This document shows, piece after piece, positions 1-64,000 of a DNA stretch of 64,000 bases. Under the pieces are notes generated by a model. That model searched no databases and was not told the origin of the DNA. It was given only the letters and a program-made list of their open reading frames with translations. Position 1 is the stretch's first letter; the number at the start of each line of letters is the position of its first letter. The position numbers and the translations under genes are program-made. Source of the stretch: Kiloniella litopenaei (GTDB lineage Bacteria > Pseudomonadota > Alphaproteobacteria > Kiloniellales > Kiloniellaceae). The DNA lies in assembly GCF_000982415.1 (NCBI RefSeq), contig NZ_LANI01000021.1:1-64000 (forward strand), given 5' to 3'.

Positions 1-30
1 AAAATCGACGGGGTTTGTCAACGGTCTGAA

Positions 31-54
31 GGCTGCCCGATGGGCAGCCTTTTG
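31..54 (+). terminator. Rho-independent terminator at left edge
   Basis: An 8-bp perfect stem (31-38 with 42-49, loop GAT) is followed on the plus strand by TTTT and a further T-rich stretch. It lies downstream of the minus-strand helicase stop and would end a plus-strand gene left of the window. The minus-strand side has only TT after the stem, so it would be a weaker stop for the helicase. Confidence 0.75.
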
Positions 55-90
55 CGTTTGTTAGAAACGTTATTGATGTTTGCTCTGGTA

Positions 91-1449
<1,359 letters not shown>

Positions 1450-1929
1450 GCAGGAAAGTTCCTTTAAAAGCATGGTGAAGGCTATACCTGGATCAATCTA
1501 GCTCTTCGCCGCACTTTTGGAGACATCAATGTCCAACACAAGGATAAGCGCTATCGATCTAGGCGGGGCTATTATGCAACCCCATCACAGCGAAAAAACA
1601 TGTGCCGAAACCCAAGCTCTCTCGCGAAGTGACGCTTGAATATAGGAAGGGTCTCTTTGGGTCAAGCCCGATCCGACGATATCTTTTGCATGGCGCCTAT
1701 GCATTGATTGTAATCGCATTGTGCATTCAGGCATTAGTTTAATGGTGCAAAAAGACATTCAAGTCACTGGATGCCGTGTTTTTGACGATAAAAAGTTGCC
1801 TGTTCCTACCCCTTCGATTACCGTATCCGCCATAATAATAGAGGGAGGCGCCGGGCTGTTGGCTTCGGGCCATAAATCGCGAGACAACTTCTTGGCTCGT
1901 TTTTAACGGGCAAATTTTAGGGGCGAAAA
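1450..1929. other. Divergent intergenic region, no gene seen
   Basis: About 480 bp separate the helicase and the ABC importer, which are transcribed away from each other, so both promoters must lie here. Short open frames exist but none has a ribosome site or recognisable protein. An AGGGGCG stretch just before 1930 could serve as the ribosome site of the binding-protein gene. I could not identify a convincing operator. Confidence 0.6.
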
Positions 1930-3117
1930 ATGAAAAAAAACAAACATCTATTACCAATGCTTATGGCTGGTGCCATGGCGTTAAGTGCAAGTTTTGCATC
2001 GCCAGCTATTCAAGCTGCGGAGCCTGTTAAAATTGGTATGATCACAACATTGTCCGGTGGCGGTGCGAGCCTTGGCATTGATATTCGTGACGGTTTCATG
2101 CTTGGCTTGAAAATGAAAGACGGCAAGCTGGGGGGCGTCGAAACGCAGGTTATCGAGGTCGATGATGCCCGCAAGGTTGAAAACGCCAAGCAGATTGCAA
2201 CGCGGATGATCAAACAAGACGATGTTGATATTGTAACTGGAATTGTCTGGTCAAACCTTGCCATGGCGGTTGTCCCAAGTGTAACCCGTGCGGGCAAATT
2301 TTATATCAGCCCCAATGCAGGGCCCTCTGCTTTGGCAGGGAAAAAATGCCATGAAAACTATTTCAATGTCGCATGGCAAAATGACAATCTGCACGAGGCT
2401 GCCGGGCAATATGTCACCGATAAGGGCCTGAAAAATGTTTATCTCATGGCCCCGAACTATCCGGCTGGTAAAGATGCGATTGCCGGATTTAAGCGGTTTT
2501 ACAAAGGTAACGTAGCTGGCGAAGTTTATACAAAACTTGGCCAGGTTGATTACGCAGCAGAGCTGGCGAACCTTCGCGCGGCGAAACCGGATGCTGTTTA
2601 TTTCTTCTTGCCGGGTGGTATGGGCATTAACTTTGTGAAGCAGTATTCACAGGCTGGACTTAGTGCGGATACGCCGCTTTTTGGCCCTGCCTTCTCGTTT
2701 GACGAAGGTATTTTGAAGGCGGTAGGTGACGCGGCGATTGGCGTTTACAACACATCGCAATGGAACAAGGACATTGATAATCCTGCGAACGCTTCCTTTG
2801 TAAAGGCATTCAAAGAAGCTTATGGACGCAGCCCGTCCCTCTATGCCAGTCAGGGATATGATGCGGCGCTTTTGATTGATTCAGCGATTGCTTCTGTTGG
2901 CGGGGATCTTTCAGATGATGACAAGTTCCGCAATGCCCTTCGCAAGGCAGAGTTTGAGTCCGTACGGGGTAATTTCAAGTTTGGATCAAACCAGCACCCG
3001 GTACAGGATATCTATGTGCGTATTGTTCACAAGGACGGGGACACCGTAACTAACAAGATTGTGAGCAAAGTCTTCACCGCTCATCAGGATGCTTACGCAA
3101 CAGAATGTAAGCTATAA
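1930..3117 (+). CDS. ABC importer substrate-binding protein, branched-chain (Peripla_BP_6) type
   Basis: This is the periplasmic binding protein that delivers ligand to the permeases encoded directly downstream. Residues 1-30 form a classical Sec signal peptide: a Lys-rich start, a hydrophobic core and a cleavage site after AIQA. The mature part begins EPVKIGMITTLSGGGASLG, the hallmark opening of LivK/AmiC-like type I binding proteins. The length of 395 residues fits the family. The ligand cannot be read from sequence. The family covers Leu/Ile/Val, amides, urea and aromatic acids, and the formamidase-like gene at the operon end argues against plain branched-chain amino acids. A stem-loop follows the stop codon, which often keeps binding-protein mRNA more abundant than the permease part. 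Confidence 0.9.
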   Translation: MKKNKHLLPMLMAGAMALSASFASPAIQAAEPVKIGMITTLSGGGASLGIDIRDGFMLGLKMKDGKLGGVETQVIEVDDARKVENAKQIATRMIKQDDVDIVTGIVWSNLAMAVVPSVTRAGKFYISPNAGPSALAGKKCHENYFNVAWQNDNLHEAAGQYVTDKGLKNVYLMAPNYPAGKDAIAGFKRFYKGNVAGEVYTKLGQVDYAAELANLRAAKPDAVYFFLPGGMGINFVKQYSQAGLSADTPLFGPAFSFDEGILKAVGDAAIGVYNTSQWNKDIDNPANASFVKAFKEAYGRSPSLYASQGYDAALLIDSAIASVGGDLSDDDKFRNALRKAEFESVRGNFKFGSNQHPVQDIYVRIVHKDGDTVTNKIVSKVFTAHQDAYATECKL

Positions 3118-3152
3118 GTATAGTCCAAGCCTAATGACAAGACCTTAACAAC

Positions 3153-3209
3153 AGGATCGGTTGACGTCTGAGAAAAGTGTTTTACGCACTCAGAATGCCA
3201 ATCGATCCT
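3153..3209 (+). other. Intercistronic stem-loop after the binding-protein gene
   Basis: An 11-bp stem (3153-3163 with 3199-3209, one G.U pair) encloses an inner 6-bp stem (3167-3172 with 3189-3194). No T-run follows, so I read it as an mRNA-stabilising or partial attenuation element between binding protein and permeases rather than a full terminator. Confidence 0.6.
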
Positions 3210-3274
3210 GATGCTATATGGGGAACTGGCTTGGTCATGTCTGGCCGTGTCTGGCAATTATCTGGAATGTATTT

Positions 3275-4201
3275 ATGTTAACGATTGAACTGTTTTTGGA
3301 ACAGTCATTAAACGGGCTTCAACAGGGGGTTATGCTTTTCCTGATGGCGGCGGGCTTGACGCTGGTTTTTGGAATTATGCACCTCATTAATCTGGCTCAT
3401 GGGTCTCTCTATATGATCGGGGCTTATGTGGCGGCCAGTGTAACCCAGGCAAGCGATAACTTTGCCCTTGGTATTCTGGCTGCTTTGGTGGCTGCTGGCC
3501 TGACCGGAATGTTATTGGAATTCTCGGCATTACGCAGATTGTATAACCGTGATCATCTTGATCAGGTCCTCGCAACCTTTGGTATGATTCTGTTTTTTAA
3601 CGAGCTTGTGAAAATCCTCTGGGGTCCTCAGGCGTTATTTTTATCCACACCGGAATTTCTTTCGGGGACTTTGGAATTTATTCCGGGGGCTCCCTATCCA
3701 TCCTATCGACTGTTTATTATCGGGGCGGGCCTTGTTGTCGCGTTACTTCTACGGCATTTGATTATTCATACTCGGGTCGGAATGCTGATCCGGGCCGGGG
3801 CAACACACCGTGAAATGGTTGGGGCCTTGGGGGTGAACATTGATCAGCTCTACACAATTGTCTTCGGGTTAGGGGCGATGCTTGCCGGGCTTGCCGGGGC
3901 CTTGGCCGGGCCAATGCTTGCCGTTGAGGTTGGGATGGGTGAAAAAATCCTGATCCTTACCTTTGTGGTTATTATTATTGGGGGCATTGGCTCTGTTCGT
4001 GGTGCCTTGGTTGGTGCGCTGCTGGTGGGAATGGTCGATACCTATGGTCGGGCTTTTTTACCAACAATCATGCGAGAGATTCTTGATCCGGCCTCTGCTG
4101 ATACTGTGGCTGCCTCTATGTCTTCTGTTGCTATTTATGTGTTGATGGCTGTGGTGCTGATTTGGAAGCCCCGCGGTTTGTTTCAGGCGTACGGGAGCTA
4201 G
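3275..4201 (+). CDS. livH: ABC importer permease, LivH family
   Basis: This is the first inner-membrane permease of the importer. It shows the typical start LNGLQQGVMLFLMAAGLTL, the conserved GIMHLINLAHGS segment, and about eight hydrophobic helices. The EAA-like coupling region AGATHREMVGALGVN contacts the ATPases. The open frame begins at 3218, but the ATG at 3275 (MLTIELFLEQ) has GGAA upstream and gives the usual family N-terminus. The stop lies 8 bp before the next permease, so the two are translationally linked. Substrate unknown, as for the binding protein. Confidence 0.9.
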   Translation: MLTIELFLEQSLNGLQQGVMLFLMAAGLTLVFGIMHLINLAHGSLYMIGAYVAASVTQASDNFALGILAALVAAGLTGMLLEFSALRRLYNRDHLDQVLATFGMILFFNELVKILWGPQALFLSTPEFLSGTLEFIPGAPYPSYRLFIIGAGLVVALLLRHLIIHTRVGMLIRAGATHREMVGALGVNIDQLYTIVFGLGAMLAGLAGALAGPMLAVEVGMGEKILILTFVVIIIGGIGSVRGALVGALLVGMVDTYGRAFLPTIMREILDPASADTVAASMSSVAIYVLMAVVLIWKPRGLFQAYGS

Positions 4202-4209
4202 CGGGTCAT

Positions 4210-5226
4210 ATGTTTTTAAACAAAATTTTAGGCTCAGAGGCCAGCTTAAGAGCAAAGATTGTGTCTTTGATCGGGCTTGTCATCCTCTTGACTGTTCCGG
4301 TTTTTGCCAACCTGTTCGATGAACCTTTTCTGGTTGATATCGCCAGTCGCATTCTGATCTATGCGTTGGTTGCTGTCAGTCTGGATCTTATCCTTGGTTA
4401 TGGTGGCATGGTCAGCTTTGGCCATGGTGCTTTTCTGGGACTTGGCGCTTATGTCGTGGGCATCTTGACGCATCACAGCTACGAAGGAACCGCAATTGCC
4501 TTTTTGCCCGGGGAGTGGCAGGGAACAACGCATGCTTTTATCCAATGGCCATTGGCAATGCTGCTCAGTGGTTTTCTGGCATTGATTATCGGGGCCTTGA
4601 GCCTGCGAACATCAGGTGTTTATTTCATCATGATCACGCTGGCTTTCGCCCAGATGTTATATTTTTTCATGATCTCTATTCCGACCTATGGCGGTGAAGA
4701 CGGCCTTAATATCTGGGAGAGAAGTGAAATTCCTCTGCTGGATCTTTATGACGCCAAAAGTTTTTATTTTACCTGTTTATTTCTTTTGCTTTTGTGCCTG
4801 TGGTGTTGTTCGCGGATTGTGAAAAGCCGCTTTGGCATGGTTCTACGTGGATGTCGGCAGAACGAAGTCAGAATGAAGGCGCTGGGGTACCCTGTATATC
4901 GTTATAAGCTTATGGCATTTGTATTGTCGGGCATGATCGCGGGACTAGCAGGTGCTTTGTTGGCGAACCATACCGAGTTTGTTGGTCCCGGCCTGATGCA
5001 TTGGACCCGTTCCGGAGAGATCATGATCATGGTTATTCTCGGTGGAATGGGATCTTTGATTGGTCCGGTTCTTGGGTCTGCCGCCCTGTTGATGATGGAA
5101 GAAGTGTTGGCCGGGTTAACGGAACACTGGATGATTTTTCTGGGGCCGATGCTGGTTCTGATTGTCCTTTTTGCGCGCAAGGGGCTTTACGGACTGCTCG
5201 TCGGAAAGGGGGCAGACAATGGCTGA
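4210..5226 (+). CDS. livM: ABC importer permease, LivM family
   Basis: This is the second membrane subunit. The family core is clear: ILGYGGMVSFGHGAFLGLGA, then LRTSGVYFIMITLAFAQM, and the ATPase-contact region RGCRQNEVRMKALGYPVYRY. About ten hydrophobic segments are present. I chose the ATG at 4210 rather than the open frame's earlier Met at 4162, because 4162 lies inside livH and a GCGGG ribosome site precedes 4210. The 3' end overlaps the next ATPase gene by 8 bases (ATGGCTGA), indicating translational coupling. Confidence 0.9.
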   Translation: MFLNKILGSEASLRAKIVSLIGLVILLTVPVFANLFDEPFLVDIASRILIYALVAVSLDLILGYGGMVSFGHGAFLGLGAYVVGILTHHSYEGTAIAFLPGEWQGTTHAFIQWPLAMLLSGFLALIIGALSLRTSGVYFIMITLAFAQMLYFFMISIPTYGGEDGLNIWERSEIPLLDLYDAKSFYFTCLFLLLLCLWCCSRIVKSRFGMVLRGCRQNEVRMKALGYPVYRYKLMAFVLSGMIAGLAGALLANHTEFVGPGLMHWTRSGEIMIMVILGGMGSLIGPVLGSAALLMMEEVLAGLTEHWMIFLGPMLVLIVLFARKGLYGLLVGKGADNG

Positions 5227-5965
5227 TCCTATTCTCGAAGTCATAAGCCTGACGAAATGTTTTGGGGCTATTGCCGCGAGTGATGGCCTTACCTTTTCGG
5301 TGAAGCGTGGCACCATTCACGGCTTAATTGGTCCCAATGGTGCGGGTAAATCCACGGCGATTGCACAGTTGTCTGGAGAGCTGCAATCCGACGCGGGGCG
5401 TGTCCGTTTCGATGGGCAGGATGTGACCCGCTGGTCCGTGGACAAACGAGCAAGGTCGGGATTGCAGCGGTCGTATCAAATAACCAGTTTGCTACCGGAA
5501 TTTACCGCCGAAGATAACGTGGCAATGGCGATACAGTCCCAGCAAGGTCACAGTTTCCGCTTTTGGGAGAATGCGCGCAGAGATCACAGCCTGCGGACGC
5601 CTTCGCGAAAAATACTGGAACGAGTTGGCCTTTCTGATTTTGCCGATAGTCCGGTAATGGATCTGGCACACGGGCAGCAAAGGCAGTTGGAACTGGCAAT
5701 GGTTTTGGCGACAGCGCCCTCGATGCTGTTGCTGGATGAACCAATGGCCGGGATGGGACAATCTGAATCTCTGCGGATGATGGAACTTTTACGTCCCTTG
5801 AAAGGGGATGTAACCATGTTATTGGTCGAGCACGATATGGATGTTGTCTTTGCCCTTGCGGATATGATCACCGTTCTAGTCAAGGGGCAGGTGCTGGTGA
5901 CGGGAACGCCTGATGAAATCAAAGGTCATCCCGAAGTACGGCGTGCTTATCTGGGGGATTATTAA
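5219..5965 (+). CDS. livG: ABC importer ATPase, LivG family
   Basis: This is one of the two ATPases that power the importer on the cytoplasmic face. Visible motifs are Walker A GPNGAGKST, signature region HGQQRQLELAM, Walker B LLLDEPMAGMG and an H-loop in LLVEHDMDVVF. The AGMGQSES stretch resembles LivG proteins of urea or aromatic-acid importers as well as amino-acid ones. The start at 5219 has a strong GGGGG ribosome site and overlaps livM. It runs to within one base of livF. Confidence 0.92.
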   Translation: MADPILEVISLTKCFGAIAASDGLTFSVKRGTIHGLIGPNGAGKSTAIAQLSGELQSDAGRVRFDGQDVTRWSVDKRARSGLQRSYQITSLLPEFTAEDNVAMAIQSQQGHSFRFWENARRDHSLRTPSRKILERVGLSDFADSPVMDLAHGQQRQLELAMVLATAPSMLLLDEPMAGMGQSESLRMMELLRPLKGDVTMLLVEHDMDVVFALADMITVLVKGQVLVTGTPDEIKGHPEVRRAYLGDY

Positions 5966-6676
5966 ATGGGGGATTTAAGGCTTTCAGGTGTTGAAACCAG
6001 CTACGGCCCCAGCCAGGTTCTGTTCGGTGTTGATCTGGAGATCAAGGCCGGAGAGGTTGTAACCCTGATGGGGCGTAATGGTATGGGAAAAACCACCACT
6101 GTTCGTTCGATTATGGGGCTGACGCCTGCAAAAAAGGGCGAGATTTCTTTCGGTGGTGTGGCCATTCAGGATTTTCGAAGCCATAACATCGCGCAGCTGG
6201 GTATTGGCTACGTTCCCGAAGGGCGTCAGGTTTTCTCGAACCTGACCGTGCTTGAAAACCTTGTGGCTACAGCAGCCAATCATGCGGGTGTTGATGATCC
6301 GTGGTGTGTTGATATGGTTATGGATCTTTTTCCTCGATTAAGAGAGCGTGCCAAACAATACGCCCGAACGCTTTCTGGCGGAGAGCAACAGATGTTGGCG
6401 ATTGGTCGCGCTTTGATGACCAACCCAAGCTTTATGATTCTCGACGAAGCAACCGAAGGGCTTGCGCCGATCATTCGCGATGAAATCTGGCATGTGCTGG
6501 AACACAATCTGAAAAAATCGGGACAGGCCATTCTTGTGATTGATAAGCATCCGGAAGCCATGGCCCGGATTGCTGATCGACATTATGTCATGGAAAAGGG
6601 ACGGGTTGTCTGGTCGGGAACCTCAGAAGATCTCCTGGAAAATGAAGAGATGCAACACCGCTATTTGGGAGTTTAG
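5966..6676 (+). CDS. livF: ABC importer ATPase, LivF family
   Basis: This is the second ATPase of the importer. Walker A is GRNGMGKTT, the signature is LSGGEQQMLAIGRALM, Walker B is MILDEATEGLAP, and the switch His lies in VIDKHPEAMARIADR. In many LivF proteins that last stretch reads VEQN rather than DKHP, a small local departure. It starts directly after the livG stop and is followed after 3 bp by a hydrolase gene, so all six genes from 1930 to 7525 look like one transcription unit. Confidence 0.92.
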   Translation: MGDLRLSGVETSYGPSQVLFGVDLEIKAGEVVTLMGRNGMGKTTTVRSIMGLTPAKKGEISFGGVAIQDFRSHNIAQLGIGYVPEGRQVFSNLTVLENLVATAANHAGVDDPWCVDMVMDLFPRLRERAKQYARTLSGGEQQMLAIGRALMTNPSFMILDEATEGLAPIIRDEIWHVLEHNLKKSGQAILVIDKHPEAMARIADRHYVMEKGRVVWSGTSEDLLENEEMQHRYLGV

Positions 6677-6679
6677 GCA

Positions 6680-7525
6680 ATGACGATAGATCCTGAACTG
6701 GAAAAGCTTTACAACGTCCGTGCCGCGATACCGGACCATATGAATATTTTTGCTGAATGGGAACAGCGTGCGACAGATTTCAGCAATGCTGTTCCGGGTC
6801 TGTTGGACCTTCCTTATGGTACGGGCGATCGGGCAAAATTGGATCTTTATCTGACGGAAGATAAAGAGGCGCCACTGCATGTCTTTATTCACGGCGGCTA
6901 TTGGCAAGCAAGGGATAAAAGTCAAACCAACTTTTTGGCCAAGGCCTTTGTGGATACCGGAGTGAATGTGGCGATGCTAGGTTATGACCTCTGTCCGACA
7001 GTCACTTTGAGAGAGCTTACTGAAGAGATCAGGCAGGCATTCGTCTGGCTATGGCAGCATGCTGACAAGCATGGCTATGACCAGCGCAAAATTCAAATTT
7101 GCGGACATTCGGCAGGGGGACATTTGGTTGGGATGTTGTTGACGACAGATTGGTCAAAATATGGTCTGCCAGCTGGTGCAAAATTCATACACAGTGCAAT
7201 TGCAATTAGTGGCCTTTTTGATCTAACACAATTGGTGCCAACATCAATCAATAACAAACTGGGGCTGGATTTGGATGAAGCAAAGGCGTTAAGTCCTTTA
7301 TTTGCGGAGCCCCAAAATATCTGCCCTTTTCTTCTTGTGGTTGGCGGTGATGAAAGTCGTGGTTTTCACCAGCAATCTGATAATCTGGAGAAAGCGTGGC
7401 GTGATAAATTTACACAGCTTGATCGCATGAATACTGAGGGTTGCCACCATCTTTCTGTGGTTGCTCAACTGGCTGACACAGAAAGTACCCTGTTCCAATG
7501 GGCTATCGACATGTTGAAAAGGTAG
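6680..7525 (+). CDS. Alpha/beta hydrolase, arylformamidase (kynurenine formamidase)-like
   Basis: A cytoplasmic hydrolase of the carboxylesterase/arylformamidase group. HGGYW forms the oxyanion region near residue 71, GHSAGG around residue 149 carries the nucleophile Ser, and CHHLSVV near the C-terminus supplies the catalytic His. No signal peptide is visible. The 281-residue length fits bacterial KynB-like arylformamidases of the alpha/beta class. The start has a GGGAG ribosome site and lies 3 bp after livF. Co-transcription with the importer suggests it acts on the imported compound, possibly an N-formyl aromatic amine or amide, but the substrate is an inference. A general esterase is the alternative. 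Confidence 0.8.
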   Translation: MTIDPELEKLYNVRAAIPDHMNIFAEWEQRATDFSNAVPGLLDLPYGTGDRAKLDLYLTEDKEAPLHVFIHGGYWQARDKSQTNFLAKAFVDTGVNVAMLGYDLCPTVTLRELTEEIRQAFVWLWQHADKHGYDQRKIQICGHSAGGHLVGMLLTTDWSKYGLPAGAKFIHSAIAISGLFDLTQLVPTSINNKLGLDLDEAKALSPLFAEPQNICPFLLVVGGDESRGFHQQSDNLEKAWRDKFTQLDRMNTEGCHHLSVVAQLADTESTLFQWAIDMLKR

Positions 7526-7669
7526 GCTCGTATTTTCAGGCACGACAGCATATCGAAAAAAGTAACAAGGTTACTGTGATGGTATGGTTTTTAACTCCGG
7601 ACAGTCTTGTTTCGTTTTAGGCTTCTTCAGAGTGATTGGGAAATCGTTATAGATTGCTGTTTTCTATAG

Positions 7670-8137
7670 CTATTCAATCAAGCGCTTTTTCAGATTTTCA
7701 TCAGGTAACAGACAGCGGTCTGTTCGTCCGAATAAGCGGTATCGGTTTCGTGCAATCATATCATACAGCCAGGTATCTAGCGGAGAGGGGATATATTTGG
7801 CTAAACTGAGAAACTTGGCCGGATAGGGCAGGAGAGATGTGGTTTGTGAAAATGCAGACATCTTGGCGTAGGCTCGGCCTTTTGATATCAAAAGATTGGT
7901 CTCAAAATTCACAGTATCCAAACCATAGTGCTGGAAGAGTGCCTGACCTAAATTGGATTGCCCCGTTGAAAATTGAAACTCTTTTTGTTTGTCGTGCTTG
8001 ATTACAAATTGAACGAAGGCCGAACACAAGGCACATTCACCATCAAAGACAATGATTGGATTTTGATCGTTAAAGTCTGAAACTTTGGGATCAGCTCGAT
8101 AGCTATAGTCTTTGAAGGGTAGGGATTTTCTTGTCAT
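7670..8137 (-). CDS. DCC-family thiol-disulfide oxidoreductase-like protein (DUF393)
   Basis: A small soluble protein with the DCC-family signature: IIVFDGECALCSAFVQFV, i.e. Asp followed by a CxxC pair, near residue 25, in a thioredoxin-like setting. The family is predicted to be redox-active but most members are uncharacterised. The middle (STGQSNLGQALFQHYG) and the end (NRYRLFGRTDRCLLP) also match the family layout. The open frame starts with TTG at 8158; the Met at 8137 is better placed behind GGGA. It is a single gene, convergent with the importer operon. Confidence 0.8.
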   Translation of the reverse strand: MTRKSLPFKDYSYRADPKVSDFNDQNPIIVFDGECALCSAFVQFVIKHDKQKEFQFSTGQSNLGQALFQHYGLDTVNFETNLLISKGRAYAKMSAFSQTTSLLPYPAKFLSLAKYIPSPLDTWLYDMIARNRYRLFGRTDRCLLPDENLKKRLIE

Positions 8138-8267
8138 TGTCATTTCCCGCAGAGCCAAGGACAGTCTTTATCTGGTAAAAAAGAAAAAACAGCTAAAGTT
8201 TGTGGTATACTGTTTTGTGAGAGGGTTCAACCGCCTGTTTGGCAGATCAAGATGAAAGAGGTTGGCG

Positions 8268-9071
8268 ATGAAATCTCGTACAAGTTCCATTTTTGCGGTC
8301 AGCATGTTTATATGCTGTTGGTCACAAATCACGTTGGCGGATGATTGTGATAAAACATACTCTATTGCTTATTCCAATAATTATATCCCTTATCAATATG
8401 TACCTGAAAGTAAGCAGCCGACGGGCTTGGATATTGATATTGTAGAATCAATTATGTCTGAATTGGGGTGTGAATATCGTTTGGTTTTGTCGCCGTCAAA
8501 ACGGGCTCAGGCACTTTTACAACAAGGTAAAATAGATATTATGCCCGCAGCATCCGTTACCGAGGAACGGTCAGAATATGCTCATTTTTCAGCCCCTTAT
8601 CGGGATGAGACCGTGGCAATGTTTGTGCGATCAATGGATTATGAACGCTACAAAGACTATGATTTAAAGGACGCTATTGATAACAAACTTAGTCTCGCGG
8701 CTGGTCTGGGTGGTTGGTATGGCCCTGAGTATGGCAAAGAGAAACAGCGTGCTTTGGATGCTGGCGTATTGAGACTGAACGCCGAGACCGGGGTCCGTAT
8801 TCAACAGCTGTTAAATGATCGTGTTGATATTGTTATTGCAGATTTGTACGTTGGGTATCATCACGCCATAGAGGCCCGTTGATTGAATTCAATCCGACCT
8901 TTGCCTCATTTGCTGAATTCAGACCCTGCACATTTTATGCTAAGTAAAGAATCCGTATCCCCCGCTTTTGTTGATCGTTTTAACCTGGCATTGGCGAGTG
9001 TCCTGAAAAGCGAGGCGTATCAGGAACTTCTTGAGCGATATCGTCCGATAGAAAGTACGCCCTCTAATTAG
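8268..9071 (+). pseudogene. Periplasmic solute-binding protein (family 3), interrupted by in-frame TGA
   Basis: The first 204 codons encode an amino-acid-type binding protein: a signal peptide ending near TLADD, then YIPYQYVPESKQPTGLDID, DIVESIMSELG and a PYRDETVA hinge region. Codon 205 (8880-8882) is TGA. Reading simply continues in the same frame from 8883 for 62 codons (through FVDRFNLALASVLKSEAYQEL, the usual C-terminal helices) to a TAA at 9069. Joined, the product would be about 267 residues, the normal family length. The start at 8268 follows GAAAGAGG; the open frame also has a TTG at 8262. I infer a recent nonsense mutation, because the downstream part shows no other damage. A sequencing error is the alternative. 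No permease genes lie nearby. Confidence 0.8.
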
Positions 9072-9366
9072 GGCAGTCCCAAAAGCTGTTGTTGATTTGA
9101 ACAGTAGGGGGCAATAAGAAAAACGAGCCAAATCGTATTTCTTTTATGCCCATGATCGCTTTATCCTGAAGATTGTTAAAAACACAGGTGCTGTCCCTTC
9201 CTCTTTGCTGTGCAATAGGGGAAATGTTTAGGCAATCTTTGTGTCAGGTCTTGGTTATGCTTGTTACTACTTGAAAAACAAGTCATTAATCATAATGTTT
9301 CATGTTGAAATTTTATCCTTTATTCTGAGAAATCCCAAATCTTTTTCATTAATTCTGGTGGTAACT

Positions 9367-10299
9367 GTGCCCGGACATATAACACAATCAACAATTTTGA
9401 ATGCTTACGACTCAATCCGGGAGCATATTCGTCGTACACCTGTTTTAAGAGTTCCGGCGGGTGAGCTTATTCATGATGTACCAATCACACTAAAATTTGA
9501 ACAAATGCAGCATTCTGGCTCTTTCAAGGCGCGGGGTGGATTTAATGCTCTTTTGTCGGGTAATATTCCAGAGACCGGTGTAATTGCGGCGTCTGGTGGA
9601 AACCACGGGGCCGCAGTTGCCTATGCAGCAAGTAAGCTGGGTGTTCGTGCCGAAATTTTTGTCCCGGAAATTGTCTCTCCGGCAAAGTTGGCCAAACTGG
9701 AACAGTATGGTGCCCGCATCAATGTTGTCGGGGAAAACTTCTCAGAAGCATTTTCCGCTTGTCTTGAGCGACAAAGGGAAACAGGTGCTCACCTACTTCA
9801 TGCCTATGATCAGCTGGAAATTGTCGCAGGGCAAGGGACCGTGGGGCTTGAGCTAGAAGAACAAGCGCCAGAGATCGATAGTTTGTTGGTTGCCGTTGGC
9901 GGCGGTGGCTTAATCGGCGGGGTGGCATCGTGGTATCGTGGCAGGATAAAGATTATTGCTGTGGAAACAACAGGAACTGCGACACTACATTCGGCTTTGA
10001 AAGCTGGGTATCCGGTGGGTGTTTCTGTTTCCGGCTTGGCGGCGGATGCTTTGGGGGCAAGTACTATAGGTGACTTTGGCCTTGAAGCCAGCAAGAGCTA
10101 TGTCCATCAGTCTGTTCTTGTCGATGATGCGGATGTGAAAGCTGCCCAGGATTGTCTGTGGAATAACTATCGCCAGATTGCTGAGCCTGGTGGTGCGACG
10201 GCTTTGGCAGGACTGTTGTCGGGCGCTTATGTTCCAGAAAAAGATGAGAAAGTTGGTGTGCTGGTTTGTGGTGGCAACGCTTCTCTATCTTCTTTTTAA
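9367..10299 (+). CDS. Threonine/serine dehydratase-like PLP enzyme
   Basis: A fold type II PLP-dependent enzyme, expected to deaminate Thr or Ser to a 2-keto acid. HSGSFKARGGFNALL contains the Schiff-base Lys. ASGGNHGAAVAYAA is the substrate loop, and VGGGGLIGG is the phosphate-binding Gly loop. No C-terminal ACT regulatory domain is present, so it resembles catabolic or serine racemase-like members rather than biosynthetic IlvA. The open frame extends to 9241, but the first 42 codons look unlike the family; GTG at 9367 with GGTGG upstream gives a start at PGHITQSTILNAYD. The exact start is uncertain. A strong terminator follows. Confidence 0.85.
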   Translation: MPGHITQSTILNAYDSIREHIRRTPVLRVPAGELIHDVPITLKFEQMQHSGSFKARGGFNALLSGNIPETGVIAASGGNHGAAVAYAASKLGVRAEIFVPEIVSPAKLAKLEQYGARINVVGENFSEAFSACLERQRETGAHLLHAYDQLEIVAGQGTVGLELEEQAPEIDSLLVAVGGGGLIGGVASWYRGRIKIIAVETTGTATLHSALKAGYPVGVSVSGLAADALGASTIGDFGLEASKSYVHQSVLVDDADVKAAQDCLWNNYRQIAEPGGATALAGLLSGAYVPEKDEKVGVLVCGGNASLSSF

Positions 10300-10332
10300 T
10301 TAAGGTTTTGGTTTAGAGCCGGATAACATAGA

Positions 10333-10364
10333 AAACGGCTAATCAACTTAATGATTAGCCGTTT
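10333..10364. terminator. Bidirectional rho-independent terminator
   Basis: A perfect 13-bp stem (10333-10345 with 10352-10364) with a 6-base loop lies between two convergent genes. It carries A residues on its left foot and T residues on its right, so it can stop the dehydratase gene and the DM13 gene alike. Confidence 0.85.
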
Positions 10365-10434
10365 CTGGAACGGGGTATCTCGGGGGGAGAGACAACCAGT
10401 TCTAGAGAAAATAATCTCTTGAGTTTTCAGGGGA

Positions 10435-10827
10435 TTATTTCAGGTTGGCGACCCCCAAAGGGACATCAAATTTTTCACACCAGACATAAATTTCGTTGAA
10501 GTTTGCTGGATTGATGCCTGCCGGAAGGCTGTATTCCTGTTTCCCGGTTTTGCTTTTAAGTGGCGCAAAGATAGTGCTTCTATCAACGCCATCTTTACCA
10601 AAGGCAAGCTTTGGATCTGGGGCGCCATCAAGCGAAAAATTGTCCGCTAAAATAACGGTGTAACTGCCATCACTTGCTTTTTTAATTTCGACATTTCCCG
10701 TGGTGATATGGTCGCTTCTTCCTTCAAATGTTCCTTTTGAAACGATGCCACCTGCATGTGCGGATGTGATAGAAAAAGTTGTCGCGGCCAAGAAAGTTAA
10801 TGCCAAGAATTTGAATAAACGGTTCAT
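10435..10827 (-). CDS. Secreted DM13-domain protein
   Basis: An exported protein of about 130 residues. A Sec signal peptide (MNRLFKFLAL start, cleavage after SAHA) is followed by a single DM13 domain: VSKGTFEGRSDHITTGNVEI, then ADNFSLDGAPDPKLAFG, and a terminal EIYVWCEKFDVPLGVANL with its conserved Cys. DM13 domains are thought to take part in electron transfer or extracellular redox processes; the role here is unknown. The Met at 10827 with GGAGACA upstream is a clear start; the longer open frame is not needed. It faces a TetR regulator across 268 bp that hold an inverted repeat, so control by that regulator is plausible. Confidence 0.82.
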   Translation of the reverse strand: MNRLFKFLALTFLAATTFSITSAHAGGIVSKGTFEGRSDHITTGNVEIKKASDGSYTVILADNFSLDGAPDPKLAFGKDGVDRSTIFAPLKSKTGKQEYSLPAGINPANFNEIYVWCEKFDVPLGVANLK

Positions 10828-11018
10828 TTTTGTCTCCACAATAAAACGAGCTATACGGTTTCTGAAAGACCTGCTCATTTGTCTGGGCAGATCGGCTCAA
10901 TAGTATGATTAAGAGTATCTGGTGCCCTGACGGGTGTTGATCCTGCTTCCTGATTAACATAGTATTGGGAACTGATCGGTTAAAAACACAAAGGCGTGAT
11001 GATTTCGTTACCTCCACA

Positions 11019-11051
11019 AGATCGATCAGGGTGTTGAGATGCTATCGATCT
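11019..11051. promoter_or_regulatory. Inverted repeat, candidate TetR operator
   Basis: AGATCGAT (11019-11026) and its exact reverse complement ATCGATCT (11044-11051) flank 17 bp, in the divergent region just upstream of the TetR gene. This would fit autoregulation and control of the DM13 gene. It is inferred from position and symmetry only. Confidence 0.45.
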
Positions 11052-11095
11052 ATTCTTTTTGAGTTATGGATATCTAGGATTAAGGAGCGTAAAAT

Positions 11096-11686
11096 TTGGC
11101 ACGACCACGTGAGTTCGATGTTGATGATGCCCTGAATGGTGCATTGCAGATATTCTGGACAAAAGGGTATGAAGGAACTGGTATTACAGATTTGCTGAAC
11201 GCAATGAAAATAGCCAGGGGGAGCCTCTATAAAGCTTTTGGTGATAAAAAGGGTTTATTCATTGCTGCATTGAAGCAGTATGAAACAAGCTGTGTTGATC
11301 CGGGGGTAGAGCTGCTACAGAGTAACAAAATCCCTGACGGAACAATGCGTATCCAAATGCTATTTGATACGGTTATTCTTGCTGTTGAAAATGACAACGA
11401 TCGCCGTGGGTGCTTTTTGTGCAATACGGCGGTTGATCAAGCACCTCATGACACGGAAATAAGTAAAATCTGTCAGCAAATGATGGAAAAGATGGTTGAA
11501 GGATTTTATTGCGCTCTAGAGGATATTGCAGATCAATCAGATAAAGAAGACAAGATTTTACGTTCAAGGGCAATGAGTTTAAATGTGGCTTATAATGGTC
11601 TTCGTGTTATGGCCAAAGCGGGATATCCGCCATCAGATATCAAAGACGCGAGCAATAGAACACTGATAGAATTTGGGTTGTTATAA
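11096..11686 (+). CDS. TetR/AcrR-family transcriptional regulator
   Basis: A 196-residue one-component repressor. The N-terminal helix-turn-helix spans about residues 8-55, ending GSLYKAFGDKKGLF, which is the standard TetR recognition-helix region. The rest is an all-helical ligand domain with RRGCFLCNTAVD in its middle, seen in the NemR/YxaF-type branch that often responds to reactive electrophiles. The start is a TTG at 11096, decided by the strong AAGGAG site eight bases upstream and the MARPREFD opening typical of this branch. Likely targets are itself and the divergent DM13 gene. Confidence 0.88.
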   Translation: MARPREFDVDDALNGALQIFWTKGYEGTGITDLLNAMKIARGSLYKAFGDKKGLFIAALKQYETSCVDPGVELLQSNKIPDGTMRIQMLFDTVILAVENDNDRRGCFLCNTAVDQAPHDTEISKICQQMMEKMVEGFYCALEDIADQSDKEDKILRSRAMSLNVAYNGLRVMAKAGYPPSDIKDASNRTLIEFGLL

Positions 11687-11906
11687 TCTATTGATAAGGC
11701 TTGCCGCCAAGTTTGATGTCTGGTTTTTGAAAGCTGTCAGGCCCAAAAATTGTTCCGTTTAATTCATGTCTTGCCGAAGCTCATTCCATGCCTTAGCTTC
11801 CAAGGGCCTGCATATGGTTTGATAAACGGATGTTGGCAAAATCCAAAAAAACGCCCGAAAAGGGGCTGAAACAGGGCTTAGGCTAAGGCCCGAAAAAGAG
11901 GTTCGT

Positions 11907-12818
11907 ATGTCTTCTCAACGCTGGGCAGTTCTGTTCTTGGTATCTGCGCAATTACTATGGGCTGGAAACTTTATTGTTGGCCGCGCGGTTTCTACTGAAA
12001 TAGCCCCGCTTACACTTTCTTTCTGGCGTTGGACACTTGCGCTTGCCTGCCTTTTTCCCTTCACAATTTTTTCTCTAAAGAAAGATTGGCATTTGTATCG
12101 CCCTGTTATGGGGAAGATGATTGTTCTTGGGCTGTTAAGTGTCGCCAGCTTTAACACGCTGCTTTATTTTGGCTTACAGACAACTGCCGCGACCAATGCC
12201 GCGCTTTTTAACTCTATGATTCCGGTAATAATCATTGGACTGTCTTTTTTGGTTTTTGGGGATAGAATTCGGTCGATACAGGCCGTCGGTATCGTGATTT
12301 CCTTTTGCGGGGTTGTGACCCTTCTTGTCCGGGGGCACCCTGAGAATTTGATGAATCTGTCTTTGAACAGTGGTGATTTATTTGTTCTGGGCGCAGTATT
12401 GAGCTGGTCGTTATATTCTCTCTTACTTCGATGGAAGCCAGCTGGCGCTTCGCCTTTTTCTTTCATACTGTTGAGCGTGCTTATTGGTGAAGTGGCTCTT
12501 GCGGCACTCTATTTACCCGGGTGGATAGAGTCAGCCCCTCTCGAGATGACAACAAACAATTTGTTAGCTGTTTTCTATGCTGGTGTGCCGGTTTCTATTG
12601 TTGCTTTCATCTGCTGGAACGAAGGGGTTAAGCATGTCGGGGCCAGCTTGGCGGGACAGTTTATTCACCTTTTGCCTGTCTTTGCTGCGTCACTCGCTAT
12701 TTTGTTATTGGGGGAAACGCCCGAGTTGTATCATGCGGTCGGGGCCGTATTGATTGGCTTTGGTGTCTGGCTGTCTGTGCGGAAAAAACGAAAACCAGTG
12801 GTTGTTTCATCCCAATAG
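11907..12818 (+). CDS. EamA/DMT-family transporter
   Basis: A ten-helix inner-membrane transporter of the drug/metabolite superfamily, made of two EamA repeats (about residues 8-135 and 150-290). Recognisable parts are LLWAGNFIVGRAVSTEIAPL and the second-repeat SWSLYSLLLR. Members export amino acids or other metabolites; the substrate is not predictable. The start is well supported by AAGAGG upstream. A BASS-type transporter follows after 35 bp on the same strand, so the two may be co-transcribed. Confidence 0.88.
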   Translation: MSSQRWAVLFLVSAQLLWAGNFIVGRAVSTEIAPLTLSFWRWTLALACLFPFTIFSLKKDWHLYRPVMGKMIVLGLLSVASFNTLLYFGLQTTAATNAALFNSMIPVIIIGLSFLVFGDRIRSIQAVGIVISFCGVVTLLVRGHPENLMNLSLNSGDLFVLGAVLSWSLYSLLLRWKPAGASPFSFILLSVLIGEVALAALYLPGWIESAPLEMTTNNLLAVFYAGVPVSIVAFICWNEGVKHVGASLAGQFIHLLPVFAASLAILLLGETPELYHAVGAVLIGFGVWLSVRKKRKPVVVSSQ

Positions 12819-12853
12819 AAAGCAGGTACCAGATTTCTATAAGGTAAAGGGAT

Positions 12854-13834
12854 ATGGGGGTACTATCGACACTCTTTGCAGGCATTGGAAACAGAGCATC
12901 TGTTATTCTCGCGCTGAGTTTACCCCTTTGTGCTTTTTTACCTTCTAAAGTAAGCGAAGTACTTCTGCCCTATATGGGGGGAATTATCATCGGGCTAATA
13001 ACTGTGGCGATGATCAGGGTCGATCTGTCACGGGTTTTGGGGCATTTGAAAAGCCCTATTGCTTTGCTGGTTGTCTTGGTTGCCTTGATGTTGGTGTTTC
13101 CGCTAGGTGTCGATTTGGTCGCGCGCCATTTTTCACTGGACACCACAATACATATTGCATTGGTGCTGGTGGCCTGTGCGCCACCGCTAGGGTCGGCACC
13201 AAACCTTGCTTACCTTTTGAAGCTTGATGGCGAGTTGGTGTTCAATATTACTTTGGCTGGCACTGCGATTATACCTTTGACGGCACCTTTTATTATTGGG
13301 ATGACGCTGGGGGATCAAATGGCCTTTGATCAATGGGCGCTATTTCAAAAGCTATTGATTACAGTGGGAAGCTCGTTTTTGATTGCCGTTATCGTCCGCA
13401 AAATGTTGGGGCGAGAACGCATTAAAAGAAGTGGTCTTCAACTAGATGGTATAAGCACTGTTATCATGGTGGTGTTTGTGGCAACGGCTATGGCTGGTGT
13501 ATCAGTCACCATAGAAAACGACCCTGTGTATATGGTGTTTTTATTCGCTATTGCTGTTGTCTCTAACTTTGGGGCGCAGTTTTTGTTTTCTGTCCTTGGG
13601 CTTCTTGTTCGAAGCATGGTTGGACGATTTTCTTCTTCCCGGGGGATAAAAGTAGAAAGCGTTTTATCCTTTGCGATGGTCGCGGGAAATAGAAACTTGG
13701 GGCTTGTGGCAGCGGTCATACCGATTGTTTTTTTACAAGAGATATTACCCTTTTTAGCTCTTTATCAGATACCGATTTATTTGACGCCTCTGATTGGTGG
13801 TCTGTTTTACGGATACGTCTTGAAAAGACGATAA
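12854..13834 (+). CDS. Bile acid:sodium symporter (BASS/SBF)-like transporter
   Basis: A strongly hydrophobic 326-residue protein with nine to ten helices. The VACAPPLGSAPNLAYLLKLD segment in the middle corresponds to the discontinuous-helix crossover region of BASS-fold transporters, with conserved Pro and Asn. A matching Asn-containing stretch, AMVAGNRNLGLVAAV, lies near residue 280. The BASS fold carries organic anions, pantoate or 2-keto acids with sodium. Substrate unknown. It lies 35 bp after the EamA gene. The 190 bp that follow are AT-rich and hold no gene. Confidence 0.78.
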   Translation: MGVLSTLFAGIGNRASVILALSLPLCAFLPSKVSEVLLPYMGGIIIGLITVAMIRVDLSRVLGHLKSPIALLVVLVALMLVFPLGVDLVARHFSLDTTIHIALVLVACAPPLGSAPNLAYLLKLDGELVFNITLAGTAIIPLTAPFIIGMTLGDQMAFDQWALFQKLLITVGSSFLIAVIVRKMLGRERIKRSGLQLDGISTVIMVVFVATAMAGVSVTIENDPVYMVFLFAIAVVSNFGAQFLFSVLGLLVRSMVGRFSSSRGIKVESVLSFAMVAGNRNLGLVAAVIPIVFLQEILPFLALYQIPIYLTPLIGGLFYGYVLKRR

Positions 13835-14023
13835 ATGTCTAGGTTGGCGTGGATGTCGTACTGCATATCCCCTTGTTGAATGAGTACGATTCGCTGCAAT
13901 TCTGAATCTGTTTTCCAGTGTAATATTCGTTGTAAGATTTTGATTTATAATAAATATTTTTGTTTTATAAATGAGTTCAATGAAAATGTTCTCTTTTTGT
14001 TCTTTTTGTTGTATTTCTAGTTT

Positions 14024-15181
14024 ATGGAACAAACTACAGATCAATCATCGGAAAAGCAGGACGCGATTGTTACGGGACATCTTCATCCCAATGCGCATCG
14101 GGGACGGGGCGCCATAACAAATCGTGTTGGGCGGTTCGAAACCTTTGAGCGTGAGCGAACGGATGATGGCTGGGGCAGTCTGGATGAAGGCGAAAGGTTG
14201 CAAACCGAAGTTGCTCCTGATCCAAGTCGTTCTGTCATATCCAGAAATAATTCTCCGGATATACCTTTTGAACTGTCCTTTAATCCCTACAAGGGGTGTG
14301 AACACGGATGTATCTATTGTTTTGCTAGGCCGACGCATGCCTATCTTGGCCATTCGCCCGGGGTGGATTTTGAGCGTTTGATTTATGTGAAAGATGATGC
14401 CGCTGAACTGTTAGGTAAGGAGCTATCAAAAAAATCTTACCAGTGTAAGGTGATCGCATTCGGGGCCAATACAGATCCCTATCAACCCATTGAGCGAGAA
14501 CAACTAGTTACTCGGCAGGCCTTGGAAGTCTGTGAAGCTTTTAATCAGCCAGTAGGTATCATAACCAAAGGCTATCTGGTCATGCGGGATGCAGATATTC
14601 TACAGCGGATGGCACAAAAAAATCTGGTTTCTGTAGCCGTATCGGTCACGACACTCGACCGGAAGTTGGCGCGGGCGATGGAACCCAGGGCGAGTACGCC
14701 GATGAAGCGTTTGGATGCAGTTCGACAGTTGACGGAACTTGGCGTGCCTGTTTCTGTGCTCATGGCGCCTGTCATTCCGGCTTTGAATGATCATGAAATT
14801 GAACGGGTTCTCGGGCTTGCGGCACGTGCGGGTGCTGTCTCCTGTAGTTATGTTTTATTACGACTTCCGGGGGAGATCAGGGACCTTTGGGTCGAATGGT
14901 TGCACTTGCACTATCCGGACAGGGCCAATCGTGTCATGAAAATCTTGAAATCTATGCGCGGCGGGCGAGATTATGATGCCCGATGGGGCAAGCGTATGCG
15001 GGGGGAAGGTGTCTTTGCACAACTCATTGCTGACCGTTTCTCTTTGGCCAGAAAGCGCTATGGATTAAATAAAAGATCGCTGCGGCATCTGGATGTCAGT
15101 CTCTTTTCAGTTCCATCTGATTTTTACCACTCTGGTTCTGATAAGAAAGCATCTACTAATCAGATGGATCTGTTTGACTGA
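14024..15181 (+). CDS. PA0069-family radical SAM protein
   Basis: A radical S-adenosylmethionine enzyme of the SplB-like PA0069 family. The Fe4S4-binding motif sits in YKGCEHGCIYCFARPTHAYL (CxxxCxxC, near residue 95), within an otherwise complete TIM-barrel region. The N-terminal NAHRGRGAITN and the C-terminal RWGKRMRGEGVFAQLIADRF are both family hallmarks. Family members are uncharacterised despite the resemblance to spore photoproduct lyase, so a DNA-repair role should not be assumed. It stands alone, with only a weak ribosome site before the ATG. Confidence 0.88.
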   Translation: MEQTTDQSSEKQDAIVTGHLHPNAHRGRGAITNRVGRFETFERERTDDGWGSLDEGERLQTEVAPDPSRSVISRNNSPDIPFELSFNPYKGCEHGCIYCFARPTHAYLGHSPGVDFERLIYVKDDAAELLGKELSKKSYQCKVIAFGANTDPYQPIEREQLVTRQALEVCEAFNQPVGIITKGYLVMRDADILQRMAQKNLVSVAVSVTTLDRKLARAMEPRASTPMKRLDAVRQLTELGVPVSVLMAPVIPALNDHEIERVLGLAARAGAVSCSYVLLRLPGEIRDLWVEWLHLHYPDRANRVMKILKSMRGGRDYDARWGKRMRGEGVFAQLIADRFSLARKRYGLNKRSLRHLDVSLFSVPSDFYHSGSDKKASTNQMDLFD

Positions 15182-15197
15182 CATGCTTATCAAAACT

Positions 15198-15692
15198 CTA
15201 ATCCTGAGCGCGCAAATAAAATGTCATACCTAGAGAAGGAGGGGTAACATTGGTTTGACTTAAAAGACAGTGTATCTGGCCTCTATGGTGCGTTTGATGG
15301 TTAAAGGCGTGTTGGAGAAGAATTCCCAAGGGGTCAGAATAGGTATCTCCGGCAATAGTGGTATAGCTAAGGGTGCTATCCAGTGTGTCTTGTGTAATGT
15401 TCCGGGCGTAATCAAGGATACGTAAATCTTCGTTCTCTCGCGCAGTTTGTAAGCTAGCGAAATCCTCATACAGCACATCAGACAAAGACAGCTTTTCGGG
15501 TTTGTTCTCAAAACGGCCGAACCAAATTCTGTCACCAACAAGGATGTGGTTAAGTGTGTTGTGGATTGATCCGAAAAAGCTGGGGCGTTCAGCTTTGTAA
15601 TCCGTTTCAGAAAGATTTGAGCAGCTTTTATAGAGGGTATGATTGGCCCAGTAATTATATTCGGCGAGTTGTTGTAATTCCTTTGGTGTCAT
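15198..15692 (-). CDS. DinB-family protein
   Basis: A predicted four-helix-bundle metal-binding protein of the DinB superfamily. It opens LQQLAEYNYWANHTLYKSC, has FGSIHNTLNHILVGDRIWFGR with the first metal-ligand His, and ends HAFNHQTHHRGQIHCLL with the HxxxHRGQ pattern. The three His ligands look intact. Members are thiol-dependent enzymes or stress proteins; function here is open. The open frame begins with a TTG at 15761, but the Met at 15692 before TPKELQQL gives the usual family length of about 165 residues. Confidence 0.82.
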   Translation of the reverse strand: MTPKELQQLAEYNYWANHTLYKSCSNLSETDYKAERPSFFGSIHNTLNHILVGDRIWFGRFENKPEKLSLSDVLYEDFASLQTARENEDLRILDYARNITQDTLDSTLSYTTIAGDTYSDPLGILLQHAFNHQTHHRGQIHCLLSQTNVTPPSLGMTFYLRAQD

Positions 15693-15801
15693 GTGGTGCA
15701 GTTCCAATTTTTGACATAATTTTGAGCTAAGCAGTGTGTGGTTAAGGTGCAAATTTTTCAATACTATAATGACGTAATTTATTTATCTAAAAGGTTTTTT
15801 C

Positions 15802-16662
15802 GTGACTGAAAGTACAAGTAAAGATCATTTTGAAATTCGCCTTGCTAAAGAAGACGAAATTCAGTTTTTGTGCGATCTGGCGGCGGGTGAAGGCTGGAAC
15901 CCCGGCCTGAGAGACATTGAATGCTTTTATCAGGCGGATAAGACTGGCTTTTTTATTGGGCTTTTGAATGAGGAGCCTATTGCATGTATTTCTGCCGTTA
16001 AATATGGCGCTGATTATGGATTTGTCGGCTTTTATATCGTCCGGGAACAGTGGCGAGGAAAGGGCTATGGGCTTAGTATCTGGGACTATGCCTTGAATAG
16101 CTTGAGCGGGCGTATTGTTGGCTTGGACGGTGTTGTTGACCAACAGGATAACTATATCAAATCAGGCTTTAAACTTTCGCACCGGAATATCCGTTTTGAA
16201 GGTACGGCGCGGGCGCAAGGGAAAAAGGCACCGGGCCTTGTTGATGTGAAGTCCTTGCCTTTAGAACAGATCATGGCATTTGACGCAGGATGTTTCTTTC
16301 AGGAACGTAAGGATTTTCTGAAGGCTTGGCTTGGTGAAGAGGGCCACCAGGGCTTTGCAGCTGTTGATGGTGATAAGATTAGAGGTTACGGCCTTGTTCG
16401 CCCCTTTTTCGACGGTTATAAAACAGGACCCTTGTTTGCGGATGATCCCGTTGTAGCAAATGATGTTTTTGACGCCCTCTGCGCGGCGATTGAAGGCAAT
16501 ACCATTATTTTAGATGTGCCCGAAAACAATACAGAAGGGCTGTTGCTGGCAGAAAGATATGGGCTGGTACAAAGCTTTGAAACGGCCAGAATGTACAAGG
16601 GGGGTAGTATTAATCTGCCGCTGGATAGAATTTACGGCATAACGTCATTTGAACTGGGATGA
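15802..16662 (+). CDS. GNAT-family N-acetyltransferase with C-terminal GNAT-like domain
   Basis: The N-terminal half (residues 8-130) is a GNAT acetyltransferase: VGFYIVREQWRGKGYGLSIW contains the acetyl-CoA loop (R/Q-x-x-G-x-G/A). The C-terminal half (about 150-285) has the shape of a second degenerate GNAT domain, as in the YitH/Acetyltransf_18 architecture, with TIILDVPENN and LLLAERYGLV. The acceptor is unknown. The start is GTG at 15802, set by AAAGG upstream and by family alignment from HFEIRLAKEDE. It lies divergent from DinB, with a short shared promoter region. Confidence 0.85.
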   Translation: MTESTSKDHFEIRLAKEDEIQFLCDLAAGEGWNPGLRDIECFYQADKTGFFIGLLNEEPIACISAVKYGADYGFVGFYIVREQWRGKGYGLSIWDYALNSLSGRIVGLDGVVDQQDNYIKSGFKLSHRNIRFEGTARAQGKKAPGLVDVKSLPLEQIMAFDAGCFFQERKDFLKAWLGEEGHQGFAAVDGDKIRGYGLVRPFFDGYKTGPLFADDPVVANDVFDALCAAIEGNTIILDVPENNTEGLLLAERYGLVQSFETARMYKGGSINLPLDRIYGITSFELG

Positions 16663-16791
16663 TGATTTGACAAGACGATGCTGCGACGTTGTGAAGCGTC
16701 ACTTTGTTATCGTATAAAGCGTAATTTCAGACTATCTATAGTTCCATAACTAATCGGACCTGTTCGTTTGGGACAGTAACCGAATAACAAT

Positions 16792-17202
16792 ATGGAATTT
16801 AACATGCACGATACAGCAGAGAAAATTTACCCCAAACTGTCTTCTATGAAGACGGGAACCCGGGGGAAATGTCCGAGATGTGGCGAAGGGAAAATCTTTG
16901 ACGGATTTTTGACCGTTGCCAAAGGGTGCAAGGTCTGTGGCCTTGACTATTCCTTTGCAGATCCAGCCGATGGACCTGCTTTTTTTATTCAGATGCTGTT
17001 TTGTATTCCTGTTGTTGTTTTTGCCCTATGGTTCGAAGTCAAGTTTGAGCCAGCGATCTGGGCGCATTTTCTCACTACGATGCCCTTGCTTTTGTTGACC
17101 TGTATCCTTCCTCTACGCCCCTTGAAGGGGTGGTTGATTGCTAGTCAGTTCTTTTTCAAAGCTGAAGAGGGACGCTTGGTTGTTGAGGGAGAGGACAAGT
17201 AA
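16792..17202 (+). CDS. DUF983 membrane protein with zinc-ribbon N-terminus
   Basis: A small inner-membrane protein of about 136 residues. The N-terminal part carries two CxxC pairs (GKCPRCGEG and KGCKVCGLDY), a likely zinc ribbon. It is followed by PADGPAFFIQMLFC and two hydrophobic helices, and then PLKGWLIASQFFFKAEEG. This is the DUF983 layout; no function is established. Met at 16804 (MHDTAEK) is an alternative start. Confidence 0.85.
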   Translation: MEFNMHDTAEKIYPKLSSMKTGTRGKCPRCGEGKIFDGFLTVAKGCKVCGLDYSFADPADGPAFFIQMLFCIPVVVFALWFEVKFEPAIWAHFLTTMPLLLLTCILPLRPLKGWLIASQFFFKAEEGRLVVEGEDK

Positions 17203-17240
17203 AGTCCAATAGGTAATTTAAAAATTGATTGGTTCTTAAT

Positions 17241-17672
17241 CTAGGTTTCTAGTTCTCGGTTAAGAACCAAAGATGTTTTAAGCTCACTGACTACCGGGTT
17301 TGCAGACAATTTGTTGCGCACATCGTTGAGGGCCTCGGGCGTCTTTGCCATCACCTCAACCAGAAGATCGGGTTCACCCGCCAGAGAATAACACCGGATG
17401 ACTTCCGGGAAGCTGGATATTTCGGTGATCAAATCTTTTGCGGGCGTCTGAGTCAGGTTCAAAAACAAAAAAGCACCAAAGCCACGGGTTGATGCATTTT
17501 TAAGCTCAACTCTGTACCCCGTAATGATTTGATCATCTTCAAGACGTTGTAAGCGATGACGCACTGTGGATCTGGCGATATTGGTTTGTGCCGCAATTCC
17601 CTTGATCGTTTCACGCGCATTATGGCGCAGTACCTGTAGGATCTGGCGATCAATTTCATCTAAGTCACGCAT
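17241..17672 (-). CDS. Lrp/AsnC-family transcriptional regulator
   Basis: A 143-residue feast/famine regulator. The N-terminal winged helix reads DEIDRQILQVLRHNARETIK and RSTVRHRLQRLEDDQIITGY. The C-terminal RAM/ligand domain carries SLAGEPDLLVEVMAKTPEAL. The open frame runs to 17756, but Met at 17672 is the proper start; the upstream extension contains a 14-bp tandem duplication whose length would break a frame. It is transcribed away from the kinase-aminotransferase fusion, 184 bp off, so that gene is its natural target, with an amino acid or amine as effector. Confidence 0.87.
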   Translation of the reverse strand: MRDLDEIDRQILQVLRHNARETIKGIAAQTNIARSTVRHRLQRLEDDQIITGYRVELKNASTRGFGAFLFLNLTQTPAKDLITEISSFPEVIRCYSLAGEPDLLVEVMAKTPEALNDVRNKLSANPVVSELKTSLVLNRELET

Positions 17673-17710
17673 CGAACCGTCAACATCTTTTGCTTGGTGG
17701 AAATAACGGG

Positions 17711-17738
17711 CAGAGAATATCAGGCAGAGAATATCAGG
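17711..17738. repeat. 14-bp tandem duplication upstream of the Lrp gene
   Basis: CAGAGAATATCAGG is present twice head to tail (17711-17724 and 17725-17738), then CA of a third copy. It falls in the leader of the Lrp gene, between the divergent promoters. It looks like a replication-slippage duplication. Confidence 0.85.
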
Positions 17739-17856
17739 CACCGGCCATAAAAACAATCAAACGCGCATAATGGCGAAAGAAGTGGGCGTTTATTTTTTTT
17801 ATACTGCTTTCAACTAATTAACCGCAAAACATCATTCGTAGTACAAGGTGCATAAA

Positions 17857-20800
17857 ATGTCCGTTGATCAACTCCATGTTTATACCATAGGTGAAGCCGA
17901 AGCTCTTTTTCAGGAGTTTTATGGTCTTGCGGCAAAGGCCACGGTTTTGCCGAGCGAAAGAGATCAGAACTTTCGAATGGACACCACAACGGGTGAGAGT
18001 TTTGTTCTTAAATTATACGCGCCCGAAACGGATGTGTGTTGGTTAGATGCTCAGGATCAGCTGCTTATTGAGTTGGCAAATAAGGATTCTGAATTGCCGC
18101 TTCCGAGAATGGTAGAGAACAATAAAAAAACAACGACTTTCAAGATTACAGATTATAACGGGCAAGATAGGTTCATCCGGGCACTCAGCTGGTTAGAGGG
18201 TGAGGTTTGGAATAAGGCTGCGCAAAATCAAAACCTGGATTTCAAACAGATCGGGGCGTTAATGGGACGCATGGACCTGGCTTTGAAATCCTTTATGCAT
18301 GCGGGCGCAGACAGAACCTTTTTATGGGATGTCGCCCAGGCATCAGCTCATACAGCATTTATTGATTTGATAGAGGATACGGTCACACGCGATATCGTTG
18401 CGTCTATTCTTGATAAATTTACCAAGGAAACGGCAAGTGCTTTGAGCCGGTTGCCACGACAAGTTATTCACAACGATGCCAATGATTACAACCTCCTTGT
18501 GGATACACAGGGAAATATCAACGGCCTTATTGATTTTGGCGATTTCATTCAAAGTCATCGGGTATGCGAGGTGGCAGTCGCTTGTGCCTATGCGATGTTG
18601 GCACAAAAAGACCCGGTCGGACGCGCTTGTGATGTTGTCGCCGGTTATCACAAGGTTAATCCCCTGCACGAAGGTGAACTTGCCATACTGTATGATTTGA
18701 TACGCGTGCGTCTGGCGGAATCATCCTGTATGGCTGCACAGCAATATGCGGCTAATCCGGACAATGAATATCTGTTGATTAGTCAGAAAGATGTACGCGA
18801 TCTTCTTCACAAGATGGAACAGATCAACCCGAAAGTGGTGCATTATCGTTTGCGGGATGTCTGTGGTTTCGAGGCATGTGCCGGATCGCGAAAGCTGGAA
18901 CAGTGGCTTTTGACCAATGCCGATAAGATCGGACCAATCTGCCAGCACGATCTTTCGCCCGAAAATGTACTGGTCCTTGATCTCTCGCCTCTGTCAGTAA
19001 ATGACGAGGGGATCCCGCGTAGTGCAGAAGAAGCCACGGATGTTATCTTTGCTTTAATGAAAGAGGCTGGTGCAGCCGTTGGGGTTGGCAGTTATCTGGA
19101 AGACCGGGATGTATATAAGGGAGACTTTTTTGAGACGGTAGATCCGGATGAAAAACGCACCGTTCATCTAGGAATTGATCTTTTCCTTCCCGCCTATGAA
19201 CCGCTTTATGCGCCGTTAGATGGTATTGTCCGTGTTCATAATGATAATACGCGGGATTATGACTATGGCCCGGTTGTGATTCTGGAACACAAAACAGATG
19301 AAGGACAGGTATTCTATACAAAGTACGGTCATTTGAGCCGAACATCGCTAGAGCTTTGGGAAGACGGTAAGACCTTCAAGAAGGGGGATGTTATTGGTTA
19401 TCTTGGCCCTTATCCTGAAAATGGTAACTGGGCGCCTCATGTTCACTTTCAGCTTCTGCTGGATTTGATGGGAATGGAAAATGATGTCTGCGGTGTTGCC
19501 GCACGCAGCGAAATCAATGTCTGGTCATCTGTCTGCCCAAGCCCGAACCTTATTCTTGGGATGAAAACCAAATGTCAGGGAGATGTGACGCGCAGTTCGA
19601 AAAGCATTCGCGAGGAACGAGCCCGACATTTAAGTCCTAACCTGAGCTTGTCTTACGCGGAACCGCTTAAAATCGTTCGTGGGGAAGGACAGTATCTCTA
19701 TACCGAACAGGGGGAAGAGTATCTGGATATGGTGAACAATGTTTGCCATGTTGGCCACTGTCATCCCCGTGTTGTTGCCGCTGCTACCGGGCAAATGCCT
19801 GTTCTCAATACGAATACGCGCTACATGCACGACAATATTGTCAACTATGCGCGTGAATTGTTGGCAACATTCCCGGACTCTCTTGAAGTTTGTTTTTTCA
19901 CGAATTCAGGCAGTGAAGCCAATGATCTCGCGCTACGTTTATCACAGAACTATACCGGGCAAAGGGATATGCTGATTGTGGATCATGCATATCACGGAAA
20001 TCTGACATCCCTGATCGATCTCAGCCCCTATAAGTTCAATCGCAAGGGGGGCAAGGGCTGCCCGGATCATGTGAAAATATGTCCGATGCCGGATGGATAT
20101 CGGGGGCCGGTAAAATGGGATGATCCTGATTGTGGTGAAAAATACGCTGATATGGCCATTGAGCAGTTAGAGCTCTTGCAAAAACAGGGGCGGAAACCTG
20201 CGGCCTTTATTGCTGAGTCTCTGCTGGGGTGTGGCGGGCAGATTGTTCTGCCGGACGGGTATCTGAAACGTGTGTACGAGGCTGTGCGCCGTGCGGGCGG
20301 TCTTTGTATTGCTGACGAGGTTCAGGTTGGTTTCGGTCGCATTGGAAGCCACATGTGGGGCTTTGAACTGCAGGATGTGGTGCCAGATATTGTGACCCTT
20401 GGCAAGCCAATTGGAAATGGTCATCCCCTGGGGGCTGTTATCACAACCCGGGCCGTTGCGGATGCTTTTTTCAATGGCATGGAATACTTCAATACCTTTG
20501 GTGGAAACCCTGTCTCCTGCGCTATCGGGCGGGAAGTGTTACAGGTTATCCGGGACGAACGTTTACAACATAATGCTGAAAAGGTCGGGCAACGTATTCT
20601 CGATGGCCTGACAGAGATGATGGCACGCTATCCATTAATCGGTGAAGTGCGCGGGCGGGGCCTCTTTATCGGTGTCGAGCTGGTATCTGACCGGAAAACC
20701 CTGGAACCTGCTACTGCAGAAGCAAGCAAGGTTGTTAATCTTATGAAGGAAAAGAACATTCTGCTGTCAACGGATGGTCCGCTGGACAATGTCGTGAAGA

Positions 20801-20889
20801 TCAAACCGCCAGTTTGCTTTACGATGGAAAATGCTGATCAGTTCCTGAAAGAGTTTGATGAGTGCATGGCTTTGGTTAGTCAGGCCTGA
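17857..20889 (+). CDS. Fusion of APH-like kinase, M23 peptidase-like domain and class III aminotransferase/phospho-lyase
   Basis: Three domains in 1010 residues. Residues 1-330 form an aminoglycoside/homoserine/hydroxylysine-type kinase, with [10 protein letters not shown] at about 205 and LIDFGDF as the metal-binding Asp motif. Residues about 400-560 form an M23 (LytM) domain with its zinc motif: HLGID at 437-441 and HVHFQ at 528-532. Residues about 590-1010 form a class III PLP enzyme: [17 protein letters not shown] at about 820, and the PLP Lys at about 850 in [12 protein letters not shown]. Human relatives of the two ends are hydroxylysine kinase and the ethanolamine-phosphate/phosphohydroxylysine phospho-lyases, so phosphorylation followed by PLP-dependent phosphate elimination on an amino alcohol is the likely chemistry. 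There is no signal peptide. ATG at 17857 with AAGG upstream is the start. Substrate unproven. Confidence 0.85.
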
Positions 20890-20916
20890 TCTATTTAAAA
20901 AGGTTTTATGTGTTAG

Positions 20917-20956
20917 CCCAAAGGGACTTGAACAGTTTCAGGTTCTTTTGGGTTTT
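20917..20956 (+). terminator. Probable terminator after the fusion gene
   Basis: CCCAAAGGGAC (20917-20927) can pair with GTTCTTTTGGG (20942-20952) using G.U pairs, followed by TTTT. The stem is imperfect, so confidence is modest. Confidence 0.5.
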
Positions 20957-21018
20957 CGTTTGCTCATTCAGGAGTATAGTGAGTGCTTAATCACAACTGA
21001 AATTGAGTTGATTAAGTT

Positions 21019-21588
21019 ATGCGTGATGGCACGGCGACAAAAAACAAAATCAATCGGGTGGCGATGGAGCTCTTTGCCAAACAGGGGGTGACTGAAACCA
21101 CAACCAAAGATATTGCGGCTGGCGCTGGTATTGCCGAAGGCACAATATATCGTCATTACAAAAGTAAAGATGAATTGGTGAAAAAGCTCTTCCTGTCGCT
21201 TTATGAAGAACAGGGGAATTATCTATGCGACATTGCTGCGTCTGCAAAAGACCCCAAGCAAAAAATTGCTGACATGATTGCCAGATTTTGCCAGCTGTTT
21301 GCAGAGGACAAGGCGCTTTTTACCTTCTTGCTTTTGACACAACATGGTCAGCTAAAAGAAGTCCCGGATGACATGGTGACACCAGTGGTTGTCTTGCGAG
21401 ATTTAATTGCGCAGGGGCAAGACAACGGACGAATAAAGCAAGGCGATCCTGACTTGATGGCGGCAATGGTTCTGGGCGTTGTTGTGCAACCCGCCGTCTT
21501 TCATGTCTATGGTCGCCTGACCCAGGATTATAAAAGCTTCACGCAAGATCTAACCGAAGCAGCGTGGGGTGTTCTTGGTCTTGACTAA
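21019..21588 (+). CDS. TetR/AcrR-family transcriptional regulator
   Basis: A 189-residue TetR-type repressor. The helix-turn-helix is clear: AMELFAKQGVTETTTKDIAA, then GIAEGTIYRHYKSKDELVKK. The ligand domain is the plain AcrR-like helical kind. It lies 129 bp after the fusion gene on the same strand and is convergent with an EamA exporter. The target is not obvious, because neither neighbour shares a divergent promoter with it. Confidence 0.88.
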   Translation: MRDGTATKNKINRVAMELFAKQGVTETTTKDIAAGAGIAEGTIYRHYKSKDELVKKLFLSLYEEQGNYLCDIAASAKDPKQKIADMIARFCQLFAEDKALFTFLLLTQHGQLKEVPDDMVTPVVVLRDLIAQGQDNGRIKQGDPDLMAAMVLGVVVQPAVFHVYGRLTQDYKSFTQDLTEAAWGVLGLD

Positions 21589-21613
21589 GGTTGCTTTTGC
21601 TTTCTTGACCTGA

Positions 21614-22510
21614 TCAGATTTGCTGTTGTCTTTTTGTCCCAGGTGACCATTTTGAAAAGACGATCAGATTTCCGCCGAGTGCCAATAAAACACCCAGAAC
21701 TGACGTCTCTGTCCAGATATAGCCTTCGAAAAGGGTTGAGAGTGACAGGGCGACAATCGGAAAAAGAACTGTTGAATAGGCTGCTTTTTCCGCACCGATC
21801 TTGCCAATGAGTTTAAGATACATGGCGAAACCAATGACGGTTCCAGGGATGGCGAGATAAAAAAGAGATCCCAGATATTTGTATGAATTTTCCACATCAA
21901 ATGAGAAGCCTTGAAGCAGGCACCAAAGCCCGAGTGTTATGCTGCCATAAACCAGTGCATAGGAATTCGAGACAAGGACATGGCGTCCCGCTTTTTGTTG
22001 ATGCTGTGAGACCAGGTTACCAAGAGAGAAACAATAGGTTCCGGCAAGGGACAGAAGTAAGCCCAACAGGCCGGTATTTGCCCAGTTGCCAAGTTGAATA
22101 TCTTCCCAGAAGAGGGCGCAAACTCCTAAAACACCAAGGCATGCACCAATCAAGGGTCTTGGTGTTGGCGTTTTTTGCTGAAAAACAGAGGCATTAATCA
22201 TATTGAATATACTTGCCAGGGAAAAAACAACAGCGATCAGCCCGCTGGGCAAGTATTTGGCGGCGTTATAAAAGAAGATGAAATTTAGACAAAAAAGAAA
22301 CCAGCCTTGTAGAACAAACCACTTATGCTGCCTGATGGGAACCCATGTGAGTTTTCCTATAGCCAACATAAAAAGAATTTGTGTCAATGCCGCCAAAGAA
22401 AATCGATAAAAAGCGGACACTTCGACCTGTACAGTGCCGACCTGAAAAGCAATTGCCAGCCAGGTTGTTCCCCAAATGAGGACTGTTCCGATATAAAGCA
22501 GGATATTCAC
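21614..22510 (-). CDS. EamA/DMT-family transporter
   Basis: A ten-helix metabolite exporter with two EamA repeats. It opens YIGTVLIWGTTWLAIAFQVG and has LPSGLIAVVFSLASIFNMIN in the first repeat and GTVIGFAMYLKLIGKIGAEK in the second. At 298 residues it has the full family length. It is divergent from the AraC-family gene at 22673, about 160 bp away, so that regulator probably controls it. The substrate, perhaps an amino acid, cannot be read from sequence. Confidence 0.87.
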   Translation of the reverse strand: MNILLYIGTVLIWGTTWLAIAFQVGTVQVEVSAFYRFSLAALTQILFMLAIGKLTWVPIRQHKWFVLQGWFLFCLNFIFFYNAAKYLPSGLIAVVFSLASIFNMINASVFQQKTPTPRPLIGACLGVLGVCALFWEDIQLGNWANTGLLGLLLSLAGTYCFSLGNLVSQHQQKAGRHVLVSNSYALVYGSITLGLWCLLQGFSFDVENSYKYLGSLFYLAIPGTVIGFAMYLKLIGKIGAEKAAYSTVLFPIVALSLSTLFEGYIWTETSVLGVLLALGGNLIVFSKWSPGTKRQQQI

Positions 22511-22672
22511 GGGATGCCTAAATAGTTTTCTGTTGAAAGAAGCTTAAAGTCATAACGGCGGGAAGCCATGCTGTATATCAGTTTTGTGTGCTTTTTTCAT
22601 ATTCTTGCGGTTAAGTGAAGGCAGATGCCTTCTCAAAAGAGGATAAGCGGGCTAGATTAATAGAAATTTGTT

Positions 22673-23560
22673 TTGGCGAAGATGATGCGGCCTGAAGAAC
22701 TGTATATATATAAAACCCTGAAAGAAGTGGGTGCGCAATCCAGTCAGACGCTTGATGTTGGATCAGGATTGTCTTTGTCTGCATGGCACAATGATGGCGG
22801 CTATGCTGTATATGAGAAAGCAAGCCATCACACGCTTAGTTATTATCTGCAGGGTGGCAAGGGCACACGGCGCCATAATGGAGAGCGCTCACTGGGAAAG
22901 GGCCATCCCGGTGCTGTTTGTATTATGCCTGCGGGTGTCCGTTCTGAATGGAGTATTGAAGCCCCTTTTAGGTTTATGCACCTCTATTTTGATCAGGCAG
23001 AGTTCGATAGGATTGCGCTGGAAAGTTATGACATTGATCCAAATTTGGTCGAGTTGGAAGATATTACATTTCAAAGTGATCCTGTTATTGAGCAGCTGTT
23101 TCGCCAGGTTATTTTGCCTTTGGATTGGCAGAACCCTGCGGATAAAATGAGTCTGTCTCATGCTGGTCAGCTTTTGATACAACATCTCTTTCGCCACTAT
23201 AGTAATAAAAATGTCGAACCGACGCTTGCACGGGGCGGATTGTCACCTTTTGTAACGAAAAGGGTAAAGGATTATATCGAAGAGGCTCTGGATCAAGGAC
23301 TGGTCATTGAAGATCTGGCCGCGGTTGCAGAGTTGAGCCCTTTTCACTTTACGCGTATGTTTCAATTGACAATGGGGCTTAGCCCGCATCAGTACGTTTT
23401 GTCGCGGCGCGTGCAACGGGCCAAAGATTTATTGGGTGACACTTATAATACGTTGGGGGCAATTGCGCTTCAGTGTGGGTTTAGCAGTCAAAGCCATCTG
23501 ACAACACGCTTCCGCCGGGCAACGGGTTTGACACCGAGTAAATTCCGACAGCTATCTTAA
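22673..23560 (+). CDS. AraC-family transcriptional regulator
   Basis: Residues about 20-170 form a cupin-like AraC_binding sensor. Residues about 195-295 carry the double helix-turn-helix: VIEDLAAVAELSPFHFTRMF, then GLSPHQYVLSRRVQRAKDLL, and CGFSSQSHLTTRFRRATGLT. The frame starts with TTG at 22673; the ATGs at 22682 and 22685 are equally possible starts. It lies divergent from the EamA exporter, the natural regulon, and 115 bp upstream of a flavin reductase gene on its own strand. Confidence 0.88.
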   Translation: MAKMMRPEELYIYKTLKEVGAQSSQTLDVGSGLSLSAWHNDGGYAVYEKASHHTLSYYLQGGKGTRRHNGERSLGKGHPGAVCIMPAGVRSEWSIEAPFRFMHLYFDQAEFDRIALESYDIDPNLVELEDITFQSDPVIEQLFRQVILPLDWQNPADKMSLSHAGQLLIQHLFRHYSNKNVEPTLARGGLSPFVTKRVKDYIEEALDQGLVIEDLAAVAELSPFHFTRMFQLTMGLSPHQYVLSRRVQRAKDLLGDTYNTLGAIALQCGFSSQSHLTTRFRRATGLTPSKFRQLS

Positions 23561-23675
23561 GAATTTTATCTGGCTTAAAATTTACCTGATTTTGTTAATC
23601 TCTCTGGGTTCAGAGCTCTGCCCATGTTATGGCATATTTTGCCGATAACATTCTTAACCTACAGAGGGAAACAAG

Positions 23676-24269
23676 ATGGCTTTGCCGGAAGATCAAAACA
23701 AGCCTTTTCATATTGTGGCTGTGGTCGGAAGTTTACGAAAAGATTCTTATAATCGTGCCTTGTTGAAAGAAGCGATTGCGGCAGCACCGGAAGGTGTGAC
23801 CATCGAGTTTTTTGATCAACTGGCTGATATGCCGTTTTTTAATCAAGATCTGGAAGATATCGAGACGCCAGCAGTGGCGCTGGCCTTTAAGGAGGCAATT
23901 CGTCAGGCTGATGGGCTGCTTGTTGTGACGCCAGAATATAACAGTGGTTTACCCGCCGTTTTGAAGAATGCCATTGATTGGACTTCGCGCGGGGCACCGT
24001 CTGTTTTCAAAAATCTTGCCGTTGGTATTATGGGAACCAGCCCGGGGGCCTTGGGGACATCCAAAGTACAGCAGCAGTTGAAACAAAGTCTTTCTGGTCT
24101 GGGCGCCTATCCACTAGCGGCACCTGATTTTGTCTTACCACTTTACAAAAATCAATTTGATGATGAGATGAAACTTAGTGATCCGAAAACGGTGACACGT
24201 ATAACCAATTATCTGAACCGCTTAAGAGAATTGGGACTTTGTTTAAATACTATTCGCCATCCAGCATAA
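23676..24269 (+). CDS. NADPH-dependent FMN reductase
   Basis: A flavodoxin-fold oxidoreductase of 197 residues. VVGSLRKDSYNRALLKE is the phosphate-binding loop for FMN, and VTPEYNSGLPAVLKNAIDW is the second flavin-contact motif (PEYN). The GTSPGALGTSKVQQQLKQ region is also standard for the YieF/ChrR/azoreductase-like group. Such enzymes reduce FMN, quinones, chromate or azo compounds. The start has AGAGGG upstream. A GntR regulator follows after 95 bp and might be linked, but no clear operon evidence exists. Confidence 0.88.
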   Translation: MALPEDQNKPFHIVAVVGSLRKDSYNRALLKEAIAAAPEGVTIEFFDQLADMPFFNQDLEDIETPAVALAFKEAIRQADGLLVVTPEYNSGLPAVLKNAIDWTSRGAPSVFKNLAVGIMGTSPGALGTSKVQQQLKQSLSGLGAYPLAAPDFVLPLYKNQFDDEMKLSDPKTVTRITNYLNRLRELGLCLNTIRHPA

Positions 24270-24364
24270 TTGCCCTGGAATATGATGTCGAGAAACCGGG
24301 GGAGTAATTAAATCATCTCTTGTCGATCTCTCTCCTTAGAAAATATTAATCGAAAGGTCGTGGC

Positions 24365-25012
24365 GTGCCCGTAACAGGTTTGGGAATGAGCGACGCGATT
24401 GCGTTGCAACTACGGAATGATATCCTGCGAGGAGAAATTTCTGGCGGTGAGCGTTTGCGTCAGGATCATATTGCCGAGCGCTTTGGAGCTAGTCACGTGC
24501 CTGTGCGTGAGGCCTTGCAGAAATTGGGTGCAGAAGGGTTGGTGCTTTTTCAGCCTCGACGTGGTGCGATGGTTGCGCCCTTGACCATGGAAGATGCCCA
24601 GGAAATCACGGACATGCGTGTTGAGCTGGAATGTCTGGCTCTTAATAAAGCCATGACTTTGTTTCCTGTAGCTGATTATGAAAGCGCCCAACAAGCTATT
24701 TTAAAGGGGAACCAATCTGAAGATCTTGATCAGCTCATGATAGCTAATTGGGATTTTCATCGATCTATTTATGCAGTGGAAAAACAACCCAGACTTATGA
24801 AGTCTCTTGATGAGTTGTGGTTGCATAATGAACGTTATCAAAGGCTTGTTTTTGAAACGATTCCCTATAAGCTGAAATCTCAACAGGAACATGCCGATAT
24901 TTTAACCGCGGTCGAAGCGGGTGAGCGTGATCAAGCCGTAGATTTACTCGCAAAGCATATCACCGAAGGCGGGGTTATGATGACGCAAATTTTGGGTGAT
25001 CGTTTATCCTGA
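24365..25012 (+). CDS. GntR-family (FCD) transcriptional regulator
   Basis: A 215-residue FadR/FCD-type regulator. The winged helix covers residues 10-75 (RLRQDHIAERFGASHVPVRE, then LVLFQPRRGAMVAPLT). The FCD effector domain follows, with ITDMRVELECLALNKAM and a HADILTAVEAGERDQAVDLL end carrying a metal-binding His. FCD regulators sense small organic acids. The start is a GTG at 24365. The target is unknown. Confidence 0.88.
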   Translation: MPVTGLGMSDAIALQLRNDILRGEISGGERLRQDHIAERFGASHVPVREALQKLGAEGLVLFQPRRGAMVAPLTMEDAQEITDMRVELECLALNKAMTLFPVADYESAQQAILKGNQSEDLDQLMIANWDFHRSIYAVEKQPRLMKSLDELWLHNERYQRLVFETIPYKLKSQQEHADILTAVEAGERDQAVDLLAKHITEGGVMMTQILGDRLS

Positions 25013-25181
25013 TCTTTGTTGGTATAACATTTCTCTGTACTGATAGTTTCTCTGGGCTGGAAAGTTTATGCCTTAAGTGCTAGGCCTGAAAGACGTGTAG
25101 AGGTATAAGCACATAATATGGACATAATATTAGTGCATTTCACTTAAATCATATTCCAGAGTTTCATAAAAAGGTTCTCCC

Positions 25182-25748
25182 GTGTCGTTTCAAAATTATT
25201 GCCAGACTGTTGTAAAAAACTTTGAAGCCCTCAGCGTTTTGGGGGATGTCATGGATGAAGCTGCTGATATCTGGGTACAGGCACTTAAGCGCGGCAATAA
25301 GATTATCTTTTGTGGAAATGGGGGATCCGCTTCTGATTCCCAGCATCTGGCGGCTGAATTGGTTGGGCGTTATATTATTGAACGTGATTCTCTTCCTTCG
25401 ATTGCCTTGACCGTAGATACCTCTGCCTTGACGGCGATTGCAAATGACTATGGATATGAGCAGGTCTTTGCGCGTCAGTTAAGCGGTCTGGGTAAAGAGG
25501 GCGATGTTTTTGTTGGTATTACGACCAGTGGCAACAGTGGCAATATTATTGCTGCTGTTGATGTTGCAAAGAAGATGGGAATTACAGTGATGGGGCTCAC
25601 CGGGCAAGATGGTGGCAAACTCGCTGAACTCTGTGATCTCTGTATCAAGGTGCCATCGGATACAACAAACCATATTCAGGAAATGCATATTGCCGTCGGC
25701 CATTATATCTGTGGCGTGACCGAAATCAGATTACGGGATGAACAATAA
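25182..25748 (+). CDS. gmhA: Sedoheptulose 7-phosphate isomerase
   Basis: GmhA converts sedoheptulose 7-phosphate to D-glycero-manno-heptose 7-phosphate, the first step of ADP-heptose synthesis for lipopolysaccharide inner core. The SIS-domain motifs are clear: FCGNGGSASDSQHLAAELVG (with the active-site Ser, His and Glu), TSALTAIANDYGYEQVFARQ, and the end TNHIQEMHIAVGHYICG with the second catalytic Glu/His. At 188 residues it has normal length. It starts with GTG. The next pathway enzyme, gmhB, lies opposite and convergent. Confidence 0.93.
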   Translation: MSFQNYCQTVVKNFEALSVLGDVMDEAADIWVQALKRGNKIIFCGNGGSASDSQHLAAELVGRYIIERDSLPSIALTVDTSALTAIANDYGYEQVFARQLSGLGKEGDVFVGITTSGNSGNIIAAVDVAKKMGITVMGLTGQDGGKLAELCDLCIKVPSDTTNHIQEMHIAVGHYICGVTEIRLRDEQ

Positions 25749-25838
25749 TCACAGGTTTATCCTGTTTTATGATTGCTGTTAATACTTTCTCTTGGCCTTC
25801 GGTTGGCTCTTGACCATCGATTGGCGCGTCCAGAAAAC

Positions 25839-26534
25839 TTAAGACACAAACAACGGCAGATTTTGCGCAGCTTTGATCGATTCCGCATCCTGAATTCGAT
25901 AGGTCGGGCTGGATAATTGTCTTGCGAGGGTGACTTCCCCCGCACGAGAACCATGCCCGGTCAAGACGTGTAAGCCGCCAGCCAGCCCGGCTTTTTTCCC
26001 CGCCTCAAGATCTGAAGCTCTGTCACCGACAATCCATGATTTCTCCATGTTGATTGAAAACATGGTGCTGGCCCGCAGAAGCATGCCTGCATTGGGTTTC
26101 CTTGCTTCGTGGTCAGGGTGTCCGCCCCATGGGGTATCCCCTTTTTGGTGAAAGGGACAGGCGTAGACCGCATCTACATAGGAGCCTTTGGCCTTAAGTT
26201 GTTCATGCATCTTGTCTTGCACGGCCTGAAAATCCTGCCACCCAAAATACCCATACGCAATTCCCGCCTGATTTGTGATGATGATCACCGGTATGTTTTG
26301 TTGATTGGCGGCTATGATTGTTTCGGCTGCTCCGGGAATAAGCTCGACATCATTCGGGTTTTGAAGGTAATTCACTTCTTTGACGATAACACCATCACGA
26401 TCCAGAAAGAGAGCTGGCCTGTTTTCTGACAAAATGTGGCTTTTGACATTTCTCTTTTCACACCAGATACCATCTTGCTGAATAGAAGGCATTGTTGTGT
26501 AAGGAAAACCGGGATCGTGAAAGAGCGTTTGCAT
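25839..26534 (-). CDS. gmhB: D-glycero-beta-D-manno-heptose 1,7-bisphosphate 7-phosphatase
   Basis: A HAD-family phosphatase of the GmhB/HisB-N type. ALFLDRDGVIVKEVNYLQNP holds the nucleophile Asp. IITNQAGIAYGYF is motif II, and ACPFHQKGDTPW with a nearby HPDHEARKPNAGML supplies the zinc-loop residues and Lys. SWIVGDRASDLEAGKKAGL is the final acidic motif. The Met at 26492 is an alternative start giving 217 residues; both are longer at the N-terminus than usual. With gmhA it points to heptose-containing lipopolysaccharide. It is on the opposite strand, so the two are not one operon. Confidence 0.9.
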   Translation of the reverse strand: MQTLFHDPGFPYTTMPSIQQDGIWCEKRNVKSHILSENRPALFLDRDGVIVKEVNYLQNPNDVELIPGAAETIIAANQQNIPVIIITNQAGIAYGYFGWQDFQAVQDKMHEQLKAKGSYVDAVYACPFHQKGDTPWGGHPDHEARKPNAGMLLRASTMFSINMEKSWIVGDRASDLEAGKKAGLAGGLHVLTGHGSRAGEVTLARQLSSPTYRIQDAESIKAAQNLPLFVS

Positions 26535-26819
26535 GTGTCTTATTTCATTTATGAAGCAATAAGAGAATATATACCCTGTCTATCTTGTTGATAACAGATA
26601 CTCAAATTTATTAATAAAAATACATTTGTTTTGTGTTGTTTGGTGTTTTTTCTTTTCTGGTTAAATGAAGAATCAGTAAGAAAAGTTTGTTAATTTATTG
26701 AAATATATAAAATATTTATAACTTAATTAATAACATATAATTAGTGTGCAATATTAAAAAATATCTTTTATTGTTGTTAAATTGAGTGTAGTACCTATTT
26801 TACATATCAGTTGAGCATG

Positions 26820-26843
26820 ATTTTTCACTATTTACTGAAAAAT
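26820..26843. promoter_or_regulatory. Inverted repeat upstream of cysD
   Basis: ATTTTTCA (26820-26827) and TGAAAAAT (26836-26843) are exact reverse complements with an 8-bp spacer. A related single element, GATTTTCAG, occurs about 30 bp further on. It lies just upstream of the likely cysD promoter, so it may be an operator for sulfur control. No regulator is assigned. Confidence 0.4.
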
Positions 26844-26879
26844 TGTGTTTAATGGGTGGCCCTGATTTTCAGTTAAAAC

Positions 26880-26908
26880 TTGACATCTGTTGAGTTTATG
26901 GCTGCTTT
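26880..26908 (+). promoter_or_regulatory. Possible sigma-70 type promoter of cysD
   Basis: A perfect TTGACA lies at 26880-26885. Possible -10 elements are weak: TGCTTT at 26903 with 17-bp spacing, or GTTTAT slightly earlier. This places the start about 45 bp before the cysD GTG. It needs experimental mapping. Confidence 0.4.
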
Positions 26909-26962
26909 GGGGCTGATTTTTTTGTATTTTACCTGCTTGATAGCAGTATTTCGGAGGAAACG

Positions 26963-27871
26963 GTGAGCGACCCGTATCTGACACACTTAAAACAGCTGGA
27001 AGCTGAAAGCATCCATATCATTCGTGAGGTAGCGGCAGAGTTTCGTAACCCAGTGATGCTCTATTCCATCGGTAAGGATTCTGCCGTTATGCTGCATCTT
27101 GCGCGTAAGGCTTTTTATCCGTCAAAACCTCCTTTTCCCCTGATGCATATCGACACCACATGGAAATTCAGGGAGATGATTGCATTCCGCGACAAAATGG
27201 CTGCGGAATACGGGTTTGATCTTATCGTTTATACCAATGAGGAAGGACGAGAGAAGGGGATGAACCCCTTTGATCATGGCTCCGCTCTTTATACCGATGT
27301 GATGAAAACCGAAGCTCTGAAACAAGCGTTGGATAAATACAAGTTTGATGCTGCTTTTGGGGGCGCGCGCCGGGACGAAGAAAAGTCCCGTGCTAAAGAA
27401 CGCGTGTTCTCTTTCCGGTCAGAGAACCATCGCTGGGATCCGAAAAATCAGCGTCCGGAACTGTGGAATATTTATAATGCCCGTGTGAAACCGGGGGAAA
27501 GTATTCGTGCCTTCCCGATATCCAACTGGACCGAGTTGGATATCTGGCAATACATCTATCGTGAAAACATTCCGATCGTGCCGCTTTATTATTCTGCTGA
27601 ACGTCCTGTTGTTGAGCGCGATGGTGCTTTGATCATGGTTGATGATGATCGTATGCCACTTAAGCCCGGTGAAACACCGGAAATGAAATCTGTTCGGTTT
27701 AGAACGCTTGGGTGCTACCCACTTACAGGCGCGGTTGAATCAGAAGCCGCGACACTGCCGGACATTATTCAGGAAATGTTGCTGACAACGACGTCAGAAC
27801 GCCAGGGGCGTGTCATCGATCACGATCAGGCGGGGTCAATGGAAAAGAAAAAGCAGGAGGGCTACTTCTAA
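26963..27871 (+). CDS. cysD: Sulfate adenylyltransferase subunit 2
   Basis: CysD is the PP-loop ATP pyrophosphatase subunit that adenylates sulfate to APS with the GTPase subunit CysN. Key regions are [20 protein letters not shown] (PP-loop SxGKDS), [20 protein letters not shown], and [20 protein letters not shown]. It ends [20 protein letters not shown]. The length of 302 residues is standard. The start is a GTG behind a strong GGAGG, and the stop overlaps the cysNC ATG by one base, so the two subunits are translationally coupled. Confidence 0.96.
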
Positions 27872-29769
27872 TGGCCCACAAAGATACCCTTATTTCTGAA
27901 GATATTCTCGCCTATCTAAAGGCACAGGAAGAAAAAAGCCTGTTGAGGTTTATTACCTGTGGTTCTGTAGATGATGGGAAATCAACACTTATTGGTCGCT
28001 TGCTTTATGATTCAAAGCTGATCTTTGAAGACCAGTTAACAGCGCTTGAAAGTGATAGCAAAAAAGTTGGCACGACAGGCGAAGATATTGATCTTGCCCT
28101 TTTGGTTGATGGACTTCAGGCCGAGCGCGAGCAGGGCATTACGATTGATGTTGCCTATCGTTTTTTCTCTACGGACAAGCGCAAATTTATTGTCGCGGAT
28201 ACACCGGGTCATGAACAGTATACCCGGAACATGGCAACGGGCGCATCGGGGGCAGAGCTTGCGCTGATCCTGGTTGATGCCCGCAAGGGTGTTCTGACCC
28301 AGACGAGACGTCACAGCTATATTGTGTCCCAGCTTGGCATTAAGAATGTTGTGCTGGTGGTCAATAAAATGGATCTGGTTGACTATTCTCAGGACAGATA
28401 CAACGAAGTTGTTGAAGAGTATCTGGCCTTTGCCGAAAAGCTGGATATTCCAAACATTATCACCACACCAATCTCTGCGCTTAAGGGCGAGAACGTTATT
28501 GAGCCTAGCGCCGAGATGGATTGGTACAAGGGCCCAACATTACTTGGTCACCTGGAAACTGTTGATGTTACTACGGATATAACCGAGACAGCTTTCCGGA
28601 TGCCTGTGCAATGGGTGAACCGCCCCAACCTTGATTTCCGTGGTTTTAGCGGAACGATTGCATCCGGACGTATCAAGCCGGGGGACGACATCGCCGTTTC
28701 TCCGTCAGGTAAAACATCCAAAGTTGACAGGATCGTTACCTTTGATGGTGATTTGGACGAGGCGATCGCGGGGCAAGCGGTTACTATTACCTTGCAGGAC
28801 GAAATTGATATCAGCCGGGGGGATGTTCTGTCCAAAGCTGATGAAGTTCCGGAATTGAGTGATCAGTTAAGGGCACATATTCTATGGATGCAGGAAGATG
28901 CTTTGTTGCCCGGACGTCCCTATCTGTTGAAGACAGCGGCAACGACTGTTCCTGTCGTGATTTCTGATCTTCATCACAAGGTAAATGTGAATACCTTGGA
29001 AGAACAGGCAGGGAAAACACTGGAACTGAATGAGGTTGGTGTCTGTAACCTTGCTTTGGATCGGGCTATTCCCTTTGATGCCTATAAAGATAACCGGGAA
29101 ACAGGTTCTTTCATTCTGATTGATCGCTATACCAACGCCACAGTTGGTGCTGGTATGATTGACTTCGGATTGCGCCGCGCAAGTAATATTGTCTGGCAGG
29201 AACTGGATGTTAACAAGGGTAATCGAGCCGAGCAGAAGGGGCAAAAACCCTGTGTTCTTTGGTTTACCGGTTTGTCCGGGGCAGGTAAGTCAACCGTGGC
29301 CAATCTGGTTGAAAAGAAGCTTTTTGCCGAAGGCCGACACACATACACGCTGGATGGGGATAATGTACGTCATGGTTTGAACAAGGATCTTGGCTTTACA
29401 GATGCTGACCGTGTTGAAAACATTCGCCGTGTCTCTGAGACCGCAAGTCTGTTTGTCGATGCCGGATTGATTGTTCTTGTGTCCTTTATTTCTCCCTTTA
29501 GAAGCGAACGTCGTATGGCACGCGAACTGATGGGCGAAAGCGAGTTTCTCGAAGTCTTTGTGGACACGCCATTGGAAGTCTGTGAAGAACGCGATCCAAA
29601 GGGCCTTTACAAGAAAGCACGCGCCGGAGACATCAAAAACTTCACGGGTATTGATTCTGCTTATGAAGCCCCCGTGAATGCCGAGATTGTTTTGGAGGGC
29701 GGTAGCGCAGAGCCAGAGGTCTTGGCTGATCAGGTTATTGCTCAACTCAAAGAGCGTGGGTTTATATAA
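27871..29769 (+). CDS. cysNC: Bifunctional sulfate adenylyltransferase subunit 1 / APS kinase
   Basis: A fused CysN-CysC. Residues about 20-440 form the EF-Tu-like GTPase that drives APS formation: [20 protein letters not shown] (G1), [11 protein letters not shown] (G3) and NKMDLVD (G4), followed by two beta-barrel domains. Residues about 455-632 form APS kinase, with its own P-loop [18 protein letters not shown] near 467 and [16 protein letters not shown], which binds APS. The product is PAPS for sulfation or reduction. The fused form is common in Alphaproteobacteria. No PAPS reductase genes are in the window. A strong terminator follows. Confidence 0.96.
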
Positions 29770-29791
29770 AACAAACCTTGTTTGCTATTAG

Positions 29792-29825
29792 AAAAGGGGT
29801 TGGTGATTTTACCAACCCCTTTTTT
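29792..29825 (+). terminator. Rho-independent terminator of cysD-cysNC
   Basis: A perfect stem (AAAAGGGGTTGGT at 29792-29804 with its complement from 29811) has a 6-base loop and ends in six T residues. The next gene begins 205 bp later, so this closes the sulfate-activation operon. Confidence 0.9.
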
Positions 29826-30029
29826 ATGCCTTAATTTTGCGCGAAAGTAAGTAATATTAATACTACCTTAGCCCGTATTGTGGTTTACTTAAGCATGAGA
29901 GGATTGAGATAATGTGTTTCTTGATCTCTGAATTGTGATTTTCAGGTGAGGATGTTCGTACACAGATAATTATTATGAAGCCGCATTCTAATCTAGCAGG
30001 ATTTTGCGGGTAATGGCTTAGGTGGGGAG

Positions 30030-32381
30030 ATGGATACAGAGCTGGACCTCGACTTCAAACCAACATACGACTGGTGTGTGAGGGCTTTTTCTTTGGTGAA
30101 AAGTCGTCTTGGCATCAATATTTGCCTGCACGATGACTACGATAAGTTTGCTGAGGGCGATATTTATCTTTTTAATCATTTCGCCCGGTTTGAAACCATT
30201 ATCCCCCAGTATCTCATCCACGAAGAAACAGGCCAGTATTGTCGTTGTGTTGCCGCGGGTGAATTGTTCGAGGGCAGTGAATCTTTTGCCAACTTTTTAT
30301 ACGGTGTTGGCGCTGTGCCGCATAATCATCCGGGGTTGCTCCCATTTTTGGCGGCTGAAATACTGAGAGGCCGTAAGGTCATCATTTTTCCAGAAGGAGG
30401 AATGGTCAAAGACAGGCATGTTGTCGGGCCATCCGGCGAATACAGTATCTTTTCTCCAACAGCAAAGATCAGGCGTAAGCATCATACCGGGGCCGCGGTT
30501 CTGGCGCTGACTGTGGAGCTATTCAAGCAACGCGTTTTGTCTGTTTTTGAAGCCAAGGAGTATGCACGTCTTGAGCGGTGGGCAAAGGCATTGGAGATGG
30601 ATACAACAGAAGAGCTTCTGGCGGTCGCCAGCAAGCCGACAGAAATCATTCCGGCTAACATTACGTTTTATCCCATCAGGGCGAGTGACAATATTTTAAG
30701 CCGAAGCGCAGAGTTCTTCAGCAAAGGAAGTAACCCCAGGCTGGTTGAAGAGGTGCTGATAGAGGCGAATATGATCCTCAAGAATTGTGATATGGATATT
30801 CGTGTCAGCAAGCCATTGGATGTGCGTCATGTGTGGAAATGGTGGGAAAAACGCCTGCTTTCCAGAGTATTTAACCAGATCAATTCTCTGGATGATTTTT
30901 TCAAACTATCTCATGCTCCGGATACATTGAATGAAAAGATCTTCAAGCTGTGTAGTTCCCGTGGAACCAATCGTCTGCGCGATTATTATATGGACGCGAT
31001 ATATACAGGGGTCACGGTAAATCTCTATCACTTGGCCTCGTCTTTAATTCGGTATCTTGTTTTAAAAAAAGAACCGCGCATTTTAAAATCAGATTTTCAT
31101 ACTGCTCTCTATCTCGGTATTAAGTCGTGTCAGAAAAAATCAGATGTTCACCCGCACCGTAGCCTGACGAAGCCTGAAAATTATTGGAACCTGGGGAACG
31201 GGCAGATTTGTGGCGCGTTGGAAAAATATATGTCTGCCGAAGGCTGTGCAGAACACATTACGCAAGATGGGGATTATTATATTTTTGATGAAACTGTTCT
31301 TGAGATGACAAGCTTTAATACGGTTCGATTAGAGAATTTGATCCGTGTTTATGCTAACGAAGTGATGCCCATCAAAGAAGCTGTTGTCAGTGTCGAAGAA
31401 GCCTATGAAACTCTAATGGATGTTGAGCGAAAGACATTGGCATTCCATCTTTTTGATGATGAAATGCTGTCTCTTGATTGCGATCGTAAAACCTATACCA
31501 AGCCCCATCATCTGGAAATCAATATTAAGGAAACAGCCTGTGCACCCGCAGAGCCTTATCTAATCGTACCCGAAAACTGCCGTAAAACGGGGGTTCTTAT
31601 CGTTCATGGCCTTTTGGCTTCTCCATCTGAGTTGTATGAATTCGGACGTGAAATATCCGAGCTTGGTTTTGCTGTTATGGGCGTTCGTTTAAAGGGGCAT
31701 GGTACATCCCCTTGGGATTTAAGGGATCGGCACTGGCAGGATTGGATGGATTCCATTGGGCGCGGGCGACAGATTTTATCTGCTTTTGTTGATGATATTA
31801 GTCTCGTGGGGTTTGCGACTGGTGGCACGCTTTCCCTGCTTGAAGCTGCGCATAACCCCGTTGGGATATCCTCTGTTTCAGCAGTTTCAGTACCGTGGCA
31901 GTTCAAGGCGCGTAATCTGTTGTTTGCTCACCTTGCTCATGGTTTGGAAAAGCTGACAAGCTGGGTGCCGACAATAGAAGAAAAAGGAGTTTTTAAAGAG
32001 CACCCCAGTGAAAATCCGGAAATTAACTATCGTAGCGTCCCTGTGCGAACGACATATGAGCTTTATCAACTGCATGAACAGCTTCGCGAAAACCTGCCGC
32101 ATGTTTCCTGCCCAGTGAAGCTTTTTCAGGGGATTGAAGACCCAATTGTCGATGCCGAAGGGATTAACAAGGTTTTTGATTTGATCGGTGCAGAAGATAA
32201 AGAGCTGATCATGGTGGAATCAGAGAAGCACGGCATTTTGCACGAGAACATTGGTAATTGTCGACAGGGCATTTTGGGCTTTCTGGAAAGTATTGATCAG
32301 CGGTCAGTGGCCGATCACAAGGTAGAACAAAAAGGAAAAGCGGAAGAGCATCTTTTGGAAAATCAAGGGATAGGCGCATGA
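30030..32381 (+). CDS. PlsC-like acyltransferase fused to alpha/beta hydrolase domain with Ser-to-Ala nucleophile
   Basis: A 783-residue two-domain protein. Residues about 40-240 resemble a glycerolipid acyltransferase: FNHFARFE stands where NHxxxxD is usual, and IIFPEGGMV where FPEGTR-like sequences lie. The middle (300-500) is helical and unassigned. Residues about 515-765 are an alpha/beta hydrolase of the monoglyceride lipase kind: VHGLLASPSELYEFG, then LKGHGTSPWD, GIEDPIVDAEG (acid) and SEKHGILHE (His). The nucleophile elbow is GFATGGTLSL, with Ala596 (codon GCG, 31815-31817) where Ser is expected, so ordinary Ser hydrolysis looks lost. The last codons overlap the fadD ATG by four bases, tying it to beta-oxidation. 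No signal peptide. Lipid remodelling or acyl-group sensing is conceivable; the function is unknown. Confidence 0.75.
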   Translation: MDTELDLDFKPTYDWCVRAFSLVKSRLGINICLHDDYDKFAEGDIYLFNHFARFETIIPQYLIHEETGQYCRCVAAGELFEGSESFANFLYGVGAVPHNHPGLLPFLAAEILRGRKVIIFPEGGMVKDRHVVGPSGEYSIFSPTAKIRRKHHTGAAVLALTVELFKQRVLSVFEAKEYARLERWAKALEMDTTEELLAVASKPTEIIPANITFYPIRASDNILSRSAEFFSKGSNPRLVEEVLIEANMILKNCDMDIRVSKPLDVRHVWKWWEKRLLSRVFNQINSLDDFFKLSHAPDTLNEKIFKLCSSRGTNRLRDYYMDAIYTGVTVNLYHLASSLIRYLVLKKEPRILKSDFHTALYLGIKSCQKKSDVHPHRSLTKPENYWNLGNGQICGALEKYMSAEGCAEHITQDGDYYIFDETVLEMTSFNTVRLENLIRVYANEVMPIKEAVVSVEEAYETLMDVERKTLAFHLFDDEMLSLDCDRKTYTKPHHLEINIKETACAPAEPYLIVPENCRKTGVLIVHGLLASPSELYEFGREISELGFAVMGVRLKGHGTSPWDLRDRHWQDWMDSIGRGRQILSAFVDDISLVGFATGGTLSLLEAAHNPVGISSVSAVSVPWQFKARNLLFAHLAHGLEKLTSWVPTIEEKGVFKEHPSENPEINYRSVPVRTTYELYQLHEQLRENLPHVSCPVKLFQGIEDPIVDAEGINKVFDLIGAEDKELIMVESEKHGILHENIGNCRQGILGFLESIDQRSVADHKVEQKGKAEEHLLENQGIGA

Positions 32382-34060
32382 GTGAACAGGTGAAAAAAGC
32401 ATCTCATACTGGTACTTATCCCGAAGCTTCTTTACTGCGGGATGATGCGGTTCGGCCTGATAATCAATCTCTTTATCAAAATCTGGAACAGGTTGCTGCG
32501 CGGTTCCCCGACCGTACCTGTGTCGAGTTTCTTGGCCGCAGCTATAGTTACGCAGATATTTATGAGCAAGTACAACTTGTTGCAGCAGGGTTGCAGCGTC
32601 AGGGTGTTAACAAGGGGGATTGTGTGGTTCTGTTCCTGCCGAACTGCCCTTATTTTGTTGTTTGTTATTATGCGATTTTAAAAATTGGGGCGATTGTTGT
32701 TAATTCAAATCCTTTGTATGCACCTGAAGAACTGGAACACCAGCTCAAGGATTGTGGCGCGAAGCTTTTGATAACGCTGGATGTTAAAGAACTTTGCGAG
32801 AAAGTCGAAAAACAGTTCTTTGAAACACCTTTGGAAAAAGTTGTTATTTGTCGGCTTGCCCAGGCGATGCCAGTGATCAAGGGAACACTGTTTTCTTTAT
32901 TGCAGTTTCACAAGATATCGCACCCTTCAGGGCCGGAATTTATAGAATTTACTGATCTGTCCGAGAGCAAAGAAGGTGCTTACGCCGTTGATGTTTCTCG
33001 TAAGGATACCGCCGTCTTGCAATATACAGGGGGCACGACGGGTAAACCGAAGGGTGCTATCCTTAGCCATGGTAACGTTCTTGCCAATACGACCCAAGTT
33101 GTGGCCTGGTTTTCGGATGCTGTGCCGGGTGAAGAACGTATTCTTGGTGTTTTGCCGATGTTTCATGTCTTTGCCATGACCACCGTCCTGAATATGGGAA
33201 TTGCGCTTGGGGCAGAGATAATTTTGCTCCCCCGGTTTCAATTGGGGCAGATGCTTAAAACGATAGATCGCTTGAAGCCAACAATAATGATGGGTGTTCC
33301 AACGTTGTATGGCGCGGTTAATAATTCTCCGGTTGTCGGGCGGTATGATCTTTCTTCGATTAAGTACTGTATCTCTGGCGGGGCACCGCTGCCATTGGAT
33401 ACAAAAAAGCAATTTGAAGCCATCACTGGCTGTGTTCTTGTCGAAGGGTACGGTTTGAGTGAAGCGTCACCTGTTTGTGCCTGTAATCCCGTAGGAGGAA
33501 AGAACAAAGAAGGAGCGATTGGATTACCGTTACCTGAAACGCATTTTGAAATTCGGGATATCGAAGCACCCCATGCCTTGCTGGACATCGGGGAGAAAGG
33601 AGAGCTCTGTGTTACGGGGCCTCAAGTCATGTCAGGTTATTGGCATAACGAGGAAGCAACTGGGCGCGCAATCAGGGAAGGACGCCTTCACACTGGTGAT
33701 GTTGGCTATATGGATGACGAGGGATATGTTTTCCTTTTGGATCGTCTCAAGGACTTGATCATTTGCAACGGCTACAATGTTTATCCCCGGAATATTGAAG
33801 AGGCGATCAATCGCCACCCTGCCGTCGAAGAAGTTACGGTCATTGGTGTTGCCGAGGTTGAGCACGGTGAAATCCCCAAAGCCTTTATCAAGTTACGGAC
33901 AGATAAAAAACTGGCTGAAGATGAGCTGTTAGAGTTTCTGGAAGAATACCTGTCCCCGATTGAAATGCCGAGAGAAATTGAGTTCAGATCTGAACTTCCC
34001 AAAACCATGATTGGCAAACTTTCCAAGAAAGAACTACGGGAAGAAACATCTTCGACATAG
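32378..34060 (+). CDS. fadD: Long-chain acyl-CoA synthetase
   Basis: An AMP-forming ligase that activates fatty acids as CoA thioesters. AVLQYTGGTTGKPKGAILSH is the ATP-binding P-loop. VEGYGLSEASPVCACNP is the adenylate motif. LHTGDVGYMDDEGYVFLLDR and LKDLIICNGYNVYPRNIEEA are the hinge and the C-terminal domain entry, and PKTMIGKLSKKELRE carries the catalytic Lys. At 560 residues it is full length, matching FadD in its YTGGTTG motif. It overlaps the upstream fusion gene and lies 71 bp before the thiolase. Chain-length preference cannot be read. Confidence 0.92.
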   Translation: MSEQVKKASHTGTYPEASLLRDDAVRPDNQSLYQNLEQVAARFPDRTCVEFLGRSYSYADIYEQVQLVAAGLQRQGVNKGDCVVLFLPNCPYFVVCYYAILKIGAIVVNSNPLYAPEELEHQLKDCGAKLLITLDVKELCEKVEKQFFETPLEKVVICRLAQAMPVIKGTLFSLLQFHKISHPSGPEFIEFTDLSESKEGAYAVDVSRKDTAVLQYTGGTTGKPKGAILSHGNVLANTTQVVAWFSDAVPGEERILGVLPMFHVFAMTTVLNMGIALGAEIILLPRFQLGQMLKTIDRLKPTIMMGVPTLYGAVNNSPVVGRYDLSSIKYCISGGAPLPLDTKKQFEAITGCVLVEGYGLSEASPVCACNPVGGKNKEGAIGLPLPETHFEIRDIEAPHALLDIGEKGELCVTGPQVMSGYWHNEEATGRAIREGRLHTGDVGYMDDEGYVFLLDRLKDLIICNGYNVYPRNIEEAINRHPAVEEVTVIGVAEVEHGEIPKAFIKLRTDKKLAEDELLEFLEEYLSPIEMPREIEFRSELPKTMIGKLSKKELREETSST

Positions 34061-34131
34061 TGCTTTAGCGGGAATAGCAAAAAGATATTGAAATACAGAG
34101 CAACAGTTCTGAGAGCAACAGAGGTAGAAAT

Positions 34132-35274
34132 ATGGTCGATATAGTCATTGCAGGTTATGCGCGTTCCCCGTTTCATTTTGCGAACAAAGGCGCTTTGGCC
34201 AAGGTTCGACCCGATGACCTTGTCTCGCAGGTCATTAAAGGACTGGTGCATAAAACAGGGATTGAAGGAAAGGCGATTGAAGCCGTTTTCATGGGGTGTG
34301 CTTTTCCAGAAGGCGAACAGGGATTAAACGTCGCCCGTCTGGCTGTGTTTCTGGCAGATTTACCGCAATCTGTAGGGGGGGCGACAATCAATCATTTTTG
34401 CGGGTCATCAATGCAGGCCATTCACATGGCTGCTGGCGCAATCTCAATGGGTGCAGGGAATGCTTATGTTTGTGCGGGTATTGAATCAATGACCCGTGTG
34501 CCGATGATGGGTTTTAACCCTCTGTTGAACCTGGCCCTCGCAAAGGAATATCCCGCGGCTTATGTTTCCATGGGGGAAACGGCTGAAAATGTTGCAGATA
34601 AATATGCCATCAGCCGAAAGGATCAGGATCAGTTTTCCCTTAACAGCCATCTGAAAGCTGCCGCTGCACAGGATAAGGGAAACTTCAGCGATGAAGTCAT
34701 TCCTGTAAAAACGGCAACGGGGGATGTCATTGATCAGGATGGCTGTATACGGGGCAGCAGTACGATTGAGGGATTGTCCGGGCTTTCCCCTGCTTTTAAA
34801 GAAGAGGGAAGCGTAACCGCCGGATCGTCATCGCCACTGACCGATGGGGCAACCGCAGTTATTGTCTGTACGGCTGACTTTGCAAAGGCGCAGGGATTGG
34901 ATGTGCTGGCTAAAATTCGCAGCATTGCTGTTGCAGGTTGTGCGCCGGAAATCATGGGAATTGGTCCGGTTGCCGCGACAAACAAGGCAATTGAACGCGC
35001 CGGAATTTCCCTCTCTGATCTTGATGTTATTGAATTGAACGAAGCCTTTGCCAGCCAGGCGCTGGCCTGTATGGCTGATTTAAAGCTGGATGAAAGCAAA
35101 ATTAATCTGGATGGTGGCGCGATTGCCATTGGGCATCCCTTGGGGGCTACAGGGGCGCGTATTACAGGTAAAGCGGCCCAGTTGCTAAGGCGGGAAAAGG
35201 GAAAGTTTGCGCTGGCAACTCAGTGTATTGGCGGCGGTCAGGGAATAGCGACTGTACTGGAGGCCGTTGAATGA
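34132..35274 (+). CDS. fadA: Acetyl-CoA acyltransferase (3-ketoacyl-CoA thiolase)
   Basis: This thiolase cleaves 3-ketoacyl-CoA to acetyl-CoA and a shortened acyl-CoA, the last step of the cycle. The nucleophile Cys is in HFCGSSMQAIHMAAGA, the His in GGAIAIGHPLGATGARI, and the second Cys in TQCIGGGQG. VIELNEAFASQALACM is the conserved NEAF loop. At 380 residues it is normal. Its stop codon overlaps the fadN-like ATG (ATGA), indicating coupled translation with the partner that makes its substrate. Confidence 0.93.
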   Translation: MVDIVIAGYARSPFHFANKGALAKVRPDDLVSQVIKGLVHKTGIEGKAIEAVFMGCAFPEGEQGLNVARLAVFLADLPQSVGGATINHFCGSSMQAIHMAAGAISMGAGNAYVCAGIESMTRVPMMGFNPLLNLALAKEYPAAYVSMGETAENVADKYAISRKDQDQFSLNSHLKAAAAQDKGNFSDEVIPVKTATGDVIDQDGCIRGSSTIEGLSGLSPAFKEEGSVTAGSSSPLTDGATAVIVCTADFAKAQGLDVLAKIRSIAVAGCAPEIMGIGPVAATNKAIERAGISLSDLDVIELNEAFASQALACMADLKLDESKINLDGGAIAIGHPLGATGARITGKAAQLLRREKGKFALATQCIGGGQGIATVLEAVE

Positions 35275-37610
35275 AGGGGATAAATAAAGTTGCCGTCATC
35301 GGCGCAGGCGTCATGGGGGCTGGCATTGCCGCGCAGATTGCAAATGCAGGCGTGCCTGTTCTCTTGTTTGATCGCCCGGTAGAAAGTTCAGAGGATAAAG
35401 AGGGACGTAATCAAATCGCCAAGGATGCCATTGGTAAGCTGATCAAAAGTAATCCGGCTGCTTTGATGAGCAAAGGGAATGCAAAACGCATTACCCCCGC
35501 GAACACAGAAGATGATTTGGGGCTTTTGTCTGACTGTGATTGGATCGTAGAGGCAATTATTGAAGACGTCACGATCAAGCAGACGCTTTATAAAAAAATT
35601 GATAAATTCCGCAAGAAGGGCGCGGTTTTTTCATCCAACACTTCTACTTTGTGCCGAGAACAGCTTGTCGCTGGTTTGCCTGAAAGCTTCAGGCGTGATT
35701 TTCTGATCACTCATTTTTTTAATCCGCCTCGTTATATGCGCTTGCTTGAGCTTGTCTCGGGTCCTGAAGTTTCGGAAGAACAGTGCAAGCTGATCGAGCG
35801 GTTTTGTGATCACAGTCTGGGAAAAGGTGTCGTTCATTGTAGGGATACACCGGGCTTTCTTGCCAACCGTATAGGTATTTTCTGGCTGCAATGTGCCGTT
35901 GTCGAGGCCATGAAACAGAATATTTCCATAGAGCTTGCAGATGCTGTGATCGGGCGACCCTTTGGTATTCCCAAGACAGGCGTTTTTGCGTTATTGGATA
36001 TGGTTGGGCTGGATCTCATGCCCCATGTTCTCTCTTCTATGTCAGAAAGCTTGCCACCTGATGACCCTTTTCATGAAATCTATCAGGAACCGGAACTGAT
36101 CAAGACCCTTATTGCCGATGGCTATACCGGACGTAAGGGCAAGGGAGGGTTTTATCGTCTCAGGCCGGATAGTTCTGACAAGATAAAAGAAGCGATTGAC
36201 TTAAATACAGGTGACTATGCAAAAGCGGAGCGCCCTGTCGTTGCAGTTGTTAAAAAAGCAGGTCGCAAGAACCCGCGCAAGGTTCTGGAAGATGACAGTA
36301 CTGCGGGGCGTTATGCCTGGTCTGTTATGTCAAAAACACTGGCCTATGCGGCATCACTGGTCCCTGATGTTTCCGATGATATTGAAGCCATCGATGAAGC
36401 CATGCGGTTAGGGTACAACTGGAAATATGGTCCTTTCGAGTTGTTGGACCAAATCGGTGCGGAATGGTTCTGCGCGAAGCTGCGGTCTGAAAAGATAGAG
36501 GTTCCCTCAGTTTTACGAAATGTCGGCACGGGTAAATTCTATCGTAAATCAAAAGGAGCCAGAGAAGTCTTTGGACCTGAAGGACAGTATTTAAAGCGTT
36601 ATCCCAATGCCGGAGTTCTCAGGCTCGATGATATTAAAGCCAGATCAAAACCTGTCATGCGGAACCCCTCTGCATCCCTGTGGGATCTGGATGATGACGT
36701 TTTGTGTCTGGAATTTCATAGCAAAATGAACTCTCTCAATCTTTGGACCTTGTCCATGATGGACCGCGCCAGAGAGAAAATTGAAACCAGTGAATACAAA
36801 GCACTGGTTGTTTATAACGATGGCAGCAATTTTTCGGTCGGGGCCAATATCGGTTTGATGTCAGTTGCGGCCCGGCTTTGGGCCTACCCCTTTATTGATT
36901 ATATGGTTCGTCGCGGTCAGGAAACGTACAAAGCATTGAAGTTCGCGCCTTTTCCCGTTGTTTCTGCGCCTTCGGGGATGGCGTTGGGCGGGGCCTGTGA
37001 GTTGCTGTTACACAGTGATGCAGTGCAGGCACACGCAGAGACCTACACAGGGTTGGTCGAGGTCGGTGTTGGTATTATCCCGGGATGGGGAGGCTGCAAG
37101 GAAATGATGTGCCGCTGGTCTTTGGCATCCGATACACCGCGCGGCCCCATGCCCGCGGTGTCGAAAGTTTTTGAGCTGATTGGACTGGCACAGGTCGCCA
37201 AATCTGCAGAAGAAGCACGAGATATGAAAATCATCCGGGCGGATGACAGGATTACGATGAACCGTGACCGTGTTCTTGCTGATGCCAAAGAGCGGGCGCT
37301 TGAACTGGTTTCCGGATACCACGCACCAACAGCAGCTGAAATCGCTTTGCCGGGTGAAAGTGGTAAAGTTGCTCTGGATCTGGCTGTGGAAGGTTTTCGA
37401 AAATCAGGAAAGGCCACGCCGCACGATGTCGTCGTTTCGGCGGCCCTTTCAACTGTTCTGAGCGGCGGTGATACGGATATGACTGGTAAAGTCAGCGAAG
37501 ACAGATTGTTACAGTTAGAGCGTGAGGCATTCCATACACTGTGCCGTCATCCTGATACGATTGAGCGTGTACATCACATGCTCAAGACAGGTAAGCCTTT
37601 GAGAAATTGA
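35271..37610 (+). CDS. fadN: 3-hydroxyacyl-CoA dehydrogenase / enoyl-CoA hydratase, FadN-type domain order
   Basis: A 779-residue bifunctional enzyme with the dehydrogenase first and the hydratase last. The NAD fold opens VAVIGAGVMGAGIAAQIANA, and ITHFFNPPRYMRLLELVSG supplies the catalytic His and Glu. Two 3HCDH C-domains follow (to about 420). The crotonase part is at about 460-690: SGMALGGACELLLHSD and GLVEVGVGIIPGWGG hold both catalytic Glu residues. This order is that of Bacillus FadN (YusL), opposite to E. coli FadB. It is coupled to the thiolase gene upstream and 58 bp before fadE. Confidence 0.92.
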   Translation: MKGINKVAVIGAGVMGAGIAAQIANAGVPVLLFDRPVESSEDKEGRNQIAKDAIGKLIKSNPAALMSKGNAKRITPANTEDDLGLLSDCDWIVEAIIEDVTIKQTLYKKIDKFRKKGAVFSSNTSTLCREQLVAGLPESFRRDFLITHFFNPPRYMRLLELVSGPEVSEEQCKLIERFCDHSLGKGVVHCRDTPGFLANRIGIFWLQCAVVEAMKQNISIELADAVIGRPFGIPKTGVFALLDMVGLDLMPHVLSSMSESLPPDDPFHEIYQEPELIKTLIADGYTGRKGKGGFYRLRPDSSDKIKEAIDLNTGDYAKAERPVVAVVKKAGRKNPRKVLEDDSTAGRYAWSVMSKTLAYAASLVPDVSDDIEAIDEAMRLGYNWKYGPFELLDQIGAEWFCAKLRSEKIEVPSVLRNVGTGKFYRKSKGAREVFGPEGQYLKRYPNAGVLRLDDIKARSKPVMRNPSASLWDLDDDVLCLEFHSKMNSLNLWTLSMMDRAREKIETSEYKALVVYNDGSNFSVGANIGLMSVAARLWAYPFIDYMVRRGQETYKALKFAPFPVVSAPSGMALGGACELLLHSDAVQAHAETYTGLVEVGVGIIPGWGGCKEMMCRWSLASDTPRGPMPAVSKVFELIGLAQVAKSAEEARDMKIIRADDRITMNRDRVLADAKERALELVSGYHAPTAAEIALPGESGKVALDLAVEGFRKSGKATPHDVVVSAALSTVLSGGDTDMTGKVSEDRLLQLEREAFHTLCRHPDTIERVHHMLKTGKPLRN

Positions 37611-37668
37611 GTATTGTTTGTAAACCTGGCCAAAGTTTGAGATTACAAAATAAGAAGAGGTCTCCCCT

Positions 37669-40089
37669 ATGATTATCCTTTTCACGTTCATACTTGCGAT
37701 CATTGTTGCTGCAACGCTGTTTTATCGCGGGCAAGGGTTTTGGGGATGGGTGCTGGCTCTTCTGGTGCTTATTGCTGGTGGTGATCTGGCCGGAATGCCA
37801 ACGGTCCTTACAGGATGGGCAATCATTCTGACAGCGGTTTTGTCCGGATTGTTTGGTGTTCATGCTATCCGGCGACCTTTTCTAACCGCAGCCTTGATGA
37901 AAATAGTCAAGCGCAGCCTGCCTAAAATCAGTGAGACCGAACAGACTGCGTTAGACGCCGGTACAGTGTGGTGGGATGCTGAGATATTCAGTGGCCGCCC
38001 TGATTGGGCGACGCTGGAAGAGTTTAATGTTTCCGGATTAACAAAAGAAGAGCAGGCGTTTCTGGATGGTCCTGTCGAAGAAATCTGTCGGGAAACAGAC
38101 GACTGGAAGATTGCTCAGGATCGGGATCTTCCCGAAGAGTTATGGCAAAAACTGAGGGATATGAAATTTTTCGGGATGATTATTCCCAAAAAATACGGAG
38201 GGTTGGGCTTTTCTGCACAGGCGCATTCTGCTGTCGTGCTGAAGCTTTCATCCCGTTCTCTGCCTCTGTCGGTCATTGTGATGGTCCCGAATTCTTTGGG
38301 ACCGGCTGAACTGTTACTCCATTACGGTACGGATGAACAAAAAGATTATTATCTTCCGCGTCTGGCAACCGGAGAAGAGATGCCGTGTTTTGCTTTGACA
38401 GAACCAAAGGCCGGAAGTGATGCGGCCTCAATTCAGAGCCACGGTGTTATTTGTGAAGAGAAGATCAAGGGTAAGAAAGTTCTGGGTATCCGCCTTAACT
38501 GGCGTAAACGCTATATTACATTGGCTCCTGTTGCGACGGTTATTGGCCTGGCTTTCAAGTTGAGTGACCCCGATGGTTTGTTGGGTGACAAAGAAGACCT
38601 TGGTATAACCTGTGCGCTGATCCCACGGGATACAAAGGGTATGTCAATTGGCAGACGCCATGACCCGATGGGCATTCCCTTTCCAAACGGCCCCATTGAG
38701 GGCAAGGATGTTTTCATCCCAATCAGCTATGTGATCGGTGGTGAAGAAGGCGTTGGGCAGGGGTGGCGTATGCTGATGGAATCTCTTGCCGCAGGGCGAT
38801 CGGTTTCTCTTCCCTCTCTTTCTTTGGGGGCATCACAGTTGGCGACGCGTGTGACCGGGGCTTATTCTGCCGTTCGCCGTCAGTTCGGACTGCCAATTGG
38901 CAAGTTTGAAGGGGTGGCAGAACGTCTGGCCAGAATTGGCGGGCTGACCTATGGGATGGATGCGGCGCGACAATTAACCTGCGCCGCTGTTGATGCCGGA
39001 GAGCGCCCTTCAGTACTATCGGGCATCGCCAAGGCTTACTTAACGGAAAACATGCGAACGGTTTTTCTGGATGCCATGGACATATTGGGCGGTGCTGCGA
39101 TTTGTCGGGGCCCGAAAAACCTTCTGAGCCGGGCCTATGATGGATTGCCGATTGCCATTACGGTTGAAGGGGCAAATATCTTGACCCGATCCATGATTAT
39201 CTTTGGGCAGGGATCTATTCGTGGCCATCCCTTTGTCCCAAAAGAGCTGGAAGCTGTGGCAAAGAATAGCCTCGAAGATTTTGATGATGCTTTTTGGGGA
39301 CATATCAACTTTACAGTTTGTAATGCGGTCAGAGCTGGTATTGACGGATTGACCGCAGGACGTTTTCTCAAAGTTAGGGGCACGGCAAAAGCGCGTCGGC
39401 ACAAACAGCTAATCACCCGCTATTCATCGGCCTTTGTTTTGGTTGCAGACGTTTCCATGCTGTTGCTGGGCAGCAGTTTAAAGCGCCGGGAAACCCTTAG
39501 CGGGCGTCTTGCAGACGCTTTATCCTGGCTTTATCTGGCGACAGCAGCGGTGAAGCGTTTTGAAGACGAAGGAAGTTCGAAAGAAGACGAACTTTATCTG
39601 GACTGGTTTTGCGCGCATGCCTATCAGGAAATAGAAACGGCGTTGCTGACAATCACACACAACTATCCGGTCAAGTTTGTCGGAACGATGCTGCGACTAC
39701 GATTGTTCCTTCTGGGGCGAAAAGCCCATGGCCCAACGGACATGCAGAACATTGCACTGGCTAATCGATTGATGGGGGATCTCGGCGGACGCGAAAAACT
39801 GTCCAGTGATATTTCAGTATCAGATAGTCCGGATGATGCTATGGGAGCTTTGGAACAAGCCTACCGCAAGATACAGGCGGTTATTCCGTTGGAGGCCCGT
39901 ATCCGCACTTCGCGGAAAACGGGCGTTTTGAAGGGTGTTGCGCGGGAAGATCTATATCAGGCTGCTCTGGAAAAAGGTGTCGTTGATGACGATGAATTCC
40001 AGCAACTCTTGGAAGCTCAGAGCCTCGCAGATGCGGTTGTCGAGGTAGATGACTATAGTCAGACTGCCTATAAACGGCTGAAGGGGTGA
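37669..40089 (+). CDS. fadE: Acyl-CoA dehydrogenase, long FadE type
   Basis: The first oxidation of the cycle, acyl-CoA to trans-2-enoyl-CoA with FAD. At 806 residues it is the long enterobacterial-type FadE. Two hydrophobic N-terminal helices (residues 1-65) are followed by the dehydrogenase core with CFALTEPKAGSDAASIQSHG, and by SRAYDGLPIAITVEGANILT near residue 495. A long C-terminal DUF1974-like region follows. The membrane segments suggest inner-membrane association and electron transfer through ETF. It is the last gene of the run; an imperfect stem-loop lies about 60 bp downstream. Confidence 0.92.
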   Translation: MIILFTFILAIIVAATLFYRGQGFWGWVLALLVLIAGGDLAGMPTVLTGWAIILTAVLSGLFGVHAIRRPFLTAALMKIVKRSLPKISETEQTALDAGTVWWDAEIFSGRPDWATLEEFNVSGLTKEEQAFLDGPVEEICRETDDWKIAQDRDLPEELWQKLRDMKFFGMIIPKKYGGLGFSAQAHSAVVLKLSSRSLPLSVIVMVPNSLGPAELLLHYGTDEQKDYYLPRLATGEEMPCFALTEPKAGSDAASIQSHGVICEEKIKGKKVLGIRLNWRKRYITLAPVATVIGLAFKLSDPDGLLGDKEDLGITCALIPRDTKGMSIGRRHDPMGIPFPNGPIEGKDVFIPISYVIGGEEGVGQGWRMLMESLAAGRSVSLPSLSLGASQLATRVTGAYSAVRRQFGLPIGKFEGVAERLARIGGLTYGMDAARQLTCAAVDAGERPSVLSGIAKAYLTENMRTVFLDAMDILGGAAICRGPKNLLSRAYDGLPIAITVEGANILTRSMIIFGQGSIRGHPFVPKELEAVAKNSLEDFDDAFWGHINFTVCNAVRAGIDGLTAGRFLKVRGTAKARRHKQLITRYSSAFVLVADVSMLLLGSSLKRRETLSGRLADALSWLYLATAAVKRFEDEGSSKEDELYLDWFCAHAYQEIETALLTITHNYPVKFVGTMLRLRLFLLGRKAHGPTDMQNIALANRLMGDLGGREKLSSDISVSDSPDDAMGALEQAYRKIQAVIPLEARIRTSRKTGVLKGVAREDLYQAALEKGVVDDDEFQQLLEAQSLADAVVEVDDYSQTAYKRLKG

Positions 40090-40389
40090 TGTCTATCTGA
40101 CTGGAGAGGCCAAAGAATCAGATTGTAATTAAAGGTAAATTATAGCATTTATCAGCTTTGAAATAAGAAGCTGATTTAATTAGGCGATGGGTGACTTCTC
40201 TTATTGTAAAATCAGGGGATGGCTTTAATTACTATCGGATTGATGTTGATCAATAGCGATTGAACTGATCTTGCTCTATATAGCTGAGGTTATACAGCGG
40301 ATGTCATCAGAGCTATTCGTGTCGCTGGATGTTTTGATGTGTTTTCTGGCATAAAACCTGATAGAAAAGAAAGATTGCAGGGGGAAAGT
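40090..40389. other. Intergenic region with weak terminator-like hairpin
   Basis: About 300 bp between fadE and sthA. An 8-bp stem (40151-40158 with 40168-40175, loop of 9) followed by TTAATTAG may end the fad transcript, but it has no real T-run. The rest is AT-rich and should contain the sthA promoter; I could not name one. Confidence 0.45.
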
Positions 40390-41781
40390 ATGGAACGGTA
40401 TGAACTTGTTGTTATCGGCAGTGGACCATCAGGGCGCCGTGCTGCTGTCCAGGCTGCCAAATGGAACAAACGAGTTCTTGTTATCGAAAAAAGTCCTGCT
40501 ATTGGTGGGGTTTCTGTTCACACTGGTACATTGCCGAGTAAAACGCTACGGGAAACTGTCCTGAATTTGTCAGGTTGGCGCGAGCGTACTTTCTATGGCC
40601 GTTCCTATCGTGTGAAAGATAACATTACTGCCGAAGACCTTCTGGAGCGCTTGCATATGACCTTGCAGCACGAGGTGGATAACCTTGAGCATCAGTTTGT
40701 GCGCAACAAGGTAGATTGGTTACAGGGGCTAGCACACTTTGTCGATCAGAACACACTTGAAGTCGTTGATGATGAAGGTGAGGTGACCTCTGTTCATGGT
40801 GACAAAATTCTTATTGCAACCGGTACGCAGCCTCATAGACCTGACTACATTCCTTTTGATGGCGAAACGATCATCGATAGCGATGAAATTATTGACCTGA
40901 AAACTTTGCCGAGATCACTTGCAGTAATTGGTGCCGGGGTGATTGGTATTGAATACGCGACTATTTTCAGTGCATTGGATGTTGCAGTCACTGTTATTGA
41001 ACCGCGTGAAACCATGCTTGATTTCATTGATCGCGAGCTTATTGCTGAATTCATGCATCTTCTCAGACAGCAAAACGTCACTTTCCGTTTTGGGCAAGGA
41101 GTAGAAGCAATCGAAAAGGTCGAGGGCGGTAGCAACCTGATCCGGCTTGAGAACAAACGTATTGTCAAAGCCGATATGGTTCTTTTCTCTGCCGGAAGAA
41201 TGGGGGCCACAGATAAGCTTGGCCTGGATAAAGCAGGGATCAAGGCCGACCATCGTAACCGAATTCAAGTTAACGAGAATTTTCAGACCGAAGTTGATCA
41301 CATCTATGCCGCTGGCGATGTCATCGGCTTTCCAAGTCTGGCGTCAACGTCCATGGAACAGGGGCGTATTGTTGCTTGCCATGCTTTTGAGCAAGATGCC
41401 TATGATGCGCCTGAATATTTTCCCTATGGTATTTATTCTGTCCCGGAGATGTCCACAGTTGGTATGTCAGAGGAAGAAGTCCAACAGCGCGGTATTCCCT
41501 ATGAATGTGGTATCTGTCATTTCCACGAAACTGCCCGAGGGCAGATTATGGGCCTCAGCCACGGTATGATGAAAATGATTTTCTCGCTTAAAACTCGACG
41601 CCTTCTCGGGGTCCATATTGTCGGGGAAGGAGCGACAGAGCTTATTCATATTGGACAGGCCGTTCTCAACCTAAAGGGGACGTTGGAGTATTTTGTAGAA
41701 AATACTTTCAACTATCCAACACTTGCCGAAGCCTACAAAGTCGCTGCATTGGACGCCTGGAACAGAATGCCGTCTGAATAG
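40390..41781 (+). CDS. sthA: Soluble pyridine nucleotide transhydrogenase
   Basis: SthA moves hydride between NADH and NADPH using FAD, in the cytoplasm. The FAD fold opens ELVVIGSGPSGRRAAVQAAK. The disulfide of related reductases is replaced by VHTGTLPSKTLRETVL, the SthA signature. The NAD fold is LAVIGAGVIGIEYATIFSAL, and IYAAGDVIGFPSLASTSMEQ closes the FAD site. Start at 40390 with GGGGGAAAG upstream, 463 residues. Its place right after the beta-oxidation cluster fits redox balancing when fatty acids are burnt, though it has its own 300-bp upstream region. Confidence 0.93.
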   Translation: MERYELVVIGSGPSGRRAAVQAAKWNKRVLVIEKSPAIGGVSVHTGTLPSKTLRETVLNLSGWRERTFYGRSYRVKDNITAEDLLERLHMTLQHEVDNLEHQFVRNKVDWLQGLAHFVDQNTLEVVDDEGEVTSVHGDKILIATGTQPHRPDYIPFDGETIIDSDEIIDLKTLPRSLAVIGAGVIGIEYATIFSALDVAVTVIEPRETMLDFIDRELIAEFMHLLRQQNVTFRFGQGVEAIEKVEGGSNLIRLENKRIVKADMVLFSAGRMGATDKLGLDKAGIKADHRNRIQVNENFQTEVDHIYAAGDVIGFPSLASTSMEQGRIVACHAFEQDAYDAPEYFPYGIYSVPEMSTVGMSEEEVQQRGIPYECGICHFHETARGQIMGLSHGMMKMIFSLKTRRLLGVHIVGEGATELIHIGQAVLNLKGTLEYFVENTFNYPTLAEAYKVAALDAWNRMPSE

Positions 41782-41788
41782 AGTGTGA

Positions 41789-41816
41789 CCACGGTCAGTT
41801 TTGAGACTGACCGTGG
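41789..41816. terminator. Perfect hairpin between convergent sthA and OsmC genes
   Basis: An 11-bp perfect stem (41789-41799 with 41806-41816) and 6-base loop lie 8 bp after the sthA stop. There is no clear T-run on either side, so termination is probable but not certain. Confidence 0.6.
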
Positions 41817-41834
41817 CATTGTGCAGAGAATATT

Positions 41835-41870
41835 GTACTGGGAACATAGTACTGGGAACATAGTACTGGG
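41835..41870. repeat. 14-bp tandem repeat, 2.6 copies
   Basis: GTACTGGGAACATA occurs at 41835-41848 and 41849-41862, then its first eight bases again at 41863-41870. It is intergenic between convergent genes, probably slippage-derived. Confidence 0.85.
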
Positions 41871-41878
41871 CGCGTTCT

Positions 41879-42355
41879 CTATTTTATCTCATTCTTTATT
41901 TGTGGGTCATGGTGAATCGGAAAGTTTACCGACCTGGCTATAAAGCAGAGTTTGTTTGCTTCATGATGGAGTTGAGCGGCTTTTTCGCTATCTGAATCCT
42001 GGCTGATGGTGACGACCGGGTTAAGCGTTGCTGATGAAAACTGTCCGCTGCCATCAGAGTTCATGGTCATTGTTGCTGTTGACGTGTCTTGATAATCAAC
42101 CACAACAATTTTGTTGACCGAACAGAGATGCAAATACCAGAGCATGTGGCAGGATGAAATCGACGCCAGTAACATATCTTCGGGGTTATGTCGTGTTGGG
42201 TCCCCACGAAAAGCCGGATCCGAAGAACCTGACAACGTGGTTTTGCCTTCGATTATAATATCATAGTTGCGGTCATAAGCTTTGTAATTAAGCGTTCCGT
42301 CTCCTTTGTTCCCAGTCCAGGAAAGGTGTGATTTGTATTGGTGCTCTTGGCTCAT
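41879..42355 (-). CDS. OsmC-family peroxiredoxin-like protein
   Basis: A 158-residue OsmC/Ohr-fold protein. SGSSDPAFRGDPTRHNPEDM and LLASISSCHMLWYLHLCSVN carry the first conserved Cys; HHEANKLCFIARSVNFPI carries the second. These two Cys reduce organic hydroperoxides in OsmC proteins. Sequence details resemble the OsmC-like YhfA/SACOL group as much as Ohr, so the exact substrate is uncertain. It is divergent from a LysR regulator 105 bp away, the likely controller. Confidence 0.87.
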   Translation of the reverse strand: MSQEHQYKSHLSWTGNKGDGTLNYKAYDRNYDIIIEGKTTLSGSSDPAFRGDPTRHNPEDMLLASISSCHMLWYLHLCSVNKIVVVDYQDTSTATMTMNSDGSGQFSSATLNPVVTISQDSDSEKAAQLHHEANKLCFIARSVNFPIHHDPQIKNEIK

Positions 42356-42460
42356 CGGCGTGATCCTGTCACAGATTATTCATTCAGGTAGAAGCATACG
42401 AAATTAATTTTATAAATAAAAATGTTTGTTTTTGATCTCAATTAATACAAAAATGAATAG

Positions 42461-43360
42461 ATGAGTGATTGGGATGATTATCGATATTTTCAGGCCGTTA
42501 TGAAATACGGTGGGCTTTCTGCTGCGGCACGAGAGCTGGGCGTGAGCCAGCCAACAGTTGGCCGACGCATTACGGCTATGGAAGAACGGTTGGGGCAGCA
42601 GCTTTTGGAACGCGATGGCAAGTATGTTCAGCCAACTGCCTATGGTCTGTTACTTGCCGAGCGAATTGCGCCCCTTGTTGAAACGGCTTTTTGTCTTGAA
42701 AGAGAATTGGAGAGCTTTGGGCAGCGCGATTATCCTCCGGTACGTTTGACCGCAACCGGGGGGCTGGCAACCTATTGGCTGCCAAAGGTTATTGCTCAAC
42801 TTCAAGGGCGGGAGCCGGATTTGAAGGTTTTATTGACGCCCGGGAACCAAGTAGAAGACATAGATCGGGGTGATGCCGATATTGCATTCAGAATTGGTGG
42901 GCGAAAAGTAACAGACCTTATTGAAAAACAGATATTCGCCTTGAAAAATGCATTGTGGGCATCAGAAAAATATCTGGAGGCTTATGGAATGCCTCGTTCT
43001 AAAGCGGATCTTGGTTTGCATAAGCTTGTTGCCTTTAACGAGGTCTATATGTCGATGCCTGCTATGGAAAGTTTTGCATCACGGGAGCTTTCCCGGAATA
43101 TTGTCTTTCGATCAGATAATGTACCTGTTCAGGCGCAGGCCGTGCTGGCCGGGATCGGGATCGGTATTTTGCCAAGCTATATCGCAATTCCCTTGGGGCT
43201 TTGTCGTATCCAGTGGCAAGATGTAATACCTGAAACTCAGGTTTCAATGCTGTGTCATCCTGAGGCACTGAAAAATTCTCATGTTAACTTCCTCTGGCAT
43301 AGGTTCTTACAGGATGGAGCTGGCTTGATGGCCTCGCTGCAAACCCAGGATGTTTTGTGA
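42461..43360 (+). CDS. LysR-family transcriptional regulator
   Basis: A 299-residue LysR-type regulator. The N-terminal winged helix reads DYRYFQAVMKYGGLSAAARE and LGVSQPTVGRRITAMEERLG. The effector domain (about 95-295) has the periplasmic-binding fold; ADIAFRIGGRKVTDLIEKQI and VLAGIGIGILPSYIAIPLGL are recognisable. It is divergent from the OsmC gene, in the classic LysR arrangement. Confidence 0.9.
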   Translation: MSDWDDYRYFQAVMKYGGLSAAARELGVSQPTVGRRITAMEERLGQQLLERDGKYVQPTAYGLLLAERIAPLVETAFCLERELESFGQRDYPPVRLTATGGLATYWLPKVIAQLQGREPDLKVLLTPGNQVEDIDRGDADIAFRIGGRKVTDLIEKQIFALKNALWASEKYLEAYGMPRSKADLGLHKLVAFNEVYMSMPAMESFASRELSRNIVFRSDNVPVQAQAVLAGIGIGILPSYIAIPLGLCRIQWQDVIPETQVSMLCHPEALKNSHVNFLWHRFLQDGAGLMASLQTQDVL

Positions 43361-43395
43361 CATCCTGGATCAGTTATGGGCGTTGGGTGTGTATG

Positions 43396-44361
43396 TTATG
43401 CCTTTGTCCGTTGAGAAATGATGGTGATGACAATACCTATGGCTATGATTCCTGCGCCGCCCCAGGTGAAGAGACTATAACGTTCACCTAGAATAAAGGT
43501 TGCGGTAATAAGGCCGACTGCGGCGGCAACATACCCGATCTGGCTAAGAAGAACAGGCCCGCCTTTTTGTTGCAATCTAAAGAAAACCGGAAAAGTTAAA
43601 CCCGCAACAACGGCTTGGGTTAGTGCTATCCAAGGAATGACTGCCAATTCAGAAATGCGAACTGTTCCTGTTGTGGCAAGAAGCAAGACAATGAAAACAA
43701 ATATTGCAAAGCTATGGCTCCAGAATGCGAGGCTGTCGGGTAGAGCATTTTCGGGCCAATCGATGGTTCTGTAAATGTTACCACACGCCAAGGTTAGCGG
43801 TATGAGGATCGCTGCGATGATCCAAATCAGCTCAGGTGCTTCCGCAGATCCGGCACGGGTAATACTGACCACGATGGCCCCGATCAGGCCGATGGCAATG
43901 CCTGCTATTCCCAAAAGATTAGGTGTTTTTAGCCTGAATAAAGTTGCAAGCGCCAGTGTGAACACAGGCGAGAGGGCAAACATTAATCCTGTGTAACCCG
44001 CCCCGGCATGAGGGATAACGCTAAAGAGCAAAAGGTTAGGGATTACAAAGGAAATAAGGGCAGATAAAACCGCATAGCGTAACGTTTTGCCTTTGGGCCT
44101 TTGCAGTTGTCTGCGAAAGAGCAAGCTTGGAAAAAGCAGGCTACAAACCCCGACAGAAACCAAAAGAGCCCAGATCATCGGTGACACGTTTGCTTCACCA
44201 GCAATCTTTCCCAAGGGAAAGTTGAAACCAATCAATGTGCCGGTAATCAGGAGAAGGCTGGTTGGGCTTTTCAGTACGTTTTCACCTTTTATATTCTTGC
44301 CGCCTATTTTCTGGTCGCCAATATTCTGGTTCGGGGCATCGTCTGTTGTTGATAAGCTCAT
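43396..44361 (-). CDS. EamA/DMT-family transporter
   Basis: A ten-helix exporter with two EamA repeats (about 33-160 and 175-315): LLLITGTLIGFNFPLGKIAG in the first and GYVAAAVGLITATFILGERY in the second. A hydrophilic N-terminal tail of about 30 residues holds the small repeats NQNIGDQKIGGKNIKGEN, unusual for this family. It follows the nitroreductase gene on the same strand after 85 bp, so they might be co-transcribed. Substrate unknown. Confidence 0.87.
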   Translation of the reverse strand: MSLSTTDDAPNQNIGDQKIGGKNIKGENVLKSPTSLLLITGTLIGFNFPLGKIAGEANVSPMIWALLVSVGVCSLLFPSLLFRRQLQRPKGKTLRYAVLSALISFVIPNLLLFSVIPHAGAGYTGLMFALSPVFTLALATLFRLKTPNLLGIAGIAIGLIGAIVVSITRAGSAEAPELIWIIAAILIPLTLACGNIYRTIDWPENALPDSLAFWSHSFAIFVFIVLLLATTGTVRISELAVIPWIALTQAVVAGLTFPVFFRLQQKGGPVLLSQIGYVAAAVGLITATFILGERYSLFTWGGAGIIAIGIVITIISQRTKA

Positions 44362-44446
44362 TAATCTTCTCCTGAATACTAGAGTACTTTAGCGCGGGGT
44401 AAAGTTGCAAAAAGCGAGGGGCTTCAAACGCTATGAATGGGAAGCA

Positions 44447-45046
44447 CTATGAAAAGGTGCCAGCAAAAATAATGTCATCACTTGCAAGGCGTTGGCTTGG
44501 TACTTCTCTTTCCTGTAGTTCAGGTGCAAGAAAGTCCGGTGCTGTGTTTTTGCCAATCGCGACAGCGACCTCGACTTTATAGCGGTCGGGAAGCTTTAAG
44601 GCTTTTTGTGCTTGGTCGAAATAAAGACCAGCCATCGCGTGGGCTTTGTATCCACTGATAGAAGCTTGAAGAGCCAGTTGTGCCCAGGCTGCACCCGCGT
44701 CAAAGCTGTTGTAGTTTGAAGGGCTGTCAGGACGTGTGCCATCCCCCGATACAATCTTATCTGATATGACAAAAACAAGTGCTGAAGCATTTTGCGCCCA
44801 GCTTTTATTGAACGGATCCAGCAGGTCCAGCTGTGTGTTCCAGTGTTCATCACCACGGCGGGAATAGACAAAGCGCCAGGGCTGCACATTAAAGGCAGAT
44901 GGCGCCCATCTGGCGGCTTCGAGAATGGTTTGAAGATCCGCGTCTGGAATGCTGTTGCTATCAAAAGCGCGAGGAGACCACCGGTTGATGAAGATTGGAT
45001 CAATTGGGTGGTTGGGTGCGCGGTGTGGAAGTGATGTATCTGGCAT
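44447..45046 (-). CDS. Nitroreductase-family flavoprotein
   Basis: A 199-residue FMN-dependent oxidoreductase. FINRWSPRAFDSNSIPDADL and ARWAPSAFNVQPWRFVYSRR are the FMN-phosphate and ribityl contacts. SFDAGAAWAQLALQASISGY and the GKNTAPDFLA end complete the family pattern. Members reduce nitro-aromatics, quinones or enones with NAD(P)H. It is divergent from a MarR-family gene with a repeat-rich shared promoter, a common pairing for xenobiotic or redox response. Confidence 0.9.
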   Translation of the reverse strand: MPDTSLPHRAPNHPIDPIFINRWSPRAFDSNSIPDADLQTILEAARWAPSAFNVQPWRFVYSRRGDEHWNTQLDLLDPFNKSWAQNASALVFVISDKIVSGDGTRPDSPSNYNSFDAGAAWAQLALQASISGYKAHAMAGLYFDQAQKALKLPDRYKVEVAVAIGKNTAPDFLAPELQEREVPSQRLASDDIIFAGTFS

Positions 45047-45093
45047 TACGAAGTCCTTTACAATTTTCAGGACGTCATGTATCTCTATTTAGG

Positions 45094-45142
45094 ATAATTT
45101 GATATAAGATATTTTGACGTCAAATAATTTGATATCGAAATA
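45094..45142. promoter_or_regulatory. Candidate MarR operator cluster
   Basis: In the 114 bp between nitroreductase and MarR genes, ATAATTTGATAT occurs as a direct repeat (45094-45105 and 45124-45135, 30 bp apart, i.e. about three helical turns). Between them lies the palindrome TTTGACGTCAAA (45113-45124). The second copy extends to a near-palindrome AATTTGATATCGAAAT. AT-rich palindromes like these are typical MarR sites. Confidence 0.6.
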
Positions 45143-45160
45143 AATAAGGATTTTTTTAGG

Positions 45161-45691
45161 ATGAGTCAAGACCCTGAAAAGGCGATTCACAAAAATAGTG
45201 CTACGTCACAGGCAGCAGAAGGTGGCCCTATGGAAGGAATTCTGGCGCAATGGCGCCGGGAACGGCCAGACATTGATCCTGCGCCAATGGCTGTTTGCGG
45301 CGAGGTTTGGCGGGCCGGGGAAAAACTTCGGCAGGGAGTTTTAAATAATATTGCCACCTATAATCTGGACTTTGCTGGCATGGATGTTTTGTTGACCTTG
45401 CGTCGTCAGGGGAGGGGAGAGACGTTATCTCCTTCTCTGTTGGCAAAGGACATGATGCTGTCGACATCTGCCATGACCAATCGGCTTGATCGCCTGGAAA
45501 AGCGTGGCCTTGTCGAGAGAAGGATGGACCCAAACGATAGGCGCGGACAAATGGTGGCCTTAACTACTGAGGGGTTTGATCTGGCAAATGAGGTCGTGGT
45601 GACGCATGTTGAAACAGAAGAAAAGTTGCTGTCAAATCTATCGCCCGAAGAACGTCAAAACCTTCGTTTCCTTTTAGAAAAGATAGCCTGA
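45161..45691 (+). CDS. MarR-family transcriptional regulator
   Basis: A 176-residue winged-helix dimeric repressor. LLAKDMMLSTSAMTNRLDRL is the recognition helix and LVERRMDPNDRRGQMVALTT the wing, with its conserved DxRxxR-like turn. The first 30 residues are a variable tail. It probably represses the divergent nitroreductase gene and itself, releasing on binding an aromatic or redox ligand. Confidence 0.92.
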   Translation: MSQDPEKAIHKNSATSQAAEGGPMEGILAQWRRERPDIDPAPMAVCGEVWRAGEKLRQGVLNNIATYNLDFAGMDVLLTLRRQGRGETLSPSLLAKDMMLSTSAMTNRLDRLEKRGLVERRMDPNDRRGQMVALTTEGFDLANEVVVTHVETEEKLLSNLSPEERQNLRFLLEKIA

Positions 45692-45718
45692 TCAAAGACG
45701 AGGCTCGAGATGATGTTG

Positions 45719-46699
45719 TCAGGTATGATAAAAGCCATCCGGCTGTATCGGGTCGGGCAAATTCTCTTCGTTGAGGGTTTCTAGTAGATTGATTTCAATG
45801 TTGTAAGACATTGTGGTCAGGGCCAGGTCGTGTGCCGAAGTGCCAAAAGGATCTTCCAGTTCTTCACCCAATGCATCCAGACCAAAGAAGGTGTAGGCGA
45901 TTATTGCGGTGACAAAAGGTGTCATGATGCCCAATGAAGTGACGAGACCGAAGGGAAGACAAAAACAATAGATATAAGCTGTTCTGTGGAGGAGCAGGTT
46001 ATAGGCAAAGGGTAAAGGCGTATTATGTATCCGCTCACAAGCTGCAAGAATGGTCGATAGGGATGTCAGGCGTTCTTCCAGATTTCTTGCCGAGATCTCA
46101 CCGATAAATTCTTTCTGAAGCATGTGCCTAAGTTCATCCCCCATTAAATTTAGAATGAAATTTGGCTTGTGGCGCGTGCTTTTTAAGTGACTAGAATCAT
46201 CAGCGGATAAAAACCTGTGAACGTCGTTGTTATACTCAGTTCCTCTAAGGTGATGCCGCAGTGCATGTGAAAAACTGATCGCAAGTAGAACAAATCGTTT
46301 TTGATGTTCTTTGCATTCTAATGCGTAATCATTATTTTCATCGTTGTTTTCATTAAAGGGCTTGGGATCGGATCTATCTTTTGCCCATGCGTATGTTTGG
46401 ACCTGCCTTGCAAGAGAACGTGTGTCGATAATCAGTTGTCCCCAAAGTTTGCGTGCTTCCCACCAGCGTTCGTAAGAAGCGCTGTTTCTAAAGCCTAAAA
46501 ATATCGAGAGTGTGACACCCAGCAAAATAAAGGGCGTGACCGTTAGAATTGGCAACCAGTCAGGAAAGTTGCTGTAAAGAAAATAGACAAACAGGCCGAC
46601 CAGTGCGGAAAACAAAATTTGAGGGGCAATTGTCGGAACGACAGATCCCTTGATAATGAAAAAGAGTTTAAATGCGTTGGGTTTGTCCCTGATTATCAT
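45719..46699 (-). CDS. Bestrophin-family (UPF0187) membrane protein
   Basis: A 326-residue membrane protein of the bacterial bestrophin family, pentameric anion or cation channels. ILLGVTLSIFLGFRNSASYE and RWWEARKLWGQLIIDTRSLA form the conserved pore-neck region; LPFGLVTSLGIMTPFVTAII and DALGEELEDPFGTSAHDLAL complete the signature, the last being the acidic cluster of the family. It stands alone, convergent with the MarR gene. Ion selectivity and role are unknown. Confidence 0.9.
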   Translation of the reverse strand: MIIRDKPNAFKLFFIIKGSVVPTIAPQILFSALVGLFVYFLYSNFPDWLPILTVTPFILLGVTLSIFLGFRNSASYERWWEARKLWGQLIIDTRSLARQVQTYAWAKDRSDPKPFNENNDENNDYALECKEHQKRFVLLAISFSHALRHHLRGTEYNNDVHRFLSADDSSHLKSTRHKPNFILNLMGDELRHMLQKEFIGEISARNLEERLTSLSTILAACERIHNTPLPFAYNLLLHRTAYIYCFCLPFGLVTSLGIMTPFVTAIIAYTFFGLDALGEELEDPFGTSAHDLALTTMSYNIEINLLETLNEENLPDPIQPDGFYHT

Positions 46700-46866
46700 T
46701 TGGAAACTTGCCTTGGTCGTATGTGTTTGATCGGCAAGGTTTAAGAGAATTTAATGCCAGCGCAATTCGTATCTTTGGTATAGGAGTTTTGAAATTTCGA
46801 ATAGAGACAGGCGTGTATTCATGCATTGTAGAAATAAATACTGCAGCTTGGTTTATTTGATGAGCC

Positions 46867-47526
46867 TTAACGCGCTCTATAGTGAGAATGTGCCGTAAAA
46901 AGAGTCCATTCAACAAGCTTCTTTGTCACTTTACCCAATCCGTCGTCGAAAGCAGCAACAATCGAATTTAACTGGTCTGACTGGGCAGGGATGTTTGCTT
47001 CGAAGCTTTGCGAACCAATAATGGTCCTGCGGGGCATTTGTACAATTTTGGCGTTGAGGACGACACGGACTTCAGGTGTGCTTCCAAAATAGAGTGTTTG
47101 GAACTCACGGAGCTCTGTCTTTAAGATGAAATCTGATCTTAGGCCAATTGTTTCCCGGCCTACGGCAACAATCTTGCCCGTGTTTTCAAATGATTCCACT
47201 AAAAGTGTCTGTACCATAATTGGCGCTTTATCAACCCACCCGGCGTTTGCATAGTATTCCATTTGGTTTGTTTTACGCTGTAGGGCAATTTTTGTGGTAT
47301 TGAGGCTAGCGTTGGCTGATGTTTGTTCCAGAACCAGTTGCCAGGGTACTTCGGGTAAAGTTGCGTCGAAGGTGCTTTTGGGCGACAGACGATAGAGATC
47401 AGGCAAAGGCCCTTGCCCGGGTATAAGTGTCGCGCAGGATGCAAGAAGGCCAGAAACAGGGAGCAGCCCGGCAAGCTTTAAAAAGTTACGTCGGTTGTTG
47501 TCTCTTGTATCGTCCATTGGGCTCAT
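46867..47526 (-). CDS. ABC-type transport auxiliary lipoprotein (PqiC/MlaB-system partner)
   Basis: An outer-membrane-directed lipoprotein of the ABC_trans_aux family that partners MCE-type transporters. The N-terminus carries a twin-arginine pattern RRNFLK, then the hydrophobic stretch LAGLLPVSGLLASC with a lipobox Cys, so it may be exported folded by Tat and lipidated. YRLSPKSTFDATLPEVPWQL and the SQSFEANIPAQSDQLNSIV end match the family. The start could be Met at 47526 or 47517. It is the last gene of the Mla operon. Confidence 0.82.
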   Translation of the reverse strand: MSPMDDTRDNNRRNFLKLAGLLPVSGLLASCATLIPGQGPLPDLYRLSPKSTFDATLPEVPWQLVLEQTSANASLNTTKIALQRKTNQMEYYANAGWVDKAPIMVQTLLVESFENTGKIVAVGRETIGLRSDFILKTELREFQTLYFGSTPEVRVVLNAKIVQMPRRTIIGSQSFEANIPAQSDQLNSIVAAFDDGLGKVTKKLVEWTLFTAHSHYRAR

Positions 47527-47606
47527 TCTTTTTCTGTCTTTGTCATTGTTATTTAGAAAGATCGACATAGTTCGATCAGGAAACCAGTATTTATGTTGCT
47601 TCTATA

Positions 47607-48641
47607 TTATTCCGGGGGTTCAAAGCCCTTTTGTTTGTCGCCAAAAAAGAATCTTGCAGGGTCGCGTTCAATTTCCCCAGCGATGAGTTGCAGGTCCCGG
47701 ACAAGAGTTCTGGTTTCAGATAACAGGTTGGAAAATTCGTAGAGGCCCGTTGATGTGAAATCCTGTAATGGCTCGCGGTTTTCGCTAATTAAAGCCTCTA
47801 CCTGATCGCTGGTCTTTGCAAAACTACGTGCTGTTTGCTGAAAATCCTGCACCAAAACTTTTATTTCAGGTGAGCTTTCGGCAACGAGCTTATCGATGGA
47901 TACTGCGGCGTTATCCAACGATGTAATAGCACTGTTGGTTTTGTTCATTATTTCCGAGCTACCCTGATGTAATTCTTCTGTTAGCTCTTTTACTGATATT
48001 GATACAGTTTTCATGTTGCTGGCGGTCATCGCTGTATCGTCAATGAGACGGGCAATCTGGTTTTCTTTTTCAGCAAGCGCCTGTGTCAGTGCTTCAATAT
48101 TTTTCAGGGTTTGTGCAATGCTTGCTCTGTTTTGATCGTTAAAGAGATCATTGCCTCGGGCAAGAAGCACATTGGCATTTGAAACAAGTTCCGGAGCACC
48201 TTCCAATAGTTGGTCCAAGGCCGATGTTTTGGACTGAATCACCGGGTGCCCATAAGGGCCTTTCTCGACAAGGGCTTCGGACTGCATATTTCCGATGGTC
48301 AACTGGATGGATTTAACCCCTGTAATCCCCTCGAGTTGCAGGGTTGCTGTTGTATCTTTCTTAACGGGTGTACCTTCTTCGACTTCGAGTAAAATAACGA
48401 CCTCTTCGGCTGGCTTGTCAGGTGACAGCGAGACGTCAATCACTTCCCCTACATTAACCCCATGGTAGCGAACGGGGCTACCGGGTTTCAGGCCAGTGAC
48501 GTCGCCACGATAAATAATATTGTAATTGGCATAGCTGCGGTCAGCTTCAAATTTGGCGAGCCAGATTACAAAGACCAGTGCCCCGATAAAAAAGGCAATG
48601 ACAAAAGAACCGACAATCATATGGTTTGCACGGGTTTCCAT
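47607..48641 (-). CDS. mlaD: MlaD-like MCE-domain protein
   Basis: A single-pass periplasmic substrate carrier of the MCE transporter. One N-terminal membrane helix (residues 8-30, IVGSFVIAFFIGALVFVIWL) is followed by a single MCE domain with GDVTGLKPGSPVRYHGVNVG. A long helical region (about 150-320) of the kind that forms the needle in larger MCE proteins comes next. At 344 residues it is longer than E. coli MlaD (about 180), more like mycobacterial or alphaproteobacterial MCE proteins. Strong GGAGA before the ATG, which overlaps the stop of the small ORF by one base. Confidence 0.9.
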   Translation of the reverse strand: METRANHMIVGSFVIAFFIGALVFVIWLAKFEADRSYANYNIIYRGDVTGLKPGSPVRYHGVNVGEVIDVSLSPDKPAEEVVILLEVEEGTPVKKDTTATLQLEGITGVKSIQLTIGNMQSEALVEKGPYGHPVIQSKTSALDQLLEGAPELVSNANVLLARGNDLFNDQNRASIAQTLKNIEALTQALAEKENQIARLIDDTAMTASNMKTVSISVKELTEELHQGSSEIMNKTNSAITSLDNAAVSIDKLVAESSPEIKVLVQDFQQTARSFAKTSDQVEALISENREPLQDFTSTGLYEFSNLLSETRTLVRDLQLIAGEIERDPARFFFGDKQKGFEPPE

Positions 48642-48763
48642 TATATCTCCTCGGCAAGGCAGGATGCCCTGATATCAGCTTTTGTTAGAGTATAGCTTTT
48701 TGTTTGGTCTCTGTTAAAAAATCTCATAAGAGTGTCGGCTATTGTTTCTATAATATCAGTCAT
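48641..48763 (-). CDS. Small ORF between mlaF and mlaD, 40 residues
   Basis: A 40-codon frame that exactly fills the gap between two Mla genes. Its ATG overlaps the mlaF stop by eight bases (ATGACTGA), and its TAA overlaps the mlaD ATG by one base (TAATG). The predicted peptide starts MTDIIETIADTLMRFFNRDQ and ends ASCLAEEI. It is mixed in charge, has one Cys near the end and no clear membrane helix; the first 18 residues could form an amphipathic helix. The double coupling argues that it is translated, if only to bring ribosomes to mlaD. No family recognised. Confidence 0.55.
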   Translation of the reverse strand: MTDIIETIADTLMRFFNRDQTKSYTLTKADIRASCLAEEI

Positions 48764-49538
48764 GTGATCTTGTCGCGGCACGTCCCCTGGGGCCGCCGAA
48801 ATATTCTTTAATCCATGGATCTTCTTCCTTGGACAGTTCAGTAATGGTACCAACCTTGATTTTTTTATCCAATAAAACGCCAATGCGATTACAAATGGCG
48901 TGAAGTGAGTCCAGGTCGTGGGTGATCATAATAACGGTGAGGCCAAGGGTATCTTGCAGCTTTGCGATTAAGTCATCAAATTGGGCTGCACCAATGGGAT
49001 CAAGACCAGCTGTTGGTTCATCCAGAAAAAGAATATCTGGGTCAAGGGCTAGCGCGCGGGCAATCCCGGCTCGTTTTCTCATGCCGCCTGACAGTTCGGA
49101 CGGATACTTGCCGCCGGCTTCAATGGGTAAGCCTGCTAATGCAATTTTCAAGGCCGCGATCTCTCGTACAAACTGTGCGGGAAGGTTTGTATGTTCGTTT
49201 ATAACCGCTTCAATGTTCTGCGAAACCGTCAGTGAAGAAAAGAGCGCGCCATCCTGAAAGAGAACACCCATGCGCTGCCTTAGAGAGGCCAGTTCGGCCT
49301 GTGAAATCTGATCGACATCCTGTCCAAGAATTTTAATTGTTCCGGCAGCTTTGTGATTGAGTCCTACAATTGTTCGCATCAGAACAGATTTTCCGGTTCC
49401 GGACCCGCCAACAATCCCTAAAACTTCGCCTTTTCTGATATCCAGGTTGAGTTGATTGTGAAGAATATGGTCCCCGAACTGATTCCGGATATCTTTTAGA
49501 GATATAACAAAATCCCGGGATTTAAGTTCTTTTGGCAT
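48756..49538 (-). CDS. mlaF: ABC transporter ATPase, MlaF-like
   Basis: The ATPase of the phospholipid transporter. Walker A is GGSGTGKSVLMRTIVGL, the signature LSGGMRKRAGIARALALD, Walker B PDILFLDEPTAGLDPIGA, and the switch His in MITHDLDSLHAICNRIGVLL. The LSGGMRKR signature is the MlaF/Ttg2A hallmark. A TTG at 49544 gives two extra residues, but the ATG at 49538 two bases after the mlaE stop is better. The last bases overlap the small ORF. Confidence 0.92.
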   Translation of the reverse strand: MPKELKSRDFVISLKDIRNQFGDHILHNQLNLDIRKGEVLGIVGGSGTGKSVLMRTIVGLNHKAAGTIKILGQDVDQISQAELASLRQRMGVLFQDGALFSSLTVSQNIEAVINEHTNLPAQFVREIAALKIALAGLPIEAGGKYPSELSGGMRKRAGIARALALDPDILFLDEPTAGLDPIGAAQFDDLIAKLQDTLGLTVIMITHDLDSLHAICNRIGVLLDKKIKVGTITELSKEEDPWIKEYFGGPRGRAATRSHD

Positions 49539-49540
49539 TC

Positions 49541-50668
49541 TCAAATTCCCATCACGGAAAAGAGGATGGAAAGAAGAGCATCCAAAACGATTACAAAGAA
49601 GATAGCTTCAACAACAGATCGGGTTGTTTGTCGGCCGACTGATTCTGCGCTTCTGCTGACCTGTAGTCCTTCGTGGCAACCGATCAAAGCAATGATAAAT
49701 GCAAATATTGGGGCTTTGATCATGCCGACAAAAAAATCACCGAGAGATGCGGCATCCTGAAGATAGCGAATGTACTGGAACAGCGATAAATCCAGGGTGA
49801 TCATTGTCATGGCTGCCCCGCCGAGCAATCCCATGATATCGGCATAGAAGGTGAGAAGGGGTAACACCAGAATGAGGCCGAAGATTCGGGGAAGTACCAG
49901 AACATCAATTGGGTCGAGACCAATGGTGCGCATGGCATCAATTTCTTCATTCACCTTCATCGTACCCAACTGTGCGGTGAATGCGCTGCCTGACCGACCG
50001 GCAACAATGATTGCCGTTAACAGAATTCCCATTTCTCTCAGGACACCAACCGCGACGAGGTTGATGGTAAAGATTTGTGCACCAAAGCGTTCGAGTTGTC
50101 CGGCCCCCTGAAAAGCAAGGACAACACCAATAAGAAATGAAATCAGACCCACAATAGGAAGCGCATGAATCCCGATCTGTTCCATCTGCGCAACAAGAGG
50201 TGTCCAGCGAATACGCCGGGGGTTAATAAGCTGTTTTCCAAAAGCGTTGAGAACAAGCCCCAGAAAAGTGACCAATTCACGCCCCTGGGTCATAATCTTG
50301 AAAAAGCTTTCACCCGTATCGGTGAGAAGTTTTCTTATGCCCTTTAGTGTTGTTTCAGGAGGGCATTCCTTAACGCGGTGTTTTTCTACCGTATCCAGAA
50401 TTTGTCTGACATGTTTCGGAACATTTTTCAGTGATGTTTTCTGTCCGCTTGTTTTAACATCATCTCTGTACTTTAAAAAATAAAGGGCGCCAGCTGTGTC
50501 CATGACCTCAACGTTTTTAAGATCAAAAATTTGTTCATCATGACCTGATTTATTTTTACGGGGTGTTTGTGCGATAAGCTTAGCAAGCTCTTGTGTGGTC
50601 CAGGAACCGGAAAGAGCACAGGTCAGGGTCGTCTTGTCAGAAGAGAACTTGATTTCCGGTGACGTCAA
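49541..50668 (-). CDS. mlaE: STAS-domain MlaE-like ABC permease
   Basis: The inner-membrane permease of the phospholipid transporter. Residues 1-110 are a STAS domain: IFDLKNVEVMDTAGALYFLK has the conserved DTAG loop, which replaces a separate MlaB. Residues 120-375 are the MlaE permease with VGLISFLIGVVLAFQGAGQL and TAQLGTMKVNEEIDAMRTIG. The fused form is typical of Alphaproteobacteria. The start is TTG at 50668, because an in-frame TAA lies just upstream and the first Met comes too late. No MlaC or MlaA gene is nearby. Confidence 0.9.
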   Translation of the reverse strand: MTSPEIKFSSDKTTLTCALSGSWTTQELAKLIAQTPRKNKSGHDEQIFDLKNVEVMDTAGALYFLKYRDDVKTSGQKTSLKNVPKHVRQILDTVEKHRVKECPPETTLKGIRKLLTDTGESFFKIMTQGRELVTFLGLVLNAFGKQLINPRRIRWTPLVAQMEQIGIHALPIVGLISFLIGVVLAFQGAGQLERFGAQIFTINLVAVGVLREMGILLTAIIVAGRSGSAFTAQLGTMKVNEEIDAMRTIGLDPIDVLVLPRIFGLILVLPLLTFYADIMGLLGGAAMTMITLDLSLFQYIRYLQDAASLGDFFVGMIKAPIFAFIIALIGCHEGLQVSRSAESVGRQTTRSVVEAIFFVIVLDALLSILFSVMGI

Positions 50669-50751
50669 ACTATCAGTGGCCGCTTTTTTGTTTCAATGGG
50701 TTAGTTAATATATTACCCGTTTTTTTCCTAAAAAAGCCAGTTTAAAGAAAG

Positions 50752-51336
50752 TTATGTGACCTGATAGGTTGAAACGAGTTCCCGCACGGCATCTTCACCT
50801 GCGATAAAAGCTGCTTCTACCTGTTTTGCATATTCAACATGCAAAAGACGCTTGTTGGACAGAGTTTTGTCGTGGCGGCCAGTTCCACCCAGTACATAAT
50901 CTTTTATCAGGTCGGGAGGTGTCGGGACTGTGCGTTGGTTTTCTGGTAATTCTACTTCGGCTAAAGAGAAATATGTTTTGCCATCCTGTTTTAGAAAATC
51001 GACATCCCATGTCACATCATCGATGATGAATTTGAAGCGGATTTTTGTGACATCATATTCGCGCACAGACCAAAGACGGTTAAAATCGTCTTCGGATATA
51101 TCTGTTTCGATTTCTATAACGTCATCATCGACACGTTGTTTGTATGTAAAAATATAGCGAATGCTTTGTGCCTGAAGATCGCGCCATTCCCGAATACGAG
51201 CACCTTTTCTGATGTAGCCCTGTCGAATGGCGACACGGAAATAATCCGAGGCCAATAACCTTGCTTCCAGCTTGCCCTCTGGATCATGGAGGGCAAATTT
51301 ATACTCGTTTTCAATTGGCACTTTCTTGCCTTTCAC
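50752..51336 (-). CDS. CYTH-domain protein
   Basis: A 194-residue protein with the CYTH tunnel fold. The entry motif IENEYKF matches ExExK exactly, followed by basic/acidic beta strands IRYIFTYKQRVDDDVIEIET, and YFSLAEVELPE with the paired E residues that bind metal. CYTH proteins hydrolyse organic or inorganic polyphosphates or bind nucleotides. It lies 83 bp before mlaE on the same strand and could be first in the Mla transcript. Start GTG at 51336, or GTG at 51321 with AAGG upstream. Confidence 0.82.
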   Translation of the reverse strand: MKGKKVPIENEYKFALHDPEGKLEARLLASDYFRVAIRQGYIRKGARIREWRDLQAQSIRYIFTYKQRVDDDVIEIETDISEDDFNRLWSVREYDVTKIRFKFIIDDVTWDVDFLKQDGKTYFSLAEVELPENQRTVPTPPDLIKDYVLGGTGRHDKTLSNKRLLHVEYAKQVEAAFIAGEDAVRELVSTYQVT

Positions 51337-51534
51337 CTTTGCAGAAAAGATTTATTACCTTTTTCCAGCTGTGCAAGCCAGAGCAAGAAGGTACTGTCAT
51401 AATAGTTTCATATTTCTCAATTTTCTTTAAATAACTATGTAAAGTTATGCACTTAATATAACGCTTGATGGTCAATGAAATTGTTGTAATGATCTGCTTA
51501 CGTTTGGTTTTATTTGGTTTGGTTGCTTGCGTTT

Positions 51535-52299
51535 ATGAAGTCTAGCTTGCTTGTTCTGTGTTTTATGCTGTCATCGATCAATGCTGTGTTTGCAGCGGAT
51601 ATACCGTTGAAAGCAGTTGTGTTGGCAGAAGAACCTTGGGGCTTTTATAATGAAGCGGGCGATGTCGATGGTGTGACAGTCTCTTATTTTAAGCGTTTGT
51701 CAAAATTTTTGAATGAACCTGTCGAAGTGTTTCTTGTTCCACGACAAAGGCTCCTTCACGGTATGAAAAAAGGAACCTATGACTTAACGATTACATTTCG
51801 AGACTATTTGCCAGAAGAGTTTGCGACAGCTTTGGACCCAACCATACAACTAGATAAAATGCTTGTTGGGTTGAAGGGGCTGGATATCAAATCGCGTGAA
51901 GATATCGAAGGGTTACGACTGGCTGTGGTAAGAGGGGCAAGTACTGGATCCTGGGTAGATCAGAACGAGGCGATCAAGAAAGTTGAAACAGCTAATTTTA
52001 CCGAGGCATTGTGGTTACTTAAAAAAGGTCGTGTAGATGTCGTAACCGGAACCAAGCAGGTCATCCATGCTTCTTTGGCCAAGGTTGGCATGACAGCAGA
52101 AGATATTGGAACACCTTATTTTTTAAGTTGTAAGCATGTTCTTTTGATGCTCTCCAAGGCTTCGCCAAACTATGTTCGAAAAGCTAAAATTAAAAAGGCG
52201 GCTGAAGAACTCAGAAATAGTCCCGAATGGGATGTGCTATTAAGGGATGCAACAAAAATCGCACCCAACTTGATTCATGACTACAGCAACCACAACTAG
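51535..52299 (+). CDS. Orphan periplasmic solute-binding protein (family 3-like)
   Basis: A 254-residue exported protein with a clean Sec signal (SSLLVLCFMLSSINAVFAAD, cleavage after FAA or nearby). The mature part shows the amino-acid-binding fold: EEPWGFYNEAGDVDGVTVSY, GMKKGTYDLTITFRDYLP and RLAVVRGASTGSWV. No permease or ATPase gene is nearby, so it may sense or bind ligand for a distant partner. The ribosome site before the ATG at 51535 is weak; a TTG at 51514 would add seven residues. Confidence 0.8.
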   Translation: MKSSLLVLCFMLSSINAVFAADIPLKAVVLAEEPWGFYNEAGDVDGVTVSYFKRLSKFLNEPVEVFLVPRQRLLHGMKKGTYDLTITFRDYLPEEFATALDPTIQLDKMLVGLKGLDIKSREDIEGLRLAVVRGASTGSWVDQNEAIKKVETANFTEALWLLKKGRVDVVTGTKQVIHASLAKVGMTAEDIGTPYFLSCKHVLLMLSKASPNYVRKAKIKKAAEELRNSPEWDVLLRDATKIAPNLIHDYSNHN

Positions 52300-52386
52300 C
52301 CATGACTAAAGAACCCGGGCTTGGCCTATCTTGATCGTGGAAGTTGTGGGCGCCTATCTTGGCCAAGCGCCCGCAACAATGGTTTC

Positions 52387-52695
52387 TTAATTATATACAT
52401 ATTTTGATGTATTGGCGTTATAAAGCGATGCTTCCTGAGTGTTATTTAAGATATAGAAAGCAACTCTTGTGCTCGGCGTCTTAATGGTACTTTTCTTTTG
52501 CCAGGATGTTTCGCGCTGAGACGTTTTCCATTGTTGGGCAACTTTTTGTCTCCAAGCGGCGTCTTTCGCCAGGGCGGCAAGGGTCATCGCTTCACCTTTA
52601 TGGTTTTTGGGAACGATGATGTCCTGTGAAAAAGCCTGAACGGTAAGCGTCGATGATAAAGTGATCAGGGATAGAGCAAGCATAAGTTTTTTCAT
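52387..52695 (-). CDS. Small secreted protein, family unknown
   Basis: A 102-residue protein with a Sec signal (MKKLMLALSLITLSSTLTVQ, cleavage after AFS or nearby) and a mature part of about 80 residues rich in Ala, Gln and Lys: MTLAALAKDAAWRQKVAQQW, then a terminal NNTQEASLYNANTSKYVYN. GGAA lies nine bases before the ATG. I recognise no family. Its upstream region contains two clean inverted repeats, so expression is probably controlled. Confidence 0.65.
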   Translation of the reverse strand: MKKLMLALSLITLSSTLTVQAFSQDIIVPKNHKGEAMTLAALAKDAAWRQKVAQQWKTSQRETSWQKKSTIKTPSTRVAFYILNNTQEASLYNANTSKYVYN

Positions 52696-52736
52696 AACAA
52701 GAATTCCAAATACAGTTTTAAGACAGTGAATTATTT

Positions 52737-52754
52737 AAATCGAACGGTCGATTT
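52737..52754. promoter_or_regulatory. Palindrome AAATCGA-ACGG-TCGATTT
   Basis: A 7-bp perfect inverted repeat with a 4-bp spacer, about 42 bp upstream of the small secreted protein's ATG. Position and symmetry fit an operator. The regulator is unknown. Confidence 0.5.
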
Positions 52755-52762
52755 GGTTTGTC

Positions 52763-52790
52763 AGGCCTAACCATTCATTCATTTAGGCCT
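52763..52790. promoter_or_regulatory. Inverted repeat AGGCCTAA / TTAGGCCT
   Basis: An 8-bp perfect inverted repeat with a 12-bp loop followed on the plus strand by TTTT. It resembles a terminator but no plus-strand gene precedes it, so it may be a second operator or the end of an unseen short transcript. Confidence 0.45.
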
Positions 52791-53183
52791 TTTAATGCGG
52801 TGCTTTGGATTAAAAGGCGCGGACTTAAATTTCATTCATACACGGTTTAAATACTGCAATTTGGGCTCCTCTTACTTATCGGTTTGTTTGTTCAGGATTT
52901 GATGTCTAGAACAACAGTTAAACTATCCTCAGTTGGTCGTGACACTTAATCTAACCAATAATCCCGGTTTTTGGTGTGATATTAAAAAGACAACCATTTG
53001 TTCACAAAAAGGCAGGGCGTCTCGTTTTTGTGGGAAAAGGTTAACGTCATAGTTTTTTTGAGATTTGTTTTTAAAACAATGTGTTATGTGGGTTTTTATG
53101 TCCGGGATATCCTTGAGCTTGCTTTTGGCGAGATTAAAAGTGTAACTGTGTGACACATTATTCTCACAGGATCGCCGCGCTTT

Positions 53184-53948
53184 ATGTTGCCAGATGTCAC
53201 ACTTAGTTTTTATGTCGTTGCTGCCTTTGCCGTTTTAATCACCGGTATTTCCAAAAGTGGTTTTTCTGGTGGAATGGGAGCCTTGACTGTGCCTTTGATG
53301 GCGATGTTTATTTCTCCCTTTAAAGCTGCTGCTATCATGCTTCCGATATTGTGTTGCATGGATTTACTCAGCATCTGGGCCTATCGGAAAAGCTTTCACC
53401 GTAAAAATTTGATTATATTGGTTTTGGGGGCCTTATCAGGCATTGGTATTGGGACTTTGACCTATAGTTATGTCGATGCCAATGATATCCGAATTTTGCT
53501 TGGACTTTTGACCCTGTTGTTTGGGGTAAGTTATTTTGTTGGCGATCAAAAAGAAAAAAAACGGACAGAGGCGTCATCGTCGGTTGGGGGTGTCTGTGGT
53601 GTGATTGCTGGGTTTACCAGCTTTGTTGCTCATGCAGGTGGTCCCCCGGTTAAGTTTTTTCTGTTAAGGCAGCGGTTGGACAAGACAGTGTTTGTCGGGA
53701 CAAATGTTGCCTTCTTTTTGATTGTTAATCAGGTTAAACTGATTCCCTATGCCTGGATGGGGCAATTTTCTAATGAAAACCTGCTATTATCGCTTATCTT
53801 TTTACCAATTGTGCCCTTGGGGATTTGGTTGGGGTTAAAGCTGCATAAATTGATTGCCCCTGAATTATTCTATCAGATCAGTTATCTGATGATGATATTG
53901 GCAGGTGGCAAACTACTTTATGACGGTATGTCTCCGCTGGTTTTTTAA
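53184..53948 (+). CDS. TauE/SafE-family sulfite exporter-like permease
   Basis: A 254-residue inner-membrane protein with about eight helices in two similar halves. The family motif appears in FAVLITGISKSGFSGGMGAL and again as FTSFVAHAGGPPVKFFLLRQ, with the conserved Gly/Pro stretches. TauE/SafE proteins move sulfite, sulfoacetate or other small anions outward. The substrate here is unknown, and no taurine gene is adjacent. The ribosome site is weak. A two-way terminator follows. Confidence 0.87.
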   Translation: MLPDVTLSFYVVAAFAVLITGISKSGFSGGMGALTVPLMAMFISPFKAAAIMLPILCCMDLLSIWAYRKSFHRKNLIILVLGALSGIGIGTLTYSYVDANDIRILLGLLTLLFGVSYFVGDQKEKKRTEASSSVGGVCGVIAGFTSFVAHAGGPPVKFFLLRQRLDKTVFVGTNVAFFLIVNQVKLIPYAWMGQFSNENLLLSLIFLPIVPLGIWLGLKLHKLIAPELFYQISYLMMILAGGKLLYDGMSPLVF

Positions 53949-53954
53949 AAAGGC

Positions 53955-53984
53955 AAAAGCTCGATCAGTTATGACCGAGCTTTT
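53955..53984. terminator. Bidirectional terminator between TauE and dioxygenase genes
   Basis: AAAAGCTCG (53955-53963) pairs with CGAGCTTTT (53976-53984), 12-base loop, in a short convergent gap. The A foot and T foot allow use in both directions. Confidence 0.7.
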
Positions 53985-54014
53985 AGAAGGGGGGCAGGGC
54001 GTTTGCCCAAAACA

Positions 54015-55172
54015 TTAACCGTATTTGCGCTCTAGAACACGTAATCGGCTGTCAAAATCGCTACGATCCACGTAACAGCCGCGTAAATGCCGTGCGCCAC
54101 TATAACCTGGACCGGCTTCGTAGGCGTTTCGACCATGCATGACGCGTCGGTTATCAAAGATACATAGATCGCCCGGTTTCATCTTAATGGAAATAACAAA
54201 TCGAGAGTCATTGATAAGGTCCATGAGTTTTCTATAGGCCAGATAAAAACTGTCCATTATGCTTTCATCCATATCAAAGGTATCGACCAGATGAGGACTG
54301 TATCTCAGTTCTACAAGGTTGCCATTTTCATCGACATTGATGATTGTTTTCCGTGTACGGATGTCTGTTTCAAAGTCATGAAATCGCATTGGGACAGTTA
54401 TGGTCGTTAACAGGTGGAAAGCATCCGGATCTGTTTCTCTTAGTTCTTCTATAATTTTGAAGCCATCGGCATAGGTTGATTCACCTCCTTGACTGTCATT
54501 TACAAGGCAGTGAAGGAATTGGTATCCCGGTGGTGTCTCTTGATTGATCAAATCAATGTGCAGCGGCAGGGCTTCGGATGTATAGGCATTGTTTATCGGA
54601 TTGGGTTTTGATTGTACGTCAAAAACAGTACCAAAGTTTGTCTGCCGCAGGAAGGAAATGCGATTGGCCACATCGGTCACACCCTCGTCAGTACAGGGCA
54701 CGTTACGCACATAGGAAATTCCTGATTTTTTAACTTCTTTTAACCAGTTAAAGAGGACCAGATCATCTTGCATCAGATCGCTGTAATCAACCTCGTACAG
54801 GCTGTTCAGGATTTCCGTCCCCCACGGTTCGATAACAGATGTAAGCGTTTTTTTGAAATCCGGGGAATAGGCATTTTCATAAAGCCATTGAAGTGGATAG
54901 GCGCTTTTATGCGCACCTTCTGACCAGGTAATGTAAAGGGTGGTTGTATCAAAGGTGCCTTCGAATGCGTAGATGTCAGGGCTTACTGTTGTCAGGTTGA
55001 ATAAACGCTCTTGAGTAGAGGGGTGAAAGCCGCTGGGGCAGTTATCGCGAAGCCACAGATAATGGAAATTTGCATTTTTTCCGTCCGACCACCTGATTTC
55101 AAGCGACCGTTCAGAAAGTTTCAATGTTTCTGCTAAAACATGAAATTGCTCTTCTTGGGCGAGCGAACTCAT
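54015..55172 (-). CDS. Gamma-butyrobetaine dioxygenase-like (TauD/DUF971) enzyme
   Basis: A 385-residue Fe(II)/2-oxoglutarate dioxygenase. An N-terminal DUF971 domain (residues 15-105, FHYLWLRDNCPSG) precedes the TauD core. There LPLHIDLINQETPPGYQFLH gives the HxD iron ligands, and IFDNRRVMHGRNAY the distal His, with GARHLRGCYVDRSDFDSRLR for the 2-oxoglutarate Arg. In gamma-butyrobetaine hydroxylases the N-terminal domain binds zinc through a CPC-type cluster; here the stretch is NCPSGFHPSTQERLF, with only one Cys, so that site looks lost. Carnitine synthesis or another trimethylamino substrate is possible. GGAG lies before the ATG. Confidence 0.85.
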   Translation of the reverse strand: MSSLAQEEQFHVLAETLKLSERSLEIRWSDGKNANFHYLWLRDNCPSGFHPSTQERLFNLTTVSPDIYAFEGTFDTTTLYITWSEGAHKSAYPLQWLYENAYSPDFKKTLTSVIEPWGTEILNSLYEVDYSDLMQDDLVLFNWLKEVKKSGISYVRNVPCTDEGVTDVANRISFLRQTNFGTVFDVQSKPNPINNAYTSEALPLHIDLINQETPPGYQFLHCLVNDSQGGESTYADGFKIIEELRETDPDAFHLLTTITVPMRFHDFETDIRTRKTIINVDENGNLVELRYSPHLVDTFDMDESIMDSFYLAYRKLMDLINDSRFVISIKMKPGDLCIFDNRRVMHGRNAYEAGPGYSGARHLRGCYVDRSDFDSRLRVLERKYG

Positions 55173-55413
55173 TTGCTACTCCATAGATAACTGTTTTGTC
55201 TCCACTGGGTGAGGGAGAATCTGTTGATGATTTAAAAAGAATTTGGAGTAGATCAGCGTTATGGGGAAGTGATTTTATTTGGTGAACCAGTCAGTTTTTC
55301 TCAGGGGACTGGCTAACGAATAATCAGATCGATAATAGTTTGAACTTTCATTGTGTATAAACCAGCTAAGATGTTACTATTAATACAAGAAATTCTAAAC
55401 GGGAGCCAACACC

Positions 55414-56568
55414 ATGAAAGATGCCAATTCTGTCCTCTCTTCTTATAGTACCACTGTTTTCGAAGTGATGTCCCAATTGGCGCTGGAACATGATGCGATT
55501 AATTTGGGTCAGGGATTTCCCGATGAAGATGGCCCGGAAGAGTTACGAAAAATAGCCGCTGACAGCCTTATGGAAGGGCCGAACCAGTATCCGTCAATGA
55601 TGGGTATTCCTGAACTGCGTCAAGCGATCGCGAAGCACGATAAAAAGTTCTATGGCATTAATCTGGATTGGAAGACAGAGGTGATGGTGACCTCTGGCGC
55701 CACGGAAGCTCTGGCGGATTGTTTGTTCGGGTTGATTGAGCCGGGCGATGAAGTTGTGGTGCTTGAGCCGTCCTATGATTGTTATATTCCGCTTATTAAA
55801 AGAGCAGGGGGCATTCCCGTAACTGTCCAGATGTCGGCGCCGGACTGGAAATTACCAATCGAAGAGCTGGACGAAGCTCTTACGCATGACACCAAACTGA
55901 TTATTATCAACAGCCCGATGAACCCGACTGGAAAGGCATTTCATTGGGAAGAGCTGGAAGCCTTGGCTGAATTATGCCTGCGCTATGATATCTATGCGGT
56001 TTGTGATGAAGTGTATGAGCATCTCATTTTTGACGGGCGCAAACACTATCCACTCATCACGCTTCCGGGTATGAGAGATCGTACTGTCCGTATTGGCTCT
56101 GCCGGGAAAAGTTTTGCGCTCACAGGCTGGAAAATCGGTTATATTTGCGGCGCGCCAGAGGTTCTGGCCCCGATTGCCAAGGCACATCAATTTACCACCT
56201 TTACCACACCGCCAAACTTGCAAAAGGCTGTGGCCGCCGGGCTGTCAAAAGACAAAAGCTATTTTGCTAGTATGACAAAAGATTTGGAAGCTAAACGAGA
56301 TTATCTTGCCAAAGCACTGGCTGATATTGGTTTTGAGGTTCTGCCCTGTGATGGAACCTATTTCGTAACCGTTGATATTCGCGGTGTTCATAATGGCAGG
56401 GATGAAGAGTTTTGTCGTTACATAACGACCGAGGCAAAGGTGGCCGCAATTCCGGTTAGCGTGTTTTACGATATGGAAGGTCCATCGAACCTTGTCCGTT
56501 TTTGCTTTAGCAAACGCAGGGAAGTTCTCGAAGAAGCGGTGAGCAGATTAAGGAAGGCTTTGTCGTAA
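55414..56568 (+). CDS. Class I/II aminotransferase, kynurenine/methionine transaminase-like
   Basis: A PLP fold type I enzyme of 384 residues. INLGQGFPDEDGPEELRKIA and NQYPSMMGIPELRQAI match the YbdL/KAT group. The PLP Lys is in RIGSAGKSFALTGWKIGY, and NSPMNPTGKAFHWEEL carries the conserved Asn. C-terminal RFCFSK holds the carboxylate-binding Arg. Substrates may include kynurenine, Met, Gln or other bulky amino acids, with 2-keto acids as acceptors. GGGAG lies before the ATG. It is convergent with the MocR gene, sharing a terminator with it. Confidence 0.88.
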   Translation: MKDANSVLSSYSTTVFEVMSQLALEHDAINLGQGFPDEDGPEELRKIAADSLMEGPNQYPSMMGIPELRQAIAKHDKKFYGINLDWKTEVMVTSGATEALADCLFGLIEPGDEVVVLEPSYDCYIPLIKRAGGIPVTVQMSAPDWKLPIEELDEALTHDTKLIIINSPMNPTGKAFHWEELEALAELCLRYDIYAVCDEVYEHLIFDGRKHYPLITLPGMRDRTVRIGSAGKSFALTGWKIGYICGAPEVLAPIAKAHQFTTFTTPPNLQKAVAAGLSKDKSYFASMTKDLEAKRDYLAKALADIGFEVLPCDGTYFVTVDIRGVHNGRDEEFCRYITTEAKVAAIPVSVFYDMEGPSNLVRFCFSKRREVLEEAVSRLRKALS

Positions 56569-56586
56569 GTTCTTTACTGTTAAAGG

Positions 56587-56622
56587 TGAAAGAGATCCTT
56601 GGTTATCAGAGGATCTCTTTCA
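56587..56622. terminator. Bidirectional terminator overlapping the MocR 3' end
   Basis: A perfect 12-bp stem (56587-56598 with 56611-56622, loop 12) sits between convergent genes. Its right arm lies inside the last codons of the MocR gene. Base composition after each arm is moderately T-rich. Confidence 0.75.
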
Positions 56623-58105
56623 GTATTTTCGCCATGCCTTTGATCCCATCGGGGATTTTTTCTTCGGGTGTGCCAGCAAAACCGATCATGAAGCCCTTTC
56701 GTTTGAGTGGGGTCATGCAGTAATAGTCCAGGTTATTTACGGCGTATCCAGCGGATCGTAGAGTTTGTTCTACCTGTTCAGGGTCGGCATGGTCGGGAAG
56801 CCATGCGTTACAGTGAAATCCCTGTTCTACCGGATTAATTTCAACCAGACCTTTGAGGTGTTTTTCTGCGGCTTCAATAAGAATTTGCTGACGCTGGTGA
56901 TAGATCCGACGCATTTTCCGCATGTGTGTTGCGAAGAAACCTTCGTTTATAAAGTCGGCAATGATTTGTTGCGTCAATTTAGGGGTTGAACGTTGTAATA
57001 TGGTCGAGGCGTGTGCAAAATCTTCGGCCATTGATTTGGGAACAATCATATAGCCCAACCGAAGGCCGGGGAAGAGAATCTTAGTGAAGGAACTGACGTA
57101 GAGTACACGCCCACCCTTGTCGAGGCCTTGCAGAGCAGATAGCGGACGACCCGTGTATCTGAATTCACTGTTATAATCGTCTTCGAAGATCCAGGTGTTG
57201 TTTTGTTGCGCCCATTCCAAAAGCTTGATCCGTCGCGTGAGGGGCATGCGATAGCCCAAGGGGTGTTGGCTTGATGGTGTTACATAAGCAAGGCGTGCCG
57301 GTGTGTTTTTAACTTCTTCCGGGCAAAGATCAGGGTTGAAGCCATGTTCATCCAAAGGAACAGGCACGACATTGGCACCTGTGCCTTCAAATACACAGCG
57401 TGCAGCCGTGTGACCGGGATCTTCCATCCAGACTGTATCGCCGGGGTCAAGCAGAAGCTGACTTGCAAGGTTCAGGGCTGACTGAGTGCCAGAGGTAATA
57501 ATTATTTGTTCGGGTGTGCATCGCACCGAACGGGATGTTTTCAGATAGCTTGAAATCGCTTCTCGTAAAGGCATGAAACCGCCGCGATCTGCATAGGTCA
57601 GATCATCGTTAGATGGTTTGCGTTGATATCGGTTGGTCAGGCGAGAAAAAACATCATGGGGTAATAATTCGTATGCAGGTTGGCTTGGCCTAAAGGTGTA
57701 AATGCCTTCGGGTTCGTATTGATGCGGCAGCTCCGAATATCTAAGTCCCCGCTTTGAAAGGGTTAAATCGGGATCTTCGTCGAAAGAATCGGGGTCGTCA
57801 TCACTGGCAGATTGATAAAAATCTGTCATGGCTGATAAACGATGGGTTACATAAGTTCCGGCACCGCGGCGTGTTTCCAGAAAACCTTCGGATATCATTT
57901 GCTCAATCGTATTAATAACCGTTGTTCTGGAAATTTCGAGTTCAGTTGCGATTGTTCGGCTTGCCGAAAGCTTGGTCCCGGGGGGTAAGTCACCGGAAAG
58001 AATAAGCTTTCTGATCCCGCTGTAGAGTTGTCGGTAGAGCGGGGTGTGTGATGTCGGGTCCAGTTTAATGCCTTCTAATAAGGCGCCGGATGCAAATTTA
58101 GCCAT
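56606..58105 (-). CDS. MocR/GabR-family PLP-dependent transcriptional regulator
   Basis: A GntR winged helix (residues about 10-80: LYRQLYSGIRKLILSGDLPP, then SRTIATELEISRTTVINTIE) is fused to a full aminotransferase-like domain (about 120-495). The PLP Lys region is VSSFTKILFPGLRLGYM, and IITSGTQSALNLASQLLLDP and FEDDYNSEFRYTGRPLSALQ are typical. MocR proteins use PLP plus an amine or amino acid as signal. The open frame starts at 58147, but Met at 58105 is the family start. It faces the polyamine-type importer, which is its likely target. Confidence 0.9.
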   Translation of the reverse strand: MAKFASGALLEGIKLDPTSHTPLYRQLYSGIRKLILSGDLPPGTKLSASRTIATELEISRTTVINTIEQMISEGFLETRRGAGTYVTHRLSAMTDFYQSASDDDPDSFDEDPDLTLSKRGLRYSELPHQYEPEGIYTFRPSQPAYELLPHDVFSRLTNRYQRKPSNDDLTYADRGGFMPLREAISSYLKTSRSVRCTPEQIIITSGTQSALNLASQLLLDPGDTVWMEDPGHTAARCVFEGTGANVVPVPLDEHGFNPDLCPEEVKNTPARLAYVTPSSQHPLGYRMPLTRRIKLLEWAQQNNTWIFEDDYNSEFRYTGRPLSALQGLDKGGRVLYVSSFTKILFPGLRLGYMIVPKSMAEDFAHASTILQRSTPKLTQQIIADFINEGFFATHMRKMRRIYHQRQQILIEAAEKHLKGLVEINPVEQGFHCNAWLPDHADPEQVEQTLRSAGYAVNNLDYYCMTPLKRKGFMIGFAGTPEEKIPDGIKGMAKILKEIL

Positions 58106-58407
58106 AATCGTGAACTTAATGTAAAATTGGTCTGCTTGGGTGTCCAATAATGGATCTTAAAGTGATGCCACTATCTGTGTAGTATTTCCAAAATAACAAA
58201 GCCGCAAGCAAAACCGTGTAAAAGCGGAATTGCAAACAAAGTTCAATGTCACTGTAATACATGCCCTGTAGGTGTGCATTCATGATAAGAAAATGTTCAT
58301 TCTGAACATTAAGATCAGACTTGGAGAGCTCTTGTTCGGTGAATGAAAGGTTCAGTTTGAGCCTATGACGTATTCGAACATGCGCATTATTAAACACGGA
58401 GGTTTTT
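58106..58407. other. Divergent promoter region of MocR and polyamine importer
   Basis: About 300 bp. It contains the perfect palindrome at 58292-58310 and a strong GGAGG ribosome site just before the binding-protein ATG. No gene is visible; the short minus frame running through here has no support. Confidence 0.7.
58292..58310. promoter_or_regulatory. Palindrome AATGTTCA-TTC-TGAACATT, candidate operator
   Basis: A perfect 8-bp inverted repeat with a 3-bp centre, about 100 bp upstream of the polyamine-type binding protein. The symmetry fits a dimeric repressor or activator. The adjacent MocR protein is one candidate, although MocR sites are often direct repeats, so another regulator is possible. 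Confidence 0.6.
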
Positions 58408-59502
58408 ATGACTAACACGAAAGCCAAGCTTTCGCTTAAACAGGCAATTCTGGGTGTAACTGCGGTTGCAGGATTGGCATTTGCTGGTCAAGTACAGGCA
58501 GAAGAACTACGCCTTCTTACTTGGGGTGGTTATGCACCTGAATCTGTTGTTAAGCAGTTCAAGGAAGAAACTGGTATCGATGTTAAGGTTACTAAATCTA
58601 ACAACGAAGAAATGATCGCAAAGCTTCGTGCGACTGGCGGCGGCGGGTTCGACCTTGCACAGCCAAGCCAAGACCGTATTTCCGGTGCGCAGGCCGAACA
58701 CAGAATTTACAAGCCAATCGATCTTTCAAAAATCGATTCCAGCCAGTTCATTGGCTCTATGCTTGAAGCAACTAAGACCAACACAACATACAAGGGCGAT
58801 GTCTATGGCGTGCCGCACGTATGGGGTACAAGTGGTCTGGTTCTGAACACAAAGCTGGCAAGCACTGTTAAAGACTATACAGATCTTTGTAACGATGCTG
58901 TTGCTGGTAAAGTTTCTTACCGTCTAAAACGCCCGACATTGATCGGTTTTGCATTTGCCCTTGGCCACGATCCATTTGCGGCCTATGGCGATAAAGCTAA
59001 ATACGAAGAAATCATGGGCGATGTTGAAAAGAAACTCATTTCCTGTAAAGCAAATGTAAAAACATACTGGGAAGGTGGCGATGCCCTTCTTAGTTTGGTT
59101 CGTTCCGGCGAAGTTGTTGCCGCTATGGCTTGGGATACAGGCGGATGGAAGCTTAATAACGACAATGCTGATGTAACTTTTGTTGCGCCTAAATCCGGTG
59201 CTCTTGGTTGGATTGATACCTTTGTTCTGCCAAAGAAAACTGAAAACGAAGAAGCTGCTTACAAGTGGATCAACTTTGTAATGCGTCCTGAAATTGCAGC
59301 ACAGATTACCGCTGCTGCGGGTAACTTTACAGCGTCCAAAGGTGCTGATGAGCACGCTGATGACAAACTGAAAGCTCAGTTTCAGGGTAGCTTCCCGCAG
59401 GAAGATCTGGATAACATTAAATGGTATCCAACAGTACCACCAGGGCTTGAGACCATCGAAGGTAAAGTTCTGGACCGTGTGAAAGCTGCTTCTTCTAACT
59501 AA
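58408..59502 (+). CDS. Polyamine-type ABC importer binding protein (PotD/PotF-like)
   Basis: A 364-residue periplasmic binding protein. A Sec signal (residues 1-31, cleavage after VQA) leads to LRLLTWGGYAPESVVKQFKE and ETGIDVKVTKSNNEEMIAKL, the opening pattern of PotD/PotF proteins. DVYGVPHVWGTSGLVLNTKL and WDTGGWKLNNDNADVTFVAP are later landmarks, the latter near the usual polyamine carboxylate contacts. Binding residues were not checked, so spermidine, putrescine or another cation is open. GGAGG lies before the ATG. Two stem-loops separate it from the ATPase gene. Confidence 0.9.
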   Translation: MTNTKAKLSLKQAILGVTAVAGLAFAGQVQAEELRLLTWGGYAPESVVKQFKEETGIDVKVTKSNNEEMIAKLRATGGGGFDLAQPSQDRISGAQAEHRIYKPIDLSKIDSSQFIGSMLEATKTNTTYKGDVYGVPHVWGTSGLVLNTKLASTVKDYTDLCNDAVAGKVSYRLKRPTLIGFAFALGHDPFAAYGDKAKYEEIMGDVEKKLISCKANVKTYWEGGDALLSLVRSGEVVAAMAWDTGGWKLNNDNADVTFVAPKSGALGWIDTFVLPKKTENEEAAYKWINFVMRPEIAAQITAAAGNFTASKGADEHADDKLKAQFQGSFPQEDLDNIKWYPTVPPGLETIEGKVLDRVKAASSN

Positions 59503-59533
59503 GAAGACGGTGCCATTCGGTGCATAAACGGCG

Positions 59534-59654
59534 GCCCCCGGTCTTAATAGAGATCGGGGGCATTGCCATAAGCGGAATGATGGACTGATTTTCCGCTAAA
59601 GCCCTAATCTCGGGGGGCTGAAAGAAAACCTGACATAACAGGTCTTCAGACCTG
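59534..59654 (+). other. Two intercistronic stem-loops after the binding-protein gene
   Basis: The first is GC-rich (59534-59544 with 59551-59561, one G.U pair); the second is CAGGTCT-TC-AGACCTG at 59639-59654. Neither has a full T-run. They probably stabilise the binding-protein mRNA and lower ATPase/permease expression. Confidence 0.6.
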
Positions 59655-59691
59655 ATAAAACACAACATCCTTTCGTAGGTAAGTAAAGAAT

Positions 59692-60837
59692 ATGAGCAAT
59701 CAATTGGATCTTGAGTGTCGCCAGCTGGTGAAGTCCTTTGGGAAATTTACCGCGGTTGATAATGTGTCTTTGGAAATTCCAAAGGGATCTTTCTTCTCAA
59801 TACTCGGTCCAAGTGGCTGTGGTAAAACCACTCTGTTACGTATGCTTGCCGGTTTTATTGAACCGACAGCCGGCGATATTGTTATTAAAGAACAATCCAT
59901 GTTGGGGGTTCCCCCGAACAAGCGCCCTGTGAATATGGTCTTTCAGCATCTCGCGCTTTTCCCAATGATGAACGTGGCCGAGAATATTGCCTATGGCCTA
60001 AAGCGCAGAAAATTGCCGCAAGCCGAAATTGATAAAAAAGTTGCTGACGTTCTGGAACGCGTCAGCCTGCCCGATGCTGGACCAAAGGACGTCACACAGC
60101 TTTCCGGTGGGCAGCGTCAGCGCATAGCAATTGCGCGCTCGCTTGTTCTGGAACCTGCAGTTTTACTTCTTGATGAGCCGCTAGGGGCTCTCGATTTAAA
60201 ACTTCGCGAACATATGAAAGTAGAGCTGAAACAGCTTCAGCATGAGGTTGGAACAACCTTTGTCTATATTACGCATGATCAATCAGAAGCGTTGGTGATG
60301 TCCGATAATGTTGCCGTTATGAACGAAGGCCGCTTTGAACAAGTCGGATCCCCGCAGGATCTTTATTACAATCCACAAACGGCTTTTGTTGCCGGATTTG
60401 TGGGGGATACAAATCGCTGGAGTGGTAGGGTTGATTCGCTTGATGGTGGACAGGCGCTGGTATTACTTGACGATGGTGGCGTTATTGCCGGGATAAGCGG
60501 TAATGACAGGACGCTTAATGTTGGCGATCGTGTCGAACTTTTTGTACGTCCCGAGGCGATTACTATTGAACGTGACAGCTCGGCACAAACAGGCGCGCAT
60601 CTCGAAGATGGTCAAAATACCCTGTCCGGCATTGTTGAAAACCTTCTGTTTGATGGTGCAAACAGCCGTGCTCAGGTGCGAGATCAGCAGACAGGACATC
60701 AGGTAACCGTTTCCTTGCCGCAAACCGGTGCTTTTAGTGATCTCAAGTCAGGTGAACAGCTCCGTTTGTCCTGGGGAGTGGATAAGGCCCGCGCTTATAT
60801 CTCTCAGGCTGGTGTTGGTAAGGAGCAGGCAGCATGA
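59692..60837 (+). CDS. potA: Polyamine-type ABC importer ATPase
   Basis: The ATPase of the importer, 381 residues. Walker A is LGPSGCGKTTLLRMLAG, the signature LSGGQRQRIAIARSL, Walker B VLLLDEPLGALDLKLRE, and the switch His in YITHDQSEALVMSD. A C-terminal TOBE-type domain (about 280-370) follows. This is the PotA/FbpC/CysA group; the neighbours make it polyamine-type. Its stop overlaps the next gene's ATG by four bases. Confidence 0.92.
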   Translation: MSNQLDLECRQLVKSFGKFTAVDNVSLEIPKGSFFSILGPSGCGKTTLLRMLAGFIEPTAGDIVIKEQSMLGVPPNKRPVNMVFQHLALFPMMNVAENIAYGLKRRKLPQAEIDKKVADVLERVSLPDAGPKDVTQLSGGQRQRIAIARSLVLEPAVLLLDEPLGALDLKLREHMKVELKQLQHEVGTTFVYITHDQSEALVMSDNVAVMNEGRFEQVGSPQDLYYNPQTAFVAGFVGDTNRWSGRVDSLDGGQALVLLDDGGVIAGISGNDRTLNVGDRVELFVRPEAITIERDSSAQTGAHLEDGQNTLSGIVENLLFDGANSRAQVRDQQTGHQVTVSLPQTGAFSDLKSGEQLRLSWGVDKARAYISQAGVGKEQAA

Positions 60838-61733
60838 GTACACTCCAGATGACCTCTGGAACAGAAAAGAGCGATACAATCCCGATGATCAAGCTCGGGA
60901 CTTTCCTTTTGATGTTGCCACTTTTGCTCTGGCTGTTCCTACTTATTATTTTGCCGCATCTTGATCTTTTGACGGTTTCTTTACGTGAAAAGCTGGGGTA
61001 TCGGGAATACGCTTTCAGTCTGCAAAACTATATCGAATTTTTTACTGAGCCTCTTTACTGGAACACTTTTGTTCGAACGGCAGTTATGTCGATTGTTGCG
61101 ACAGCTATAACCCTGGTCGTGGGCTTCCCGGTGTCCTATTACATCGCCAAGGTGATCAAGGGCAAAAAGCGTAATCTGTTGTTTATGATGTGTCTGATCC
61201 CCTTTTGGGTTTCGGAACTTGTCAGGACTTTTGGGTGGATGATTCTGCTGCGTGAATCCGGTGTGATCAGTAGCTTCCTGCAATGGGCTGGTCTGGTTGA
61301 TGGCCCTGTTGAGCTGCTCTATAGTGATGCAACCCTGATGGTCGGTTTGGTATATACATCCATGCTGTTTATGGTCGTGCCGTTGGTTTCTGTTTTGGAC
61401 ACGCTGGATGATAGCCTGATCGAAGCGGGGTATGATCTGGGGGGGAGTACCTATTCCATTCTGCGCGAGATTGTTATTCCACACGCGATGCCGGGGATTG
61501 CTTCGGGCTGTATCGTCGTTTTTATGTTGACGCTGGGGAACTATCTGACGCCAACGCTTCTTGGCGGTAAAGACAGTCTTTGGTTTACCGAGCAAATCTA
61601 TAACCAGTTTATTACCCGCTTTAACTGGGAATCTGGTTCTGCTTTTGGCTTCCTGCTTTTGTTCCTGTCATCTGTCATCGTTTTTGTCGGCTTGAAGTTA
61701 AGTCGCCAGACACTTGCTGATACTGTGAAATAA
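60834..61733 (+). CDS. potB: Polyamine-type ABC importer permease, PotB-like
   Basis: A 299-residue inner-membrane permease with six helices. PFWVSELVRTFGWMILLRES is typical of PotB, and the ATPase-contact EAA loop is SLIEAGYDLGGSTYSILREI followed by VIPHAMPGIASG. Translational overlap with potA and 11 bp before the next permease show a single operon. Confidence 0.92.
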   Translation: MSTLQMTSGTEKSDTIPMIKLGTFLLMLPLLLWLFLLIILPHLDLLTVSLREKLGYREYAFSLQNYIEFFTEPLYWNTFVRTAVMSIVATAITLVVGFPVSYYIAKVIKGKKRNLLFMMCLIPFWVSELVRTFGWMILLRESGVISSFLQWAGLVDGPVELLYSDATLMVGLVYTSMLFMVVPLVSVLDTLDDSLIEAGYDLGGSTYSILREIVIPHAMPGIASGCIVVFMLTLGNYLTPTLLGGKDSLWFTEQIYNQFITRFNWESGSAFGFLLLFLSSVIVFVGLKLSRQTLADTVK

Positions 61734-61744
61734 GGAGCTTTGAT

Positions 61745-62614
61745 ATGATACCGTCTCTTCCTCAATCAAAGTTCAGCACCCGTCTTTACGCGGCTTATAT
61801 CACGCTGTTTTTCATCTATCTGGCGGCACCGTTGGTTGTTGTTGGTGTGTTTGCCTTTAACGACAGTCTGTTCCCCTCCATGCCGTGGAACGGTGTTACC
61901 TTTGACTGGTTTGTGGGCACAGAAGAACCACGCATCGGCATCTTTAATGATGGGCAGCTTTTGGAATCAATTGGCTATTCCGGCTTTATTGCTGTTTGTG
62001 TGACGTTACTTTCGGTCTTTGTTGGAACCTGTAATGCATTTCTGTTCGAACGCCATAACTTCCCGGGTAAAAATGTTCTCTACATTTTTGCCTTGATGCC
62101 GCTGGTTATTCCCGGGGTGATTTTGGGCATCTCGATTTTGATCTTCACCAATTCGATTGCCAATGGTGTTGAAGACAGCTTTGGATTGGATCTGGACTTC
62201 CTGCGCCCCGGTTTGTTTATCGTTATTATGGGGCAATTTGCTTTTGTCACGACAATCACGACCTTGGTGATTTCGGCGCGGCTTCGAAAGTTTGATACCA
62301 GCTTGGAAGAAGCTGCTTTGAACTTGGGGGCAACAAAGTGGGAAGCGGTGAAAACCATTACGCTTCCCTTTTTGAAGCCAGCAATGATTGGGGCCGGGAT
62401 TGTCTGTTTCCTTATGTCTTTTGAAAACTTCAACACGACCTTGATGTTGGTGGGATCTGACTCGCCGCTAACCATCACGATGTTTGATCGCCTCAAGCAA
62501 GGATCAACCCCTGCATTGAATGCTGTATCGTTGATGTTGATGGTCGTATCGGGTGTTCTGGCATTGATATCTGTTTTTGTTCAGCGCGATAAAAAGGCGG
62601 TGGATGATGAGTAA
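61745..62614 (+). CDS. potC: Polyamine-type ABC importer permease, PotC-like
   Basis: A 289-residue partner permease. It has six helices, the segment APLVVVGVFAFNDSLFPSMP with the PotC-like FN, and the EAA loop SLEEAALNLGATKWEAVKTI followed by TLPFLKPAMIGAG. Its AAGGAGC ribosome site is strong. The operon ends here, as a structured region and terminator follow. Confidence 0.92.
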   Translation: MIPSLPQSKFSTRLYAAYITLFFIYLAAPLVVVGVFAFNDSLFPSMPWNGVTFDWFVGTEEPRIGIFNDGQLLESIGYSGFIAVCVTLLSVFVGTCNAFLFERHNFPGKNVLYIFALMPLVIPGVILGISILIFTNSIANGVEDSFGLDLDFLRPGLFIVIMGQFAFVTTITTLVISARLRKFDTSLEEAALNLGATKWEAVKTITLPFLKPAMIGAGIVCFLMSFENFNTTLMLVGSDSPLTITMFDRLKQGSTPALNAVSLMLMVVSGVLALISVFVQRDKKAVDDE

Positions 62615-62668
62615 TAGAAGGGTACTGTGCTTGGATTGAGGCTTCTCGGTTCTGCTCAGACCCACGAG

Positions 62669-62771
62669 TTATGCGCCGTCCGATCCGAAAGGCCGGCGCA
62701 TAAAAAGGAAGTTGCTCTTCGAGTAACTTACCCCACATGACTTGGCCGGGCTTTTTGCCCGGCTTTTTTTT
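62669..62771 (+). ncRNA. Three-hairpin structured 3' region, candidate small RNA
   Basis: Three consecutive stem-loops follow potC. The first (62669-62703) has a 10-bp perfect outer stem and an inner CC-GAAA-GG tip, a stable GNRA tetraloop. The second (62709-62729) has 9 bp with one G.U and loop TTC. The third is the terminator at 62745. This could be a 3'-UTR-derived small RNA or an mRNA-protecting tail. I recognise no known RNA family. Confidence 0.4.
62745..62771 (+). terminator. Strong rho-independent terminator after the polyamine operon
   Basis: GCCGGGC (62745-62751) and GCCCGGC (62757-62763) form a perfect stem with a T5 loop and are followed by eight T residues. A second T-run follows shortly after. 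Confidence 0.92.
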
Positions 62772-63094
62772 GCCGGCCTTTTTTGGGCTAGTCTTTTGGC
62801 CCCCAGCTACTTTTTGTATCACGCAGCTGTTATATCCAATGGATGTGGATTCAAGGTATACGCTTGTTGGTCGGGATGTACCTGAGTGAGAAACATGTTC
62901 GGGCTATTTTCTTTATGGCTTTTTGCAAAGCTGGCTATTATGCTCGCTATGTGGCGGTCAAGGAATTGGGGACTGATCTTTGGCGGGTCACTAATATTTT
63001 ACAATAAAGCTTATTTTATCTGATCAGGTAAATGTGTTGAGTGGGGGCTTGATGGCATTATCTGAAAGGGAAATTAATTGGGAAGTTTCAGTCC
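62772..63094 (+). other. Intergenic region upstream of second binding protein
   Basis: About 320 bp after the terminator. It should hold the promoter of the gene at 63095. I see no clear operator or extra gene. Confidence 0.55.
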
Positions 63095-64000
63095 ATGGCC
63101 TTGCCGTATCGTCCTGTTGTGTCTGACAAAAGTACTAACTCCGTTAAACAGAGTGTGCCCCTTTTGGGACGTCGTAGCCTTCTTAAAGGGCTGACTGGCC
63201 TTGCGGGGGTCAGTTGTGCGTCCACCCTTTTTTCTTCGCCAGCGATCAGTGCGGCGCAAGAGCTCGAAGTTTTTTCCTGGAGAGGGTATTTCAGCCAGGA
63301 AATGATTGATGAGTTTAAAAAGGATACAGGTATTCAGATATATCTGACGGAATATGACAGTAACGACGAAGCACTCTTAATGCTGAAAGCTACCAAGGGA
63401 TTGGGTTTTGATCTTGTCTTTCCATCATCAACTTATTTGACAAACTGGCACCTGGCCAGAGATCTCTTGCGGCCAATAGACGAGACCCGGCTAAACCTTG
63501 ATTCCGTTCATGACAGTATTTTGTTGAATGCCGAGCGGATGGGAACGGTATACCGGGGGCGTCGTTATGCTGTGCCTTTTGCATGGGGGTGTGAGGGTAT
63601 TATCTATGATAGCCTTTTAAGAGACTATCAGCCGGGCGAAATTTCCTGGAATGACCAGTGGTCGTTTATTAATAAAGGTTTTGTTGCGACACGCCCTGAA
63701 TCTGCTTTGATCTCTATGGCACTAATGATCGATGGAACAGGGGAACGATTGAACGATGCCTATGTAAATGAGGATCTGTGCCGCGAAATATTTGGCGAAG
63801 CGCTCCTTTTTGGAAAGGAACATAAATCGCATGTTCGCCAGTTTTGGCGTGATACCGATGGTTTGGCATCAGCTTTTACCCTTAACAATTGCGTTGTTGG
63901 GCAGGGATGGTGCGGTCCGGCACATGCGTTATGGAAACAAACAAAAAGCAGGTTTAAATTTTTAGCACCGAAAGAAGGTGCCTTGGCCTGGATGGATACC
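63095..64000 (+). CDS. Second polyamine-type binding protein, Tat-type signal, cut by window end
   Basis: The reading frame is open from the ATG at 63095 to the last base, 302 codons, so the C-terminus lies outside the window. Residues about 25-50 hold a twin-arginine signal: LLGRRSLLKGLTGLAG, with a cleavage region near AISAAQ. The mature part opens LEVFSWRGYFSQEMIDEFKK and continues TGIQIYLTEYDSNDEALLML, which is the PotD-like pattern with its own details. GGAAG lies upstream of the ATG and no earlier in-frame ATG or GTG exists after the TGA at 63050. Being Tat-exported, it is distinct from the Sec-exported protein at 58408. Its transporter partner may follow. Confidence 0.85.
   Translation, partial: MALPYRPVVSDKSTNSVKQSVPLLGRRSLLKGLTGLAGVSCASTLFSSPAISAAQELEVFSWRGYFSQEMIDEFKKDTGIQIYLTEYDSNDEALLMLKATKGLGFDLVFPSSTYLTNWHLARDLLRPIDETRLNLDSVHDSILLNAERMGTVYRGRRYAVPFAWGCEGIIYDSLLRDYQPGEISWNDQWSFINKGFVATRPESALISMALMIDGTGERLNDAYVNEDLCREIFGEALLFGKEHKSHVRQFWRDTDGLASAFTLNNCVVGQGWCGPAHALWKQTKSRFKFLAPKEGALAWMDT

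Follow-up and report, generated by a model that had tools for sequence, protein, structure and literature searches.

Loss of the nucleophilic serine in the lipase-like domain of an acyltransferase fusion protein throughout the genus Kiloniella

Why would a bacterium keep a lipase-like domain whose catalytic serine has been replaced? The question is raised by a gene in a 64,000-nucleotide stretch of the Kiloniella litopenaei genome (the window; contig NZ_LANI01000021.1, positions 1 to 64,000, forward strand), which codes for an acyltransferase joined through a middle region to an alpha/beta-hydrolase. The reading frame is open throughout, from the ATG at 30030 to the TGA at 32379-32381, and the gene is present as a single full-length copy in all nine Kiloniella genomes, the closest named relatives being K. 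majae (92% identity), K. spongiae (91%) and K. laminariae (68-69%). Its layout is as follows.

30030..32381, + strand: acyltransferase / pseudo-hydrolase fusion gene, 783 aa, the operon's first gene
30030..30929, + strand: acyltransferase domain, PlsC/PF01553-like, residues 1-300, with a weak PF01553 match in the window copy
30930..31529, + strand: middle region, residues 301-500, without sequence matches in Pfam or the PDB
31542..32300, + strand: alpha/beta-hydrolase domain of the Hydrolase_4 / bacterial monoacylglycerol-lipase type, residues about 505-757, matching PF12146

The fusion proteins form a mostly alphaproteobacterial, uncharacterised family. The Pfam and NCBIfam scans made returned no model for the whole fusion, and a narrow search of open-access literature found no paper on an acyltransferase-hydrolase fusion. 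The middle region had no consistent Pfam match in any of 35 family members and no PDB relative detectable by sequence; it is conserved across all homologues, with invariant residues such as Y325, H334, H376, R433, N443 and E444. A full-length structure model from nine close sequences was poor (mean pLDDT 52.6), with residues 1-329 unusable. Upstream of the gene, a promoter scan gave one weak match, the same number as in shuffled sequences. A 16-nt inverted repeat at 29789-29826 (arms 94% complementary, 6 nt apart) lies just 3' of a cysN/C-like gene and is perhaps its terminator; it does not figure in the terminator scan list.

The C-terminal domain matched the Hydrolase_4 profile (PF12146) with 62.1 bits against a cut-off of 27, and its nearest solved relatives were bacterial monoacylglycerol lipase (bMGL) structures (best E 2.4e-25). 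A model of this domain built from the nine Kiloniella sequences (mean pLDDT 72.5, pTM 0.77) could be aligned with 206-225 residues of bMGL and Est30 structures, giving Z about 23-24 and rmsd 2.7-3.4. Four elements of the active site were located.

31605..31625, + strand: HGLLASP oxyanion-hole segment, beginning at H526, retained
31815..31817, + strand: codon GCG of Ala596, replacing the nucleophilic Ser, in the elbow LVGFATGG
32139..32141, + strand: Asp704, the catalytic acid, in GIEDPIVD, retained
32229..32231, + strand: His734, the catalytic His, in SEKHGI, retained

In the domain model, A596 occupies the turn between strand 86-92 and helix 94-105, which is the nucleophile elbow. An earlier note on this DNA had reported the Ala codon in GFATGG and the survival of the acid and the His; all of this was confirmed, the residues being 596, D704 and H734. 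The acid is D in 9/9 Kiloniella sequences and, outside the genus, D in 43 and E in one of 44 homologues, and the His is invariant in both sets (9/9 and 44/44). The nucleophilic Ser of GxSxG is missing from a domain that has the Hydrolase_4 profile, the fold, the Asp and the His.

None of the nine Kiloniella genomes has Ser at the elbow position, which is Ala in eight (GCG or GCA) and Gly in one (GGT, in L064). Outside Kiloniella, Ser was found in 44 of 44 aligned homologues, 34 from the same class and ten from one genus in another class of the phylum, and the Ser-bearing genomes include two other genera of Kiloniella's own family. A 45th outside homologue, from the same family and split over two contigs, reads GFSTGG. 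In the protein tree the Kiloniella sequences form one clade (support 92), so that a single loss of Ser on its stem suffices. Ser is a single base change away from the Ala codons of the eight genomes, and no reversion was seen. A sequencing error, an assembly error or a mutation confined to one strain has practically no chance of explaining the pattern and was ruled out, since nine separate assemblies agree and do so with differing codons (GCG, GCA, GGT). The earlier note would have taken Ser in all close relatives as a sign of such an error or local change: Ser is indeed universal outside the genus, but within it all nine sequences carry Ala or Gly, which makes the loss a lineage-wide derived state. 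Judged from the alignment and the tree, the loss of Ser is a derived state fixed across Kiloniella. The homologue at L094 contains one in-frame TGA within the aligned stretch, which nine relatives of the same genus lack. Within the K. litopenaei genome there is no paralogue of the whole fusion as a possible substitute; separate Hydrolase_4 proteins are encoded, the best of them a stand-alone protein (378-codon open frame, reverse strand) that reads GISMGG.

A domain that had lost its enzymatic role might be a relic, kept solely for the folding or stability of the chain and having no part in binding or docking. Several features of the Kiloniella branch lean this way. The ratio of hydrolase to acyltransferase branch length was 2.66 in Kiloniella, at the top of the range (other clades mostly about 0.6-2.5), and reached 5.1 in the L064/L065 pair; five of 36 conserved hydrolase columns were lost compared to 0-4 in most comparable clades; and in one species the Ala has gone on to Gly. 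Faster hydrolase branches together with more lost columns fit some relaxation, and Kiloniella-specific fixed changes were enriched in the hydrolase domain to an extent that is suggestive only (11/63 vs 10/126, p = 0.08). Against a relic, two Ser-bearing clades have a similar branch ratio (2.4-2.5), none of the nine species has lost the acid, the His or the oxyanion segment, and hydrolase-domain dN/dS was 0.02-0.05 in the computable Kiloniella pairs, values that are rough as synonymous sites are near saturation in many of them. Remnants of a triad would not be expected to stay conserved for stability alone, and we consider the relic reading unlikely. The ratio of hydrolase to acyltransferase dN/dS in Kiloniella lay inside the range of Ser-bearing pairs, and of 14 hydrolase columns invariant outside the genus, 13 are unchanged throughout the nine species and S596 alone is not. 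By these measures the hydrolase domain is under strong purifying selection in Kiloniella, dN/dS being a rough guide, and the substitution patterns indicate some change of constraint after the loss of Ser, yet no release from it. L064, the species with the Gly elbow, and L065 share 76% identity in the hydrolase domain and 94% in the acyltransferase domain.

The retention of Asp704 and His734 in all nine species could also mean that the domain continues to catalyse in a different way, with a His/Asp-activated water or the neighbouring Thr597 in place of the lost Ser, or through a non-hydrolytic reaction. Thr597 adjoins the vacant position, but it is common in Ser-bearing relatives too (GFSTGG) and hence represents no gain. 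A shifted nucleophile was ruled out, as no new Ser, Thr or Cys occurs among the changes fixed in the Kiloniella hydrolase domain relative to the outside consensus. The other mechanism that the earlier note had envisaged thus found no positive support, and we rate continued catalysis as distinctly improbable. Still less credible is that the Ser was never catalytic in the family, the domain having been a binding module throughout and the change to Ala neutral. A limited literature search found no activity report for any family member, in keeping with that idea; Ser, acid (D, once E) and His are nevertheless conserved in 44/44 outside homologues from two classes, as a working triad predicts.

The N-terminal domain carries two recognisable motifs.

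30174..30194, + strand: NHFARFE, residues 49-55, in which H50 and E55 are the HX4E catalytic dyad
30387..30401, + strand: FPEGG, residues 120-124, counterpart of the PlsC-like FPEG block

PF01553 matched the window copy at E 0.0014 (18.9 bits, under the 23-bit cut-off) and matched 35/35 family members scanned at E up to 1 (best E 2e-10). A PDB profile search with the acyltransferase alignment returned chance matches only. H50 and E55 are invariant in 54/54 homologues, P121, E122 and G123 in the homologue alignment A1, and all 17 acyltransferase columns invariant outside Kiloniella are kept within it. The motif singled out earlier as departing from the usual NHxxxxD is present, but it is not peculiar to this gene, the His and Glu being shared by every homologue. 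HX4E is also the motif of LpxM (PMC3087551, PMC6286764), and as a family-invariant motif known from that enzyme it was ruled out as the mark of a dead acyltransferase. We infer that the acyltransferase of the Kiloniella protein is active.

Directly downstream, the fusion gene is followed by a set of beta-oxidation genes.

32378..34060, + strand: fadD-like long-chain acyl-CoA synthetase, overlapping the fusion gene by 4 bp
34132..35274, + strand: fadA-like thiolase
35271..37610, + strand: fadB-like 3-hydroxyacyl-CoA dehydrogenase / enoyl-CoA hydratase
37669..40089, + strand: fadE-like acyl-CoA dehydrogenase

The overlap with fadD, already described in the earlier note, was borne out, with the fadD ATG at 32378 lying inside ...GCATGA. 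The same order of fusion gene, fadD, thiolase, fadB-like gene and fadE occurs in many other alphaproteobacteria, with fadD missing from some clusters, and in the genus of another class the fusion homologue sits behind thiolase, fadB-like and fadE-like genes. The dehydrogenase part of the fadB-like protein (35271-37610) precedes the hydratase part, an order opposite to that in E. coli FadB, and the protein's top NCBIfam model was Staph_FadB, below the cut-off of that model. In four other genomes the acyltransferase, middle region, hydrolase and FadD are in frame as one chain, each a single open reading frame (lengths stop to stop).

L070:6252-10316, - strand: triple fusion with FadD, 1355 aa
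L076:6246-10472, - strand: triple fusion with FadD, 1409 aa
L129:4485-8690, - strand: triple fusion with FadD, 1402 aa
L132:4096-8073, - strand: triple fusion with FadD, 1326 aa

These one-chain fusions argue that the hydrolase domain and FadD are physically coupled, and as all four carry the elbow Ser, such coupling needs no loss of Ser. The fusion at L129 has no beta-oxidation neighbours within 17 kb. Together, the operon and the fusions point to a coupling, physical and functional, of lipid acylation and deacylation with acyl-CoA formation.

The data on the Kiloniella domain are best accounted for by a pseudo-hydrolase that was kept for a non-hydrolytic role, rather than by decay or error. 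In the Ser-bearing members the hydrolase probably frees a fatty acid from monoacylglycerol or a lysolipid, and FadD would convert this to acyl-CoA, to be burned or returned to lipid by the acyltransferase. Serine hydrolases cannot follow the classical acyl-enzyme route once the nucleophile is gone. A change of Ser to Ala on the Kiloniella stem would have removed the covalent nucleophile, and with it classical hydrolysis, from a domain that was then apparently retained as a non-hydrolytic module, its fold, acid, His and oxyanion segment still in place. The module most likely binds lipid or an acyl chain, docks FadD next to the acyltransferase, or does both, and the protein would thereby be biased towards acylation. 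Taken as a whole, an explanation by loss of Ser on the stem and retention of the domain for lipid binding and/or FadD docking is, in our judgement, probably correct. The earlier note had also suggested a module for binding or regulation, in fatty-acid uptake or remodelling; it fits the lost Ser, the kept acid, His and oxyanion segment, the selection and the operon, although binding or regulation would itself have to be deduced from these. More tentatively, and with less confidence than we place in the explanation as a whole, a single Ser-to-Ala change may have turned a deacylation/reacylation enzyme into a device for one-way acylation and channelling, in which the lipase domain now holds lipid or docks FadD.

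As far as sequence can establish it, the Kiloniella domain is a genuine pseudo-hydrolase, derived and common to the whole genus, within an uncharacterised family of lipid enzymes, and a nearly intact hydrolase half that lacks its key Ser suggests that it now serves a job other than cutting fat. It offers a clean case of a pseudoenzyme domain, the nucleophile being lost in one genus and kept in all other sampled lineages with the operon unchanged, and a comparison of Ser and Ala orthologues would reveal the functions of the domain other than cutting. In Alphaproteobacteria the family, an acyltransferase with a lipase-like domain and sometimes an acyl-CoA ligase, may connect the turnover of membrane lipids with the breakdown of fatty acids.

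Among known systems, the bacterial monoacylglycerol lipases of PF12146 (from Bacillus sp. H257 and Geobacillus 12AMOR, bMGL) were the best sequence and structure matches of the Kiloniella hydrolase domain. They share its fold, GHGT motif, acid and His positions and oxyanion segment, whereas the Kiloniella domain lacks the nucleophilic Ser and follows, on the same chain, an acyltransferase and a region of no known family. With PlsC-like acyltransferases (PF01553) the fusion proteins have the NHxxxxE/D dyad and the FPEG block in common; they differ in having HX4E throughout rather than HX4D, and the window copy has diverged so far that it scores under the Pfam cut-off. Aas of Escherichia coli (2-acylglycerophosphoethanolamine acyltransferase / acyl-ACP synthetase) carries an acyltransferase and an acyl-activating domain on one chain (PMC11416262). 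This pairing of a PlsC-type acyltransferase with an acyl-activating enzyme recurs here, and the four FadD fusions keep the same order of both. Unlike Aas, the fusion family has the middle region and hydrolase domain in between, a FadD-like ligase and beta-oxidation gene neighbours, and in the window the two activities are not on one chain, the Kiloniella FadD being encoded by a separate overlapping gene. Alpha/beta-hydrolase proteins that are not enzymes and have substitutions in the triad are known to act in protein-protein interaction (PMC7022630), and ABHD1 of the alga Chlamydomonas is reported to act on lipid droplets in two separate ways, one enzymatic and one structural (PMC11711679). 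The NDRG family and neuroligins resemble the Kiloniella domain in that the hydrolase fold was kept after loss of catalytic residues and put to other uses (PMC7022630), but they are eukaryotic and have no acyltransferase fusion, and NDRG3 lost the whole triad where the Kiloniella domain lost the Ser alone.
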